Shown here one piece after another: positions 1 to 64,000 of a stretch of 64,000 bases of DNA. Under the pieces are notes generated by a model. It worked only from the letters and a program-made list of their open reading frames with translations, made no database searches and was not told where the DNA came from. The stretch is taken from assembly GCF_005796205.1 (NCBI RefSeq), contig NZ_VAHN01000001.1, positions 186,001 through 250,000 on the forward strand, in the 5' to 3' direction. The position numbers and the translations under genes are program-made. The DNA comes from Pseudarthrobacter sp. NamE2. Lineage in GTDB: Bacteria; Actinomycetota; Actinomycetes; Actinomycetales; Micrococcaceae. How positions within the stretch are numbered: position 1 is the first letter of the stretch; every line of letters starts with the position of its first letter.

Positions 1-183
1 AAGCAACTGGGCCACGGAGTGGGCTACAAGTACGCCCATGATGCCCCGCATGGAGTGGCAACCCAGCAGTATCCGCCCGACGACCTTGTGGGGCGGGACT
101 ACTACCGGCCCACGAGCAACGGCGCTGAACGGGACATCGCTGTCCGGCTGGAGCGGCTGCGGAAGATTGTCCGGGGCAAGTGA
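1..183 (+). CDS. rarA: Replication-associated recombination protein A, C-terminal end (partial)
   Basis: This is the last 60 codons of a gene entering from the left, in frame 1, ending at TGA 181-183. The readable tail contains GYKYAHD, then [14 protein letters not shown], then a basic end with [11 protein letters not shown]. These match the C-terminal end of the RarA/MgsA AAA+ ATPase family, where a Y-x-Y-(P/A)-H-D stretch is followed by a Q-Q-Y-x-P-D-x-L block. RarA acts at stalled replication forks. The ATPase core lies outside the window, so the call rests on this tail alone. Confidence 0.75.
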
Positions 184-354
184 CCGCCGTGGTAGGATGG
201 ATGTTCGTCTGGCAAGGCGCGGACGCATAATCCCCTCGAACTTCCTTCGGGTTGGTTATGCCCTGCGCCCAGTAGCAAAAGGCAGCGGTTGGCCGATGCT
301 CTCCATCGTGGAGGCCAGTAACACTGACACACCGCAGATATTGGAAGGACACAA

Positions 355-981
355 GTGGCTAACAACACTCGTGCTCGCCGTCAGGCCCGCCTTTCGCGGT
401 CCCTCGGCATCGCCCTGACCCCCAAGGCCGCCAAATACATGGAGCGCCGTCCGTACGGCCCCGGTGAGCATGGCCGCGCCCGCAAGAAGCAGGACTCGGA
501 CTACGCGGTGCGTCTGCGCGAAAAGCAGCGCCTGCGCGCCCAGTACGGCATCCGCGAAGCACAGATGACCCGTGCCTTCGAGGAAGCCCGCCGCACCAAG
601 GGCCTGACCGGTGAAAACCTCATCGAACTGCTCGAAATGCGTCTCGACGCCCTGGTCCTGCGCGCCGGCTTCGCCCGCACCATCGCCCAGGCCCGCCAGC
701 TGGTTGTGCACCGCCACATCATGGTTGACGGCATCCGCGTTGACCGCCCGTCGTTCCGCGTCGGCGAAGGCCAGCTGGTCCACGTCCACAGCCGCAGCGA
801 AGCCCTGGTTCCGCTCCAGGTTGCAGCCGCCGGTGCCCACCGCGACGTCCTGCCTGCCGTTCCGGCCTACCTGGACGTCAAGCTCGAGGCTCTGCAGGCC
901 CGACTGGTCCGCCGCCCCAAGCGCTCTGAAATCCCGGTGACCTGCGAAGAGCAGCTCGTCGTCGAATTCTACGCACGCTAA
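355..981 (+). CDS. rpsD: 30S ribosomal protein S4
   Basis: A full-length S4 of 208 residues. It binds 16S rRNA, nucleates assembly of the 30S body and contributes to decoding accuracy. The N-terminal S4 domain begins ANNTRARRQARLSRSLG, and the S4 RNA-binding fold (about residues 97-160) contains RLDALVLRAGFARTIAQAR followed by a VDG turn. The start is GTG at 355, with GGAAGGA just upstream. The N-terminal region has none of the zinc-ligand cysteines found in some S4 proteins, so this is the zinc-independent form. In many actinobacteria rpsD lies here, before DUF948 and alaS, rather than in the alpha ribosomal operon. It is closed by a strong terminator. Confidence 0.97.
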   Translation: MANNTRARRQARLSRSLGIALTPKAAKYMERRPYGPGEHGRARKKQDSDYAVRLREKQRLRAQYGIREAQMTRAFEEARRTKGLTGENLIELLEMRLDALVLRAGFARTIAQARQLVVHRHIMVDGIRVDRPSFRVGEGQLVHVHSRSEALVPLQVAAAGAHRDVLPAVPAYLDVKLEALQARLVRRPKRSEIPVTCEEQLVVEFYAR

Positions 982-997
982 TCCCAGCAGCGTATCC

Positions 998-1031
998 AAA
1001 GAAGCCCGTGGCAAGCGCCACGGGCTTCTTT
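998..1031 (+). terminator. Intrinsic terminator after rpsD
   Basis: A perfect 15-base-pair inverted repeat (AAAGAAGCCCGTGGC, loop AAGC, GCCACGGGCTTCTTT) begins 17 bases after the rpsD stop. The 3' arm ends in CTTCTTT, which supplies a short U-rich tail. It probably isolates rpsD from the DUF948-alaS unit. Confidence 0.9.
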
Positions 1032-1125
1032 GTATGTAAGGTACTTGGGGGACATCTGCGGAACGCGCAACCACTGGCGCGTGCAGGATGGACCGAACCA
1101 CAGAATTCCAAGGAGATGAACGTCT

Positions 1126-1500
1126 ATGTCTGGTGGCGATATCGCCGGCCTGATCGCTGCCGGGGTGTTTGCGCTCCTGGTGCTGCTGCTCGCCGTGCCC
1201 ATCCTGAAGCTGGGCAAGGTGTTCGACGAGGTCCGCACGGCCATCAGGTCGATCAGCGACGGCGCCACACCGCTGATGGACGAGGTCACCGCCACGGTGT
1301 CCACCACCAACCAGCAGCTGAAGAAGGTGGACGGCATTTCGTCAAACGTCTCCGACGCCTCCGCGAACCTCTCCGCCCTGTCCTCCCTGGTGGCCGCAAC
1401 GGTCGGCTCGCCGCTCATCAAGGTGGCGGCCTTCAGCTACGGCGTGCGCACCGCGCTGACGAACCGCAAGAAGCCCGCATCCGGCCGCCGCAGCCGCTGA
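1126..1500 (+). CDS. DUF948 domain membrane protein
   Basis: A 124-residue protein with one N-terminal membrane helix (about residues 8-27, AGVFALLVLLLAVPILKLG). A long polar, probably coiled-coil region follows, with VFDEVRTAIRSISDG and TTNQQLKKVDGI, and the tail is basic. This is the DUF948 pattern, which resembles bacterial methyl-accepting-type helical rods of unknown role. The start ATG has an excellent Shine-Dalgarno site (AAGGAGATGA). It sits between rpsD and alaS with a second small membrane protein just downstream (19-base gap), a conserved actinobacterial order. Its biochemical role is not known. Confidence 0.8.
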   Translation: MSGGDIAGLIAAGVFALLVLLLAVPILKLGKVFDEVRTAIRSISDGATPLMDEVTATVSTTNQQLKKVDGISSNVSDASANLSALSSLVAATVGSPLIKVAAFSYGVRTALTNRKKPASGRRSR

Positions 1501-1519
1501 GTTTCGGAAAGAACGAACA

Positions 1520-1750
1520 ATGAAACGACTTGTCTGGATGGGAATCGGCGTAGCCATCGGGATCATCGCCTTCCGCAAGGTCACCGAAGCCCAGTCCAAC
1601 CTCGGACCGGAAGGCCTGAACCGGGCCGTTGGCCGGCTGGCCGACGGCGTCTACGACTTCGCCGACGCCGTCCGCGATGGCATGCGCGAACGGGAGACGG
1701 ACCTCCGGTCCGCCCTCGGCGTCGAACCGGAAGAATCGGCGCGCCGCTGA
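1520..1750 (+). CDS. Small DUF6167-like membrane-anchored protein
   Basis: A 76-residue protein starting at ATG 1520, with GAAAGAACG just upstream. It has a short hydrophobic N-terminus (MGIGVAIGIIAFRKV) and then an amphipathic helical segment (LNRAVGRLADGVYDFADAV). In size and position it matches the small DUF6167-type proteins found between DUF948 and alaS in actinobacteria. It probably works with the DUF948 protein at the membrane, but the function is unknown. The family assignment is from memory of the gene order, not from a search. Confidence 0.65.
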   Translation: MKRLVWMGIGVAIGIIAFRKVTEAQSNLGPEGLNRAVGRLADGVYDFADAVRDGMRERETDLRSALGVEPEESARR

Positions 1751-1859
1751 CCGCGGGCAGCAGCCTGAACCAAACGCGGCGGGACACTTTCCGGATCCTG
1801 CTACCTGAACGAACACATCCGCGCCGGTGCGCGGACCAAGAAGGGTAAGAAAACAGCTC

Positions 1860-4538
<2,679 letters not shown>

Positions 4539-4545
4539 TCCTGCC

Positions 4546-5145
4546 ATGGCCACTCCTGCAGCTGCCGGCGGCTACCCCCAGGGCGTGAAACTGGGGGTGG
4601 ACGTGGGCACCGTCCGGGTTGGCGTCGCCGTCTGCGACCGCGACTCGATCCTTGCCACGCCCTACAAGACCCTGGACCGGAACGCCCGGAAGAATTCCGA
4701 CGTCAAGGTCATCGCCAGACTGGCGGGGGAACTGGGCGCGGTCCAGGTCTTCGTGGGCCTGCCCCGGACGTTGAGAGGCGAGGAGCATGCGTCTGCGCGG
4801 ATGGCAACCGATTATGCGGAGCTCCTTGCAGCCGAGCTTTCAGGACGCGGCCTGGACGTGCCGGTCAACCTCGTGGATGAACGGCTCAGCAGTGTCACCG
4901 CGCACCGCAGCCTCCACGAAGCTGGCATGAGCAGCAGGAATCACCGTAAAGTAGTGGATCAGGTCGCGGCGGCAGGTATCCTTCAGCACGCCATCGACAT
5001 GCAGAAAGCCAGGCGAGCGGATGTCGGCTCACGCGTGACACTGCCAGCCCCGTCCGTGGACCTGGGGGTCAACGAGGTGGACGAGTTTGTCCCCGGTACC
5101 CCGGGGGACACGGTCCAATCATCAGATAATGGAAGGCAACAGTGA
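4546..5145 (+). CDS. ruvX: Pre-16S rRNA nuclease / putative Holliday junction resolvase RuvX (YqgF)
   Basis: A 199-residue YqgF/RuvX protein with an RNase H-like fold. The first strand carries the acidic motif GVDVGTVRVGVAV, then VFVGLPRTLRGEE, then VDERLSSVTAHRSL with another acidic residue of the active site. YqgF is tied to 16S rRNA 5'-end maturation in E. coli and was earlier proposed as a Holliday junction resolvase. The start ATG is 7 bases after the alaS stop. About 45 residues of disordered, acidic C-terminal tail go beyond the usual ~140-residue core. The stop codon overlaps the mltG start. Confidence 0.9.
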   Translation: MATPAAAGGYPQGVKLGVDVGTVRVGVAVCDRDSILATPYKTLDRNARKNSDVKVIARLAGELGAVQVFVGLPRTLRGEEHASARMATDYAELLAAELSGRGLDVPVNLVDERLSSVTAHRSLHEAGMSSRNHRKVVDQVAAAGILQHAIDMQKARRADVGSRVTLPAPSVDLGVNEVDEFVPGTPGDTVQSSDNGRQQ

Positions 5146-6791
5146 GCCCTGCCAACATTGACGACGTTCCCGGCCAGGGGAACGCGAGGCCGCTGACCCG
5201 CAAGGAGTTGCGGGCACGCGAGAAGAGCCTTGACACAGGCAGCCAGGGTACTGTTCCGGAGCAGGCGTACGAAACAGGGCACGATGTGCCGCCGCCCCCG
5301 GCTGAGCCGCCGGTTGTCCCGGCTGCCCCCGCCGGACCTCCTTCGATCCAGAAGGAGGTTCCGGAAGGTGCCGGGCAGGGCCACGACGTGCCGGTGCGGC
5401 AGCAGCATGAGCCCGGGACGGACACCGCACGCGCAACCTCCTTTGAGCCGGCGATGGCAGGACATCAGCACGCGCCGGAGACGCAGTACCTTGAGCAGGT
5501 CCGGCACACCGACTCCGACCACCATGACCGCGGGCATTCCGTGCCTGCCTACCACGACGGGACTTACGAGGACGACGTCCACCACGACGACGTCCACCAC
5601 GATGCCGTGCACTATGAGGATGTCCATGACGACGGCTACCACCACGGGCACCACGATGACGGGTACCACGACGGCACCAGCCACCATGGACTGCTCGCCG
5701 GATCGTCAGAGGCGAAGGTAGTGGCCCGGCCCTCCAAAAAGGTGCGGCGCCGGCGCCGGATGCTGGCGCTGTTCCTCACGCTTGCCGTTTTCGTTACGGC
5801 GGTGGCAGTCGGTGCCCAGTTCCTCAAGCCCCTCCTGGGCGACGGCAAGCCGAGCGACTTCCCCGGCCCGGGATCCGGCGAAGTCCAGGTGACCGTGGAC
5901 AACGGGGAAGGCACCCGGTCAGTTGCCGTGGACCTCGAAAGCAAGGGCGTCGTGGCCAACGCCGACACGTTCCTGCAGGCATTTTCCGCTTCCGGGGGGG
6001 TCCTGGCGCCGGGCGACTACGTCTTCAAGTCCGCGATGAAGAACAGCGACGCCGTGGACGTCCTCCTGGGCCAGGACAAAGCCAAGGTCATCTACTTCGC
6101 ACTCAGCGCAGGCCTGCGCATCGGCGAATCCCTGCAGGCCATCTCGGAAGGTTCCGGCGTGTCCGTCCAGGACCTGCAGGCACTCAGCAACCAGCCGGCC
6201 CAGTTCGGCCTGCCGGCCAACGCCAAAAACCTTGAAGGCTACCTGGCCCCCGGCGAGCACCGTTTCCCGCTGGGCACCCCGGCCAAGGACATCCTCCAGG
6301 CGCTGGTCAAGATCACCACCGACGAACTTGTCTCGCAGGGCATCACTGATCCTGCCAGGCAGTACGAGGCCGTGATCGTAGCCAGCATCGTGCAGGCCGA
6401 AGGCGGCCAGGCCGAGTACGGGGACGTGGCCGGGGCCATCTACAACAGGCTCAAGCCCAATGACCAGACCAATGGCTTCCTGCAGGTGGACTCCGCCGTG
6501 ACTTACGGCCTGGGCACCAAGAGCTACAACTTCACGGACGAACAGCGCCAGGACAAGTCGAATCCGTACAACACCTACGCCAACCCCGGGCTGCCGCCCG
6601 GACCGATCGGTTCGCCGGGCAAGACCGCCATCGACGCAGCGGCCAGGCCCAAGTCCAACGACTACCTCTACTGGGTAACCATCAACCTGGACACCAAGGA
6701 AACCAAGTTCTCCCGGACGCTGGCCGAACACAACGTATACGTGGAGCAGTACAACGCCTGGTGCATGGCCAACGTGGGCCGCTGCGCATGA
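5142..6791 (+). CDS. mltG: Endolytic transglycosylase MltG with His/Asp-rich N-terminal tail
   Basis: A 549-residue inner-membrane lytic transglycosylase that cuts nascent peptidoglycan and so terminates glycan strands. The GTG start overlaps the ruvX stop by 4 bases. The order is: a long cytosolic tail (residues 1-205) with a proline-rich part and then an exceptionally His/Asp-rich stretch (about 122-182); a basic stop (KKVRRRRR); one membrane helix (about 207-228); and the YceG domain. The domain carries LEGYLAPGEHRF and ASIVQAEGGQ, the equivalent of the ASIVxxE catalytic glutamate motif, and ends near the C-terminus with LPPGPIGSPG and YWVT. aroE overlaps its stop, so the two genes are translationally coupled. 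Confidence 0.93.
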   Translation: MSPANIDDVPGQGNARPLTRKELRAREKSLDTGSQGTVPEQAYETGHDVPPPPAEPPVVPAAPAGPPSIQKEVPEGAGQGHDVPVRQQHEPGTDTARATSFEPAMAGHQHAPETQYLEQVRHTDSDHHDRGHSVPAYHDGTYEDDVHHDDVHHDAVHYEDVHDDGYHHGHHDDGYHDGTSHHGLLAGSSEAKVVARPSKKVRRRRRMLALFLTLAVFVTAVAVGAQFLKPLLGDGKPSDFPGPGSGEVQVTVDNGEGTRSVAVDLESKGVVANADTFLQAFSASGGVLAPGDYVFKSAMKNSDAVDVLLGQDKAKVIYFALSAGLRIGESLQAISEGSGVSVQDLQALSNQPAQFGLPANAKNLEGYLAPGEHRFPLGTPAKDILQALVKITTDELVSQGITDPARQYEAVIVASIVQAEGGQAEYGDVAGAIYNRLKPNDQTNGFLQVDSAVTYGLGTKSYNFTDEQRQDKSNPYNTYANPGLPPGPIGSPGKTAIDAAARPKSNDYLYWVTINLDTKETKFSRTLAEHNVYVEQYNAWCMANVGRCA

Positions 6792-7648
6792 GCCTCCGGG
6801 CCGCCGTCCTTGGCCATCCGATCAGCCATTCAAAATCCCCCGTGCTGCACCAAGCGGCGTACGAGCGGCTGGGGATCGGCATCAGCTATACCGCCATTGA
6901 CGTCACCAAGGACCTCCTGCCGGCCGTGATGCGCCAGATCCGCGATCAGCAGGGCTGGTGCGGGCTGTCCGTCACCATGCCGCTGAAAACCGCGATCCTT
7001 CACGAAGTCGACGAGGTCCGGGGCGTCGCCCGGACGCTGGGCGTGGTGAACACCGTGTCCTTCGAAGACCATCACGGTACGCCGCGGGCCATCGGCTCGA
7101 ACACGGATGTCACCGGAATCGTCAACGCCCTGCGACACGCCGGGACAGGAACTGCGCCCTCGGCCGTCATCCTCGGCGGCGGCAGCACTGCGGCCTCCGC
7201 GGTCGCCGCCCTGCATGAACTGGGTGCGTCGCAGGTTACGGTCTTCGTCCGTGACACCTCGCGCGCCGGCGACGTCCATGCAGCCGCCAGGAGCCTTGGC
7301 GTTGACCTGGATGTCCGCCCGCTGACCGAAGCCGCGCGCCCAACCGCGTGTGCCGACGTCGTAATTTCCACCCTCCCACCCCGTGCGGCGGACGGTCTTG
7401 CGGCCGAAATAGCCGCCCTGAAAACCGCTACGTCCGGCGTCCTGCTGGACGTGGCGTACGATCCCTGGCCCAGCCTGGCCGCGTCCGTGTGGCAGGCGGG
7501 CGGAGGCGCGGTGGTGCCCGGACTGGAGATGCTGCTCTACCAGGCCGTCGAACAGGTGCGGCTTTTCAGCCGCCGCGGAGATAACGTGGATGCGGCCGTC
7601 ATAGATGTGATGTGCGCCTCAGTCGGCCTTCCCCGACGGGCCTTGTAA
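6788..7648 (+). CDS. aroE: Shikimate dehydrogenase (NADP+)
   Basis: A 286-residue enzyme that reduces 3-dehydroshikimate to shikimate. The start ATG overlaps the mltG stop (ATGA), giving [17 protein letters not shown], the conserved N-terminal shikimate-binding motif. The catalytic lysine lies in [12 protein letters not shown], and SNTDVTGI is the second substrate motif. A Rossmann nucleotide motif [12 protein letters not shown] follows at about residue 130, and the C-terminus has [13 protein letters not shown]. All the expected conserved blocks are present. It is the first of four shikimate-pathway genes in a row and ends 26 bases before aroC. Confidence 0.93.
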
Positions 7649-7674
7649 CCGCCCTACGTGGCAGGATGGAAGAT

Positions 7675-8873
7675 ATGTTGCGTTGGTTGACTGCCGGGGA
7701 ATCCCATGGTCCGGCTCTGATGGGAATTATTGAAGGCGTCCCCGCCGGGGTGGAAATCACCAGCGGGCACATCGCAGACTCGCTGGCACGCCGCCGCCTC
7801 GGCTACGGCCGCGGTGCACGCATGAAGTTCGAGCAGGACGTCGTCACCATCCTCGGCGGGGTCCGCCACGGCGTGACCCAGGGCGGTCCCGTGGCCATCC
7901 AGGTGGGCAACACGGAGTGGCCCAAGTGGGAGCAGATCATGTCCGCTGATCCCGTGGACCCCGCGCTCCTCGCAGACCAGGCGCGCAACGCCCCCTTGAC
8001 GCGTCCCCGTCCGGGGCACGCCGACTTCACCGGGATGCAGAAGTATGGCTTCGACGAGGCCCGCCCCGTCCTGGAACGCGCCAGTGCCCGCGAGACCGCC
8101 ACGCGGGTGGCCATGGGCACCGTGGCAGCGCAGTTCCTCAAGCATCTCGGCATTGAACTTGTCAGCCACACCGTCTCGATCGCCAGCGTAACCGTGCCCG
8201 AGGGCCGTCCGCTGCCCGTACCCGCCGATGTGATCGCGCTGGACGCCGACCCGCTGCGTTGCTTCGACCGTGAAACATCGGACGCGATGGTGGCCGAGGT
8301 GGACGCCGCCCACAAGGAAGGCGAAACCCTTGGCGGCGTGGTGGAAGTGCTCGCGTACGGGCTTCCTCCGGGACTCGGCAGCTACGTGCACTGGGACCGA
8401 CGCCTTGATTCCCGGCTGGCCGCCGCCCTGATGGGCATCCAGGCCATCAAGGGTGTGGAAGTCGGTGACGGCTTCCTCACCGCCGCACGCCGCGGTTCCG
8501 CTGCCCACGACGAAATCGTTCGCGACGCAGACGGCCGCATTGTCCGTGCCAGCAACCGCGCCGGCGGGATCGAAGGCGGCATGAGCATCGGTGATGTCCT
8601 CCGCGTCCGCGCTGCCATGAAGCCCATTGCCACGGTGCCGCGCGCTTTGAAGACCATCGACATTAGCACCGGTGAGCCCGCCAAGGCGCATCACCAGCGG
8701 TCCGACGTGTGCGCGGTTCCGGCGGCCGGCGTCGTGGCCGAAGCTATGGTGGCACTGGTCCTGGCCGAGGCTGTCACCGAGAAATTCGGCGGCGACTCGG
8801 TGGCTGAGACCGCCCGGAACATCAAGGGTTACCTGGACAACATTCCGGCGTCCCTGGACTCGATCGGCAAGTA

Positions 8874-8874
<1 letters not shown>
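7675..8874 (+). CDS. aroC: Chorismate synthase
   Basis: A 399-residue FMN-dependent enzyme that makes chorismate from EPSP, the last step of the shared aromatic pathway. It starts with [15 protein letters not shown] at ATG 7675, 4 bases after AGGATGGA; an in-frame ATG three codons upstream lies within that site and is less likely. Signature blocks are [50 protein letters not shown] and the C-terminal [18 protein letters not shown]. The length is typical. The stop shares one base with the aroK GTG start. Confidence 0.96.
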
Positions 8875-10527
<1,653 letters not shown>

Positions 10528-10528
<1 letters not shown>

Positions 10529-11046
10529 TGCAGGGCGACGTGACGGGAACAGCCGACTGGCCGGAAGCCGGATTCCCCGGGATCCGCATCAACCCGGAAA
10601 CGCTGCTGCCGGAGATTGTCAACGGGGAAGCGTGCCGGGAAGCCCTCGCGGCGTCCACGGATCCGGCGGACCATATTTTTGTCCTGCTGGTGGAGGGCCA
10701 CGCCGCAGAAGCTGCTGAACTGCTGGCAGAGGCGCGCTTCAAGGACCCGGAATCGTTCCGGTTGCGCGCCTTCGAGGCCGAGGTGCTCAGGGTCTCGAAC
10801 CGGCTGGACCGTGCCGTGGAACTCTTCCGCCAGCTCCTGGCCGAAGTGCAGGGGACGCCCCGTGAAGCCCTGGTGCTGCAGTTCCTGGGCAAGACCCAGT
10901 ACACGGCTGGCCAGACGTCCGCAGCAGTGGAATCCTTTGCCCGCGCGCTGGACCTGCGGGTTGCGGAATCCGCAGACGCCGCACTGATCTACTCCTCAAC
11001 TGTGGCACTGCAGCGGGCCCGCGACGTCCTGGACCTGGCCTGCTGA
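10528..11046 (+). CDS. Tetratricopeptide-like protein of unknown function
   Basis: A 172-residue protein whose ATG overlaps the aroB stop by one base, so it is almost certainly co-translated with the aro genes. Residues from about 50 onward form helix pairs with TPR spacing: AAELLAEARFKDPESFRLRA, VLRVSNRLDRAVELFRQLL and QFLGKTQYTAGQTSAAVESF. There is no signal peptide or membrane segment. The last gene here is often the dehydroquinase gene in related genomes, but this protein has none of the dehydroquinase motifs. It may be a scaffold or adaptor; I cannot assign a function. Confidence 0.7.
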
Positions 11047-11070
11047 AGGCGGCGGACGCAGCCGCCGCCT
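11047..11070 (+). terminator. GC-rich hairpin after the aro operon
   Basis: A perfect 9-base-pair stem (AGGCGGCGG, loop ACGCAG, CCGCCGCCT) starts at the base after the last stop of the aro cluster. There is no U tract, which is common for actinobacterial terminators. It probably ends the aro transcript before efp. Confidence 0.55.
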
Positions 11071-11230
11071 GCATCCGCCGGAAACCGGGCCGGCATTTAC
11101 CGGTAGAATGGTTTTTGGATTTTTCCCATACCCCGTGATTTTTGACAAACACGCGCCGGCACGCCGTTTGGCATTCCGGCCGGCATAGAACGTCTGACCA
11201 TCGAGCAGACAGAGAAACCAAAGGAAACCT

Positions 11231-11794
11231 GTGGCAACCACTAACGACATCAAGAACGGAACGGTCCTTAAGCTTGAGGGCCAGCTCTGGAACATCATCG
11301 AGTTCCAGCACGTCAAGCCGGGCAAGGGCGGCGCCTTCGTACGCACCAAGATGCGCAACGTGATGTCCGGCAAGGTTGTGGACAAGACGTTCAACGCCGG
11401 CCTCAAGATCGAGACCGCTACCGTGGACCGCCGCGACTACCAGTACCTGTACCAGGACGGCGCGGATTTCGTGTTCATGGACACCTCCGACTACGACCAG
11501 ATCACGGTTTCCGGCGCCACCGTAGGCGACGCAACCAACTTCATGCTCGAGAACCAGATGGTCAACATCGCCATCCACGAGGGCACCCCGCTGTACATCG
11601 AACTGCCGCCGAGCGTCGTGCTGGAAATCACCTACACAGAGCCGGGCCTGCAGGGCGACCGTTCCTCCGCAGGCACCAAGCCTGCCACCCTCGAGACCGG
11701 CTACGAAATCCAGGTCCCGCTGTTCATTGAGAACAACACCAAGGTCAAGGTGGACACCCGTGACGGCAGCTACCTGGGCCGGGTCACCGAGTAG
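11231..11794 (+). CDS. efp: Elongation factor P
   Basis: A 187-residue translation factor that helps the ribosome through polyproline stretches. It starts at GTG 11231, with AAAGGAAA upstream. Domain I carries the tip loop [13 protein letters not shown] with lysine at about residue 32, the residue modified in some bacteria; actinobacteria often use it unmodified. The remaining OB domains contain [19 protein letters not shown] and the C-terminal signature, where [12 protein letters not shown] is readable. The stop shares one base with the nusB GTG start. A weak -10-like TAGAAT lies at 11104-11109, about 120 bases upstream, but no clear -35 box accompanies it. Confidence 0.96.
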
Positions 11795-12204
11795 TGAGCG
11801 CACGCGGTAAAGCCCGCAACAGGGCTTTGGACATTCTTTTCGAGGCCGAGCAACGCTCCGTCCCGCCCTTCGACGTCCTCCGGGCGCGCCGGGAAAAGAC
11901 TGACCAGATCGTCAACCCCTACACCGTGGACATTGTTGAAGGCGTGCTCTCCCGGCAAGCCTCCATCGATGAGTTCCTGGAAACCTACTCCCAGGGCTGG
12001 AGCCTCGAACGCATGCCGTCCGTGGACCGGATCATCCTGCGGATCGGCACCTGGGAGCTGCTGTACAACGACGACGTCCCGGACGGCGTTGCGGTGAGCG
12101 AAGCAGTGGCCCTGGCCAAGACGCTCTCCACGGACGAATCGCCCCAGTTCATCAATGGACTCCTGGGCCGCCTCCAGCAGCTGAAGCCGTCGTTGCTCGC
12201 CTAG
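11794..12204 (+). CDS. nusB: Transcription antitermination factor NusB
   Basis: A 136-residue all-helical protein that with NusE (S10) binds boxA RNA in rRNA antitermination complexes. It starts at GTG 11794, overlapping the efp stop. The opening ARGKARNRALDILFEAEQR and the later MPSVDRIILRIGTWELLY, VAVSEAVALAKTL and FINGLLGRL blocks are the NusB family core. The length is normal. A long hairpin 20 bases downstream separates it from the convergent protease gene. Confidence 0.94.
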   Translation: MSARGKARNRALDILFEAEQRSVPPFDVLRARREKTDQIVNPYTVDIVEGVLSRQASIDEFLETYSQGWSLERMPSVDRIILRIGTWELLYNDDVPDGVAVSEAVALAKTLSTDESPQFINGLLGRLQQLKPSLLA

Positions 12205-12223
12205 CTGCCGGAACCAGCCGAAG

Positions 12224-12259
12224 AAAGAAGGACACGCGCCGCGGCGTGTGTCCTTCTTT
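12224..12259. terminator. Bidirectional terminator between nusB and prsW-like gene
   Basis: The inverted repeat AAAGAAGGACACGCGCC / GGCGTGTGTCCTTCTTT has a 17-base stem with one G-U pair and is U-rich at the outer end in both directions. It lies between the nusB stop (12204) and the stop of the convergent minus-strand gene (12271), so it can serve both. Confidence 0.85.
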
Positions 12260-12270
12260 GTGTTGGCAGG

Positions 12271-13548
12271 TCAACCGGTGACTGCGGCCCGCAACGCCAG
12301 GATCCGCTGCAGCTGCTGCCGTTCCTCCGCCTGGTGCAGCGATACGTCGCGGCCGCTAAGGATGCGCTGGCGGGTGTTCGCCAGTTGCGTGGCCGCCTTG
12401 AGGAACTCCTTCATGTGCTGCCTCCTGCCGTAGCCGGCAGCCCAGTTCAAAGCGGTCCGGCGGCCCCCCACGGTTCCCAGCAGTTCCACTTCGGCCGGAG
12501 TGAACCACCCCGCTGCCGAATACTCCAGCAACCGTTGCCGGGTCAGCCTTTTTTCCGCCACCCGCAGCAGGACGATGCCGCCGACGGCGAGGAAGAAAAT
12601 CGGCACCTGCACTACGACGTAATCCACCAGGAATCCCTGGCCCATGCTGTTCCAGCGGTTATGCAGGAACATCGCCGGCAGGAGACCCAAAAAGAAGGCG
12701 CCCACGGCAGCACCCGCGTGCCAGCGCCTGGCAGCGAAACCCATGATGAGCCCGGTGGTGCCCGTGAAGATCGCGTGGGCAAAGGGTGACATCACCCCGC
12801 GAAGGAAGAACACCTGGGCGAAGTCGCTGGCCGGGTTCGCCGATTCCGCGATTGCCCTGCCGAAGTACAGGATGTTTTCTGTGAACGCGAATCCTCCGGC
12901 GATGGTGAAGGCAAACACCACGCCATCCACAGGGCCGTCGAAGTGCCTCCGGGCAAGGAGGAGCAGCAGGAGCAGGCCCAGGGACTTGGCGAATTCCTCC
13001 ACGATGGGGGCCTGTACGGTGGCCATGTAGGTCTGCAGGTCCGGGACGTCGGAGAACTGGAAAGCCAGGACGAAGAACGGCTGGATGAGGAGGGTGGCGG
13101 CGATCGAGACGGCTGCTCCCCAGGTGAAGGCGAAAAACAGCAGCCGCTTGGGTTCGGGTTCCCACTTGTCGATGACATGGACCGCCAGCAGCACCACCGA
13201 AAGCGGAAGCAGGGACGCGAGGAAACCGATCAGGAAACCTGCCGTCCCCGTGTTGGAGAGCAGGAACGGCACCACCAGGAACAGGCTAAGGAACGCGAGC
13301 AAGCTTCCGGCAACCGTCAGGCCTGCCAGGCCGCCCCGCGAGCGTGCGGCCTCGAGCGCCCGTCCCTGCACCTGCGGGGGGAGCACGTCGTGCACGGGAC
13401 CCCCCTGGTGTCCCGGGGCAGGGCGGTAGTTTTCTGGCTGGACATGGCCCATCCAGCTCGGATTCGCCTGGCGCGGAAGGTATTCGGACGGGCCGGAGTA
13501 GGGATCTTCGGGCTGGCCGGACGGGGGCTGGCGGGGATGCGTCGACAT
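12271..13548 (-). CDS. prsW: PrsW-family glutamic-type intramembrane protease
   Basis: A 425-residue membrane protein. The chosen start is ATG at 13548 (MSTHPRQPP); the upstream open frame is not conserved in character. A proline-rich cytosolic tail of about 85 residues precedes about eight membrane helices. The PrsW motifs are present: EEFAK (about residue 183), AFTEN (about residue 224), HAIFTG (about 259) and LHNRWN (about 295). In Bacillus PrsW cuts an anti-sigma factor; the substrate here is unknown. The last 70 residues are soluble and helical. It converges on nusB and is divergent from pyrR. The symbol reflects the family, not demonstrated equivalence. Confidence 0.85.
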   Translation of the reverse strand: MSTHPRQPPSGQPEDPYSGPSEYLPRQANPSWMGHVQPENYRPAPGHQGGPVHDVLPPQVQGRALEAARSRGGLAGLTVAGSLLAFLSLFLVVPFLLSNTGTAGFLIGFLASLLPLSVVLLAVHVIDKWEPEPKRLLFFAFTWGAAVSIAATLLIQPFFVLAFQFSDVPDLQTYMATVQAPIVEEFAKSLGLLLLLLLARRHFDGPVDGVVFAFTIAGGFAFTENILYFGRAIAESANPASDFAQVFFLRGVMSPFAHAIFTGTTGLIMGFAARRWHAGAAVGAFFLGLLPAMFLHNRWNSMGQGFLVDYVVVQVPIFFLAVGGIVLLRVAEKRLTRQRLLEYSAAGWFTPAEVELLGTVGGRRTALNWAAGYGRRQHMKEFLKAATQLANTRQRILSGRDVSLHQAEERQQLQRILALRAAVTG

Positions 13549-13632
13549 ATCCGAAAGCCTAGGTGCGCAGCGCAGGACTACCAAGGACAATATGAGTGCG
13601 GCAGTATGCATGTGACCATCACCGCGTCCCTG

Positions 13633-13648
13633 CGGCACGGGCGTGCCG
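13633..13648. promoter_or_regulatory. Palindrome between divergent prsW and pyrR
   Basis: A perfect 7-base-pair inverted repeat with a 2-base centre (CGGCACG GG CGTGCCG) lies in the 180-base divergent region, 17 bases upstream of a candidate pyrR -35 box. It could be an operator or a small hairpin. No binding protein can be named from sequence. Confidence 0.35.
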
Positions 13649-13665
13649 AAGCCTCTGTGGTAATT

Positions 13666-13695
13666 TTGGAACCGCACATGATCCTTTTTTAATTC
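13666..13695 (+). promoter_or_regulatory. Candidate pyr operon promoter
   Basis: TTGGAA (13666-13671), an 18-base spacer and TAATTC (13690-13695). Transcription would begin near 13703, leaving a leader of about 26 bases before pyrR. That is too short for a Bacillus-type PyrR attenuator, so any PyrR control would have to act at the ribosome binding site. Confidence 0.35.
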
Positions 13696-13728
13696 CGTCC
13701 TGTGAGGCGGGGAAAGGGGAGACGAGCG

Positions 13729-14316
13729 TTGACTTTTGTCACCAGCGCACCGGTTCCAGCCAGGACAGTCCTGAACCAGGCTGACATCGACCGGGCACTT
13801 ACTCGTATCGCCCATGAGATCCTTGAGGCCAACAAAGGGTCCCAGGACCTGGTCCTGCTGGGCATCCCGCGCCGCGGTTACCCGCTGGCTGTCCGGCTTG
13901 CCGAAAAAATTGCCGCCGCGGACAGCACCGTTGATGCTGCCGCAATCGTGGGCCAGCTTGACGTGACGATGTTCCGCGACGACCTCTCCCGCCAGGGAAC
14001 CCGGCCGCCCTATCCCACCAGGCTGCCGCGCACCGGCATCGACAACAAGGTCGTGGTGCTCATCGATGACGTCCTGTACTCCGGCCGCACCATTCGCGCC
14101 GCCCTGGATGCCCTGGTGGACCTTGGCCGCCCCCGCATCGTCCGGCTGGCCGTCCTGATTGACCGCGGCCACCGTGAACTCCCCATCCGCGCCGACCACG
14201 TGGGCAAGAACCTCCCCACCTCATCTGCGGAGAAGGTCCGGGTCCGGCTCGAAGAAACCGACACACCCCCCGGCGGCACCCCCGTCAATGAAGTAGTGAT
14301 CGAAGGCGGCCTGTGA
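13729..14316 (+). CDS. pyrR: Bifunctional pyr operon regulator / uracil phosphoribosyltransferase PyrR
   Basis: A 195-residue type I phosphoribosyltransferase-fold protein. PyrR binds pyr mRNA in response to UMP and may salvage uracil. I read the start as TTG 13729, with GGGAAAGGGGAG upstream; the first in-frame ATG, 27 bases before it, lies ahead of that site. The PRPP-binding motif [18 protein letters not shown] is at about residue 107, and the arginine-rich [15 protein letters not shown] segment precedes it. It heads the pyrimidine gene cluster, and its stop overlaps the pyrB start by 4 bases, so the cluster is probably autoregulated. Confidence 0.93.
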
Positions 14317-15341
14317 AGCACCTGCTCTCCACCCAGGACCTCAGCCGGACGAATGCCATCAGGATCCTCGACACCGCCGAGGAAATGGCGGCGGTGGGGG
14401 ACCGGGAGGTCAAGAAGCTCCCCGCCCTGCGGGGCCGGACCGTAGTGAACCTCTTCTTCGAGGACTCCACCCGCACCCGCATCTCCTTCGAGGCCGCGGC
14501 GAAGCGCCTTTCGGCGGACGTCATCAACTTCGCCGCCAAGGGCTCCTCGGTGTCCAAGGGGGAGTCCCTCAAGGACACGGCCCAGACGCTGTCCGCAATG
14601 GGTGCGGACGCCGTCGTCATCCGGCACTGGGCCTCGGGCGCGCCGCACCGGCTGGCTGCGACGGACTGGATCGACGCCGCCGTTATCAACGCCGGCGACG
14701 GCACCCATGAGCACCCCACCCAGGCGCTGCTGGATGCGTTCACCATGCGCCGGCACTGGGCGAAGCTTGCCGGGACGGAATCCGAGGGCGCCGACCTGAA
14801 GGGGATGCGCGTCGCCATTGCCGGCGATGTCCTGCACTCCCGCGTGGCACGCTCCAACGTGTGGCTCCTCCAGACCCTCGGCGCCGACGTCACCCTGGTG
14901 GCGCCGCCCACGCTGCTCCCCATCGGCGTCGAAAAGTGGCCCTGCGAGGTGAGCTACAACCTGGACGAAACGCTGGCGCAGGGCGTGGACGCGGTCATGA
15001 TGCTGCGGGTCCAGGGCGAGCGGATGAACGCCTCGTACTTCCCCAGCACCCGTGAATACTCGCGCCGCTGGGGCTTTGACGACAACCGCCTGAAGGCCCT
15101 CGACCGGTTCGGCCTGAAGGACACCATCATCATGCACCCGGGCCCGATGAACCGCGGCCTGGAAATTTCCGCGGCGGCCGCGGACTCGCCGCGGTCCACC
15201 GTCCTGGCCCAGGTCCGCAACGGCGTGTCCGTGCGGATGGCCGCCCTGTACCTGCTGCTCTCCGGGGATACCCGTGAAGCAGCCGCCGCACCGGTCCTGG
15301 CCTCGGCCGGCGCCGCCCATTCCACCAAGGAGAGCAACTGA
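14313..15341 (+). CDS. pyrB: Aspartate carbamoyltransferase catalytic subunit
   Basis: A 342-residue enzyme that joins carbamoyl phosphate and aspartate, the first committed step of UMP synthesis. The GTG start overlaps the pyrR stop. The carbamoyl-phosphate motif [13 protein letters not shown] is at about residue 47, the [10 protein letters not shown] motif at about 134, and the aspartate-binding end MHPGPMNRG at about 272. No pyrI regulatory subunit gene is nearby, as usual for actinobacteria. The stop overlaps the pyrC ATG by one base. Confidence 0.96.
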
Positions 15342-16678
15342 TGCCAGGCAACACCGGAACCTACCTGATCCGCGGCGCCTCAATCCTGGGCGGCGCACCG
15401 GCGGACCTCCTGATCCGGGACGGCGTCATCGCCGAAACCGGAACCGGCCTCTCAGCTGACGGCGCCACAGTCATCGATGCCGCCGCCCTGGTGGCACTTC
15501 CCGGCATGGTGGATGTGCACACCCACCTCCGCGAACCCGGCCGCGAGGACGCCGAAACCGTGGAAACCGGTACCCGCGCAGCGGCGCTTGGGGGCTACAC
15601 CGCCGTGCATGCCATGGCGAACAGCACCCCCGTAGCGGACACCGCCGGCGTGGTGGAGCAGGTCTACTCCTTGGGCCGGGCCGCCGGCTGGGTGGATGTA
15701 CGGCCCGTCGGTGCCGTCACCGTTGGCCTTGCTGGGGAGCAACTGGCGGAACTCGGCGCCATGGCAGATTCCCGCGCCCGGGTCCGGATGTTCTCCGATG
15801 ACGGCATCTGCGTCCACGACCCCGTCCTCATGCGCCGGGCGCTGGAGTACGTCAAGGCGTTCGACGGCGTCGTGGCACAGCATGCGCAGGAACCCCGCCT
15901 CACCGCCGGTGCCCAGATGAACGAGGGCGAGGTATCAGCAGTCCTCGGCCTCACCGGCTGGCCCGCGGTCGCCGAAGAAAGCATCATCGCCCGCGATGTC
16001 CTGCTCGCCCAGCACGTGGGCTCACGCCTCCATGTTTGCCACGTGTCCACGGCCGGTTCCGTGGAGATCATCCGCTGGGCCAAGCAACGCGGCATCAACG
16101 TCACCGCCGAGGTCACGCCGCACCACCTCCTGCTCACCGATGACCTGGTCCGCAGCTACGACCCCGTCTTCAAGGTGAACCCGCCCCTGCGGACCGACGC
16201 CGACGTGCAGGCGTTGCGCGCCGGGCTGGCGGACGGCACCATCGACGTCGTAGGCACGGACCATGCACCCCACCCCAGCGAGCACAAGGAATGCGAGTGG
16301 GCCCAGGCAGCCATGGGCATGACCGGCCTGGAGACAGCCCTGTCCGTAGTGCAGCACACGATGATCGAAACCGGGATGATGACCTGGGCCGACTTTGCCC
16401 GCGTCACCTCCACGGCGGCGGCCAGGATCGGCCGGCTCGAGGACCAGGGCCGGCCGCTGGAGGCAGGGGAGCCGGCCAACGTAATCCTGGTGGACCCGGC
16501 CGCGCGCTGGACCGTCGACCCGTACCGGATGGCCACCATGGGACGGAACTCGCCCTTCAAGGGCCGCGAGCTGCCGGGCAAGGTGGTGGCCACGTTCTTC
16601 AAGGGGCACCCCACCGTCCTGGACGGCGGACTCAACACCCCGTTCCCGTACGCAGCCGCTCCGGCAGGTGCCGCCTGA
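15341..16678 (+). CDS. pyrC: Dihydroorotase
   Basis: A 445-residue amidohydrolase that cyclises carbamoyl aspartate to dihydroorotate. It is the longer, type I (allantoinase-like) form. The zinc-ligand motif DVHTHLREPG is at about residue 57, the downstream histidines are in HVCHVSTAGS and EVTPHHLLL, and the catalytic aspartate is in GTDHAPHP (about residue 307). The ATG overlaps the pyrB stop (TGATG arrangement), and the stop overlaps the start of the next small gene, so it is embedded in the operon. Confidence 0.95.
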   Translation: MPGNTGTYLIRGASILGGAPADLLIRDGVIAETGTGLSADGATVIDAAALVALPGMVDVHTHLREPGREDAETVETGTRAAALGGYTAVHAMANSTPVADTAGVVEQVYSLGRAAGWVDVRPVGAVTVGLAGEQLAELGAMADSRARVRMFSDDGICVHDPVLMRRALEYVKAFDGVVAQHAQEPRLTAGAQMNEGEVSAVLGLTGWPAVAEESIIARDVLLAQHVGSRLHVCHVSTAGSVEIIRWAKQRGINVTAEVTPHHLLLTDDLVRSYDPVFKVNPPLRTDADVQALRAGLADGTIDVVGTDHAPHPSEHKECEWAQAAMGMTGLETALSVVQHTMIETGMMTWADFARVTSTAAARIGRLEDQGRPLEAGEPANVILVDPAARWTVDPYRMATMGRNSPFKGRELPGKVVATFFKGHPTVLDGGLNTPFPYAAAPAGAA

Positions 16679-17199
16679 TGGACAAAATCCTTCCCGGACT
16701 GGCGATGCTGGCGATTGCCGCCGTCGTCTTTGTCCTTCTTGCGATCGGCTGGCGGAACCGCCTTCGGCGGCAGTCCGACGTCGACCCGTTGCCCCCGGTG
16801 CCCGAGGCACCCGGTGAGCCGGGCGCCTTTGCCGAGGGCCAGTACGTTGCCACCACCACCGGCGGCGACTGGCTGGACCGGATCGCCGTGCACGGGCTCG
16901 GCATCCGCACCAACTCCACGCTGGCGGTGTACCCCCACGGGGTCCTCTTCGGCCGCTCAGGCGCCCAGGCCGTCTACATTCCCGCAGCCTCCCTCCGCGG
17001 CGTCCGGCTGGACAGCGGCATGACCGGCAAGTTCGTGGAAAAGGACGGCCTGCTGGTACTGACGTGGATGCTCGGCGCGCACGAGCTGGACACCGGCTTC
17101 CGTACCCGGCGCGCCACGGACAAGGACACGCTGTACGCAGCGCTCCAGGACCTCATCTCCACGGCACCGGCAGCAGGTGGTGCCGGCAGTGGACAGTAA
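16678..17199 (+). CDS. Membrane-anchored PH-like domain protein of the pyr operon
   Basis: A 173-residue protein whose ATG overlaps the pyrC stop. It has one N-terminal membrane helix ([18 protein letters not shown]), a short linker, and a domain of about 110 residues rich in beta-strand patterns ([33 protein letters not shown], then ELDTGFRTR). Actinobacteria carry such a PH-like protein between pyrC and carA. No enzymatic motif is visible. It may tether or sense something at the membrane for pyrimidine synthesis, but that is speculation. Confidence 0.75.
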
Positions 17200-18526
17200 A
17201 GCAGCGGACACCAGAGCCGCGAAACCGACAGCAGCGACAAACCCAGCAGTGAAAGCGAATACAGTGACAGCAACTACCTCCGCTCCGGCAGTCCTCGTCC
17301 TCGAAGACGGCCGCATCTTCCGCGGGACCAGCTATGGCGCCACCGGAACGGCGCTGGGCGAAGCCGTCTTCGCCACCGGCATGACCGGCTACCAGGAAAC
17401 CATCACCGACCCCTCCTACGCCCGCCAGCTGGTGGTCCAGACCGCACCGCACATCGGCAACACCGGCGTGAACAGCGAGGACGCAGAATCCCGCCGCATC
17501 TGGGTTGCCGGCTACATCGTCCGCGACGCCGCGCGCCGGCCCTCCAACTGGCGCTCCGAGCGTTCCCTGGACGAGGAACTCGCGGAACAGGGCATTGTGG
17601 GCATCCAGGGCGTGGACACCCGCGCCATCACCCGCCACCTGCGCGAGCACAAGACCATGCGTGCCGGAATCTTCTCCGGTGACGCCGCCGCCGGCACGGA
17701 CAAGGAACTCCTGGACGCCGTCCTGGCCAGCGCCCCCATGGAAGGCTCCCGCCTGGCCGAGGAAGTCAGCGTGGACCAGGCCTACGTGGTGGAACCGAAG
17801 GACCACGGCTGGGACGGGGACCCGCTCTTCACCGTCGCCGCGATCGACCTCGGCATCAAGGCCATGACCCCGGTCCGGTTCGCCGAACGCGGCGTCCGCG
17901 TCCACGTCCTGCCGGCCACCGCCACCCTGGAGGACGTCAAGGCCGTGAACCCGGACGGCGTCTTCATGTCCAACGGCCCCGGCGACCCCGCCACCGCCGA
18001 AACGCAGGTCAAGCTGCTCCGCTCCGTCCTCGACGAGAAGCTGCCCTACTTCGGCATCTGCTTCGGCAACCAGATCCTGGGCCGCGCCCTCGGGTTCGGC
18101 ACCTACAAGCTCCGCTACGGCCACCGCGGCATCAACCAGCCGGTGATGGACCGCCGCACGGGCAAGGTGGAGATCACCTCCCAGAACCACGGCTTTGCCG
18201 TGGACGCACCGCTCGACGGCGCCACGCAGGCACCCGAGGCGCGTTACGGCCGGGTGGAGGTCAGCCACGTGAGCCTGAACGACGACGTGGTGGAAGGCCT
18301 CGCCTGCCTGGACATCCCGGCGTTTTCCGTGCAGTACCACCCAGAGGCCGCAGCCGGCCCGCACGACGCCGCCTACCTCTTCGACCGGTTCATTGAACTG
18401 ATGGACGGAACCCGCGACGGCCGGACCGCCAACCTGTCCAAGGAACCGGTGGACTCCGTGCACAATCCGATCGACCGCGCCGCTGCCGGCCAGCAGGACG
18501 CCAACAAGACTGAGGACGAAAAGTAA
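17189..18526 (+). CDS. carA: Carbamoyl-phosphate synthase small (glutamine amidotransferase) subunit
   Basis: Releases ammonia from glutamine for the large subunit. The class I amidotransferase triad is present: the cysteine in [15 protein letters not shown], plus the His and Glu in [11 protein letters not shown]. The N-terminal half has [16 protein letters not shown] and [14 protein letters not shown]. The start is uncertain. GTG 17189 has AGGTGG about 8 bases upstream and overlaps the previous gene by 11 bases, giving 445 residues. GTG 17264 would begin at the conserved part but has a weak ribosome site, and GTG 17177 is also open. The first ~25 residues from 17189 are Ala/Thr/Lys-rich and unconserved in look. 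Confidence 0.95.
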
Positions 18527-21500
18527 TGCCCAAGAGAACAGACCTGAAGAGTGTCCTGGTCATCGGATCCGGACCCATCGTCATCGGCCAGGCCGCCGAG
18601 TTCGACTACTCCGGCACGCAGGCACTGCGCATCCTCAAGGAGGAAGGCCTGCGGGTCATCCTGGTGAACTCCAACCCGGCCACCATCATGACGGACCCCG
18701 AGTTCGCCGACGCCACCTACATCGAGCCCATTACTCCCGAGGTGGTGGAGAAGATCATCGCCAAGGAACGCCCGGACGCCGTCCTGCCCACCCTGGGCGG
18801 GCAGACCGCGCTGAACACCGCCATCGCGCTGGACAAGAACGGCGTGCTCGAGAAGTACAACGTGGAACTGATCGGCGCGAACATCGCCGCCATTGAGCTC
18901 GGCGAGGACCGCGAGAAGTTCAAGGGCGTGGTGGAGCGCTGCGGCGCCGAGTCCGCCCGCAGCCACATCATCCACACCATGGACGAGGCCTTCAAGGCCG
19001 CCGAGGAACTCGGCTACCCCATGGTGGTGCGGCCTTCCTTCACCATGGGCGGCCTCGGTTCCGGCCTGGCCTACAACGAGGACGACCTGCGCCGCATCGT
19101 CGGCCAGGGCCTGCAGTACAGCCCCACCACCGAGGTGCTGCTCGAAGAGAGCATCCTCGGCTGGAAGGAATACGAGCTCGAGATGATGCGGGACAAGAAC
19201 GACAACGTGGTTGTCGTCTGCTCCATCGAGAACTTCGACCCCGTCGGCGTCCACACCGGCGACTCGATCACGGTGGCCCCGGCGCTGACCCTGACGGACC
19301 GCGAGTACCAGAAGCTGCGCGACGTCGCGATCGCCGTTATCCGCGAGGTGGGCGTGGACACGGGCGGCTGCAACATCCAGTTCGCGATTGACCCCGCCAC
19401 CGGCCGCGTCGTCGTCATCGAAATGAACCCCCGCGTGTCCCGGTCCTCCGCCCTGGCGTCCAAGGCCACCGGTTTCGCCATCGCGAAGATCGCCACCAAG
19501 CTCTCGCTGGGCTACACGCTGGATGAGATCCCCAACGACATCACCCAGAAGACGCCCGCGTCCTTCGAGCCCACCCTCGACTACGTGGTGGTCAAGGTCC
19601 CGCGCTTCGCATTCGAGAAGTTCCCGGCCGCGGACAACACGCTGACCACCACCATGAAGTCCGTGGGCGAAGCCATGGCCATGGGCCGCAACTTCACCGA
19701 GGCCCTGCAGAAAGCGCTGCGCTCCCTTGAGCAGAAGGGCTCGCAGCTGGACTTCAGCAGCGTTCCCGAATGGGAGGTCGCCGAGCTCATCGAAAAAGCC
19801 AAGCGCCCCACCACCGAACGCCTCCACCAGGTCCAGCGCGCCCTCCTGGGCGGCGCCACCGTGGAGCAGCTGTTCGACGCCACGAAGATCGACCCCTGGT
19901 TCCTGGACCAGCTGCAGCTGTTGAACGAGATTTCCCGCGAAATCCGCAATTCAGGCGCCCTCACCAAGGACATGCTGCAGCGGGCCAAGCGCCACGGCTT
20001 CTCCGATGAGCAGATCGGTGCCCTGACGCACAACTCCGAGGCCGTGGTCCGCGGGGTCCGGCAGGCCCTCGGCATCCGCCCGGTCTACAAGACCGTGGAC
20101 ACCTGCGCCGCAGAGTTCGCCGCGTACACCCCGTACCACTACTCGGCCTACGACGAAGAGGACGAGGTGGCGCTGCACTCCAAGCCGTCCATCATCATCC
20201 TGGGTTCCGGCCCCAACCGCATCGGCCAGGGCATCGAATTCGACTACTCGTGCGTCCATGCGTCGATGGCGCTGCGCAAGGCCGGCTACGAGACGGTGAT
20301 GGTCAACTGCAACCCGGAGACCGTCTCCACCGACTACGACATCTCCACCCGCCTGTACTTCGAGCCGCTGACCCTCGAGGACGTGTTGGAGGTCATCGCC
20401 GCCGAGGAACGCACCGGCGGAGTCATGGGCGTGTTCGTCCAGCTCGGCGGCCAGACCCCGCTGAAGCTTGCACAGCAGCTGGCGGACGCCGGTGTTCCCA
20501 TCCTCGGCACCTCCCCGGAGGCCATCGACCTCGCCGAACACCGCGGCGCGTTCGCCCGGGTGCTGGACCAGGCCGGCCTGGTTTCCCCGAAGAACGGCAC
20601 GGCCGTCTCCTTCGAGGACGCCAAGAAGATCGCTGACGAGATCGGCTACCCCGTGCTGGTCCGCCCGTCCTACGTCCTGGGCGGCCGCGGCATGGAAATC
20701 GTCTACGACGAGGCCAACCTCTCCCGGTACATCGCCAACGCCACCGAGATCACCCCCGACCACCCGGTCCTGATCGACCGCTTCCTCGAGGACGCCGTCG
20801 AAATCGACGTCGACGCCCTCTTCGACGGCACCGACCTCTACTTGGGCGGCATCATGGAGCACATCGAGGAAGCCGGCATCCACTCCGGTGACTCCGCATG
20901 CGTCCTGCCGCCCATCACCCTGGGGAGCAACGTCGTCGAACGCGTCCGCACCGCCACCCGCGCCATCGCGGAAGGCGTAGGCGTGCGCGGCCTGATCAAC
21001 ATCCAGTTCGCGCTGGCCTCCGATGTCCTGTACGTGCTCGAAGCCAACCCGCGCGCCTCCCGGACGGTACCGTTCGTCTCCAAGGCCACAGGCGTGCAGA
21101 TGGCCAAGGCCGCTGCCCTGATCGGCACCGGCGTGACCATCAACCAGCTGCGCACGGCCTACAAGATGCTGCCGGAAACCGGCGACGGGTCCACCCTGCC
21201 GCTGGACGCCCCGGTGGCCGTCAAGGAAGCCGTCCTGCCGTTCAGCCGCTTCCGCACTCCGCAGGGCAAGGTGGTGGACTCGCTGCTCGGCCCGGAAATG
21301 CGTTCCACCGGCGAAGTCATGGGCATCGACAAGCACTTCGACACCGCGTTCGCGAAGAGCCAGGCCGGCGCCAACAATGCGCTGCCCACCGAAGGCAAGG
21401 TCTTTGTGTCGGTCGCCAACCGCGACAAGCGTTCCGTGATCATGGGCGTCAAGCGCCTGTCCGACCTCGGGTTCGAGATTGTGTCCACCGGCGGTACCGC

Positions 21501-21858
21501 CGACGTCCTGCGCCGCAACGGCATCCAGGCCACCCCGGTCCGCAAGGTGGCCGAGGGCAGCAGCGCCGAAGGGGAAGGCACCATCGCCGACCTCGTAGTG
21601 GCCGGCCAGATCGACATGGTGTTCAACACCCCGTCCGGCGGCGAAGCCCGCAGCGACGGCTACGAACTCCGTGCCGCCGCAACCTCCATCGGCATCCCCT
21701 GCATCACCACGGTGGCCGAGTTCAACGCCGCGGTCCAGGCCATCGAGGCACAGCGCACCTACGAGTGGTCCGTGACCAGCCTGCAGGAGCACGCTGCAGC
21801 CCTGGGCGAGTCGCAGAAGGCAGCTGCCTCGCAGAAGGCGGCCCTGCAGAATGCCTGA
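18526..21858 (+). CDS. carB: Carbamoyl-phosphate synthase large subunit
   Basis: An 1110-residue synthetase that makes carbamoyl phosphate for both pyrimidine and arginine synthesis. The internal duplication is clear. [21 protein letters not shown] opens the first half and [20 protein letters not shown] the second, each followed by an ATP-grasp domain ([15 protein letters not shown] and [15 protein letters not shown]). The final ~140 residues are the allosteric MGS-like domain ([21 protein letters not shown]). The ATG overlaps the carA stop by one base, and 8 bases overlap with pyrF. Length is normal. Confidence 0.97.
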
Positions 21859-22711
21859 GCAGGTACCAGGCGCCGGCCGGGAGTCCTTCGGCTCCCGGCT
21901 CGGTGCCGCCATGGCGGCCCGCGGGCCCCTCTGCGTGGGCATCGACCCCCACCCGGCGCTGCTGGGGAGCTGGGGAGTGGACGACGACGCCGAAGGGCTG
22001 CGGCGTTTCTCCCTCACCGTTCTGGAGGCCGTGGCTTCGCTCGCTGCCGCGGTCAAGCCGCAGGTGGCGCTTTACGAGCGCCACGGGTCGGCCGGCATGG
22101 CCGTACTCGAAGAACTGCTTGCCGCGGCCCGCGACGAATCCGTGCTCACCATTGCCGACGCCAAGCGCGGCGATATCGGTTCCACCATGGCGGCCTACGC
22201 TGACGCCTGGCTCCGGGACGGATCCCCGCTGGCAGCGGACTCTGTCACGCTCAGCCCGTACCTGGGCTTCGAGTCGCTGCGTCCGGCGCTGGACCTGGCC
22301 GCCGCAACCGGCCGCGGCGTCTTCGTCCTGGCCCTGACCTCCAACCCGGAGGGCGCCTCGGTCCAGCACGTCGGGGGAGCGGACTCGGTGGCAAACAGGA
22401 TCGCCCAGGCAGCGGCCGCGGAAAACGCCCGCTACCGGGGCAGCCTCGGCTCCGTGGGCCTCGTGGTAGGGGCTACCGTGGGAACTGCATTGTCGGACCT
22501 GGACGTTGACCTTGCCGCGGTCCGTGGGCCCATCCTGGCTCCCGGGCTCGGCGCGCAGGGTGCCACCCCTGCAGACCTGCGGGCCACCTTTGGCGCCGCC
22601 TACCCGCAGGTGCTGGGCACCTCCAGCAGGGATATCCTGTCTGCCGGCCCGGAACTGCGCGGACTGCGTGCAGCCGCTCTCCGGACACGCGACGGGTTGC
22701 TGGCCGGATAG
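21851..22711 (+). CDS. pyrF: Orotidine 5'-phosphate decarboxylase (type 2)
   Basis: A 286-residue enzyme that makes UMP from OMP, the last step of the pathway. The catalytic motif is [21 protein letters not shown], in the longer type 2 form found in actinobacteria and myxobacteria. Near the C-terminus [15 protein letters not shown] is the phosphate-binding region. The ATG lies within the last codons of carB (8-base overlap). It ends the pyr run; pyrD and pyrE are not in the window. Confidence 0.95.
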
Positions 22712-22732
22712 CCTTCCGATTGCAGGGATGCA

Positions 22733-22761
22733 TTGATTCGGACCGCACCAGAGGGTAGTTT
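22733..22761 (+). promoter_or_regulatory. Candidate mihF promoter
   Basis: TTGATT (22733-22738) and TAGTTT (22756-22761) are separated by exactly 17 bases, in the short gap after pyrF. Transcription would start near 22768, about 55 bases before mihF. This fits the separate, growth-linked expression expected of mIHF. Confidence 0.45.
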
Positions 22762-22822
22762 CAGGACAGGTTCAAGGGCGGCCGCCTTTGGATGCAATCC
22801 GCCGAATCCGGGGGTGTCCGCC

Positions 22823-23140
22823 ATGGTGCTGCGACCATTGTCCGCGTCGGAACGGGCTGACGCCCTGAACAAGGCAGCCGCAGCACGGGCCACCCGGGCG
22901 GCCGCAAAGGAAAGCCTGAAGAACGGCCAGCGGTCGGCAGCGGACATCATTAACTCCGCCATGGAGGACGATGCCCTCGCGCGCATGCGGGTCTCGGAAC
23001 TGCTGGAAGCGCTGCCGGGCATCGGCAAGGTCCGCGCAGCAGCCATCATGGAGCAGCTGGGCATCGCCACGTCCCGCCGGGTCCGGGGTCTCGGCGTGCA
23101 CCAGCGCCAGGCGCTGGTAAATTTTATTGACGAGCATTAG
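22823..23140 (+). CDS. mihF: Integration host factor, actinobacterial type (mIHF)
   Basis: A 105-residue nucleoid-associated DNA-binding protein unrelated to the enterobacterial IHF subunits. I placed the start at ATG 22823 ([19 protein letters not shown]). The helix-turn-helix-like core [21 protein letters not shown] (helix-hairpin-helix) and [14 protein letters not shown] follow. The mycobacterial homologue was found as a host factor for phage L5 integration and also organises the chromosome. Gene order mihF-gmk-rpoZ-coaBC-metK-priA is conserved in actinobacteria. Confidence 0.93.
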
Positions 23141-23184
23141 GGCGGGTTACCACCCCCCATCCCCGAACTCCGGCAAAGGAATAT

Positions 23185-23778
23185 GTGAGCAAGAAACCGG
23201 GACTGACAGTCCTCGCAGGTCCGACGGCTGTTGGCAAAGGCACCGTGTCCACCTACATCCGCGACAACTATCCCGAGGTATGGCTCTCCGTCTCGGCCAC
23301 CACCAGGGCGCCACGTCCCGGCGAAGTTGACGGGGTCCACTACTTCTTCAAGTCCAAGGAGGAGTTCGAGCGGCTCATTGCCGACGGTGAGCTCCTGGAG
23401 TGGGCAGTGGTGCACGGCCAGAACACCTACGGAACGCTGAAGAGCACCGTAAACCGCGCCATTGCCGAGGGCCGCTCGGTGCTCCTGGAGATCGACCTGC
23501 AGGGTGCACGGCAGGTCAAAGCGGCCGTTCCCAACGCCCAGTTCGTCTTCCTGGCCCCGCCCAGCTGGGACGAAATGGTCCGCCGCCTGGTGGGACGCGG
23601 CACCGAAACGCCCGAGGAACAGCAGCGGCGCCTGGAAACCGCTAAACTGGAACTTGCTGCTGAACCGGAGTTCGACCACACCGTCATCAATGATGACGTC
23701 CGCCGGGCAGCGGACGAGCTTGTTTCACTCATGGGGCTGACCCCGCACCCGCACCTGCCGGAACCGTCAGCCCGTTAG
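23185..23778 (+). CDS. gmk: Guanylate kinase
   Basis: A 197-residue P-loop kinase that converts GMP to GDP. It starts at GTG 23185, with AAAGGAATAT upstream. The Walker A motif GPTAVGKGT is near the N-terminus (about residue 12), then [19 protein letters not shown] (GMP-binding), [15 protein letters not shown] and [12 protein letters not shown]. The length is normal. It is 15 bases upstream of rpoZ, so the two are likely co-transcribed. Confidence 0.95.
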
Positions 23779-23793
23779 GAATTTGGAGAATTC

Positions 23794-24054
23794 GTGTCCA
23801 CGAACCTTGAAGGCATCATCAACCCGCCGATCGATTCGCTGCTTGAGGCAGCCGACTCCAAGTACGGCCTGGTGATCTTCGGTGCCAAGCGTGCTCGTCA
23901 GATCAACGCTTACTACGCCCAGCTGCACGAGGGCCTCTTCGAGTATGTCGGCCCGCTGGTCGACACCAAGCTGAACGAGAAGTCCCTTTCCATCGCCCTG
24001 CGCGAGATCAACGAAGGCAAGCTGGTTTCCACGCCGATCGAAGCCGCAGAGTAG
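23794..24054 (+). CDS. rpoZ: RNA polymerase omega subunit
   Basis: An 86-residue subunit that helps fold and stabilise beta' in RNA polymerase. It starts at GTG 23794, with TTTGGAGAA upstream. The core [20 protein letters not shown] and [11 protein letters not shown] are the omega signature, and the C-terminal [13 protein letters not shown] segment is typical of actinobacteria. It lies between gmk and coaBC as in related genomes. Confidence 0.94.
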
Positions 24055-24090
24055 CCTGCCGCTGAACCGGTTGCTGTTGACGGAGGTCAC

Positions 24091-25329
24091 GTGCGCATAG
24101 TCCTCGGAGTCGGGGGAGGGATAGCCGCCTACAAGGTGGCGTCGCTCCTCCGGCTTTTTACTGAAGCCGGCCACAATGTGACTGTTATTCCTACCGAGGC
24201 CGCCACCCGGTTCGTCGGCACGGCCACGTGGGAGGCCCTGTCCGGCAACCCGGTCAGCAACAGCGTCTTCGACGGCGTCCACCAGGTCAACCACGTCAGG
24301 CTGGGCCACGAGGCAGACCTTGTGGTGATTGCCCCGGCCACGGCGGACCTCCTGGCCCGGGCAGCTACCGGCCAGGCCGGCGACCTCCTCACCAACACGC
24401 TCCTGATGGCCCACGGGCCGGTGCTCTTCGCGCCCGCCATGCACACCGAAATGTGGCAGCACCCTGCCACCCAGGCAAATGTCGAGACCCTGCGAAGCCG
24501 CGGCGCCGCAGTCCTGGAGCCGGCTACAGGCAGGCTCACCGGCGCTGACTCCGGTCCGGGCAGGCTGCCGGAGCCGGAAGCCATCTTTGATGCAGCGATC
24601 GCCCTGGTGCAGGGACAGACGGACTTCCAGCTGCCGCTGGCCGGCCGGACCGTCACCATCAGCGCAGGGGGCACCCGTGAGCCCCTGGACCCGGTCCGTT
24701 TCCTCGGAAACCGTTCATCCGGCAAACAGGGCGTTGCCCTCGCCGTCGCCGCCCGGAACGCCGGGGCCACTGTGCGGCTGCTGGCGGCCCACATGGAAGT
24801 ACCGCCGCCGCCCGGCGTCGAGGTGGTGCCCGTGGAGACGGCCCTGCAGCTGCGGGAGGCCGCGCTGGCCACAGCCGGCGACTCCGATGTCTTCATCATG
24901 TCTGCTGCGGTGGCCGATTTCCGTCCGGCGGTTGTTTCGGACACCAAGATCAAGAAACGCGATGACAGCGCGGACCCCGTCATCACGCTGGTCCGCAACC
25001 CGGACATCCTGCAGGAACTGGTGGAAGTCCGGAATGCGGCAGGGCCGTCGGGGCAGCACCGGCTTATTGTCGGCTTCGCTGCGGAGACCGGAGACAGCCA
25101 GGGCGATGTGCTGGCCTATGCGGAGGCGAAGCTCCAGCGCAAGGGCTGCGACCTGCTGGTGGTCAACCACGTCGGTTCGGACAAGGTGTTCGGACAGGAC
25201 ACCAACTCGGTGGTCATCCTTTCGCGTTCCGGTTCCGGGCCGCAGGAGGCGTCCGGTACCAAAGCCGAAGTCTCTGCCGCGATTATCAGCCGGATCGGCG
25301 ATGAACTGAACCATCTTGCGTTGAACTGA
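24091..25329 (+). CDS. coaBC: Bifunctional phosphopantothenoylcysteine decarboxylase / phosphopantothenate--cysteine ligase
   Basis: A 412-residue fusion performing two successive steps of coenzyme A synthesis. The N-terminal flavoprotein (CoaC) half has GVGGGIAAYK, the flavin-site LVVIAPATADLLAR and PAMHTEMW, the family's substrate motif with His in place of the Asn common in other groups. The C-terminal CoaB half begins near residue 185 with VTISAGGTREPLDPVRFLGN and RSSGKQGVALA, and later SAAVADFRP. It starts at GTG 24091, with a good GGAGG 5 bases upstream. Confidence 0.95.
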   Translation: MRIVLGVGGGIAAYKVASLLRLFTEAGHNVTVIPTEAATRFVGTATWEALSGNPVSNSVFDGVHQVNHVRLGHEADLVVIAPATADLLARAATGQAGDLLTNTLLMAHGPVLFAPAMHTEMWQHPATQANVETLRSRGAAVLEPATGRLTGADSGPGRLPEPEAIFDAAIALVQGQTDFQLPLAGRTVTISAGGTREPLDPVRFLGNRSSGKQGVALAVAARNAGATVRLLAAHMEVPPPPGVEVVPVETALQLREAALATAGDSDVFIMSAAVADFRPAVVSDTKIKKRDDSADPVITLVRNPDILQELVEVRNAAGPSGQHRLIVGFAAETGDSQGDVLAYAEAKLQRKGCDLLVVNHVGSDKVFGQDTNSVVILSRSGSGPQEASGTKAEVSAAIISRIGDELNHLALN

Positions 25330-25436
25330 ACCTGTTTCGCCCCGCGCCTGGTGATCCAGGCCACGTCCGCGTAGCACGGGGACATCTGTGGAGGTCTCCT
25401 GCCGGCTGCACGGATCCCAACCAGTAAGGTAGATGA

Positions 25437-26672
25437 GTGACTTTACCCCTGCACCTTCCCCAGACTTCCGGGGCCGCGCCCTCCGCACTCCGGCTCTTTA
25501 CATCCGAGTCGGTCACCGAAGGCCATCCCGACAAGATCTGCGACCAGATCAGTGACGCCATCCTTGACGCCCTGCTGGCTGCGGACCCGGAATCGCGGGT
25601 AGCCGTCGAAACCATGGCCACCACCGGGCTGGTGCACGTGGCCGGCGAAGTCACCACCGACGCGTACGTCGAAATTCCCCAAATTGTCCGCGAGACCATT
25701 TTGGGCATCGGGTACGACTCCTCCGCCAACGGCTTCGACGGGGCCCGCTGCGGCGTCTCGGTGTCCATCGGCCAGCAATCCAATGACATCGCGGGCGGCG
25801 TGTTTAACTCGCTTGAGGCCCGCGAGGGACGCCAGGAGGACGACTACGACCTCCAGGGCGCCGGCGACCAGGGCCTGATGTTCGGCTACGCCAGCGATGA
25901 GACCCCTTCGTACATGCCCACACCCATCTGGCTGGCGCACCGCCTGTCCGAGCGGCTGACGGAAGTCCGCAAGTCCGGCGAGCTGCCGTACCTCCGTCCC
26001 GACGGAAAGACCCAGGTCACCGTCGGCTACGACAAGGACCTCGCGGTCTCGGTAGAAACCGTGGTGATTTCCAGCCAGCACGCCGAGGGTGCCAGCCTGG
26101 ACCGGCTCCGGGCAGACCTGGCCGCCATTGTCATCGACCCGGTCCTCGCCGGAGCCAACCTGGACGTCTCGCGCGTCTCGAACATCCTCAACCCCGCCGG
26201 CGAGTTCGTCATCGGCGGACCAGTGGGTGACGCGGGCCTGACCGGACGCAAGATCATCGTCGACACCTACGGCGGCATGGCACGGCACGGCGGCGGTGCC
26301 TTCTCCGGCAAGGATCCGTCCAAGGTGGACCGCTCCGCCGCCTACGCCATGCGCTGGGTTGCCAAGAACGTGGTGGCTGCCGGCCTGGCCAAGCGCGCCG
26401 AAATCCAGATCGCCTACGCCATTGGGCAGGCGCGTCCGGTGGGCACCTATGTGGAAACCTTCGGTACCGAGACGGTGGATCCGGCCCGCATCAGTGCTGC
26501 AATTGCGGAAATCTTCGACCTGCGGCCGCGCGCCATCATCGACGCCCTGGACCTTAAGCGGCCCATCTATGCCAAGACCGCGGCGCACGGCCACTTTGGC
26601 CGCGACGAGCCGGATTTCACCTGGGAGCGCCTGGACCGGGTGGACGAACTGAAGGCGTTCTTCAACGCCTAG
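25437..26672 (+). CDS. metK: S-adenosylmethionine synthase
   Basis: A 411-residue enzyme making AdoMet from methionine and ATP. It starts at GTG 25437, with TAAGGTAG 4 bases upstream. Signatures are [20 protein letters not shown] near the N-terminus, [12 protein letters not shown] (about residue 143), and the phosphate loop [19 protein letters not shown] (about residue 285). The 107-base gap before it holds one weak 6-base-pair hairpin (25346-25361) but no recognisable SAM riboswitch. Length is normal. Confidence 0.96.
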
Positions 26673-26760
26673 CCCACGCGCCGGACGGGCCGGCCCGGAA
26701 TGTCAGTGCCTGGTGCTTGGCTGGCCATGTCCACCCGGAAGCTGAACGGAGGTAGCCCCA

Positions 26761-28905
26761 GTGGTTGCTGACAGGTCCGTCCAGTCCGGACCCGATGTTC
26801 CCATCATACCCAATCAGGCCGTCCAGCCTTCCCTGCTCCAGGGATTCCCGGCGCGGAAGCTGCCTGCCGGCCTAGCCCTGGCCAGCCACCTGCCTGTCGC
26901 CAGGGTATTGGTGGAGTCGCCCTTGCCCCACCTGGACCGGCCCTTCAATTATGCCGTTCCGTCCACCCTCGAGCAGGCTGCGCAGCCCGGGGTCCGGGTC
27001 AAGGTCAGCTTCGGCGGCCAGGACCTCGGCGGTTACCTGCTGGAACGGGTCTCGGAATCCGACGTCGGCGGCACGCTGGTGCCCCTGGCGAAAGTGGTTT
27101 CCCCGGTTCCGGTCCTGACGCCCGCCGTACGCGAGTTGGCGGGCGCAGTGGCCGCGCGGTACGCCGGAACAGTCAGCGATGTCCTCCGGCTTGCCGTTCC
27201 GCCGCGTGTTGCGCGCCTGGAAAAGGACTATTCCGACGGCGGACAACAGGCACAGCCCCTGCCGGAACACCCAACCCCGGACGGCGGGGCCCACCTGCCT
27301 TTTTCCGGGGACTCCGCCTGGGCTGCGTACCGTAACGGCCCCGCTTTCCTCCGGCATGTGGGAGCTGGCGCTTCCCCCCGCGCCGCCCTCAATCCGCTGC
27401 AGGGGTTCGGCCCGGGCGGCTGGCCTCGGATGCTGGCAGAAGCTGCTGCCGCGGCCTATGCTTCCGGCCGCGGAGCGGTCCTGGTTGTTCCGGACTACCG
27501 GGACCTGGACCGGCTTGAGGCGGCGCTGGCCGGACTCCTGCCCGGTGCCGCCGTCGCCCGGCTGGCCGCCGATGACGGCCCCACCCCCCGCTACCGGAAC
27601 TTCCTGCGCCTCCTGGCTGGCGAGGCCAGGGTCGCCATCGGCACCAGGTCGGCGGCGTTCGCGCCGGTCCGCAACCTTGGCCTGGTGGCATGCTGGGACG
27701 ACGGCGACGATCTCCACATCGAGCAGCGCGCACCGTACGCCCACGTACGGGAGGTCCTGCTCCTGCGGGCGGAGCAGGAAGGGACAGCCTGCCTGCTGGC
27801 CGCACATGCCCGCAGCACCGAGGTCCAGCGCCTCCTGGACGCGGGCTGGGTCCTTCCCGTTGAGTCAGACCGTCCTGCTGTCCGCCGCACTGCGCCGCGG
27901 GTAGTGAATACGGCGGACAGCTTTGAGCAGGAGCGCGACCCGCTGGCCCTGGTGGCGCGCCTTCCAGGGGCAGCCTGGCGGGCTGCCAAGGACGGCCTGG
28001 AGCGGGGACCGGTCCTGGTCCAGGTTGCCCGGGCAGGCTATGCGCCGTCGCTGGCTTGCGAAACCTGCCGCGAACCTGCCCGCTGCCTGGCGTGCCAGGG
28101 ACCCTTGGCTCTGGGCGGCGCATCCGCGATGCCGCAGTGCCGCTGGTGCTCCACACCGGCCCCCGACTGGAAGTGCCCGCACTGCGGCGGCCGGCGGATC
28201 CGGAAAGGCGCCACCGGCGTGCTGCGGACTGCGGAAGAACTGGGCCGCGCTTTTCCGGGAACAACCGTCATTACCTCCTCCGGGGATCAGGTGAAAGCAA
28301 CGGTCAGTGCCGGCAAAGCCCTGGTGGTGGCCACTGTGGGCGCAGAGCCCGTGGCTGACGCCGGCTATGCTGCAGCCCTGCTGTTGGACGGCGATTCCCT
28401 GCTGCGCCGCGAGTCGCTGCGGGCCGGTGAGGACACGGTGCGGCGCTGGTTCAACGCAGCTGCCCTGGTCCGCCCGGCCGCAGACGGAGGACTCGTGGTG
28501 GTCACGGCAGCGGACACCGCGGCCGTCGGCGCCCTGCTGCGCTGGGATCCCGCCGGCTATGCCCAGCGGGAGCTTTCACTGAGGTCCGAACTGCAACTCC
28601 CGCCGGCAGTGCGCCTAGCCTCCGTCACCGGGCCCAGGGCCGCCGTCGAACATTTCACCGGGGCTGTGGAAGCGGAACTCGGAACGGCAGGGATCAGCTT
28701 GCGGACGGCGGGGCCGGCACCGCTGGTGCCGGCCGGGCCGCCGCCGGCTCGGCGCTCAAGGGAGGAAGTACGAACGCTTCTCTTCTTCCCCTTCACCCAG
28801 GCGGCCGTCGTCGTCCGTGTGCTCCGGGCCGCCCGGGCAGCAGCAGCGGCAAAGCGCCTGACGGAGCCGGTCCAGCTGCGCCTCGACGGCGTGGATGTGC
28901 TCTAG
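26761..28905 (+). CDS. priA: Primosome assembly protein PriA-like, helicase motifs degenerate
   Basis: A 714-residue PriA relative, starting at GTG 26761 with ACGGAGGTAG upstream. The N-terminal DNA-binding part has SPLPHLDRPFNYAVP and GVRVKVSFGGQDLGGYLL. In the helicase region the Walker A loop (normally G-x-T-G-S-G-K-T) is absent, and the DEEH box reads CWDDGDD (about residue 311). The zinc domain is kept (residues about 433-482: CETC, CLAC, CRWC, CPHC). The C-terminal domain is also readable. This helicase-dead form is usual in actinobacteria. It may still act in replication restart as a binding or loading factor. Confidence 0.88.
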   Translation: MVADRSVQSGPDVPIIPNQAVQPSLLQGFPARKLPAGLALASHLPVARVLVESPLPHLDRPFNYAVPSTLEQAAQPGVRVKVSFGGQDLGGYLLERVSESDVGGTLVPLAKVVSPVPVLTPAVRELAGAVAARYAGTVSDVLRLAVPPRVARLEKDYSDGGQQAQPLPEHPTPDGGAHLPFSGDSAWAAYRNGPAFLRHVGAGASPRAALNPLQGFGPGGWPRMLAEAAAAAYASGRGAVLVVPDYRDLDRLEAALAGLLPGAAVARLAADDGPTPRYRNFLRLLAGEARVAIGTRSAAFAPVRNLGLVACWDDGDDLHIEQRAPYAHVREVLLLRAEQEGTACLLAAHARSTEVQRLLDAGWVLPVESDRPAVRRTAPRVVNTADSFEQERDPLALVARLPGAAWRAAKDGLERGPVLVQVARAGYAPSLACETCREPARCLACQGPLALGGASAMPQCRWCSTPAPDWKCPHCGGRRIRKGATGVLRTAEELGRAFPGTTVITSSGDQVKATVSAGKALVVATVGAEPVADAGYAAALLLDGDSLLRRESLRAGEDTVRRWFNAAALVRPAADGGLVVVTAADTAAVGALLRWDPAGYAQRELSLRSELQLPPAVRLASVTGPRAAVEHFTGAVEAELGTAGISLRTAGPAPLVPAGPPPARRSREEVRTLLFFPFTQAAVVVRVLRAARAAAAAKRLTEPVQLRLDGVDVL

Positions 28906-29978
28906 CGGCGCCGCCGCCTGACAATGTCGGCGGCCACCTCCACCAGCTGGCGGGCGGATTCGTCCCAGGTGAACTGGCGTGCGCGGGAAACGGACCTCCG
29001 GGATGCTTGCTGCCACGCTTGGGGGTCCTGCAAGGCGGCGACGGCCTGGGCGAACTGCTGCGGGGAATCCGGATCAACGTAGGAGGCTGCGTCGCCGCCC
29101 ACCTCCCGGAAGATCGGGATGTCGCTGGCGATCACGGGGGTGCCAACGGCCATCGCCTCCACCAGCGGAAGCCCGTATCCTTCCGCCCGGGACAGGCTCA
29201 CGAGGGCTGTTGCTGTCCGGAGTAAGGCGCCGTACTCCTCGTCCGTGACGCCGTTATGGAAGACCACAGATGCGCCTTCGGGCACCAGGGCCTCCAGCTC
29301 CGCCCGACGCTGCGGCGTGATCCTGCTCAGCAGATGCAGCGTGTAGCCGGGCAGGTCTGCCATGCCCGCCACCATGGTTTCCACGTTCTTGTACGGCATG
29401 AAGGAACCCATGTACACCAGGGACTTCTCTGTCCCGGCCTCGGCGGGGCGCGGATTCTGTTCAGGCTGCGGGGCATTCCCGATGATCCGCACCGGACGCC
29501 GGGTCAGCCGGTACTTCGCGATTAACGCTTCGGTGGTCCTGCTGATGGTGGCCACCGTGTCTGCCCGGTTTAGGAGCAGGCGCTGCGGCCAGAATGCCTT
29601 GTGGTAGAGCCGCCAGAGCAGCCGCACGGGCGCGGGCAGGAACCCCGGCGGCTGCGGGTGCTCGTAGTAGATCAGGTCGTGCAGGGTGAGCACCAGCCCG
29701 TACTTCCGGCCCCAGGTTCCCATGGTCTGCATGGGACACACCACGACATCGGCGCCCAGGGTGTTCACCTTGCGCGCCACGAACAGCTCCAGCGGGGACA
29801 GCGGACTGCTGATCAGGGTGTAGGGGACGTCCGGAAGGAGCGCCAGCTGCCTGGCATCTGAGATCAGCATGGACACATCGGCGATCTTCGCTGCGGCGGC
29901 AATGAGGCTTGCGCCGTACCGGCTGATGCCGTCGTGGTGGTCCGTCCTGGTGAAACGGGCATCGATGACGATCTTCAC
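28902..29978 (-). CDS. GT4-type glycosyltransferase
   Basis: A 358-residue GT-B fold glycosyltransferase of the group 1 (GT4) type, with no membrane segment. The N-terminal Rossmann half has KIVIDARFTRTDHHDGISRY. The C-terminal nucleotide-sugar half has SLVYMGSFMPYKNVETMV and the E-x7-E motif EGYGLPLVE, followed by AMAVGTPVIASDIPIFREV. Donor and acceptor cannot be told from sequence. It is the last gene of a minus-strand run; its start overlaps the hydrolase stop by 4 bases, and its stop overlaps the convergent priA stop by 4. Confidence 0.85.
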   Translation of the reverse strand: MKIVIDARFTRTDHHDGISRYGASLIAAAAKIADVSMLISDARQLALLPDVPYTLISSPLSPLELFVARKVNTLGADVVVCPMQTMGTWGRKYGLVLTLHDLIYYEHPQPPGFLPAPVRLLWRLYHKAFWPQRLLLNRADTVATISRTTEALIAKYRLTRRPVRIIGNAPQPEQNPRPAEAGTEKSLVYMGSFMPYKNVETMVAGMADLPGYTLHLLSRITPQRRAELEALVPEGASVVFHNGVTDEEYGALLRTATALVSLSRAEGYGLPLVEAMAVGTPVIASDIPIFREVGGDAASYVDPDSPQQFAQAVAALQDPQAWQQASRRSVSRARQFTWDESARQLVEVAADIVRRRRR

Positions 29979-30904
29979 GCGGGGTGGTCCTTCAGGAAGT
30001 TGCGGATGTAGTTGGCTGCCGGGCCGGGAGTCTCGTAGTGGATGAGGTGCCCGACGCCGGGAATCACCTTGAGCTCGCCGTCCGGCAGCAGCGCCGCAAG
30101 GCGGTGCTGGTCCGGGAGCGCTGCGATTTCGTCCTTTTCCCCGGCGATCAGCAGGACTGGGAGGTTGAGCTTGTGTGCCACTTCAGCGACATGGCTGTTG
30201 ACGGAGGCGGTGAACGATTCGAGGAGGCTGTCGCGGTTCGCGAAGGCGCTGAAGTAGGCGTGGTGCTGGCCGTGGATGAAACCGCGGAGCCGACGGTCCC
30301 GGGTCTTGGCCATCGTCTCGCTCATCACCCGGACAATGAGCGGGTTACGCAGCAGTGCCAGCCCTGCCTGGCGGGGGAGCCGGGCGGCGAGCCGGTAGTA
30401 AAGCACGGCCAGCCGCGTCATGAACCCCTTTGCTCCCTCCAGCGCGGGGGCGGCAATGGGGTTGATGAGGATCAGCGGATTCACGGTTTCCGGGTGGTCG
30501 GCCACGAAGTGTGCAGCGATGATGGACCCGAATGAGTGGCCCAGGAGTACCGTGTCCGGCCCCAGCCCCAGGGCTGCCATGAAACCGGTGATGAACCGGC
30601 CGTAGCGCTCCACGGAATGGATCCCCGAGCGGAAGGCTTCGGACCTGCCAAAACCGGGGAGATCGGGCATGACAATCCGCATTCCGGGAAGCTGGTCGGC
30701 CACCCGCAGCAGGCCGTGGTGGTCGCCGCGGAAGCCATGGATCACCAGGATGGTGCGGGTTTCCGGTGTGGCCTGCTCAGGTTCGTAGGTCCAGTACGCC
30801 ACGGTGGAGCCGTCCAGTTCCACTGTCGAGGCGGTGGTGCGCGCTGCCAGGCCGGGACTGATGAAGGCGGGCGCGGGGGAGTGGCCGGAATTGGTGGTTT
30901 CCAT
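29975..30904 (-). CDS. Alpha/beta hydrolase
   Basis: A 309-residue alpha/beta-hydrolase. ILVIHGFRGDHHGL forms the oxyanion region, the nucleophile elbow is LLGHSFGS (Ser about residue 124), the acid is in AGEKDEIAAL and the histidine in GVGHLIHYE. There is no signal peptide, so it is likely cytosolic. Starting at ATG 30904, it is 6 bases after the aldo/keto reductase stop and overlaps the glycosyltransferase start by 4, so the three are probably one transcript. The substrate is unknown. Confidence 0.82.
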   Translation of the reverse strand: METTNSGHSPAPAFISPGLAARTTASTVELDGSTVAYWTYEPEQATPETRTILVIHGFRGDHHGLLRVADQLPGMRIVMPDLPGFGRSEAFRSGIHSVERYGRFITGFMAALGLGPDTVLLGHSFGSIIAAHFVADHPETVNPLILINPIAAPALEGAKGFMTRLAVLYYRLAARLPRQAGLALLRNPLIVRVMSETMAKTRDRRLRGFIHGQHHAYFSAFANRDSLLESFTASVNSHVAEVAHKLNLPVLLIAGEKDEIAALPDQHRLAALLPDGELKVIPGVGHLIHYETPGPAANYIRNFLKDHPA

Positions 30905-30910
30905 GCGGTC

Positions 30911-31780
30911 CTAATTCACCTTGTCCGGGTGTGAGCCGGTGCGGTAGCCCCGCTCCAGGCCTGCGAGCGCTGCCATATCCCGCTCGGACAGCTCGAAGCC
31001 GAAGACGTTGAAGTTTTCCCTGATACGCGCTTCAGAGCTGGCTTTGGGAATGGCAACGTGCCCCAGCTGCATATGCCACCGCAGGATGACCTGCGCCGGG
31101 GTCCTGCCGTGTTCCGCGGCGCAGGCTTTGATGACGGGATCATCCAGGACCTGGCCCCGGCCAAGGGGGCTCCATGCTTCGGTCATGATGCCCAGTTCCT
31201 TGTGCTTGCGCCGCAGTTCTTCCTGCTGCAGCCAGGGATGCAGTTCCACCTGGTTGACGGCGGGTACCACCTCGGCTGTCTGCAGCAGCCGGTCCAGGTG
31301 GGCGGGCTGGAAGTTGCTGACGCCTATGGCGCGGACCCGGCCTTCCCGGTACAGGGTTTCGAGGGCGCGGTAGGTATCAGGGAACAGGCCCTTCCGGGGA
31401 CAGGGCCAGTGAATGAGGTACATGTCCACATAGTCCAGGCCGAGGTTGACCATGGAATCGTCGAAGGCCCGCAGTGTGGCGTCGTAACCGTGGTGGTCAT
31501 TCCATACCTTGGTGGTGACGAAGACGTCCTCCCTGGACAAGGCCGGAAAAAGCTCGCCGGAACCACCGCTGCCTGCCCCGGGGCTGAGTTGCGGATTGAT
31601 GCCGCGGGCGACGCCCAGCTCGTTGCCGTACATCGCGGCCGTATCGAAGTGGCGGTAGCCGGCTGCAAGGGCCATGGCCACGAGGCTTTCCGCAGAGGCC
31701 GGCGGCACCTTGTACAGCCCGAAGCCAAGCTGGTGGATCAGCACACCGTTGTTCAGGCTGAGCCGGGGTGACATTCTCAT
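30911..31780 (-). CDS. Aldo/keto reductase
   Basis: A 289-residue NADPH-dependent reductase, in the class of 2,5-diketo-D-gluconate reductases. Catalytic tetrad: Asp in RHFDTAAMYGNE, with the tyrosine in the same segment; Lys in FVTTKVWN; His in LIHWPCP. The nucleotide-binding end IPKASSEARIRENFNVFGFEL is present. I chose ATG 31780, which has GGGTAGAG 8 bases upstream; ATG 31798 would overlap the regulator by 8 bases and ATG 31774 is also possible. The substrate is unknown; the glycerol genes nearby make a small sugar alcohol or ketose plausible. Confidence 0.87.
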   Translation of the reverse strand: MRMSPRLSLNNGVLIHQLGFGLYKVPPASAESLVAMALAAGYRHFDTAAMYGNELGVARGINPQLSPGAGSGGSGELFPALSREDVFVTTKVWNDHHGYDATLRAFDDSMVNLGLDYVDMYLIHWPCPRKGLFPDTYRALETLYREGRVRAIGVSNFQPAHLDRLLQTAEVVPAVNQVELHPWLQQEELRRKHKELGIMTEAWSPLGRGQVLDDPVIKACAAEHGRTPAQVILRWHMQLGHVAIPKASSEARIRENFNVFGFELSERDMAALAGLERGYRTGSHPDKVN

Positions 31781-31790
31781 GGCATCGACT

Positions 31791-32765
31791 CTACCCATTC
31801 AGGCCGGCCAGCCCTTCGAAACGCACCAGCCTCCGCGCGGTGGCCTCGTCCAGGATCAGGTCCGTGGCCAGGTTGGCCGCCAGGGCGCCCCGCAGGCCGT
31901 TGATTTTCGAGACGCCGGAAACCACGCAGATGCGGCGCCGGACCCGCCGAAGCTGTGACAGTGCCGGCCCTGTTGAGCGCTCGTTGAGGACGATGCCGTC
32001 GGATGACCCGTCCGCCCGGAAGAACACCGTGGCTACGTCTCCCACCACGTCAGAGGTGGCCAGCGTGTTCAGGTCATCCTCGTCCAGATACCCGCCGGCA
32101 TACACGTGGCTTGGGTAGTCCGCGTGCACTGACCCCACCCCGAAGATGGCAATGCTCATCTTGGCCTGGAGCTCAAGGATGCGTTGCACGCTGCGTTCGT
32201 TCCACATGGCCGCCTTGGTGGCCGCGTGGTCGAAAAACGCAGGTACCGGGAACGGTTCAACCCGCGCACCGTAGGCGCTGCCGAACCGCCGCATGATGTC
32301 GCTGGCATAGGTAATGCCGGTGGTGTGCATGTTGCCCGCACCGTTGAGCTGCACGATCACGCTGTCATGGGTAATTTTCCTGGTCAGGTGCCGGCTTACT
32401 GCGCTGAGCGTGGATCCCCAGGCAACGCCGACGATTGCGTTCGAGTCCACCAGCGGACCGATCGTGCGCGCTGCCTGGATGGCAACACGGTCCAGGGTTT
32501 CCGCCTCGTTAAGGGTTTCGAGGACCGGGACCACGTGGACGTCCACGTTGTACCTCCGCCGGATCATGCTTTCCAGCTCCGGCCCGGTGTCCAGCGGGTT
32601 CCGGATTTGCACCTGGACCAGCCCTGACTCGCGCGCCGCGGAGAGCAGGCGGGACACCGTGGACCGGGAAGTGCGGAGTTCTCGCGCGATGGCGTCCATC
32701 GTGAGGTCCTGCAGGTAATACATCTGTGCAGCCCGGAGGGCATCGGCGTGCCGCGAAGAGTCCAT
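31791..32765 (-). CDS. SorC/DeoR-type sugar-binding transcriptional regulator
   Basis: A 324-residue regulator starting at ATG 32765, with GGACGG upstream. The N-terminal helix-turn-helix is AQMYYLQDLTMDAIARELRT followed by SRSTVSRLLSAARESG. The rest is the SorC sugar-phosphate-binding domain, with VGVAWGSTLSAVSRHL and IVGVSKI-type blocks (here CVVSGVSKINGLRGAL), and IFGVGSVHAD. Members bind phosphorylated sugars or polyols. It is divergent from glpD with a shared 126-base region carrying an inverted repeat, and it leads the reductase/hydrolase/transferase unit. A role in glycerol control is inferred from context only. Confidence 0.85.
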   Translation of the reverse strand: MDSSRHADALRAAQMYYLQDLTMDAIARELRTSRSTVSRLLSAARESGLVQVQIRNPLDTGPELESMIRRRYNVDVHVVPVLETLNEAETLDRVAIQAARTIGPLVDSNAIVGVAWGSTLSAVSRHLTRKITHDSVIVQLNGAGNMHTTGITYASDIMRRFGSAYGARVEPFPVPAFFDHAATKAAMWNERSVQRILELQAKMSIAIFGVGSVHADYPSHVYAGGYLDEDDLNTLATSDVVGDVATVFFRADGSSDGIVLNERSTGPALSQLRRVRRRICVVSGVSKINGLRGALAANLATDLILDEATARRLVRFEGLAGLNG

Positions 32766-32778
32766 TGATTTTCCGTCC

Positions 32779-32792
32779 TGCACGTTTGTGCA
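32779..32792. promoter_or_regulatory. Operator-like inverted repeat between SorC regulator and glpD
   Basis: A perfect inverted repeat TGCAC GTTT GTGCA. On the minus strand it follows a TATGCA -10-like box of the regulator, so a bound dimer would block the regulator's own transcription. On the plus strand it sits 7 bases before the candidate glpD -35. That is the arrangement expected for an autoregulated divergent operator. Confidence 0.55.
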
Positions 32793-32798
32793 TAGTCC

Positions 32799-32828
32799 TT
32801 GACGCCATTTTCCATTACTCCAAACAAT
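32799..32828 (+). promoter_or_regulatory. Candidate glpD promoter
   Basis: TTGACG (32799-32804), an 18-base spacer and AACAAT (32823-32828). Transcription would start near 32835, about 57 bases ahead of the TTG start of glpD. Confidence 0.45.
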
Positions 32829-32891
32829 AGATGAGAACGCCGTCCCACCTTTCGTGTGGCCGGACCTCCACGAAGCCCCAAGGGAGCAGTT

Positions 32892-34685
32892 TTGGGACCC
32901 AAAGATTCCGCTGTCCATCACCCCGTCTCCGCAGCAGGCCCTGCAGTGGAACGCAGCTCAGTCCAAACCCTCCGGAGGCGGCCGCACGCAAAGGTGCTTG
33001 TGGTGGGGGGCGGAATTAACGGCTCCGGCATTTTCCGTGATTTGGCCCTGCAGGGCGTGGATGTGGCTCTCGTGGAGCGGGGCGATTACTGCCAGGGCGC
33101 CAGTGGCGCTTCGTCCCATATGATCCACGGCGGCATCCGCTACCTTGAGAACGGCGAGTTCCGGCTGGTCCGGGAATCGGTGGTGGAGCGGAACCGCCTG
33201 CTCCGGATCGCGCCGCACTACGTCAAGCCGCTGCAGACCACCATTCCGATCTTCAGCACCTTTTCCGGCGTGCTCTCCGCTCCGCTTCGCTTCCTGACGC
33301 ACAAGCAGCAGGGCAGGCCGAAGGAGCGCGGCGCATTTTTGATCAAGCTGGGCCTCAGCCTGTACGACTCGTTCTCCCGGGACGGCGGCAGCGTTCCGCG
33401 GCACCGGTTCCACGGCCGGAAATCAGCGCTGGCTGAGCTCCCGGATCTCCGCCCGGACGTCAAATACGCAGCCACCTACTTTGACGCCTCCGTGCACAAT
33501 CCCGAGCGGCTGACCCTTGATGTCCTGCAGGACGGTGAAAAAGCCGGACGGGACGGTGCCGCCCGCGCCAGCAACTACGTCTCATTGCAGTCCATGACGG
33601 ACACTCCCAACCCGGGCACCGGCCGGGGCGGCACGGTCCGGCTGCGCGACGAGCTGACGGGCGGGGAGTTCGACTTCACGGCCGACGTTATCGTCAACAC
33701 TACGGGCGCCTGGGTGGATCTCACCAACGCGGCCATGGGACAGGCCTCGACCTTCATGGGCGGAACCAAAGGTTCCCACATCGTGCTGGACAACCCGGCG
33801 CTGCTGGACGCCTGCCGGGGCCGGGAAATCTTCTTCGAACACACGGACGGGCGGATTGTCCTCATCTACCCGATGGGGGACCGGGTCCTGGTGGGAACAA
33901 CGGACGTGGATGCCGATATGGCGGAGGACGCCGTCTGCACCGACGAGGAAATCACATATTTCTTCGACCTGATCGGCCATGTGTTCCCCTCCATCCCGGT
34001 CAACAGCGGACAGATTGTCTACACGTTCTCCGGCGTACGGCCGCTTCCGCGCCACGACGCCACTTCGCCCGGCTTCGTCTCGCGGGACTACCGGATCGAA
34101 CGGCGCGGCCCGGCAACCGACGCCACAGGCGCCGTCGTGCTCAGCCTGGTAGGCGGCAAATGGACCACCTTCCGGGCGCTGGCCGAGCACATGACCGACG
34201 AGGTCCTCACCGAACTGGGCCTGCAACGGAAGGTGTCCACGGCGCAGCTTCCCATCGGCGGAGGTTCCGGATTCCCGGCGGACGAAGCGGGCGTGCAGCA
34301 GTGGATCAAAGCGCATATGGCCCCCGGCAGGGACGCCGACCGCACGGCCGGGCTGCTGACCCGCTATGGCACCCGTGCGGAAGCGGTCATGGAGTACCTC
34401 GACGCCGGACCCGACCGGCTGCTGCACTCCACCCGCGAACTGAGTGTCCGTGAACTCGAATACATGGCCGCCCACGAACAGGTGGGGCACCTGGTGGATG
34501 TCCTCATCCGCCGCACCCCGCTCGCCTTCCGCGGGCTGGTCACCGGCGAACTGCTGAATGAACTGGCAGAGGTGCTGGCCGGACCGCTGCATTGGGACGC
34601 AGCTGCGCGGGCCTCGGAGATCAAGCACGCGCAGGACGTGCTGAAGCGGTTCCACCGGGTGGAAACGCACAGCCTGGTCGCTTAG
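32892..34685 (+). CDS. glpD: Glycerol-3-phosphate dehydrogenase (aerobic, FAD)
   Basis: A 597-residue membrane-associated flavoenzyme passing electrons from glycerol 3-phosphate to the quinone pool and giving dihydroxyacetone phosphate. I chose TTG 32892 because AGGGAG sits 5 bases upstream; an earlier GTG at 32856 has no ribosome site. After a polar N-terminal stretch of ~33 residues comes the FAD loop KVLVVGGGINGSGIFRDLALQG, then GASGASSHMIHGGIRYLENGEF. The end of the FAD domain is LSLVGGKWTTFRALAEHM. The C-terminal helical domain fills the last 120 residues. glpF and glpK follow, so glycerol uptake, phosphorylation and oxidation are grouped. Confidence 0.95.
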   Translation: MGPKDSAVHHPVSAAGPAVERSSVQTLRRRPHAKVLVVGGGINGSGIFRDLALQGVDVALVERGDYCQGASGASSHMIHGGIRYLENGEFRLVRESVVERNRLLRIAPHYVKPLQTTIPIFSTFSGVLSAPLRFLTHKQQGRPKERGAFLIKLGLSLYDSFSRDGGSVPRHRFHGRKSALAELPDLRPDVKYAATYFDASVHNPERLTLDVLQDGEKAGRDGAARASNYVSLQSMTDTPNPGTGRGGTVRLRDELTGGEFDFTADVIVNTTGAWVDLTNAAMGQASTFMGGTKGSHIVLDNPALLDACRGREIFFEHTDGRIVLIYPMGDRVLVGTTDVDADMAEDAVCTDEEITYFFDLIGHVFPSIPVNSGQIVYTFSGVRPLPRHDATSPGFVSRDYRIERRGPATDATGAVVLSLVGGKWTTFRALAEHMTDEVLTELGLQRKVSTAQLPIGGGSGFPADEAGVQQWIKAHMAPGRDADRTAGLLTRYGTRAEAVMEYLDAGPDRLLHSTRELSVRELEYMAAHEQVGHLVDVLIRRTPLAFRGLVTGELLNELAEVLAGPLHWDAAARASEIKHAQDVLKRFHRVETHSLVA

Positions 34686-34777
34686 GCCAGGATGCCGGCA
34701 GGGGCGGCAACCCGTTCCTGCCAACACGGTCCGCCAAACCGCGGGGGACCGATAACAAAATAAAAAAGGAGTCAAAG

Positions 34778-35527
34778 ATGTCTCTTGGAGTTGTGTTCTT
34801 ATCGGAAGTATTTGGCACTGCCATGCTGACCCTGCTGGGCTGCGGCGTGGTGGCAAACGTCGCCCTGCGCGGAACGAAGGGCAACAGCGGCGGATTCCTG
34901 ATGGTCACATGGGGCTGGGGTGTCGCCGTTTTCGCCGGCGTCTACGTTGCCGTGCAGTCCGGCGCCCACATCAATCCCGCCGTCACCCTTGGGTTGCTTG
35001 TCAACGGCAAGCCGGAATATGCCCCGGATGTACCCGTTGACGCCCTCTCCACGTTGACGTACTTCGGCGGGCAATTTCTGGGCGCCTTCCTGGGTGCTGT
35101 GGTGTGCTGGCTGGCCTACAAGCAGCACTTCGACGGCGAACCGGAACCCGCCGCCAAGCTCGGCACCTTCTCTACCGGCCCCGCCATCCGCTCCACCCCC
35201 TGGAACCTGGTGACCGAGATCATCGGCACCTTCGTCCTGGTCTTCGTGATCCTCACCTTCGGCGGAACGCCCTCCGGCCTTGGCCCGCTCGCTGTCGCGC
35301 TGCTCGTCGTCGGCATCGGCGTCTCCCTCGGCGGACCCACCGGGTACGCGATCAACCCGGCCCGCGACCTTGGCCCCCGCATCGCCCACGCCGTGCTTCC
35401 CATCAAGGGCAAGGGCTCCAGCGACTGGGGCTATTCCTGGATTCCGGTGGTGGGCCCGCTGGTCGGTGGAGCCCTTGGCGGCTTCGTCGCCAGGATTGTC
35501 CCCATCATCGCCACCGCCGCCGCCTGA
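34778..35527 (+). CDS. glpF: Glycerol uptake facilitator (aquaglyceroporin)
   Basis: A 249-residue channel with six membrane helices and two half-helices. The twin NPA motifs are GAHINPAVTLG (about residue 68) and GYAINPARDLGPR (about residue 193). The Asp right after the second NPAR is characteristic of glycerol facilitators rather than water-only channels. It starts at ATG 34778, with AAAAAAGGAG 7 bases upstream, a strong ribosome site. A 92-base gap separates it from glpD, and 60 bases separate it from glpK. Confidence 0.94.
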   Translation: MSLGVVFLSEVFGTAMLTLLGCGVVANVALRGTKGNSGGFLMVTWGWGVAVFAGVYVAVQSGAHINPAVTLGLLVNGKPEYAPDVPVDALSTLTYFGGQFLGAFLGAVVCWLAYKQHFDGEPEPAAKLGTFSTGPAIRSTPWNLVTEIIGTFVLVFVILTFGGTPSGLGPLAVALLVVGIGVSLGGPTGYAINPARDLGPRIAHAVLPIKGKGSSDWGYSWIPVVGPLVGGALGGFVARIVPIIATAAA

Positions 35528-35587
35528 TTTTCCCCCAACGCCCAGCCAATTGACACTGACAAGCCCCAACCAGACAAGGACGTCATC

Positions 35588-37102
35588 ATGAACCAGTACG
35601 TAATCGCCATCGACCAGGGAACCACCAGCACCCGCGCCATCATCTTTGACCACACCGGAAGCATCGTCTCGTCGGGGCAGATGGAACACGAGCAGATCTT
35701 CCCGAAGGCCGGCTGGGTGGAACATGACGCTACGGAGATCTGGGACAACACCCGCGAGGTCATCGCCTCCGCCCTCTCCAAGGCGAACCTGACCCGGCAC
35801 GATATCGCCGCCGTCGGCATCACCAACCAGCGCGAAACCGCCGTGGTCTGGGACCGGACCACGGGCAAGCCTGTGTACAACGCCATCGTGTGGCAGGACA
35901 CGCGAACCCAGGACATCGTGGACGCGCTGTCGAAAGACGGCGGGGCGGACCGCTTCAAGCAGAAGGTGGGCCTGCCCCTGGCCACATACTTTTCCGGCAC
36001 CAAGATCAAATGGATTCTGGACAACGTCGAGGGCGCCCGGGCAAAAGCCGAAGCGGGGGACCTCCTCTTCGGGAACACCGACGCGTGGGTGCTGTGGAAC
36101 CTGACTGGCGGCGTGGACGGCGGCGTCCACGTCACGGACGTCACCAACGCGTCCCGCACGCTTTTCATGGACCTGGAGAGCCTGCAGTGGGATGACGAAA
36201 TCCTGGGCATCTTCGGCGTGCCGCGCAGCATGATGCCGGAGATCAGGTCCTCCTCGGAGGTGTACGGCCAGGTCCACGGCTCGCAGCTGCTCCGCGAAAC
36301 GCCCGTCGCCGGCATCTTGGGCGACCAGCAGGCAGCCACCTTCGGCCAGGCCGCTTTCGAGACCGGCGAGGCCAAAAACACCTACGGCACCGGCTGCTTC
36401 CTGATCTTCAACACCGGCGAGGAGATCGTCCACTCCAAGAACGGGCTGCTGACCACCGTCGGCTACAAGCTCGGCGACGCCAAGCCGCACTACGCCCTGG
36501 AAGGGTCCATCGCCGTCACCGGCTCGCTCATCCAGTGGCTGCGGGACAACCTGGGCATGATCAGCAGCGCCCCGGAGGTGGAAACACTGGCCGCGTCCGT
36601 GAAGGACAATGGCGGGGTGTACATTGTCCCGGCGTTCTCCGGCCTGTTCGCCCCGTACTGGCGCTCGGACGCACGCGGGGCGATCGTGGGCTTGACCCGG
36701 TTCGTCAACAGGAGCCACATTGCCCGCGCCGCGCTCGAAGCCACAGCCTTCCAGACCCGCGAGGTCCTCGATGCCGTCAACGCCGACTCGGGTGTTCCGC
36801 TCAGCGAGTTGAAGGTCGACGGCGGCATGGTGGCCAATGATGCGCTGATGCAGTTCCAGGCGGACATCCTGGGTGTCCCCGTCATCCGCCCCAAGGTCAT
36901 CGAGACCACGGCGCTGGGAGCGGCCTACGCGGCCGGCCTGGCTGTTGGGTTCTGGAAGGACCTCGGTGAACTGTCCGCCAACTGGTCGGAGGACAAGCGC
37001 TGGGAGCCCCAGCTCGACCAGGCCGAACAGGACCGCCAGCTGCGGCTCTGGCGGAAGGCCGTCACCAAATCCATGGACTGGGTGGACGAGGACGTCCGGT
37101 AA
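35588..37102 (+). CDS. glpK: Glycerol kinase
   Basis: A 504-residue FGGY-family kinase that traps glycerol as glycerol 3-phosphate. The N-terminal phosphate-binding loop is [16 protein letters not shown], and the later ITNQRET and WQDTRT blocks contact glycerol. [16 protein letters not shown] and [20 protein letters not shown] are the FGGY signatures of the second half. The length is as expected. It is the last gene of the glp run, followed by a GC-rich terminator. Confidence 0.96.
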
Positions 37103-37113
37103 GCGTTACCACG

Positions 37114-37155
37114 CTGGCCGGGCCGGGGAGGTAATCCCTGGCCCGGCCAGGCCTT
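37114..37155 (+). terminator. Terminator after glpK
   Basis: An 11-base-pair stem (CTGGCCGGGCC at 37114-37124, GGCCCGGCCAG at 37140-37150) with a 15-base loop, followed by GCCTTTCC. It closes the glp transcript just before the leuS leader. Confidence 0.65.
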
Positions 37156-37167
37156 TCCAGGGTGCGC

Positions 37168-37173
37168 TAAAGT
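37168..37173 (+). promoter_or_regulatory. Candidate -10 box of the leuS leader transcript
   Basis: TAAAGT ends 6 bases before the ATG of the leader peptide, so the transcript would begin at or next to that ATG (leaderless). No good -35 box is visible; the expected position is inside the glpK terminator. Confidence 0.4.
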
Positions 37174-37179
37174 AGTTTC

Positions 37180-37206
37180 ATGCGTGCGATCCTTCTGCTT
37201 AGCTAG
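37180..37206 (+). CDS. Leucine leader peptide upstream of leuS
   Basis: An 8-codon ORF encoding MRAILLLS, with three consecutive Leu codons (CTT CTG CTT) and then AGC TAG. It lies directly in front of an intrinsic terminator and the leuS gene. That is the classic layout of ribosome-mediated attenuation: a ribosome stalled at the Leu codons when charged tRNA-Leu is scarce would change leader folding and let transcription into leuS. The leader upstream of leuA in this window has the same M-R-A start and the same CTTAGCT sequence at the end of the Leu block. Confidence 0.75.
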   Translation: MRAILLLS

Positions 37207-37242
37207 CCGCCGGATATCCGAAACAACGGGTAACCGCGCGGC

Positions 37243-37267
37243 AGCCCCTCCATGGTGAGGGGCTTTT
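37243..37267 (+). terminator. Attenuator terminator in the leuS leader
   Basis: AGCCCCTC, loop CATGGT, GAGGGGCT and then TTT gives an 8-base-pair stem with a U tract. It starts 36 bases after the leader-peptide stop and 90 bases before the leuS start. With no gene between, its position makes sense only as a conditional terminator. A 5-base pairing of GCCGC (37206-37210) with GCGGC (37238-37242) and the palindrome CGGATATCCG (37211-37220) lie between the peptide and the terminator. Confidence 0.75.
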
Positions 37268-37356
37268 GTGTGTCCGGGCGGATTTCCGGGCGGGCAGCAG
37301 GAGGATCAGGCCGTTATGGCAGCACAAGTGCCGTAACAGAACAGAAGAGGGCAGCA

Positions 37357-39879
37357 GTGGGCGTTCAGCCGGAGACAGAAACCGGAGCAGCAGTGGCAGC
37401 GGAAGCACCCGGGGAGGGTACGTACAGCTTCACGGCGATGGAGGCCAAGTGGCCGCAGGTGTGGGAAGACCTCAAGGTCTTCACGCCTGTCGACGACGGA
37501 TCACGGGAACGCCGGTACGTGCTGGACATGTTCCCCTACCCGTCCGGCGACCTGCACATGGGCCACGCTGAGGCCTTTGCCATGGGCGATGTGGTGGCCC
37601 GCTACCTGCGCCAGCAGGGCTACGACGTGCTGCACCCGATCGGCTGGGATTCGTTCGGCCTGCCGGCCGAAAACGCCGCCATCAAGCGCAACGCCCATCC
37701 CAGCGAGTGGACCTACGCAAACATCGACACCCAGGCTGCGTCCTTCAAGCGCTACGCCATTTCGGCCGACTGGTCGCGCCGGTTGCACACCTCGGATCCC
37801 GAGTACTACCGCTGGACCCAGTGGCTCTTCAAGCGGTTCTACGAACGCGGGCTGGCTTACCGCAAGGACTCCCCGGTCAACTGGTGCCCGAAGGACCAGA
37901 CAGTCCTGGCCAATGAGCAGGTTGTCAACGGCGCCTGCGAGCGCTGCGGCACCACTGTCACCAAGAAGTCGCTGAACCAGTGGTACTTCAAGATCACGGA
38001 CTACGCGGACCGGCTGCTCGACGACATGGAGCAGCTGCGCGGCCACTGGCCGGAGCGCGTCCTGGCCATGCAGAAGAACTGGATCGGCCGTTCCGAGGGT
38101 GCGCACGTCAACTTCGTGATCGAAGCCGATGCCGGCAAGCCCGCCAAGGAAGTCACGGTGTTCACCACCCGGCCGGACACCCTGTACGGCGCCACCTTCT
38201 TCGTTGTGGCGGCGGATGCACCACTGGCCGCGGAACTCGTTACCGACGAACACGCTGCTGCCCTGGACGAGTACCGCGAACGGGTCAAGGCGCTGTCCGA
38301 TATCGAACGGCAGTCCACCGAGCGGGAAAAGACCGGCGTGTTCACCGGGCGCTACGCCATCAACCCGCTGAACGGTGAAAAGCTGCCCGTCTGGGCCGCC
38401 GACTACGTCCTGGCCGACTACGGCACCGGGGCCATCATGGCTGTGCCCGCGCACGACCAGCGCGACCTGGACTTCGCCCGCACCTTCGGCCTGCCTGTCC
38501 GGGCCGTACTGGACACCGGCGAGGACGATCCCGCGGTGTCCGGTATTGCCACCGCCGGTGAAGGCACCCTGATCAACTCCGGCGAGCTGGACGGCCTGCC
38601 AAAGGCTGAAGCCATTCCGGCCGCCATAGCCATCCTGGAACGCCAGGGCACAGGGGAGAAGTTCGTCAACTTCCGGCTCCGCGACTGGCTGCTCAGCCGC
38701 CAGCGCTTCTGGGGCACCCCCATCCCCATCATCCACTGCCCGTCCTGCGGCGAGGTGCCGGTGCCCGACGAGCAGCTGCCCGTCACCCTGCCCTCGGACC
38801 TGCGCGGCGAGGACCTCGCGCCCAAGGGCACCTCGCCCCTGGCTGCTGCCGAGTCCTGGGTCAACGTGGAGTGCCCGTCCTGCCACGGTCCGGCCAAACG
38901 TGATACGGACACCATGGACACCTTCGTCGACTCGTCCTGGTACTTCCTGCGCTTCGTCTCGCCCCAGTACACCGAAGGTCCGTTCGACCCGCAGAAGATC
39001 AACGACTGGATGCCGGTGGGCCAGTACGTGGGCGGCGTGGAGCACGCCATCCTGCACCTGCTGTACGCCCGTTTCTTCACCAAGGTCATTAACGACCTCG
39101 GCATGATCGAGGCCAATGAGCCCTTCAGCGCGCTGCTGAACCAGGGCCAGGTGCTCAACGGCGGCAAAGCCATGAGCAAGTCCCTGGGCAACGGCGTGGA
39201 CCTGGGGGAGCAGCTGGACAAGTACGGTGTCGACGCCGTCCGCCTCACCATGGTCTTCGCCTCCCCGCCCGAGGACGATGTGGACTGGGCAGACGTGTCG
39301 CCGTCCGGGTCGGCCAAGTTCCTGGCCCGCGCCTGGCGCCTGGCGCAGGACGTGGCCAGTGCACCGGGTACCGATTTCACCGGCGGCGACCGCGCCCTGC
39401 GTTCCGTGACGCACCGCACCATCGCCGACTCCGCGGAACTGCTGGACGCGAACAAGTTCAACGTTGTGGTGGCCAAGCTCATGGAACTGGTCAACGCTAC
39501 CCGCAAGGCAATTGACTCCGGCGCAGGCGGCGCTGATCCCGCCGTGCGCGAAGCAGCCGAAGCCGTGGCCATCATCCTCAGCCTTTTCGCCCCCTACACC
39601 GCCGAGGACATGTGGAACGTCCTGGGCCACCCGGCGTCGGTGGCGAATGCCGGCTGGCCTGCCCACGACCCTTCACTGCTGGTCCAGGCCACGGTCACCG
39701 CGGTTGTGCAGGTCCAGGGCAAGGTCCGGGACAGGCTCGAGGTGTCGCCTGGCGTTTCGGAAGACGAGCTGCGGGAACTGGCGCTGGCCTCGGAGAACGT
39801 CCAGCGCGCCATGGACGGCCGCGGCATCCGCACGGTTATTGTCCGGGCACCTAAACTGGTCAACATCGTCCCGGCCTAG
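37357..39879 (+). CDS. leuS: Leucine--tRNA ligase
   Basis: An 840-residue class I synthetase that charges tRNA-Leu. I chose GTG 37357, with AAGAGGG 6 bases upstream; the frame is open further upstream, but that part lies inside the attenuator terminator. The first ~20 residues are Glu/Ala-rich. Blocks seen: [12 protein letters not shown] (HIGH motif), [12 protein letters not shown], the CP1 editing domain with [14 protein letters not shown], the zinc-type cysteines in HCPSCGEVP and VECPSCHG, and [10 protein letters not shown] (KMSKS). The C-terminal domain ends [13 protein letters not shown]. The gene is preceded by a leucine attenuator. Confidence 0.96.
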
Positions 39880-39893
39880 CAGTTGCGCCGGAT

Positions 39894-39921
39894 CCGGCCA
39901 CCGGTAACATCCGGTGGCCGG
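39894..39921 (+). terminator. GC-rich hairpin after leuS
   Basis: A perfect 11-base-pair stem (CCGGCCACCGG, loop TAACAT, CCGGTGGCCGG) lies 15 bases after the leuS stop. There is no U tract. It probably ends the leuS message before degV. Confidence 0.6.
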
Positions 39922-39942
39922 CCACCCCGACCGGGAGGCCTT

Positions 39943-40938
39943 TTGACCGAGAGTTCCGCTGCTGCCTGGCCGTGGTTCCGCGCCCGGCTGGCCGGCCTGC
40001 GCTTCGCGCCGCGGCCGCGCACCCACGGCGGCCAGGCCGCCGTCGTAAGGACGGCCATTGTCACTGACTCCGCTGCCGCCCTGCCGGCCTCCTGGGTTGC
40101 CGGACTCGGGGTGGAAGGACTGCTCTCGGTCATTCCCATGCCCGTGATGGTGGGGCAGGACATTTACGGCGAGGGTGAAGACGACATCCTGGAGACCATC
40201 GCGCTGGCGCTGGCCACAGGTACCCCGGTCAAGACGTCCAGGCCGTCCCCCGGGCAGTTTGAGCAGGCGTACCGTGCCGCCCTTCGCCAAGGGTATGAGT
40301 CGGTCGTCTCCATCCATATTTCCGGCGATCTTTCCGGCACTGCGGACGCCGCGCGCCTTGCCGCGGCCCGGGTGGACATTCCCGTGGAAGTGGTCGATTC
40401 CCGGACGGTAGGCATGGCACTGGGAATGGCGGTGCAGGCCGGGGTGGAAGCGGCGGCCGCCGGCGCCGACGCTGCCGCAACGGCCGCTGCCGCTTCGAAC
40501 CAGGCCGGACGGACACGGGTGTACTTCTACGTCCCCAGCCTGGAGCAGCTTCGCCGCGGCGGGCGGATTGGCGCAGCCGCGTCCCTCCTGGGAACCATGC
40601 TGGCCATCAAGCCCATCCTCGCAGTAGAGGGCGGCAAGATCGTTCCGCTGGAAAAAGTGCGCTCGGCTTCGCGGGCGGTGGCGCGGCTCGAGGAGATTGT
40701 CGCTGCCGAGGCGCAGGCGCACCCCGCAACGTCCGTCCGGCTCGCCGTCCACCATTTCGGCAATTCGGCGGAGGCCGAAAGCCTTGCCGTCCGGTTGGCG
40801 GCAGCGCTTCCGGAATGCCCGCCCGCCCAGATCAGCTCGTTGCCCGCCGTGCTGGCCGCCCACGCCGGCCTTGGTGTCCTGGCGGTCATCGTCGGCCGGG
40901 ACGGCGGGACCGGCGCATCGTTACCCGGGTCCCCGTAG
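39943..40938 (+). CDS. DegV-family fatty-acid-binding protein
   Basis: A 331-residue DegV protein. DegV members bind fatty acids in a deep cleft and can deliver them to the fatty-acid kinase FakA; no fakA is in this window. I chose TTG 39943 (GGGAGG 4 bases upstream), which gives a ~35-residue N-terminal extension before the conserved AIVTDSAAALPASW. The ligand motif region is KTSRPSPGQFEQAYRAAL, then VVSIHISGDLSGTADAARLAA, then the DSRTVGMALGM block. The C-terminal half has RRGGRIGAAASLLGTMLAIKP. It lies upstream of the competence genes. Confidence 0.88.
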   Translation: MTESSAAAWPWFRARLAGLRFAPRPRTHGGQAAVVRTAIVTDSAAALPASWVAGLGVEGLLSVIPMPVMVGQDIYGEGEDDILETIALALATGTPVKTSRPSPGQFEQAYRAALRQGYESVVSIHISGDLSGTADAARLAAARVDIPVEVVDSRTVGMALGMAVQAGVEAAAAGADAAATAAAASNQAGRTRVYFYVPSLEQLRRGGRIGAAASLLGTMLAIKPILAVEGGKIVPLEKVRSASRAVARLEEIVAAEAQAHPATSVRLAVHHFGNSAEAESLAVRLAAALPECPPAQISSLPAVLAAHAGLGVLAVIVGRDGGTGASLPGSP

Positions 40939-40998
40939 GCTGTCCACATAGCAGCGGACCTGCTGTCCTGCCCGGGAGCGTTTCCATAGCCTGAAGTT

Positions 40999-41892
40999 AT
41001 GTGGCGCCGGGATGCTGAAGCAGATGGTCCGGCGCGCCATGCCAGGGCCAGGCTCCAGGCGACGCTGGGCGGGGGGCCGCGCGGGCTGCTGATGCAGGAT
41101 ACCGCAGGGCAGGAGTTTGAATACCGGAACCCGGGCGATGCTGCTTCAGACAGTCCGTGCCCTGACTCCCGGCCGGGCGAGGACGCGGAGACGGCGGGGG
41201 TGGGGCCGGTACTGCGCTGGCGGCTGGGACTGCGTGCCGCCATCCTGCTCGGAGTCCTGGCTGTGGCTGCAGGAGCGTTCTTTTGGTGGCAGACGGCCTC
41301 CAACCGGCCGCAGGTCCTTCCCCTGGCCGGTGCCGCCAGCACGGAAGAAGCACTTCCCGGCGGCAGTGCGGGCGAGGGCGCCGGCACTGCCGCTGATGCC
41401 GACGCTCCAGGCACCGCCGATCCTGCCGCCGCCGGTGCCGGGACAGTCGTGGTCCATGTCGCCGGGGCTGTCACGTCTCCCGGCATTGTGCAGCTGCCGG
41501 CGGGAAGCCGGGTTCACGAGGCCATCAATCACGCAGGCGGTGCCGCCCCCGATGCAGACCTGAACCGCCTCAACCTGGCGCTCGTCCTTGAGGACGCCCA
41601 GAAGATCCACGTCCCGCGGCAGGGAGGAGACGCTCCACCGGCTCCGGACCAGCCCGGCATACCCGGCCCTGCCAGCGGGGGAGCCGACGCGCCCGCCGGT
41701 TCCAAGGTGAACCTCAATACTGCGGGCGTCGCAGAGTTGGATGCCCTCCCGAAAGTGGGGCCTGTGCTGGCCCAGCGGATCGTCGACTGGCGTGAAGATC
41801 ATGGGGCCTTCAAGAGCGTGGACGAACTGGACGCCGTGGACGGCGTGGGGCCTAAGATGCTCGAGCAGCTGCTGCCGCTGGTGACGGTGTGA
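40999..41892 (+). CDS. comEA: ComEA family DNA-binding protein
   Basis: A 297-residue membrane-anchored DNA receptor. An N-terminal cytosolic tail of about 75 residues comes first, then one membrane helix (AAILLGVLAVAAGAFFW, about residues 80-96). A Gly/Ala-rich linker leads to an SLBB domain (VVHVAGAVTSPGIVQLPAGS) and a C-terminal pair of helix-hairpin-helix motifs (VNLNTAGVAELDALPKVGPV, LDAVDGVGPKMLEQLLPLV). In competent bacteria ComEA catches incoming DNA for the ComEC channel. comEC begins one base after its stop. Confidence 0.9.
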   Translation: MWRRDAEADGPARHARARLQATLGGGPRGLLMQDTAGQEFEYRNPGDAASDSPCPDSRPGEDAETAGVGPVLRWRLGLRAAILLGVLAVAAGAFFWWQTASNRPQVLPLAGAASTEEALPGGSAGEGAGTAADADAPGTADPAAAGAGTVVVHVAGAVTSPGIVQLPAGSRVHEAINHAGGAAPDADLNRLNLALVLEDAQKIHVPRQGGDAPPAPDQPGIPGPASGGADAPAGSKVNLNTAGVAELDALPKVGPVLAQRIVDWREDHGAFKSVDELDAVDGVGPKMLEQLLPLVTV

Positions 41893-41893
41893 C

Positions 41894-43981
41894 ATGAACG
41901 GACTGCAGAAACGGGCAGGGGTGGGCAGCGGTACAGGGCGGCCGAAGCCCAGCCCGTGGAGCCGGTTTATTGAATCCGCCGTCACCGCCGGTGAAGCCCG
42001 GGGCGCAGGTGCCGGGCCGGCCACCACAAGCGTTCCGGAAGGCGAACGGAAGTGGCCCGCCGCCAAGCAGCTTCGTGCACGCATCAGCGGGTACCTGAAG
42101 AAGGGCTCCGGAGGCGGGGACGGGGACGGCGCCGGGAGGGAGTCCCCGCGCCGCCGGACTGATGTGCGCCTTGCCTTGCCCGCGGCCATGGTCTGGGCGG
42201 CTTCCGTCGCCGGGCTGTGGCTGCCGCCGACGCCCCTGGCCATTCTGTGCCTGGCCGGAGTATGCACCGCGGCAATACTGCTGGCCACCGTGCTGCGGAC
42301 AAGACCCGCCGGGCGTTACCCTGCCAGGCGCAGTTTCGCTGCCACGACCGCTGTTGGCCTTATGCTGTCGGCCGCTGCCGCAGCGCATTCCTCCGCAGCC
42401 TCGAGCCAGCGCTTCGACGGGCCACTTGCCGAAGCCATAGCGTCGGGCAAAACCGCGGTGGCCGTCGTCGAGGTGGCCGGCACCCCGCGGTCCCTCAGCA
42501 TGCCGGGACAGGTAGGGCCGCCGGCGCGGTGGTCAGTGCCTGTATGGACGGCGGACGTTGCCACCGGTGGCGTGGTGCTCCGAACACGCGCACAACTTGT
42601 GGTTACAGGCACGGGCGAGTGGGGCACTGTGGTGCCGGGCCAGACAGTGCGGGCCACAGGGAAGCTTGGCCCCGCCGACCCGGGCAGGGTGGAAGCAGGC
42701 ACCCTTTCCGCTTCATCACCTCCGGGCAGGGCAACCGGCGGATCAGGGCTCGAGCGTGCCGCAAAGGACCTGCGGATGCGGTTTGTGGCCGCGTCCTCCT
42801 ACCTGGCACCGGACGCGGCCGGGCTGCTCCCGGGCATGGTGACAGGGGACACCAGCGCCCTTGACGCGGGACTGGAAAACTCGATGAAGACGGTGGGCAT
42901 GACACACCTGACGGCTGTCAGCGGGGCGAACTGCAGCCTGGTACTCGGCGCCCTGTTGCTCGCTGCCCGCGGGGTCCGGCTGCCGCGGGCCTTAGCTGCC
43001 GCAGTGGCCCTGGGTGGTTTAGGCCTGTTCGTGATCCTTGTTGGCCCGGACGCGAGTGTCCTGCGGGCGGCGCTGATGGGAGGGGTAGCGGTGGCCGCCC
43101 TCGCCAGCGGACGCTCCGGACGGGGCTTGAGTTTCCTCTGCCTGGCAGTGATAGGCCTCCTCCTCATCGATCCTGGGCTGGGCGGCAGCTTTGGTTTCCT
43201 GCTCTCCGTCCTCGCGACCCTGGGGATCATCGTGGTGGGACGGCGCATAATTGACTGGACCCCATCTTTTGTTCCCCGCTGGGCGGCTGCGGCCGTGGCC
43301 GTTCCCCTGTCCGCGCAGGTGCTGTGCGGGCCCGTCATCGTGCTGCTCCAGCCACAGTTCTCGACGTACTCGCTTCTGGCGAACGTGGCCGCGGCACCGT
43401 TGGTGGCCCCGGTGACGCTGCTGGGTACGGCAGCCGTTCCCATCGTGGCAGTGGCGCCCTGGCCCGCACTTGTGCTCATCGCGGTGGCGGGAACTTTTTG
43501 TGCAGGCATTGCCGGCACCGCGAGGTTCGCCGCGGGGCTGCCAGGGTCGTCACTGCCGTGGCCGGAAGGGATTTACGGGATGCTGACCATGCTCCTTCTC
43601 TCCGGCGTGACGCTGGCTGCCGCCTGGGCGGCCGCGCGTCCGGGGCAGGTTGTCCGCCTCGCAAGGGCTGCCCACCGGCGCGCGGAAGCCCTGCTTGGAC
43701 AGGTGGAGCAGCAGCTTACGTTGCTGCGGCACCGCTGCCGCTTTGTCTGCAGCCGTGAACGTGGCAGGCTGGAATACTCCACCAATCTCTCCCGAAGGGA
43801 TCCCCGATGGCCGCTGCGCAAAAGCGAGCAACCCGTTCCCCGTCCCCGGACGCGTCCGCCTGGCGGGAAGCAGCACCGGCGGCCGTGGTCCTGGTCAGCG
43901 GGCCAGAAGAATACCTTGGGATCAGGGCGATGGACAGCATCCGTTCCAAGGTCCGCGCGTCCTCCCCGGACGTCGAAGTGA
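41894..43981 (+). CDS. comEC: ComEC-like DNA uptake channel, lacking the C-terminal nuclease-like domain
   Basis: A 695-codon frame. After a polar N-terminal part come membrane helices, a DUF4131/OB-like region (LVVTGTGEWGTVVPGQTVRA), then the ComEC competence domain with LLPGMVTGDTSALDAGLENS, VGMTHLTAVSGANCSLVLG and many helices up to about residue 590. The metallo-beta-lactamase domain usual in ComEC/Rec2 is missing. Instead, the last ~58 codons (after 43807) run through the start of holA in another frame and are basic and unconserved in look. The real protein may end earlier, or the gene may be truncated or frameshifted near 43700-43800. It is directly after comEA. Confidence 0.8.
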   Translation: MNGLQKRAGVGSGTGRPKPSPWSRFIESAVTAGEARGAGAGPATTSVPEGERKWPAAKQLRARISGYLKKGSGGGDGDGAGRESPRRRTDVRLALPAAMVWAASVAGLWLPPTPLAILCLAGVCTAAILLATVLRTRPAGRYPARRSFAATTAVGLMLSAAAAAHSSAASSQRFDGPLAEAIASGKTAVAVVEVAGTPRSLSMPGQVGPPARWSVPVWTADVATGGVVLRTRAQLVVTGTGEWGTVVPGQTVRATGKLGPADPGRVEAGTLSASSPPGRATGGSGLERAAKDLRMRFVAASSYLAPDAAGLLPGMVTGDTSALDAGLENSMKTVGMTHLTAVSGANCSLVLGALLLAARGVRLPRALAAAVALGGLGLFVILVGPDASVLRAALMGGVAVAALASGRSGRGLSFLCLAVIGLLLIDPGLGGSFGFLLSVLATLGIIVVGRRIIDWTPSFVPRWAAAAVAVPLSAQVLCGPVIVLLQPQFSTYSLLANVAAAPLVAPVTLLGTAAVPIVAVAPWPALVLIAVAGTFCAGIAGTARFAAGLPGSSLPWPEGIYGMLTMLLLSGVTLAAAWAAARPGQVVRLARAAHRRAEALLGQVEQQLTLLRHRCRFVCSRERGRLEYSTNLSRRDPRWPLRKSEQPVPRPRTRPPGGKQHRRPWSWSAGQKNTLGSGRWTASVPRSARPPRTSK

Positions 43982-44823
43982 GCCGCATCAGCGCCGCGGC
44001 ATACGAGCCGGGAACACTGTCCATGCAGGTCAGCCCGTCGCTCTTCGGGGAGAACAAGCTCATCGAGGTCGAAGGCGTGGAATCCCTGAACGAGGTGTTC
44101 CTGGCCGATGCCCTTGACTACCTGGGACACCCCGAGCCGGACGCCGTACTGGTCCTGCGCCACGGCGGGGGTACGCGGGGCAAGAAGCTCCTCGACGCCG
44201 TCAAGAAAGGGGGCTGGCCCGTGGTGGACTGCCAGCCCCTCAAGAAAGACGCCGACAAAATCGCGTTCGTCAGCGCCGAGTTCAAGGCCGCCGGCCGGAG
44301 GATCGACCAGCAGGCCGTCCTCGCCCTTGTCAACGCAGTAGGGGCCAACCTTTCGGAGCTGGCGGCCGCCTGCAGCCAGCTGATTGCCGACGCCGGCCCT
44401 GCCGTAACGGCGGACGTTGTGGACCGGTACTACGGCGGGCGGATCGAAGCGACAGCTTTCAAAGTGGCGGATGCGGCGATGGCGGGCAACGGCCCTCTTG
44501 CCCTCTCCACGCTGCGACACGCCCTGGCTACCGGCGCGGATCCGGTACCTCTCGTGGCCGCGCTGGCAGCCAAGCTGCGGACGGTGGCCCGGGTGGCGGG
44601 CGCGTCCGGTCCGGCAGCCCAGATAGCCGCCGAACTCGGCATGCAGCCCTGGCTGGTGGAACAGGCCCAGCGGGAGGTCCGCCGCTGGACGCCGGAGGGA
44701 CTCGTCCGGTCCATCCAGGCGACAGCTGAGGCTGATGCACAGGTGAAGGGGCTGTCCCGTGATCCCGTCTACGCCGTTGAACACGCAGTAACGGTCATAT
44801 CCATGTCCGTTCAGGGGAGGTAG
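43807..44823 (+). CDS. holA: DNA polymerase III delta subunit
   Basis: A 338-residue clamp-loader subunit that opens the beta sliding clamp. I chose ATG 43807, with GAAGGGA upstream. Blocks typical of HolA are VVLVSGPEEYLGIRAMDSIR at the N-terminus, SLFGENKLIEVEGVESLN, and the C-terminal RKLRTVARVAG-type region (here LAAKLRTVARVAGASG) with QREVRRWTPEGLVRSI. The first 175 bases overlap the tail of the comEC frame. It converges on rpsT across a palindromic terminator. Confidence 0.9.
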   Translation: MAAAQKRATRSPSPDASAWREAAPAAVVLVSGPEEYLGIRAMDSIRSKVRASSPDVEVSRISAAAYEPGTLSMQVSPSLFGENKLIEVEGVESLNEVFLADALDYLGHPEPDAVLVLRHGGGTRGKKLLDAVKKGGWPVVDCQPLKKDADKIAFVSAEFKAAGRRIDQQAVLALVNAVGANLSELAAACSQLIADAGPAVTADVVDRYYGGRIEATAFKVADAAMAGNGPLALSTLRHALATGADPVPLVAALAAKLRTVARVAGASGPAAQIAAELGMQPWLVEQAQREVRRWTPEGLVRSIQATAEADAQVKGLSRDPVYAVEHAVTVISMSVQGR

Positions 44824-44835
44824 GAACTTAAAGAC

Positions 44836-44867
44836 ATGTGGCCGGTACCCGAGGGTACCGGCCACAT
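44836..44867. terminator. Bidirectional terminator between holA and rpsT
   Basis: A perfect 15-base-pair palindromic stem (ATGTGGCCGGTACCC, 2-base centre GA, GGGTACCGGCCACAT). Read on the minus strand it is followed by GTCTTTAAG, the better U tract, so it mainly serves rpsT; it also lies 12 bases past the holA stop. Confidence 0.8.
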
Positions 44868-44892
44868 CATCAGTTCGCAGGAACTGGAAACC

Positions 44893-45153
44893 TTAGAGTG
44901 CGTTGACCTTCTTGGAGATCGCCGACTTGCGGTTCGCTGCGTTGTTCTTGTGCAGAACACCCTTGCTGACGGCCTTGTCCAGCTTGCGGCCGGCAACCTT
45001 CAGGGCAGCGGCAGCTGCGTCCTTGTCCGTGGACTCAACGGCGGTGTTGACCGCGCGGATGGCCGTCTTCAGCTCGGACTTGACTGCGTTGTTGCGCAGG
45101 CGGGCCTTCTCGTTGGTGAGAATGCGCTTCTTCTGGGACTTGATATTCGCCAC
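44893..45153 (-). CDS. rpsT: 30S ribosomal protein S20
   Basis: An 86-residue, very basic helical protein that binds the 16S rRNA body early in 30S assembly. It begins [18 protein letters not shown] and contains [16 protein letters not shown] and a [20 protein letters not shown] tail, all S20 family blocks. It is transcribed alone on the minus strand, convergent with holA. A possible extended -10 promoter element lies about 140 bases upstream. Confidence 0.97.
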
Positions 45154-45293
45154 GTGTGAACTCTCTTTATAATGCGGAAATGGTCTAGAGGGCTGTCAGA
45201 TTGGCCATTGACTGAGCGGCGTGGGGATACCTATGGCGGCCAACCATCAGTGGCCGTCGACCTGCACGGACACACAGCTGTAAATAATAGCAG

Positions 45294-45302
45294 GTCAGCT
45301 CC
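45294..45302 (-). promoter_or_regulatory. Candidate extended -10 for rpsT
   Basis: On the minus strand the sequence reads TGCTATTAT, an extended -10 element, with no good -35. It would give an rpsT leader of about 135 bases. The 180-base gap between rpsT and the next minus-strand gene shows nothing else that I recognise. Confidence 0.3.
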
Positions 45303-45333
45303 CCGTCTGGCCATTCCGCGGCCGGCGGCGGAG

Positions 45334-45876
45334 CTAGGTCCAGCCGTGCCTGCGCCGCAGTCCGGCAGCTACCGCCTCGAACCGTCCCCGCTCCAGCACT
45401 GCACCTTCCCGCCGGATCTCCCCGGGCCTGATTTGCAGGATGCGGTCCAGCCGTGCCTCACTGGGCCTGGATTGGCGGTCCCAGCCGCCGGCGCCGACGT
45501 CCACGTAGTCCCCGGCCGCGGGCCCTGCCGGCACCCGGTCCCTGCTGGTGAGCATCAGACCCAGCAGATACGGGCCGCTGCGTCCCACCAGCAGTACAGG
45601 GCGGTCCTTGCCCAGGGAGTAGTCCTCTTCGTAGGGGACCCACGCCCACACAACTTCCCCGGGGTCCGGCGCACCGTCAGGGTTCGGCGCGTACCGGACG
45701 GACGAGCGCCCGTGGAAATCACCCGGGTAGGTGCCGGTGCCACTGCCCGCCCCGGCGGATCCGCGGGGTGCAGTGCCGGCTGTCATCCCATTGCCGGCCC
45801 CTGTGGAGCCGCCGGCCCGAAGCAGCCGGAGACCGGTGCGGACGGCGCGGCGGAGGTCCAGGAGTTTGAATGCCAT
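45334..45876 (-). CDS. PemK/MazF-like protein (no antitoxin partner seen)
   Basis: A 180-residue protein with a Gly/Thr-rich, unconserved-looking first third and a PemK/MazF-like barrel after it: PDPGEVVWAWVPYEEDYSLG, KDRPVLLVGRSGPYLLGLML, and the C-terminal DRILQIRPGEIRREGAVLE. MazF toxins cut RNA; this chromosomal form is commonly annotated as PemK/MazF in actinobacteria without a neighbouring antitoxin, and activity is unproven. The ATG at 45876 lies 8 bases after a TATAGG box on the minus strand, so the transcript may be leaderless. It is divergent from lepA. Confidence 0.7.
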   Translation of the reverse strand: MAFKLLDLRRAVRTGLRLLRAGGSTGAGNGMTAGTAPRGSAGAGSGTGTYPGDFHGRSSVRYAPNPDGAPDPGEVVWAWVPYEEDYSLGKDRPVLLVGRSGPYLLGLMLTSRDRVPAGPAAGDYVDVGAGGWDRQSRPSEARLDRILQIRPGEIRREGAVLERGRFEAVAAGLRRRHGWT

Positions 45877-46035
45877 GACGCCACCCTATAACCGCCCCTT
45901 GTGCATGTTGCCGGGATGCGGTGCCAGCGGCCCGGACGTGGGACACTGGAGGTTGACGATGTGCGGCGGAACCGCAGGGGCCTTTTCGGGTGATCCTGCC
46001 GGCTGCCGCGATAAAGCCAACAGTAAGGACCCTGC

Positions 46036-47889
46036 GTGTCTCCCATGGCCCGCACCGCCCCGGTGCCCGCCGCGACAGATCCGGCCATCATTCGGAATTT
46101 CTGCATCATCGCGCACATTGACCACGGTAAGTCCACCCTGGCCGACCGCATGCTGCAGTCCACGGGCGTGGTGCAGGCACGCGACATGAAGGCCCAGTAC
46201 CTGGACCGGATGGACATTGAGCGTGAGCGCGGCATCACCATCAAGTCCCAGGCTGTCCGCATGCCATGGGAGGTGGACGGCGTCAGCTACGCGCTGAACA
46301 TGATCGACACCCCCGGCCACGTTGACTTCACCTACGAAGTGTCCCGCTCCCTGGCAGCCTGCGAAGGTGCCGTCCTGCTGGTGGACGCGGCCCAGGGCAT
46401 CGAGGCGCAGACGCTCGCCAACCTCTACCTGGCAATGGAGAACGACCTCACCATCATCCCGGTGCTCAACAAGATCGACCTGCCGGCAGCGCAGCCGGAG
46501 AAGTACGCGGCAGAGCTGGCCAACCTGATCGGCGGCAACCCCGAGGACGTCCTGCTGGTCTCCGGCAAGACCGGCGTAGGCGTCGAGGCCCTGCTCGACA
46601 AGATCGTCACGGACCTTCCGGCCCCCGTGGGGAACGCTGATGCCCCCGCCCGCGCCATGATCTTCGACTCCGTCTACGACACCTACCGTGGAGTGGTCAC
46701 CTACGTACGTGTGGTGGACGGCATGCTCCACCCGCGTGAGCGCATCCAGATGATGTCCACCAAGGCCTCCCACGAGCTCCTGGAAATCGGCGTCAGCTCC
46801 CCGGAGCCCACCCCGTCGAAGGGCCTGGGCGTCGGTGAGGTGGGCTACCTCATCACCGGCGTGAAGGACGTCCGCCAGTCCAAGGTCGGGGACACCGTCA
46901 CCAACCTTGCCAAGCCGGCGTCGGAATCCCTCAGCGGCTACGCGGACCCCAAGCCCATGGTGTTCTCCGGGCTCTACCCGCTGGACGGCACGGATTACCC
47001 GGTCCTCCGCGACGCCCTGGACAAGCTCAAGCTCAACGACGCCGCCCTGATCTACGAGCCGGAAACGTCAGCCGCCCTGGGATTCGGATTCCGCGTCGGC
47101 TTCCTGGGCCTGCTGCACCTCGAAATCGTGCGGGAACGCCTGGAGCGGGAGTTCAACCTGGACCTCATCTCCACCGCACCCAACGTGGTGTACGAGGTCA
47201 CGCTGGAGGACAAGAGCGTCCTGACCGTCACCAACCCCAGCGAATTCCCGGCCGGAAAGATCAAGGAAGTCCGGGAGCCGATGGTGTCCGCCACCATCCT
47301 GGCCCCCAACGAGTTCGTCGGGGCGATCATGGAGCTGTGCCAGGGCCGCCGCGGGCAGATGAAGGGGATGGACTACCTCTCCGAGGACCGCGTGGAACTG
47401 CGCTATTGGATCCCGCTCGCCGAGATCGTCTTTGACTTCTTCGACATCCTCAAGTCCAAGACGCGCGGCTACGCTTCGCTGGACTGGAAGGCCGACGGCG
47501 AACAGGTGGCCGACCTGGTCAAGGTGGACATCCTGCTCCAGGGCGAACAGGTGGACGCCTTCAGCGCCATCACCCACAAGGACAAGGCCTACGCCTACGG
47601 CGTGATGATGACCAGCAAGCTCCGCGAGCTCATTCCGCGGCAGCAGTTCGAGGTGCCCATCCAGGCAGCTATCGGTTCCCGGATCATCGCGCGCGAGAGC
47701 ATCCGGGCCATCCGCAAGGACGTCCTTGCCAAGTGCTACGGCGGCGACATCTCGCGTAAGCGCAAACTGCTGGAGAAGCAGAAGGAAGGCAAGAAGCGCA
47801 TGAAGATGGTGGGCCGCGTGGAGGTCCCGCAGGAGGCCTTCATCGCCGCGCTCACCACCGACGAGTCCAAGGACAAGGCCAAGAAGTAG
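46036..47889 (+). CDS. lepA: Elongation factor 4 (LepA), ribosomal back-translocase GTPase
   Basis: A 617-residue translational GTPase. I chose GTG 46036 (AAGGA 6 bases upstream) over ATG 46045. G1 is [14 protein letters not shown]2 the [10 protein letters not shown] region, G3 [16 protein letters not shown], and G4 NKIDLP. LepA-specific parts include [16 protein letters not shown]-type text (here [16 protein letters not shown]), the C-terminal domain with [20 protein letters not shown] and the typical lysine-rich end. It helps ribosome assembly and translation under stress. hemW follows after 36 bases. Confidence 0.96.
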
Positions 47890-47925
47890 TGATGACAGTG
47901 GCCGTAAGCTTTAGAGGCCGCAGCA

Positions 47926-49155
47926 ATGCCTAGCGTTCTTCCCCTCGGCGACCCTGCGCCGTCGGACGGTCTGCTGCCTGCCCAGGCGGCGGAAGGTGCC
48001 GCGGACCGGGCGTTCGGGCTGTACGTCCACATTCCGTTCTGCGCGGTGCGCTGCGGGTACTGCGACTTCAACACCTACACGGCCACCGAACTGGGCGGCG
48101 GCGCTTCGCAGGATGCTTATGCCCGCACTGCCGAATCCGAGGTGGCCTTCGCCGCCAAGGCCCTTGCCGCGTCGGGGGTTCCGGCGCGGAAGCTCAGCAC
48201 GGTCTTCTTCGGCGGCGGAACGCCCACGCTGCTTCCCGCGGCTGACCTCGCGCTGATCCTGCGTGCCGCCATTGATGAGTGGGGCATCGAAGACGGTGTG
48301 GAGGTCACTACCGAGGCAAATCCGGATTCGGTCACGCCCGAGTCCCTCGCCGTCCTCAAGGAGGCCGGGTTCACGCGCGTCTCCTTCGGCATGCAGTCGG
48401 CGGTTCCGCACGTCCTCAAAGTCCTGGACCGCACCCATACACCCAGCCGCGTTCCGCAGGTGGTGCAGTGGGCACGCGAAGCGGGTCTCGCCGTCAGCCT
48501 TGACCTGATCTACGGAACACCGGGCGAGTCCCTTGACGACTGGCGGTATTCCCTGGAGACCGCCCTGTCCTACCGGCCTGACCACATCAGCGCCTACGCG
48601 CTGATTGTCGAGGAGGGCACCAAGCTGGCGGCGCAGATGCGGCGCGGCATGGTTCCCAAAATTGACGACGACGACCACGCGGACAAATACGAACTGGCCG
48701 ACCAGCTCATCACCGAAGCAGGCCTGGGATGGTACGAGGTCAGCAACTGGGCACGCACGCCCGACCAGGCGTGCCGCCACAACCTGGCCTACTGGCGGGG
48801 GGATGACTGGTGGGGGATCGGCCCAGGTGCCCATTCCCATGTGGGGGGCGTCCGCTGGTGGAACGTCAAGCACCCCACAGCGTATGCCGGCCGCCTCGCG
48901 CAGGGACAGTCGCCGGCTGCAGGCAGGGAAACGCTGGATGCGGAGACCCGGAACGTGGAGCGGATCATGCTTGAGGCGCGGTTGCGGACAGGCCTGGACG
49001 CTTCCGCGTTGAGTGCTGCCGGGCGGCATGAAATTGCCGGCCTGATTGCCGACGGCCTGGTGGACCCCGTGGCGGCGTTCCGCGGAAACCTTGTCCTCAC
49101 GCTGAAGGGCCGCCTGCTGGCCGACGCTGTAGTGCGCCGGCTCCTCCCGGACTAG
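47926..49155 (+). CDS. hemW: Radical SAM protein HemW (heme chaperone)
   Basis: A 409-residue radical-SAM protein resembling HemN but in the HemW group. The CxxxCxxC iron-sulfur motif is CAVRCGYCDFNTYT (about residue 40), then VFFGGGTPTLLP, then LDLIYGTPGESLDDW and the C-terminal LKGRLLADAVVRRLL. HemW binds heme and is linked to inserting it into respiratory proteins; older annotations call it oxygen-independent coproporphyrinogen oxidase, which the HemW group probably is not. The order lepA-hemW is conserved in actinobacteria. Confidence 0.9.
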   Translation: MPSVLPLGDPAPSDGLLPAQAAEGAADRAFGLYVHIPFCAVRCGYCDFNTYTATELGGGASQDAYARTAESEVAFAAKALAASGVPARKLSTVFFGGGTPTLLPAADLALILRAAIDEWGIEDGVEVTTEANPDSVTPESLAVLKEAGFTRVSFGMQSAVPHVLKVLDRTHTPSRVPQVVQWAREAGLAVSLDLIYGTPGESLDDWRYSLETALSYRPDHISAYALIVEEGTKLAAQMRRGMVPKIDDDDHADKYELADQLITEAGLGWYEVSNWARTPDQACRHNLAYWRGDDWWGIGPGAHSHVGGVRWWNVKHPTAYAGRLAQGQSPAAGRETLDAETRNVERIMLEARLRTGLDASALSAAGRHEIAGLIADGLVDPVAAFRGNLVLTLKGRLLADAVVRRLLPD

Positions 49156-49188
49156 CCGCGAGGGTGCGGGCGGGGGAGCCGGTGGGGA

Positions 49189-49608
49189 CTACTTGATCCA
49201 GCGCAGGTTGTACTGGTAGCGGTGCGGCTGTCCCTTGTTCACATGGATGCCTGCGGCCACTGAGAAGCACGTCAGGGCGATCCAGATCAGTGTGGCAATA
49301 ACGGCAAAGATGTTCCCGACCACGGGGATGAAGACCAGGATGTTGGCCACAACGGCTGCGATGGTGGGCGGAAGGCTAAAGTTCAGCGCTTCCTTGGATT
49401 CCTGGGCGGTGAACGGCCCGCGGTCACGGAAAATCAGGAAAATGAGCAGCGCAGGCACGCAGCCGAGGATCCCGCCGAAGTGCGCCAGGGTGGCCCACTG
49501 CCTGTCCTCGCTTGCCGTCAGGGGCAGCGCGTTCGCCGGGACGCCATGGTATTCGGAGCGGCCCGGGCCGTCCTGGCTGTCCCTGTGATCACGTGCGTTT
49601 TCTGCCAC
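49189..49608 (-). CDS. DUF4870 family membrane protein
   Basis: A 139-residue protein. I chose GTG 49608, with GAAGGAAC upstream; the longer ATG start at 49671 lacks a ribosome site. A polar N-terminus ends with EDRQWATLAHFGGILG, followed by about four membrane helices (CVPALLIFLIF, PPTIAAVVANILVFIPVVGN, IFAVIATLIWIALTCFSV). The C-terminus is QPHRYQYNLRWIK. These match DUF4870. It converges on hemW; the function is unknown. Confidence 0.8.
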   Translation of the reverse strand: MAENARDHRDSQDGPGRSEYHGVPANALPLTASEDRQWATLAHFGGILGCVPALLIFLIFRDRGPFTAQESKEALNFSLPPTIAAVVANILVFIPVVGNIFAVIATLIWIALTCFSVAAGIHVNKGQPHRYQYNLRWIK

Positions 49609-49728
49609 AGTCTGTTCCTTCGAGAGTGCAAATGGTGCGGAATGCCGGCAGGCCGGCTGCGGCGCGTGCATGGTCGATGCGGCTGCCGCAGTACCAAGGA
49701 TACTGGCTGTCCGGTGCCGGACTTCCCA

Positions 49729-50577
49729 TCAGGGAACGGTGAGGAAGTCGATCACTTCCTCAACCCGGCCCAGCAGCGACGCTTCCAGGTCCGCGTAGGT
49801 CCGTACCGCGCCCAGCAATTTCTGCCAGCCGAGCCCGATGTCTTCCTTGGTTGCGTGCGGCCACCCGAACGCCGCCAAAATCCCGGTCTTCCAGTCCTGT
49901 CCCCGGGGTATGTCAGGCCAGCGTTCGATACCAAGGACCGACGGCCGGATGGCCTGCCATACGTCGACATACGGATGGCCGACAATAAGCACGTTCCCGG
50001 CGGCACCCGGGGAGGCCATAACCGCCTCGGCAATGCGGGACTCCTTGGAGTCGGGCACCAGGTGGTCGACGAGCACGCCGAGGCGCCGGCCCGGCCCCGG
50101 GCGGAAGCCCGCCACAGCCGCCGCCAGGTCGTCGATGCCGTGAAGGGGCTCGACGACGATGCCTTCCACCCGGAGGTCGTCGCCCCACACTTTTTCCACA
50201 AGTTCAGCGTCGTGCTTGCCTTCCACCCAGACGCGGCTGGCCTTGGCAACCTGCGCGCGCTGGCCTGCCACCCGCACCGAGCCCGATGCAGTCCTCCCGG
50301 CGCCCGTCCCCGTAGCCGCCCGGGGTGCCGGCGGCATCAGGCGGATCGCGCGTCCCTCAAGAAGGAAGCCGTAACCGAGGCGGAAAGTCCGTGACTTGCC
50401 CCGCCTGTCCTCGAGGGCAACAACGTGCATGCCACCGGACTTTTCCACGCGGGTAACGGCGCCCACCCAGCCCGACTGGACGTCTTCCAGCACCATGCCG
50501 CGTTCGGCGGGCACTTCCGGCAGTTTGGTCTGCACGGGAGCGGACATGTCCCGGGGCCCCCAGTTCTGGTAATCCAT
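49729..50577 (-). CDS. DUF3097 family protein
   Basis: A 282-residue soluble protein conserved in actinobacteria. The first ~100 residues form a beta-rich part (GMVLEDVQSGWVGAVTRVEK, DRRGKSRTFRLGYGF). The second part, from about residue 110, reads RVWVEGKHDAELVEKVWGDD, VVEPLHGIDDLAAAV and GVLVDHLVPDSKESRIAEAV, where the Glu and the D-x-D-like acidic residues recall a TOPRIM-like metal site. The function is unknown. It is divergent from hrcA. Confidence 0.82.
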   Translation of the reverse strand: MDYQNWGPRDMSAPVQTKLPEVPAERGMVLEDVQSGWVGAVTRVEKSGGMHVVALEDRRGKSRTFRLGYGFLLEGRAIRLMPPAPRAATGTGAGRTASGSVRVAGQRAQVAKASRVWVEGKHDAELVEKVWGDDLRVEGIVVEPLHGIDDLAAAVAGFRPGPGRRLGVLVDHLVPDSKESRIAEAVMASPGAAGNVLIVGHPYVDVWQAIRPSVLGIERWPDIPRGQDWKTGILAAFGWPHATKEDIGLGWQKLLGAVRTYADLEASLLGRVEEVIDFLTVP

Positions 50578-50657
50578 GGCTCGTCTCCGCCCAGCGCTTG
50601 ATCGGTGCCCGCGGGAGTTTCGCCCGGAGCGGTACCAATGCTAGCAACGGGGCGAGG

Positions 50658-50663
50658 CATAAT
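50658..50663 (+). promoter_or_regulatory. Candidate -10 box of the hrcA operon
   Basis: CATAAT lies 6 bases before the CIRCE element, so the start of transcription would fall at the CIRCE's first bases. No clear -35 is seen. Confidence 0.45.
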
Positions 50664-50669
50664 AGACTG

Positions 50670-50696
50670 TTAGCACTTTGGCATGTCGAGTGCTAA
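50670..50696. promoter_or_regulatory. CIRCE operator upstream of hrcA
   Basis: TTAGCACTT, 9 bases, then GAGTGCTAA. It matches the CIRCE consensus (TTAGCACTC, N9, GAGTGCTAA) with one mismatch in the last base of the left arm. HrcA binds CIRCE and represses heat-shock genes, so hrcA-dnaJ is autoregulated. Confidence 0.93.
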
Positions 50697-50750
50697 CCAT
50701 TGAGAACGCCCGGGGTGCGCAGCCGCCCCGACCCTGGATGGAGGTGGAGT

Positions 50751-51764
50751 GTGAGCGAGCCACGCAAACTGGAAGTACTGCGGGCCATCGTGGAGGATTA
50801 CGTCCACTCCCGCGAGCCGGTCGGTTCCAAGGCGCTGGTGGAAAGGCACCACCTCGGAGTTTCCAGTGCCACGATCCGCAACGACATGGCCGCGCTTGAG
50901 GAGGAAGGCCTCATCACGGCCCCGCACACCAGTGCCGGACGGATTCCCACGGACAAGGGTTACCGCCTGTTCGTCGACCAGATCTCCGCCGTCAAGCCCC
51001 TGTCGCAGGCCGAACGCCGGGCCATCCAGTCGCTGCTGGAAGGTTCGGACGACCTCGACGACGTCCTCGAGCGCACTGTCCGCCTGCTGTCCCAGCTCAC
51101 CAACCAGGTGGCAGTGGTTCAGTACCCGCACCTCAGCCGGGCCCTGATCCGCCACATTGAGTTCGTCCTGCTGGCGCCCCGGAAAGTGCTGGTGGTACTG
51201 ATTGCCGACAGCGGCAAGGTGGAACAACGGGTCATCGACGTCGGCCAGGACCTCGGGGACGACGCCCTCGCCGGGCTGCGGACCCGGTTCCTCGGCTCCC
51301 TCGCCGGAACGCCGCTGGGCCAGCTCGGGCAGTCCCTTCCCGCCGTCGTCTCCGCTGTCAGCCCCGGCCATCGCCAGGCCGCCCAGGCACTCGCCCAAGG
51401 GCTCGAACTGCTTGCCCATAGCAGCCGCGAGGACCGCATGGTCATGGCAGGCACGGCCAACCTCGCACGGTCCAACGTTGACTTCCCACTCAGCATCGGC
51501 CCTGTGCTGGAAGCCCTGGAGGAGCAGGTGGTGATGCTGCGCCTGTTGAGCGAGATGGCGCAGGACCACCACGGCGTGGCGGTCAGCATCGGGCGGGAGA
51601 ACCCCTACGACGGCCTCGCCGAAGCATCCGTGGTGGCTACCGGCTACGGACCGGACAGCGCAGCGAAGGTCGGCATCCTGGGACCCACCCGCATGGACTA
51701 CCCCACCACCATGGCCGCCGTCCGGGCCGTCGCCCGCTACCTTTCCCGGATCCTGGGACCCTAA
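50751..51764 (+). CDS. hrcA: Heat-inducible transcriptional repressor HrcA
   Basis: A 337-residue repressor. I chose GTG 50751 (MSEPRKLEVLRAIVEDYV), with GGAGGTGGAG just upstream; the frame is open for 51 bases before it. The winged-helix part has EPVGSKALVERHHLGVSSAT and IRNDMAALEEEGLI. The C-terminal GAF-like part has RVGILGPTRMDYP-type text (here KVGILGPTRMDYPTTM), the HrcA end signature. It is preceded by a CIRCE element and followed by dnaJ after 84 bases. Confidence 0.95.
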   Translation: MSEPRKLEVLRAIVEDYVHSREPVGSKALVERHHLGVSSATIRNDMAALEEEGLITAPHTSAGRIPTDKGYRLFVDQISAVKPLSQAERRAIQSLLEGSDDLDDVLERTVRLLSQLTNQVAVVQYPHLSRALIRHIEFVLLAPRKVLVVLIADSGKVEQRVIDVGQDLGDDALAGLRTRFLGSLAGTPLGQLGQSLPAVVSAVSPGHRQAAQALAQGLELLAHSSREDRMVMAGTANLARSNVDFPLSIGPVLEALEEQVVMLRLLSEMAQDHHGVAVSIGRENPYDGLAEASVVATGYGPDSAAKVGILGPTRMDYPTTMAAVRAVARYLSRILGP

Positions 51765-51848
51765 GCGGCCCGCCGCGGCCCCACCGCCGCCCGGACCACG
51801 GACAGGGAACCCCTACCGCAGCATTACAACAAGGAAGAGATACGAACT

Positions 51849-52976
51849 TTGAGCAGCCACTACGAAGTCCTTGGAGTCTCACCCGAGGCCACCGGGGAAG
51901 AAATCAAGAAGGCCTACCGCAAGCTGGCCCGCACGCTGCACCCGGACGTGAACCCTGGTGAAGAGGCAGCCGACCGCTTCAAGGCAGTGACCCATGCCTA
52001 CGAAGTTCTCTCGGACCCGCAAAAGCGTCGCGTCTACGACACCACCGGCAACGAAAACGGGACGGACAACGGGTTTGGCGGCGGCAGCTACGCCGGGCAG
52101 GGCTTCGCGTTCCAGGACATCTTCGACACGTTCTTCGGTGCCGGCGGTTCCACCGGGCCTGCCTCCCGCGTCCGCCGCGGCCAGGATGCCCTCATCAGCG
52201 TCCGGATCGACCTGCGCGACGCCGTGTTCGGCGTCAACAAGAAACTCGAAGTGGACACGGCGGTCACCTGCCCCACCTGCGAAGGCTCGTGCTGCAGGCC
52301 CGGAACCCACCCCGAGCGCTGCGACATCTGCGGCGGCAGCGGCCAGGTGCAGAGGGCGGTCCGCTCCATCCTGGGCCAGGTCATGACGGCCGCGCCGTGC
52401 GGCACCTGCGAGGGATTTGGCACGGTCATCAAAGACCCCTGCAACGAGTGCAGCGGCCAGGGCCGCATCCGCAGCCGGCGTTCGCTGACCATCAAGGTTC
52501 CTGCCGGCGTCGCCACCGGCACCCGGATCCAGCTTGCCGGCCAGGGCGAGGCCGGTCCGGCCGGCGGCCCGGCGGGTGACCTCTATGTGGAAATCCGCGT
52601 CAACAACGATCCCACGTATGTCCGCGAAGGCGATGACCTGCACGCCACCCTGCACATCCCCATGACAGCCGCTGCCCTCGGCACCGACGTTAGCCTGGAA
52701 ACTTTCGACGGCACCCAGGAAATCGACGTCAAGCCCGGCACCCAGTCCGGTGAAATCATCACCCTCCGCGGCCTGGGCGTCACCCACCTGCGCGGGTACG
52801 GCCGCGGCGACCTGAAGGTGCACCTCCAGGTGGACACGCCGGCGAAGCTCGACGCCGCCCAGGAAGACCTGCTCCGCCAGCTGGCCAAGCTCCGCGGCGA
52901 GCAGATCACCGACGGCAAGCTCGCCGCGAGCGGCGGCATGTTCGCGAAGCTCCGGGACCGCCTCGGTAACCTGTAG
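51849..52976 (+). CDS. dnaJ: Chaperone protein DnaJ (DnaJ2 type)
   Basis: A 375-residue type I J-protein, starting at TTG 51849 with AAGGAAGAG upstream. The J domain (about residues 1-70) has SSHYEVLGVSPEAT and the HPD loop LHPDVNPG. A Gly/Phe-rich linker follows. The zinc domain has four cysteine pairs: CPTCEGSC, CDICGGSG, CGTCEGFG and CNECSGQG. The C-terminal substrate domains end in RLGNL. Genes called dnaJ2 in actinobacteria sit after hrcA, separate from the dnaK-grpE-dnaJ1 operon. Confidence 0.95.
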   Translation: MSSHYEVLGVSPEATGEEIKKAYRKLARTLHPDVNPGEEAADRFKAVTHAYEVLSDPQKRRVYDTTGNENGTDNGFGGGSYAGQGFAFQDIFDTFFGAGGSTGPASRVRRGQDALISVRIDLRDAVFGVNKKLEVDTAVTCPTCEGSCCRPGTHPERCDICGGSGQVQRAVRSILGQVMTAAPCGTCEGFGTVIKDPCNECSGQGRIRSRRSLTIKVPAGVATGTRIQLAGQGEAGPAGGPAGDLYVEIRVNNDPTYVREGDDLHATLHIPMTAAALGTDVSLETFDGTQEIDVKPGTQSGEIITLRGLGVTHLRGYGRGDLKVHLQVDTPAKLDAAQEDLLRQLAKLRGEQITDGKLAASGGMFAKLRDRLGNL

Positions 52977-52978
52977 CG

Positions 52979-53773
52979 GTGAGCAACCCCGTCTTCTTCA
53001 CACCCGCGGGAACCCTGGACGGGATGGCGGCCGGGCGCCGCTTCCTCCTCGAAGGGGCAGAGGCCAGGCACGCGGTGGCCGTCAAACGGCTCGCCCCCGG
53101 CGAGGCCGTGGACATCGTGGACGGCGCAGGCACCCGCCTGACCGGCCGCGTCACAACAGCGTCCTCCGCAGCCCTGGAGGTTGAGTGCGCGGCGCTTTCC
53201 GTCGAAAGCCGGCCGGACATCCGGCTGGTGCTGGTGCAGGCGCTGGCGAAGGGCGACCGGGACGAACTGGCCATCGAGACAGCCACGGAGCTGGGTATCG
53301 ACGCCGTCATTCCCTGGCAGTCCGAGCGCTCCATTGTCCGCTGGAAAGGCGACCGGGCTGCCAAAGCCCATGCAAAATGGCAGTCCGTGGTTGCCGCAGC
53401 CGCCAAGCAGGCGAGACGGGCGTGGGTCCCCGAGGTGCGTGCCGCCGTCGACACCGCTGCCCTGGCACGTGCCGTTGAGGCCGCCGGGCTGGCCGTGATC
53501 CTGCATGAGGACGCCGTGCGCCCCCTGCGCAGTGTCCTCGAGTCATGGAGCTCCTCCGTTGGGAATGCCGACCTGGGAGGGGAGCCCCGGGAGGTTCTCC
53601 TCATCGTCGGGCCGGAGGGCGGCATCAGTCCCCGCGAAGTGACCAGGCTCTGTGACAAGGGCGCCGCGACCGCGCTGCTGGGACACCATGTCCTGCGGTC
53701 CTCCACAGCCGGTCCGGCGGCCGTCGTCCTTGCCAGCGACATCCTGGGACGCTGGGCGCCTAGCGCACCTTGA
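52979..53773 (+). CDS. rsmE: 16S rRNA (uracil1498-N3)-methyltransferase
   Basis: A 264-residue SPOUT methyltransferase that methylates U1498 of 16S rRNA. It starts at GTG 52979, 2 bases after the dnaJ stop. An N-terminal PUA-like part (RHAVAVKRLAPGEAVDIVDG) leads to the knot region with ELAIETATELGIDAVIPW, LLIVGPEGGISPREV and LGHHVLRSSTAGPAAVVLAS, the AdoMet-binding knot. Its last 14 bases overlap the convergent lipoprotein gene. Confidence 0.94.
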   Translation: MSNPVFFTPAGTLDGMAAGRRFLLEGAEARHAVAVKRLAPGEAVDIVDGAGTRLTGRVTTASSAALEVECAALSVESRPDIRLVLVQALAKGDRDELAIETATELGIDAVIPWQSERSIVRWKGDRAAKAHAKWQSVVAAAAKQARRAWVPEVRAAVDTAALARAVEAAGLAVILHEDAVRPLRSVLESWSSSVGNADLGGEPREVLLIVGPEGGISPREVTRLCDKGAATALLGHHVLRSSTAGPAAVVLASDILGRWAPSAP

Positions 53774-54725
53774 AGGACCGTGTGTCCTTGTACTGGTCCG
53801 GTCCGCCACCTGGCCCTGCCTGCGCCACCCGCAACTCGTAATCGCCCGCCGGCAGGGTCAGTGCCAGCGTAAAGACGCCCGCCTGTCCCTGTTCCACCGA
53901 CGCCGTTGTTTCCCCGGTCAGGAATGGTTCCGTCTGGCCGTCGCCGACGGACCGCAGGATCTGCCACCGCAGCTTGCCGCCGGCCGTGGTGCTGCGTCCG
54001 GTGATCTTCACGCTGCCGCCCGGAACCTCCACGTTCTCCTGGGGGTCGATAATCCACACCGGGGCCACCAGCCCTGCAGTGCGGGTCATCAGTGCGCCCA
54101 GGCGGACGTGGTCGAACGCCACGTAGTCCGTATGCCCGTCCACCAATATCCGCACCCGGATCTGCTGGCCTGAATCGATCAGGCCGGAGCTTGCAGCTGC
54201 TGCCGTGGCGGTGTAAACGAGCTGCTGGATGGCGCGGACCGCCATATCGGCGTCGAGGTTGCTGTTGAAGGCGTCCTCGGAGACGTCCACGGTGATGACG
54301 TCCTTGCCGGAAATCGACGTGGCAAGTTCGCTGGGATTCTGCCACGGCGTAAAGAAGTCAGGGTCCAGCGGTTTGTCAGACATCATGGACCGCAGGGCGC
54401 GGGTCACCGGATTTTCCTGCTCGGGAACGTCGCGGAACTCGCGGTACAGAAAAATGTCCGCATCGCTGCGGCCGATCCAGTAAACCGGGGCCTTGTTGGA
54501 GGACTGGGTGGTTTCCAGGGGAGCACTCGTGGACGGCGGCGTGCCGGTGGCCGCAGGAACTGTGACAAGCGTGCCGGTGGGTGACGGGCCGGCATCGGCG
54601 ATGCACCCGGCCATCGCCGGCGCAGCCGCAAGGAGGGCAGCCAGCACCAGGGCGCGGGCGCCGGCGGCACGGCAGCCCCCGTGGGGCGCGGCGGTTTTCG
54701 GCACGTGTGTTGCCTGTCCTTTCAT
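53760..54725 (-). CDS. GerMN/Gmad2-domain lipoprotein
   Basis: A 321-residue secreted lipoprotein starting at ATG 54725. The signal peptide (ALVLAALLAAAPAMAGC) ends in a lipobox with the lipid-receiving cysteine at about residue 41. A Thr/Pro-rich linker follows, then a GerMN domain (about 70-210) with AVRAIQQLVYTATAAA and GQQIRVRILVDG, and a C-terminal Gmad2 immunoglobulin-like domain (VWIIDPQENVEVPGGSVKI to SFKVR). Such proteins in non-sporulating actinobacteria have unknown roles, probably near the wall. The start could also be the internal GTG at 54704. The frame further upstream is not a gene. Confidence 0.85.
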   Translation of the reverse strand: MKGQATHVPKTAAPHGGCRAAGARALVLAALLAAAPAMAGCIADAGPSPTGTLVTVPAATGTPPSTSAPLETTQSSNKAPVYWIGRSDADIFLYREFRDVPEQENPVTRALRSMMSDKPLDPDFFTPWQNPSELATSISGKDVITVDVSEDAFNSNLDADMAVRAIQQLVYTATAAAASSGLIDSGQQIRVRILVDGHTDYVAFDHVRLGALMTRTAGLVAPVWIIDPQENVEVPGGSVKITGRSTTAGGKLRWQILRSVGDGQTEPFLTGETTASVEQGQAGVFTLALTLPAGDYELRVAQAGPGGGPDQYKDTRSFKVR

Positions 54726-55008
54726 GGCGTGAAGGGCCGGTCCCCGGGCGGCCTGGTCTTCCAGCTGCGGCTGGATTATCAGCATGGCATACCCCACGCG
54801 GCCGGCCCGGCTCTTCTGCCGGCGCGGTCCCGAACTGAAACGGGAACGATATGAGGCTGATATGAAGTTGATACCTAATGACGGGAACTGGTCCTTCCCC
54901 TGGGTGTTAATGCCCCCTCCCGGTATCTGGCGGCGGTGCCTGCTGGCGTAATATGGAAAGACAGACTGCACCGACCTCGAGGGGATCACAGGCCTGCCGG
55001 CCAACACT

Positions 55009-56094
55009 ATGACTGAATCAGCGAACGGAAAGCGCCGGCCCGCCGGCGAAGGCGCCACCGGAGAGTTCCCGCATTCCCTCCCAGGCATCCGGACAGAAGT
55101 GGTCCGCTTCGACAACTCCGACCAGATGGTCCAGTCGCTCGGCAGCCACGATGAGGCGCTTCGGTACATCGAGGAACAGTTCCCGGACGTCAACTTCCAC
55201 GTCCGCGGCAACGAGCTCTCCATCAGCGGTCCCACCGCGGACGTGCCGCGGATCATGCGGCTGCTCCATGAAGTCCGCGGACTTGTTGCCCGCGGCACCG
55301 TCATCAGCCCGTCGGTGCTCCAGCAGCTGGTTGCGCTCCTGCGGACCCAGTCCCTGCAGAACCCGGTGGACGTGCTGACCCACGACATCCTCTCCAGCCG
55401 CGGCCGGACCATCCGCCCGAAGACGCTGAACCAGAAGAACTATGTCGACGCCATCGACGACAACACCGTGATCTTCGGTATCGGGCCGGCAGGTACCGGG
55501 AAGACCTACCTGGCCATGGCAAAGGCGGTCCAGGCGCTCCAGCAAAAAGAAGTCAACCGGATCATCCTGACGCGTCCGGCGGTGGAGGCCGGGGAACGCC
55601 TTGGTTTCCTGCCCGGCACTTTGAGCGACAAGATCGACCCCTACCTGCGTCCCCTGTACGATGCGCTGCACGACATGATGGACCCCGAGTCCATCCCGCG
55701 GCTGATGGCCGCCGGAACCATTGAAGTGGCGCCCCTCGCCTACATGCGCGGACGCACGCTCAATGATGCGTTCATCATCCTTGACGAGGCCCAGAACACT
55801 ACGCCCGAGCAGATGAAGATGTTCCTGACAAGGCTCGGGTTCGGGTCCAAGATGGTTGTCACCGGCGACATCACCCAGGTGGACCTGCCCTTCGGCACGC
55901 GTTCCGGGCTGCGCATCGTGGAGGAGATCCTGCAGGGTATCGAGGGCGTGAACTTTTCCGTCCTGGACGCCGCAGACGTCGTGCGGCACCGGCTCGTGGG
56001 CGATATCGTGAACGCCTACAGCATCTGGGACGACGCCCAGCGGGCGCGGGCCAAACACTCGGCAGTCAAGGAAAAGCGGGGGGAACACGCGTGA
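55009..56094 (+). CDS. phoH: PhoH-like ATPase
   Basis: A 361-residue protein with an N-terminal KH-like part (about 1-120) and a PhoH P-loop domain. The Walker A is GPAGTGKTYLA (about residue 163), then RPAVEAGERLGFLPGTL, the Walker B FIILDEAQNTTPEQMKM, and VTGDITQVDLP. PhoH proteins are ATPases linked to RNA metabolism. The conserved order phoH-ybeY supports a role in RNA maturation with YbeY. It follows a 283-base gap holding a TAATAT -10-like box at 54949-54954. Confidence 0.93.
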   Translation: MTESANGKRRPAGEGATGEFPHSLPGIRTEVVRFDNSDQMVQSLGSHDEALRYIEEQFPDVNFHVRGNELSISGPTADVPRIMRLLHEVRGLVARGTVISPSVLQQLVALLRTQSLQNPVDVLTHDILSSRGRTIRPKTLNQKNYVDAIDDNTVIFGIGPAGTGKTYLAMAKAVQALQQKEVNRIILTRPAVEAGERLGFLPGTLSDKIDPYLRPLYDALHDMMDPESIPRLMAAGTIEVAPLAYMRGRTLNDAFIILDEAQNTTPEQMKMFLTRLGFGSKMVVTGDITQVDLPFGTRSGLRIVEEILQGIEGVNFSVLDAADVVRHRLVGDIVNAYSIWDDAQRARAKHSAVKEKRGEHA

Positions 56095-56564
56095 GCATCG
56101 AGGTGAACAACGAGTCCGGCGTCCAGGTGGACGAAGCGGCACTCGTGGCTTTGTCGCGGTACATCTTCGAACAGCTCTACATCCACCCCCAGGCGGAACT
56201 GTCCATCCTGCTGGTTGATGAGCCCGCCATGGAAAAGCTGCACATCGAACTTATGGACGAACCCGGAGCCACAGATGTGCTGTCCGTGCCCATGGACGAA
56301 CTCACGCCGGGAACGCCGGACCGGCCCACGCCGCAGGGAATGCTTGGGGACATCGCCATCTGCCCGCAAGTCGCCCGGGTGCAGGCAAAGGATGCCGGCC
56401 ACGAGCTCCAGGATGAGATGCTGCTGCTGACCACGCACGGCATCCTGCACCTGCTGGGCTACGACCATGCAGAGCCCGAAGAAAAGGCCGAGATGTTCGG
56501 TCTCCAGCGCGAACTCCTGACCGGCTTCACCGGCAAAGAAGCACCTGCCGAGACCACCCGGTGA
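56091..56564 (+). CDS. ybeY: Endoribonuclease YbeY
   Basis: A 157-residue single-strand endoribonuclease needed for 16S rRNA 3'-end processing and ribosome quality control. It starts at GTG 56091, overlapping the phoH stop by 4 bases. The zinc motif H-x3-H-x5-H is HGILHLLGYDH (about residue 115), and the TDVLSVPMDE strand and LGDIAICPQVA match the family. The next gene's GTG overlaps its stop. Confidence 0.95.
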   Translation: MSIEVNNESGVQVDEAALVALSRYIFEQLYIHPQAELSILLVDEPAMEKLHIELMDEPGATDVLSVPMDELTPGTPDRPTPQGMLGDIAICPQVARVQAKDAGHELQDEMLLLTTHGILHLLGYDHAEPEEKAEMFGLQRELLTGFTGKEAPAETTR

Positions 56565-57892
56565 CGCTCCTGCTCCTGGTCGCGATGGCCCTGCTTTTCC
56601 TGGCGGTCGCGGCGGTGCTGACAGCTGCCGAGGCAGCGTTCAGCTTCCTCCCGCGGCATGACGCGGAGGAGGCCCTGCTCAAGAGCCGCGGCAATGCTAT
56701 GCGGCGCATCCTCGCCCAGCCCGTGGCGCACATCCGGGCTCTGCGGTTCTGGCGTATCTGGTTCGAGATGGCTTCGGCGGTCGCAGTCGCCGTGCTGCTC
56801 TCCACCCTCCTGGACAACGTCTGGCTCGCCGGCCTGGCAGCCACGGGCATCATGGCGCTGCTTGGATTCGTTATCGTCGGCGTCTCGCCCCGCCAGCTTG
56901 GCAGGTTGCACTCCGCGGCCGTGGTCCGGTTCACCGCTCCGATGCTCCGTTTCCTCACGTGGGTCCTTGGGCCGATTCCCGGCTGGCTTGTGGCCCTGGG
57001 AAGTACGGCAGCGCCCGGGGCCCCAAGCGGCGATGAGGCGTTCTTCAGCGAGCAGGAGTTCCGCGAACTGGTGGAGCGTGCCAGCGAGTCCGACATGATC
57101 GAGGACACCGAGGCCGAGATGATCCAGTCCGTGTTCGACTTCGGTGACACCCTGGTCCGTGCCGTCATGGTTCCCCGGACTGATATCGTCACCATCGAAT
57201 CGGGCTCCAGCCTTCACCAGGCGATGTCCCTGTTCCTTCGGTCCGGCTACTCAAGGATCCCGGTCATCGGGGACGACACCGACCACATTCTTGGCATCAT
57301 TTACCTTAAGGATGTTGCCGCCGTGGTCCATGGCCTGTCCCCGGACGAGGAACCGCCCCTGGTGGATTCGCTGGCACGCGAAGTCCGGTACGTGCCCGAG
57401 TCCAAGCCGGTGAGCGACCTGCTGCGTGAACTGCAGAAGGAGTCCACGCATGTGGCCATCGTCATCGACGAATATGGCGGCACGGCGGGCCTTGTCACGC
57501 TCGAAGACCTGATCGAGGAGATCGTCGGGGAAATCGTGGACGAGTACGACACCGAAAGCGCCGAAGCGGTGGAACTCGGTGACGGCTCCTACAGGGTCAG
57601 CGCACGCATGAGCATCGACGATCTCGGTGAGCTCTTCGACATTGAGCTTGAGGATGACGAGGTTGACACCGTGGGCGGGCTCCTCGCCAAAGCGCTGGGC
57701 CGGGTTCCGATCGTGGGCAGCCACGTGGAGGTCCATGGCGTTTCCCTGCGGGCCGATAGGCTCGAGGGCCGCAGGAACCGCGTCAGCCACATCATTGCGG
57801 CGGCGGTGCCAAGAGTAGACACTGACCTTGAAGACCTCCTCGACGAGGCGGAAGCAACCCAGCAGGGAGTTCCACGTGAGCAAGAAAAGTAA
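56561..57892 (+). CDS. Hemolysin-family CNNM/CorC-type transporter protein
   Basis: A 443-residue membrane protein. The N-terminal CNNM (DUF21) domain begins TLLLLVAMALLFLAVAAVLT and continues with FEMASAVAVAVLLSTLL and GFVIVGVSPRQLGR. It is followed by a CBS pair (MVPRTDIVTIESGSSLHQA and HVAIVIDEYGGTAGLVTLED) and a C-terminal CorC/HlyC domain (VDTVGGLLAKALGRVP). These proteins export magnesium or cobalt ions; calling it a hemolysin is historical. It starts at GTG 56561 and overlaps the ybeY stop. Its last 17 bases overlap the era start. Confidence 0.9.
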   Translation: MTLLLLVAMALLFLAVAAVLTAAEAAFSFLPRHDAEEALLKSRGNAMRRILAQPVAHIRALRFWRIWFEMASAVAVAVLLSTLLDNVWLAGLAATGIMALLGFVIVGVSPRQLGRLHSAAVVRFTAPMLRFLTWVLGPIPGWLVALGSTAAPGAPSGDEAFFSEQEFRELVERASESDMIEDTEAEMIQSVFDFGDTLVRAVMVPRTDIVTIESGSSLHQAMSLFLRSGYSRIPVIGDDTDHILGIIYLKDVAAVVHGLSPDEEPPLVDSLAREVRYVPESKPVSDLLRELQKESTHVAIVIDEYGGTAGLVTLEDLIEEIVGEIVDEYDTESAEAVELGDGSYRVSARMSIDDLGELFDIELEDDEVDTVGGLLAKALGRVPIVGSHVEVHGVSLRADRLEGRRNRVSHIIAAAVPRVDTDLEDLLDEAEATQQGVPREQEK

Positions 57893-58835
57893 GGCCCCGG
57901 AAGCGGAAGAGTTCGGCGGTTTCCACGCAGGTTTCTCCGTCCTGGTGGGCCGTCCCAATGCCGGCAAATCCACCCTGACCAACGCCCTGGTGGGGAAGAA
58001 GGTGGCCATCACCTCTGCCAAGCCGCAAACCACGCGCCACACCATCCGCGGGATCGTGCACCGGGATGACGCCCAGCTGATCCTCGTGGACACGCCCGGC
58101 CTCCACCGTCCGCGGACCCTGTTGGGAAAGCGCTTGAATGACCTCGTGGCGGACACGCTCGCGGAAGTGGACGCCATTGGCTTCTGCCTGCCGGCCAACG
58201 AGAAGATTGGGCCCGGCGATAAGTTCATTGCGTCCCAGCTGGCCGCCGTGGGGAGAAAGCCCGTCATTGCGATCGTTACAAAGGCTGACCTGGTGGACCG
58301 CCAGGCCCTGACCGAACAGCTGCTGGCGGTGGCGGAGCTTGGCCGCGAAGTAATGGGGGAGGGCGGCTGGCAGGACATCGTGCCGGTGTCGGCTACCGAC
58401 GGCTTCCAGGTTGACACTGTTGCCGACGTGCTGATCAGCCACATGCCGCCGTCGCCGCCGCTCTATCCGGACGGTGAGTTGACTGACGAGCCGGAGGCAG
58501 TGATGGTGGCGGAGCTGATCCGGGAAGCGGCCCTTGAGGGTGTCCGGGATGAGCTGCCGCACTCACTGGCCGTGGTGGTCGAGGAAATCATCCCCCGGGA
58601 GGACCGGCCGGAAGACAACCCGCTGCTGGACGTCCGCGTAAACCTCTACGTGGAACGGCCCTCGCAAAAGGCCATCATCATCGGCAAGGGCGGCAGCAGG
58701 CTCCGCGAAGTCGGGACGAACGCCCGCAAGGGAATCGAAGCGCTTCTGGGCACCCGCATCTACCTTGACCTTCACGTCAAGGTGGCCAAGGACTGGCAGC
58801 GCGACCCGAAACAGCTGGTCAGGCTCGGCTTCTGA
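57876..58835 (+). CDS. era: GTPase Era
   Basis: A 319-residue GTPase that helps mature the 30S subunit through the 16S rRNA 3' end. I chose GTG 57876, with AGGGAG 5 bases upstream; the open frame before it overlaps the CNNM gene. G1 is GRPNAGKSTLTNALVG, G2 the TTRHTIRG region, G3 DTPGLHRPRTLLG, G4 TKADL. The C-terminal KH domain has QKAIIIGKGGSRLREVGT. The cluster phoH-ybeY-CNNM-era is a conserved ribosome-maturation set. Confidence 0.96.
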   Translation: MSKKSKAPEAEEFGGFHAGFSVLVGRPNAGKSTLTNALVGKKVAITSAKPQTTRHTIRGIVHRDDAQLILVDTPGLHRPRTLLGKRLNDLVADTLAEVDAIGFCLPANEKIGPGDKFIASQLAAVGRKPVIAIVTKADLVDRQALTEQLLAVAELGREVMGEGGWQDIVPVSATDGFQVDTVADVLISHMPPSPPLYPDGELTDEPEAVMVAELIREAALEGVRDELPHSLAVVVEEIIPREDRPEDNPLLDVRVNLYVERPSQKAIIIGKGGSRLREVGTNARKGIEALLGTRIYLDLHVKVAKDWQRDPKQLVRLGF

Positions 58836-58891
58836 CAGGCTCCTGCCGGGGCGCGTGGCGCGCTGCCCGGTGTTTTCCCAGACTGGACCAC

Positions 58892-58897
58892 TAAAAT
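58892..58897 (+). promoter_or_regulatory. Candidate -10 for the LCP gene
   Basis: TAAAAT in the 98-base gap after era would give a start near 58904 and a 30-base leader with GAGGAAGG as ribosome site. No strong -35 is seen. Confidence 0.4.
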
Positions 58898-58933
58898 GGA
58901 CCGGATTTTGAAATTAGAGGAAGGTTCAGACAC

Positions 58934-60517
58934 GTGGGGCGAGGCCGCGAGATGCGCGACAACGGAGCAGACCTGCCTGCAGGCACAGGACCTGTATCCC
59001 CGCACGCACACGACGGCGCCGTGGGAGCCGCCCGCCACCTGGGCCCCCTCCGCGGCATGCCGGTCTGGCTCAAGGTCGTTACGGCCGTCGTCTCTGTGGC
59101 CATCATCGGCGGGCTGGCATTTGCGGGGTTCTGGTACCTGCGGCTCCAGAACAACATCTCCAGGGCTCCGCTGAACGCGGGCGGCGGCAACAGCGAGGGG
59201 CAGGTCAGCGACGCCACGGGCCGGATGCAGATCCTGATCCTTGGTTCGGACACCCGCGACGGGAAGAACGCGGAATACGGCACTGCTGATGACTCCAAAG
59301 GGTACGGCAAGTCCGACGTCATGATGCTCATGGACATTTCCGAGGACAACAAACGCGTCAGCGTCATCAGCTTCCCCCGTGACCTGCTCGTGGACATCCC
59401 CAAGTGCAAGGACGAGGAAACCGGCCGGGAGTTCCCGGCCCGCAGCGGAATCATGATCAACGAGGCCATGGCCGAGGCCGGCATTGGCTGCGCGGTGGAT
59501 ACCGTAAACAAGATCACCGGCCTGGAAATCGACCACTTCATGATGGCCGACTTCAATGCGGTCAAGGAACTGTCCAACGCTGTGGGAGGCGTGGAGGTCT
59601 GCATCAGCGACGCCGTCTACGATCCCGATTCCCGCCTTCGTCTTCCTGCCGGCACCTCCACCGTCCAGGGCGAGATGGCCCTCGCCTTCCTGCGTACACG
59701 CCACGCTTTTGCCGACGGCGGCGACCTGGGCCGCATCAGGGCCCAGCAGGGTTTCCTCTCGTCACTCACGCGCAAGATCAAGGACGACGGCACCCTCTCC
59801 GACCCGGGCAAGATGCTGAACATCGCCGACGTCGTCACCCGGAACCTGACCGTGGACAAGGGCCTGGCGTCCGTTCCCACCCTGCTGACCATCGGCAACA
59901 GGCTCAAGGACATCGACATCAGCAAGGTGGCGTTCGTGTCCGTTCCCACCACGCCGGCCGTGGCGGACCCCAACAGGCTCCAGATCGCGGAGCCCGCGGG
60001 CTCGCAGCTGTTCGCAGCCCTCCGGCAGGACATCGACCTCACCGAGCCCACCGCGCCCGCCACCCCGGCACCAACGGAAAGTGCACCGCCGTCGGCTGCC
60101 CCCACCGAAACCGCCCCCGCCGTGCCGCCGTACGACAAGGCCCTGCAGCCGGTCACCGTGGCGAACGGCAGCGGCGTTCCCGGCCGTGCCCAGGAAATTG
60201 TCCAGGCCCTGATCTCGGGCGGATTCACCCAGGCGGCGCAGTTCGAGAGCACGGCCGTTGAACAGTCGGTGGTCTACTACGGCGCCGATTTCGCCGATGT
60301 GGCCGCTGACGTCGCTGCCCTGCTCGGCATCCCTGCGGGGCAACTGGTGCCGGCGCCCAACGTATCCGGGGTTCAGGTCTACCTGGGCGCCGACTTCACC
60401 ACTGGCACCACCTACGGCACGGGGCCGGGGGCGGCACTGCCGGAGGACATTGTCAACCAGACCGCAGGCGATACCGTCTGCCAGCAGGCCAACCCGTACC
60501 TGATCGTGCAGGAGTAG
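58934..60517 (+). CDS. LytR-CpsA-Psr (LCP) family cell-wall glycopolymer ligase with LytR_C domain
   Basis: A 527-residue protein starting at GTG 58934, with GAGGAAGG upstream. After a polar tail, one membrane helix (VVTAVVSVAIIGGLAFAGFW, about residues 48-68) anchors it; the rest is outside. The LCP domain begins MQILILGSDTRDG and has GKSDVMMLMDI, VSFPRDLLVDIP-type text (here ISFPRDLLVDIPKCKD), MALAFLRTRH and LGRIRAQQGFL, with the arginines and aspartates of the polyprenyl-phosphate site. A Pro/Thr/Ala-rich linker leads to a LytR_C domain (VTVANGSGVPGRAQEIVQAL). LCP proteins attach teichoic acids or arabinogalactan to peptidoglycan. It is followed by a long terminator. Confidence 0.93.
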   Translation: MGRGREMRDNGADLPAGTGPVSPHAHDGAVGAARHLGPLRGMPVWLKVVTAVVSVAIIGGLAFAGFWYLRLQNNISRAPLNAGGGNSEGQVSDATGRMQILILGSDTRDGKNAEYGTADDSKGYGKSDVMMLMDISEDNKRVSVISFPRDLLVDIPKCKDEETGREFPARSGIMINEAMAEAGIGCAVDTVNKITGLEIDHFMMADFNAVKELSNAVGGVEVCISDAVYDPDSRLRLPAGTSTVQGEMALAFLRTRHAFADGGDLGRIRAQQGFLSSLTRKIKDDGTLSDPGKMLNIADVVTRNLTVDKGLASVPTLLTIGNRLKDIDISKVAFVSVPTTPAVADPNRLQIAEPAGSQLFAALRQDIDLTEPTAPATPAPTESAPPSAAPTETAPAVPPYDKALQPVTVANGSGVPGRAQEIVQALISGGFTQAAQFESTAVEQSVVYYGADFADVAADVAALLGIPAGQLVPAPNVSGVQVYLGADFTTGTTYGTGPGAALPEDIVNQTAGDTVCQQANPYLIVQE

Positions 60518-60534
60518 GACGCAATAGCCAAGAA

Positions 60535-60572
60535 GGCGGGGCCCGCCACCTGGGAAGGTGGCGGGCCCCGCC
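60535..60572. terminator. Bidirectional terminator between LCP gene and M13 peptidase
   Basis: A perfect 16-base-pair GC stem (GGCGGGGCCCGCCACC, loop TGGGAA, GGTGGCGGGCCCCGCC) lies between two convergent genes, 18 bases after one stop and 14 before the other. There is no U tract. Confidence 0.75.
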
Positions 60573-60585
60573 TGTCATGTTCCGG

Positions 60586-62538
60586 CTACCAGATGCTGAC
60601 GCGTTCCTCCGGAGCCATCCACATGCCGTCCTGGTCGGTGACGTCGAACGCTTCGTGGAAGGCGTCCAGGTTCTTCGCGATGGCATTCGTTCGGAACTCG
60701 TTGGGGGAGTGCGGGTCGGTGGCCAGCCTGCGCACGGCCTCTTCCTGCCGGATCACCTGCCGCCAGCCTGCAGCCCAGGAGGCGAAGAAACGCTGCTGCC
60801 CGGTAAGCCCGTCCAGGACCTCGGGATCCTTGCCATCGAGGCTGATCAGATACGCCTTGTACGCGATGGCAAGCCCCGCAAGGTCACCGATGTTTTCGCC
60901 AAGGGTAAGGCGGCCGTTAACGTTATGCCCGGGTGCAGCGGAGGGCGACAAGGCGTCATACTGCTCCACCAGCTTTGCGGTGAGCTTCTCGAACGCCCGG
61001 CGGTCCTCATCTGTCCACCAGTTCCGCAGGGCGCCGCCGCCGTCAAACTGCGAGCCCCGGTCGTCGAAGCCGTGCCCGATTTCGTGGCCAATCACCGCAC
61101 CGATGCCGCCGTAGTTGACGGCGTCGTCGGCCTCGGCGGTGAAGAACGGAGGCTGCAGGATGGCCGCCGGGAACACGATCTCGTTCATCATCGGATGGTA
61201 GTAGGCGTTGACCGTCTGCGGGGTCATCAGCCATTTGTTGCGGTCCACCGGCTTGCCTACCTCGTCCAGGTGGCGGTCGACGTCGGCGTTGTGTGCCCGC
61301 TCCACATTCCCCAGCAGGTCGTCAGGATCGATCTCCACGGCGGAGTAGTCAATCCATTCCTCCGGAAAGCCGATCTTGGCCCGGAAAGCCTCCAGCTTCC
61401 GAAGGGCTTCAGCTTTGGTGTCCGCGCCCATCCAGGCCACGTCCGTTATGCTGCGGCGGTAGGCCTCGATCAGGTTCTCCACCAGCGTCTGCATCCGGGC
61501 CTTGTGCGACTCCGGGAAATGCCGTGCCACGTAAATTTGTCCGACGGCTTCACCCAGGGCCGCTTCCACCACGCCCACGCCGCGCTTCCAGCGGTCCTTG
61601 TTCCGCGGGGTTCCGCTAAGGGTGGTGCCGTAAAAGGCGAAGTTCGCATCAACGAAGGCGGACGACAGGTACGGCGCGGCGGCGCTGATGACCCGCATGG
61701 CCAGCCACTCCTGCCAGACGGCCAGCGGCTCGGAGTCCAAAAGCCCGGCAGCGCCTGCAAAAAAGTCGGGTGTGCTCACCACCAGTTCCTGCCGTTTGCC
61801 GGCGTCAATCCCCGCGGCTTCAAACCAGGTGGGCAACTGGGGGAACAGTGCCGACGCTTCGTCGGCGGTTTTGAGGTTGTAGGTTTTCTGCGGATCACGC
61901 AGCGTGACGTTGTCCCAGTGGTGCGAAGCCAGGTTTGTCTCAAGCGCCACCACCCGTTCCGCAGCGGCTTCAGCATCCGCTACATCGGCGAGGCCGAACA
62001 TGGTGGCCACATGCTTCCGGTAAGCGGAAACGATCGGCTGGAACTTCTCCTCCCGGTAGTAGGACTCATCGGGAAGCCCCAGGCCCCCCTGGCCGGTGTA
62101 CAGCAGCACACGGTCCGGGTTGCCGGCGTCCGGCGCCGGGTAGATGTAGAACAGGCCGCTGACATCGGACCGGAACAGCTTCCCGGCGAGGGCTACGAGT
62201 TCGGTGGCTGACGCAGTGGCAAAAATGTCGGCGAGCCGCTGGCGGATGGGTTCCATCCCCTTGGCCTCGACGGCTGCCTCGTCCATGAAGCTGTTGTAGA
62301 GGTCGCCGATCTTCCTTTCGATGCCGCTGGCTGATCCGGCCTTGGCCGCCGCCTCCTCGATGATGTCGCGGACGGCGATCTCGGATCCGTCCCGCAAGGC
62401 GGTGAATGTGCCCTCGAGCGGACGGTCGTCGGGAATCTCGGTGGCCTTCAGCCAGGCGCCGTTGACGTGCTGATACAGGTCATCCTGCGGCCGTACCGAG
62501 TGGTCTATGGTGGACAGGTCGATCCCCGAAACGGGCAC
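60586..62538 (-). CDS. M13 (neprilysin/PepO-like) zinc metallopeptidase
   Basis: A 650-residue peptidase. I chose GTG 62538 (MPVSGIDLSTIDH), with AAGAGGAG 6 bases upstream; the ATG at 62595 lacks such a site. The zinc motif HExxH is in VIGHEIGHGFDDRG (about residue 490), the third ligand and acid in GENIGDLAGL (about residue 552), the substrate-backbone NAYY motif is VNAYYHPMMNEIVFP, and the protein ends in a tryptophan (ERVSIW), the usual M13 end. It has no signal peptide, so it is probably cytosolic like bacterial PepO. It shares a 250-base divergent region with leuA. Confidence 0.94.
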   Translation of the reverse strand: MPVSGIDLSTIDHSVRPQDDLYQHVNGAWLKATEIPDDRPLEGTFTALRDGSEIAVRDIIEEAAAKAGSASGIERKIGDLYNSFMDEAAVEAKGMEPIRQRLADIFATASATELVALAGKLFRSDVSGLFYIYPAPDAGNPDRVLLYTGQGGLGLPDESYYREEKFQPIVSAYRKHVATMFGLADVADAEAAAERVVALETNLASHHWDNVTLRDPQKTYNLKTADEASALFPQLPTWFEAAGIDAGKRQELVVSTPDFFAGAAGLLDSEPLAVWQEWLAMRVISAAAPYLSSAFVDANFAFYGTTLSGTPRNKDRWKRGVGVVEAALGEAVGQIYVARHFPESHKARMQTLVENLIEAYRRSITDVAWMGADTKAEALRKLEAFRAKIGFPEEWIDYSAVEIDPDDLLGNVERAHNADVDRHLDEVGKPVDRNKWLMTPQTVNAYYHPMMNEIVFPAAILQPPFFTAEADDAVNYGGIGAVIGHEIGHGFDDRGSQFDGGGALRNWWTDEDRRAFEKLTAKLVEQYDALSPSAAPGHNVNGRLTLGENIGDLAGLAIAYKAYLISLDGKDPEVLDGLTGQQRFFASWAAGWRQVIRQEEAVRRLATDPHSPNEFRTNAIAKNLDAFHEAFDVTDQDGMWMAPEERVSIW

Positions 62539-62642
62539 TGAAGCTCCTCTTGCTGGAAGGCCCCGCCCGGCTGGAACACCGGAAAGGGTCTGCATGGTGG
62601 ACTTATCGGACGGTAGTGCCCTTTCATCTTACGCACGCGTGC

Positions 62643-62648
62643 TACGCT
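62643..62648 (+). promoter_or_regulatory. Candidate -10 box of the leuA leader transcript
   Basis: TACGCT ends 6 bases before the GTG of the leader peptide, the same spacing as at leuS, so a leaderless leader transcript is likely. A weak CTTTCA at 62621-62626 is a possible -35 with a 16-base spacer. Confidence 0.4.
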
Positions 62649-62654
62649 CAAAAG

Positions 62655-62683
62655 GTGCGTGCAGAGCTCCTTCTCCTTAGCTG

Positions 62684-62711
<28 letters not shown>
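62655..62711 (+). CDS. Leucine leader peptide upstream of leuA
   Basis: An 18-codon ORF from GTG to TAG encoding MRAELLLLSCRGEATGAI, with four Leu codons in a row (CTC CTT CTC CTT). The part after the Leu block (AGC TGC CGC GGC GAG GCC) forms the left arm of a hairpin (62684-62694). This type of small leader before leuA is known in actinobacteria as a leucine attenuation element. It shares M-R-A and CTTAGCT with the leader before leuS. Confidence 0.8.

Positions 62712-64000
<1,289 letters not shown>

Follow-up and report, generated by a model that had tools for sequence, protein, structure and literature searches.

Leader-peptide attenuators in front of leuS were predicted in 2005 in Streptomyces avermitilis and S. 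coelicolor (PMC1262725), and the S. lividans leader LeuL2, which encodes MRAVRLLLSEPR followed by a stop, is described as leaderless and as carrying a hairpin and a run of U (PMC8079986). Leader attenuation of leuS is, as a kind, already described in Streptomyces, and in view of these reports we dropped the suggestion of an earlier note on the locus analysed here that such control might be undescribed in the group. Among biosynthesis genes, C. glutamicum ilvBNC is modelled with adjacent antiterminator and terminator hairpins that share three nucleotides, GCC (PMC11857589), the Corynebacterium ilvB-II motif is described as a leader-ORF element (PMC10272879), and in M. tuberculosis ilvB1 the exchange of the LVVI codons for AAAA is reported to remove induction (PMC13236596). 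For S. coelicolor, changes of candidate control codons in the ilvB leader are reported to be without effect on regulation, and mutations in the leuA leader to have effects not consistent with classical attenuation (both in PMC1262725). The M. tuberculosis codon exchange counts for an attenuator reading of the leuS leader, and the two S. coelicolor results count against it. A survey of RNAs in 50 genomes lists the ilvB motif; the terms leucyl, leader peptide and tRNA synthetase do not occur in its main text (PMC11109978). Our literature searches of open-licence papers returned no paper on a leuS leader of Arthrobacter. In attenuators of the E. coli trp, leu and pheST type, four overlapping regions (1-2-3-4) are used, and the position of a ribosome on the control codons is read out by termination.

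In the window, by which we mean the whole stretch of 64,000 nucleotides that was analysed, a short ORF with a run of Leu codons lies directly upstream of leuS, and between the two lie hairpins and a terminator that are recognisably the same RNA as in LeuL2. The element shares with the Streptomyces leuS attenuators the gene, the LLL-S motif and the hairpin with a U run, and its start is predicted to be leaderless, as is reported for LeuL2. The TAAAGT box, the mini-ORF MRAILLLS with its three Leu codons, the terminator and leuS were all found where the earlier note had placed them (Table 1). One part had been missed, the hairpin P1, which lies between leader and terminator and touches both.

Table 1 Features of the leuS leader region in the window (positions count from the first letter of the window).
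Feature	Position	Strand	Basis and remarks
-10 box TAAAGT	37168-37173	+	Sequence; predicted transcription start coincides with the leader ATG (leaderless)
Leader ORF, MRAILLLS and stop	37180-37206	+	Sequence; 37 leaders aligned
Leu codons CTT CTG CTT	37192-37200	+	The last (37198-37200) is the conserved control codon
Hairpin P1, proposed ribosome-gated antitermination hairpin	37206-37242	+	Folding, covariation; basal stem GCCGC (37206-37210) with GCGGC (37238-37242)
Intrinsic terminator hairpin T	37243-37264	+	AGCCCCTC-CATGGT-GAGGGGCT; directly abuts P1
T/GT-rich termination tail TTTGTGTGT	37265-37273	+	Sequence
Probable leuS ribosome-binding site AGAGGG	37346-37351	+	Sequence
leuS, leucine--tRNA ligase, 840 aa, GTG start	37357-39879	+	NCBIfam TIGR00396

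The leader reads ATG CGT GCG ATC CTT CTG CTT AGC TAG, and 6 nt separate its ATG from the TAAAGT box. P1 begins 5 nt past the last Leu codon, its 5' end being the G of the TAG stop, and its 3' end adjoins the terminator, an 8-bp stem that starts 36 nt after the leader stop. The leader folds with a z value of -2.28, equally good folds being reached in 6 of 200 shuffles. A promoter scan returned no sigma-70-type hexamer pair, and the window sequence holds no TANNNT box between terminator and leuS. Rfam, T-box included, gave 0 matches at gathering score in the window; when 20 related loci were searched with E up to 1, two weak matches below gathering appeared: L083 gave sR44, outside the element, and L236 gave Phe_leader, here on its ilvB element (27.6 bits against a cut-off of 55, E 0.78). 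The leuS product matches leuS_bact (TIGR00396) with 970.8 bits against a cut-off of 548.4. Translation most likely starts at the GTG behind AGAGGG, and this start region is also present in close relatives. The ATG at 37252, which begins a listed ORF, falls inside the terminator loop and is not a likely start. Upstream of leuS on the same strand lies glpK (35588-37102); it is followed by an inverted repeat (37114-37150) suited to end glpK.

The strongest evidence for the element is comparative. We collected 80 named leuS loci by protein similarity, of which L051 and L081 are uninformative with less than 85 nt of upstream DNA. A leader was present at 57 of the 80 by either method: at 53, plus the window, by an ORF scan combined with a peptide list, and at 51 by model R2, some of these loci belonging to the R2 training set. 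R2 recovered four leaders that the ORF filter missed (L068, L075, L076, L080), and itself missed six of Glutamicibacter type (L030, L031, L037, L039, L040, L044), three of them labelled Arthrobacter sp. The carriers among the named loci bear the labels Arthrobacter, Pseudarthrobacter, Paenarthrobacter, Specibacter, Paeniglutamicibacter, Zafaria, Sinomonas and Glutamicibacter, and further include several Propionibacteriaceae, Planobispora and Actinomadura. Neither the ORF scan nor R2 found a leader in the loci of Kocuria, Rothia, Micrococcus, Nesterenkonia, Yaniella, Auritidibacter, Acaricomes, Tessaracoccus, Thermobifida and Nocardiopsis. As exceptions, L052 (Glutamicibacter sp. PS) keeps both hairpins behind a leader without Leu (MKPQ and stop), L037 has a leader without P1, and five Glutamicibacter-type leaders have one Leu codon and a P1 offset of 8 nt. 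Conservation of the Leu codons among relatives had been named beforehand as a test of the attenuator reading; the codons proved to be conserved in Micrococcaceae and far beyond, and no refutation came from this side.

A class-wide search found LeuS in 148 of 148 genomes. The class sample comprised 75 leuS upstream regions from 74 of 81 genera, which were picked by hand, and three of the regions were cut by contig ends. A scan that used no model found a Leu-Leu-Leu mini-ORF with a terminator in 21 of the 75, and the same scan run for eleven other residues found 3 for R, 1 each for V, A and G, and 0 for I, S, T, P, D, E and K. Model R1, built from leuS leaders only (Micrococcaceae and a few Propionibacteriaceae), matched 33 of the 75 regions with E up to 0.01, among them the two class leaders bearing MRAVRLLLSEPR (L194, L209). 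Although trained without Streptomyces loci, R1 also matched 11 genomes of one genus (g8) with E from 1.1e-9 to 4.9e-8; the eight of these leaders that were examined, six encoding MRAVRLLLSEPR, one MRAVRLLLTEPR and one MRAVRLLLSGPR, each followed by a stop, lie before leuS. Judging from the identical peptide, this genus would be Streptomyces. The window has its leader stop at the base of P1, whereas in the g8 genomes it comes three codons later, inside P1. LeuS of the window and LeuS of g8 represent two types, with 39.5% identity over 491 aa, and the leader accompanies both. If this reading is right, leucine control of leuS would not be confined to Streptomyces but would also cover Micrococcaceae and several deeper lineages of actinobacteria.

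The spacing of the -10 box fits a leaderless start of the leader ORF. In the named leaders this spacing is partly built in, since they were chosen with a -10 box. The 22 class leaders were not selected in this way, and in them an in-frame start follows a TANNNT box after 6 nt (17 leaders), 7 nt (4) or 8 nt (1); the count allowed gaps of 4-9 nt and accepted every in-frame start that precedes the Leu run. The last Leu slot of the 53 named leaders is CTT in 44, CTA in 7, CTG in 1 and CTC in 1, and in the leuS genes of the same loci CTT makes up 3.7% and CTA 0.6% of 3518 Leu codons (4.3% together); the named loci are related, and these figures carry no probability. Slots 1 and 2 vary synonymously among CTT, CTC, CTG and TTG, with non-Leu codons in a minority. 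The control codons of these 53 leaders are thus conserved as codons and biased to rare ones. In theory, rarely used codons sense tRNA charging best, and a rare last Leu codon behind two synonymously varying slots is what a translation-based leucine sensor predicts.

RNAalifold predicted the same two hairpins unprompted from the 37 relatives' leaders, with a covariation term of only 0.01, because this set is nearly invariant in these pairs. When the structure was imposed on the 37-leader alignment, the upper stem of P1 covaried, with 30 cells changed on both sides in all against 8.0 in shuffles. Across 53 diverse members both hairpins covary: 14 of 17 pairs show both-side changes, in 121 cells where shuffles give 28.9 (sd 6.0). 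Of all cells, 96.5% pair. This alignment was fitted to the structure and leans toward it.

We then measured the geometry by folding in 76 leaders (54, namely the named set and the window, and 22 of the class), 75 of which have P1. The distance from the last Leu codon to the start of P1 is 5 nt in 60 leaders, 4 in 6, 2-3 in 4 and 8 in 5, the last being the Glutamicibacter-type leaders. The stop is the second codon past the last Leu in 50 leaders and the 4th to 11th in 25. Since the position of the stop varies, it is the distance from control codon to P1 that is held nearly constant. P1 itself ranges in length from 15 to 62 nt, and the gap between it and the terminator is 0 nt in 35 leaders, 1 in 33, 2 in 5 and 3 in 2. 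Both spacing windows were satisfied in 64 of the 76 leaders against 252 of 3750 controls, which were single-base shuffles of the P1 region. In 74 of 75 leaders no contiguous part of P1 reaches into the terminator, the one exception being an overlap of 1 nt; the terminator reaches into P1 in none of the 75. Flush adjacency alone is less special: a stable hairpin lies flush at 41 of 48 leader terminators and also at 12 of 28 other terminator-like sites, such contacts being frequent by chance in this GC-rich DNA. New here are the start of P1 at 5 nt past the last Leu codon in leuS leaders wherever the stop lies, and the lack, in 74 of 75 leaders, of any nucleotide common to P1 and the terminator. 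If CUU occupies the A site and numbering starts at the first base of the P site, P1 begins at +12, just past the point (about +11) to which the ribosome is expected to unwind RNA. The near-constant spacing between control codon and hairpin amounts to a direct prediction about ribosome geometry.

On this comparative basis, the leuS element is probably a leucine-responsive, ribosome-mediated transcription attenuator, and leuS is probably raised when Leu-tRNA is scarce. Of the earlier proposal that a leader peptide sets leuS by sensing the charging of tRNA-Leu, the Leu ORF, the start next to a -10 box and the terminator stand, all being conserved with leuS; what it left out is P1. Transcription would begin at or next to the leader ATG, as the -10 spacing suggests, and a ribosome would initiate directly at the 5' end. 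When Leu-tRNA is scarce, this ribosome would stall on the Leu codons, above all on the rare CUU at codon 7, and P1 would be able to fold during the stall, since it begins 5 nt past that codon. When Leu-tRNA is plentiful, the ribosome would reach the stop and cover the 5' arm of P1; with the base of P1 open, the terminator would complete and transcription would halt before leuS. We propose that, with P1 intact, the last base pairs of the terminator cannot form within the exit channel of RNA polymerase, and that an open P1 supplies the slack for them. We infer the direction of the response to leucine. Starvation is expected to raise synthetase and biosynthesis genes, and P1 is best preserved in that state; P1 should therefore be the antitermination hairpin. 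A mechanism by contact is proposed because P1 and the terminator touch yet share no nucleotides. Taken by itself, this contact step is a conjecture that we hold to be somewhat doubtful, and the flush hairpins at other terminator-like sites weaken it. The coupling of hairpin and terminator is unexplained and possibly new.

To follow these states, 54 leaders were folded with masks for four positions of the ribosome, using a pairing measure that counts P1 and substitute hairpins upstream of the terminator. Pairing just upstream of the terminator exceeded one half in 54 of 54 leaders without a ribosome, in 53 when the ribosome stalls two codons upstream of the last Leu, in 34 when it stalls on the last Leu and in 15 when it stands at the usual stop position, two codons past the last Leu, which is the order that the model requires; the window gave 0.99, 1.0, 0.03 and 0.01. 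In the last state upstream pairing thus persists in 15 leaders. With this coarse mask, the window (0.03) and 20 of 54 leaders lose P1 already when the ribosome stalls on the last Leu, so that the fit to the model depends on the true unwinding limit of the ribosome. The terminator of the window stays at 1.0 in all four states, and since no state loses it, the switch rests on the steric argument. Across the leaders the terminator was at least 0.8 in all cells of the table but two. These are L026 without a ribosome, and L037 with the ribosome at the stop, a position in which the mask extends over the terminator. P1 folds without any ribosome too, which under the proposed model would give readthrough, unlike in classical attenuators.

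The nearest competitor to the contact proposal is a classical attenuator, in which the terminator has nucleotides in common with a weak or transient antiterminator, and the stalled ribosome lets the latter win. Such a scheme has a precedent in the C. glutamicum ilvBNC model with its shared GCC (PMC11857589), and if the register is shifted by at most 1 nt, 9 of 75 leaders could pair at least 3 nt upstream of P1 with the terminator arm. The C. glutamicum ilvBNC leader and the Corynebacterium ilvB-II motif also resemble the window in their branched-chain control codons (CUU and GUA are named) and in an ORF beside the transcription start, which in the window is a predicted one. However, ilvBNC is described with three shared boundary nucleotides and a proposed third hairpin, an overlap that the leuS leaders lack with the one 1-nt exception given above. 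M. tuberculosis ilvB1 likewise has branched-chain control codons in a leader ORF and a terminator before the gene, and, compared by its description, differs in the gene and in its mutually exclusive hairpins (PMC13236596). No overlapping antiterminator was found either in the folding states of the 54 leaders or by the overlap measured in 75. In 53 of 54 leaders the 5' arm of the terminator does not exceed 0.03 in its pairing with RNA upstream in any of the states; the exception is L026, with 0.43 without a ribosome. The leuS leader has in common with the E. coli trp, leu and pheST attenuators the control codons and, in the proposed model, a ribosome position read out by termination; no counterpart of their overlapping regions 1-2-3-4 was found in the leuS leaders. 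Since no antiterminator sharing nucleotides with the terminator was found, we did not class the leuS leader as trp-type, and we regard a classical attenuator as unlikely here.

Output of leuS might also be set without this terminator, by a ribosome stalled on the Leu codons, or by Rho or RNA decay acting on an untranslated leader, the hairpins marking only a boundary. Actinobacterial leader peptides without obvious terminators are described for the cys operons of Mycobacterium and for leuA (PMC1262725), but in the leuS leaders the terminator and its tail are conserved and covarying and keep a near-constant place relative to P1, which makes this account improbable. The stretch CTTA[GC]C is more conserved than Leu alone needs (the last Leu is followed by AGC in 26 of 76 leaders and by ACC in 16), as it would be if CTT and its surroundings were kept for RNA pairing and not for decoding of leucine; yet ilvB leaders of similar geometry end in ATT or ATC in 12 of 14 cases and slots 1 and 2 of the leuS leaders vary synonymously, and we give this explanation very little weight. 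Pairing of CUCCUU in the manner of an anti-Shine-Dalgarno sequence was ruled out, because the ilvB slots differ. A Leu-rich mini-ORF standing by chance before a terminator that merely separates glpK from leuS could be imagined from the position of glpK, but the repeat that could end glpK precedes the leader promoter, and the conservation across many genera refutes the chance reading, leaving a likelihood close to nil. The preferred reading of the leuS leader thus remains a ribosome-mediated attenuator in which P1 may act by contact. If its flush, non-overlapping layout is functional, attenuation needs no mutually exclusive base pairing, and elements of this kind are easily missed when only competing hairpins are searched.

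Also new is that the leaders of leuS, leuA and ilvB are closely alike in geometry across the phylum. In the genome of the window itself, R1 matched an ilvB leader (G000 C2:89950-90062, VGTVVVLTKRVAY and stop, E 0.0067), and in three other genomes two leuA leaders and one ilvB leader with E of 9.0e-6, 2.6e-4 and 0.0021, respectively; at E 0.01 in 396 genomes about four chance matches are expected. R2 gave 55 matches in 50 of the 396 genomes of the phylum, of which, by similarity or place, 24 lie before leuS, 18 before ilvB and 6 before leuA, and 7 (L108, L224, L232, L235, L239, L243, L248) are unclassified or chance-like. The ilvB and leuA matches of R2 are partly circular, because two ilvB and two leuA members were in its training, and the R1 matches are the non-circular evidence. 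NCBIfam confirmed the downstream genes for L083, L106, L107, L109, L222 and L244.

The slots of the 14 ilvB leaders examined mostly read CTC GTA CTT ATT ACC and then stop, the ATT or ATC slot being mostly preceded by GTA and CTT. Much the same frame is therefore filled with Leu codons in front of leuS and leuA, and with Val-Leu-Ile codons in front of ilvB. P1 of the ilvB leaders starts 1-2 nt into the stop codon and is separated from the terminator by 0-1 nt in 9 of 14 and by 2-4 nt in 5. Five of the six leuA leaders were scored by the terminator routine; their P1 starts at 2 or 4, and the gap is 0 in three and 3-4 in two. Flushness is weaker in the ilvB and leuA leaders than in those of leuS. 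It is conceivable, and we put it forward only tentatively, that leuS, leuA and ilvB of Actinomycetota use one attenuator architecture, in which a non-overlapping hairpin blocks the terminator by contact and rare codons (CUU, GUA, AUU) in fixed slots set the specificity. With the ribosome stalled on the last control codon, the hairpin would start at the ribosome's edge; it would end at or next to the terminator. This would suggest a synthetase and biosynthesis genes sharing one exchangeable RNA device. The leader was found with two LeuA families, TIGR00970 and TIGR00973.

In the genome that contains the window, the gene downstream of a second leader is ilvB, which encodes the large subunit of acetolactate synthase, and the leader peptide reads VGTVVVLTKRVAY, followed by a stop codon. 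A largely similar architecture was found in other actinobacterial lineages, where it precedes leuA (loci L106, L107, L218, L222, L234, L244 and L246) and ilvB (L220, L233, L236 and others), with the control codons swapped between Leu-Leu-Leu and Val-Leu-Ile. The leader accompanies two LeuS types, which share 39.5% identity over 491 aa (window leuS, 37357-39879, versus L090), as well as two LeuA families (L106 versus L222); therefore, enzyme type and leader did not always change together. In addition, an element-like stretch at L232 carries the codons Val-Leu-Leu-Ile-Thr-stop, and the ORF downstream of it matches prephenate dehydratase rather than a branched-chain gene, with the best NCBIfam scores falling below their cut-offs.

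Two Glutamicibacter variants, L052 and L037, may represent decaying copies. L058, a record labelled Sporosarcina beigongshangi, contains an Arthrobacter-like leuS (86% identity) with the leader, and this assembly is probably mislabelled or contaminated.

Around the window leuS, the short ORF that follows the terminator is absent from some close relatives, and the strong inverted repeat downstream of glpK is probably the terminator of that gene.

Positions of leader-related and neighbouring features
Feature	Position	Strand	Remark
Inverted repeat	window 37114-37150		3' of glpK
Six-codon ORF, MAAQVP-stop	window 37316-37336		between terminator and leuS; preceded by AGGAGG (37299)
ilvB leader	G000 (own genome) C2:89950-90062 (= L083 1501-1613)	+	P1-terminator layout like that of the leuS leader
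Element-like stretch	L232 57-146 (oriented)		
Glutamicibacter variant	L052 1359-1430		leader MKPQ-stop, without Leu; both hairpins kept
Glutamicibacter variant	L037 1362-1422		terminator and Leu codons present; P1 absent
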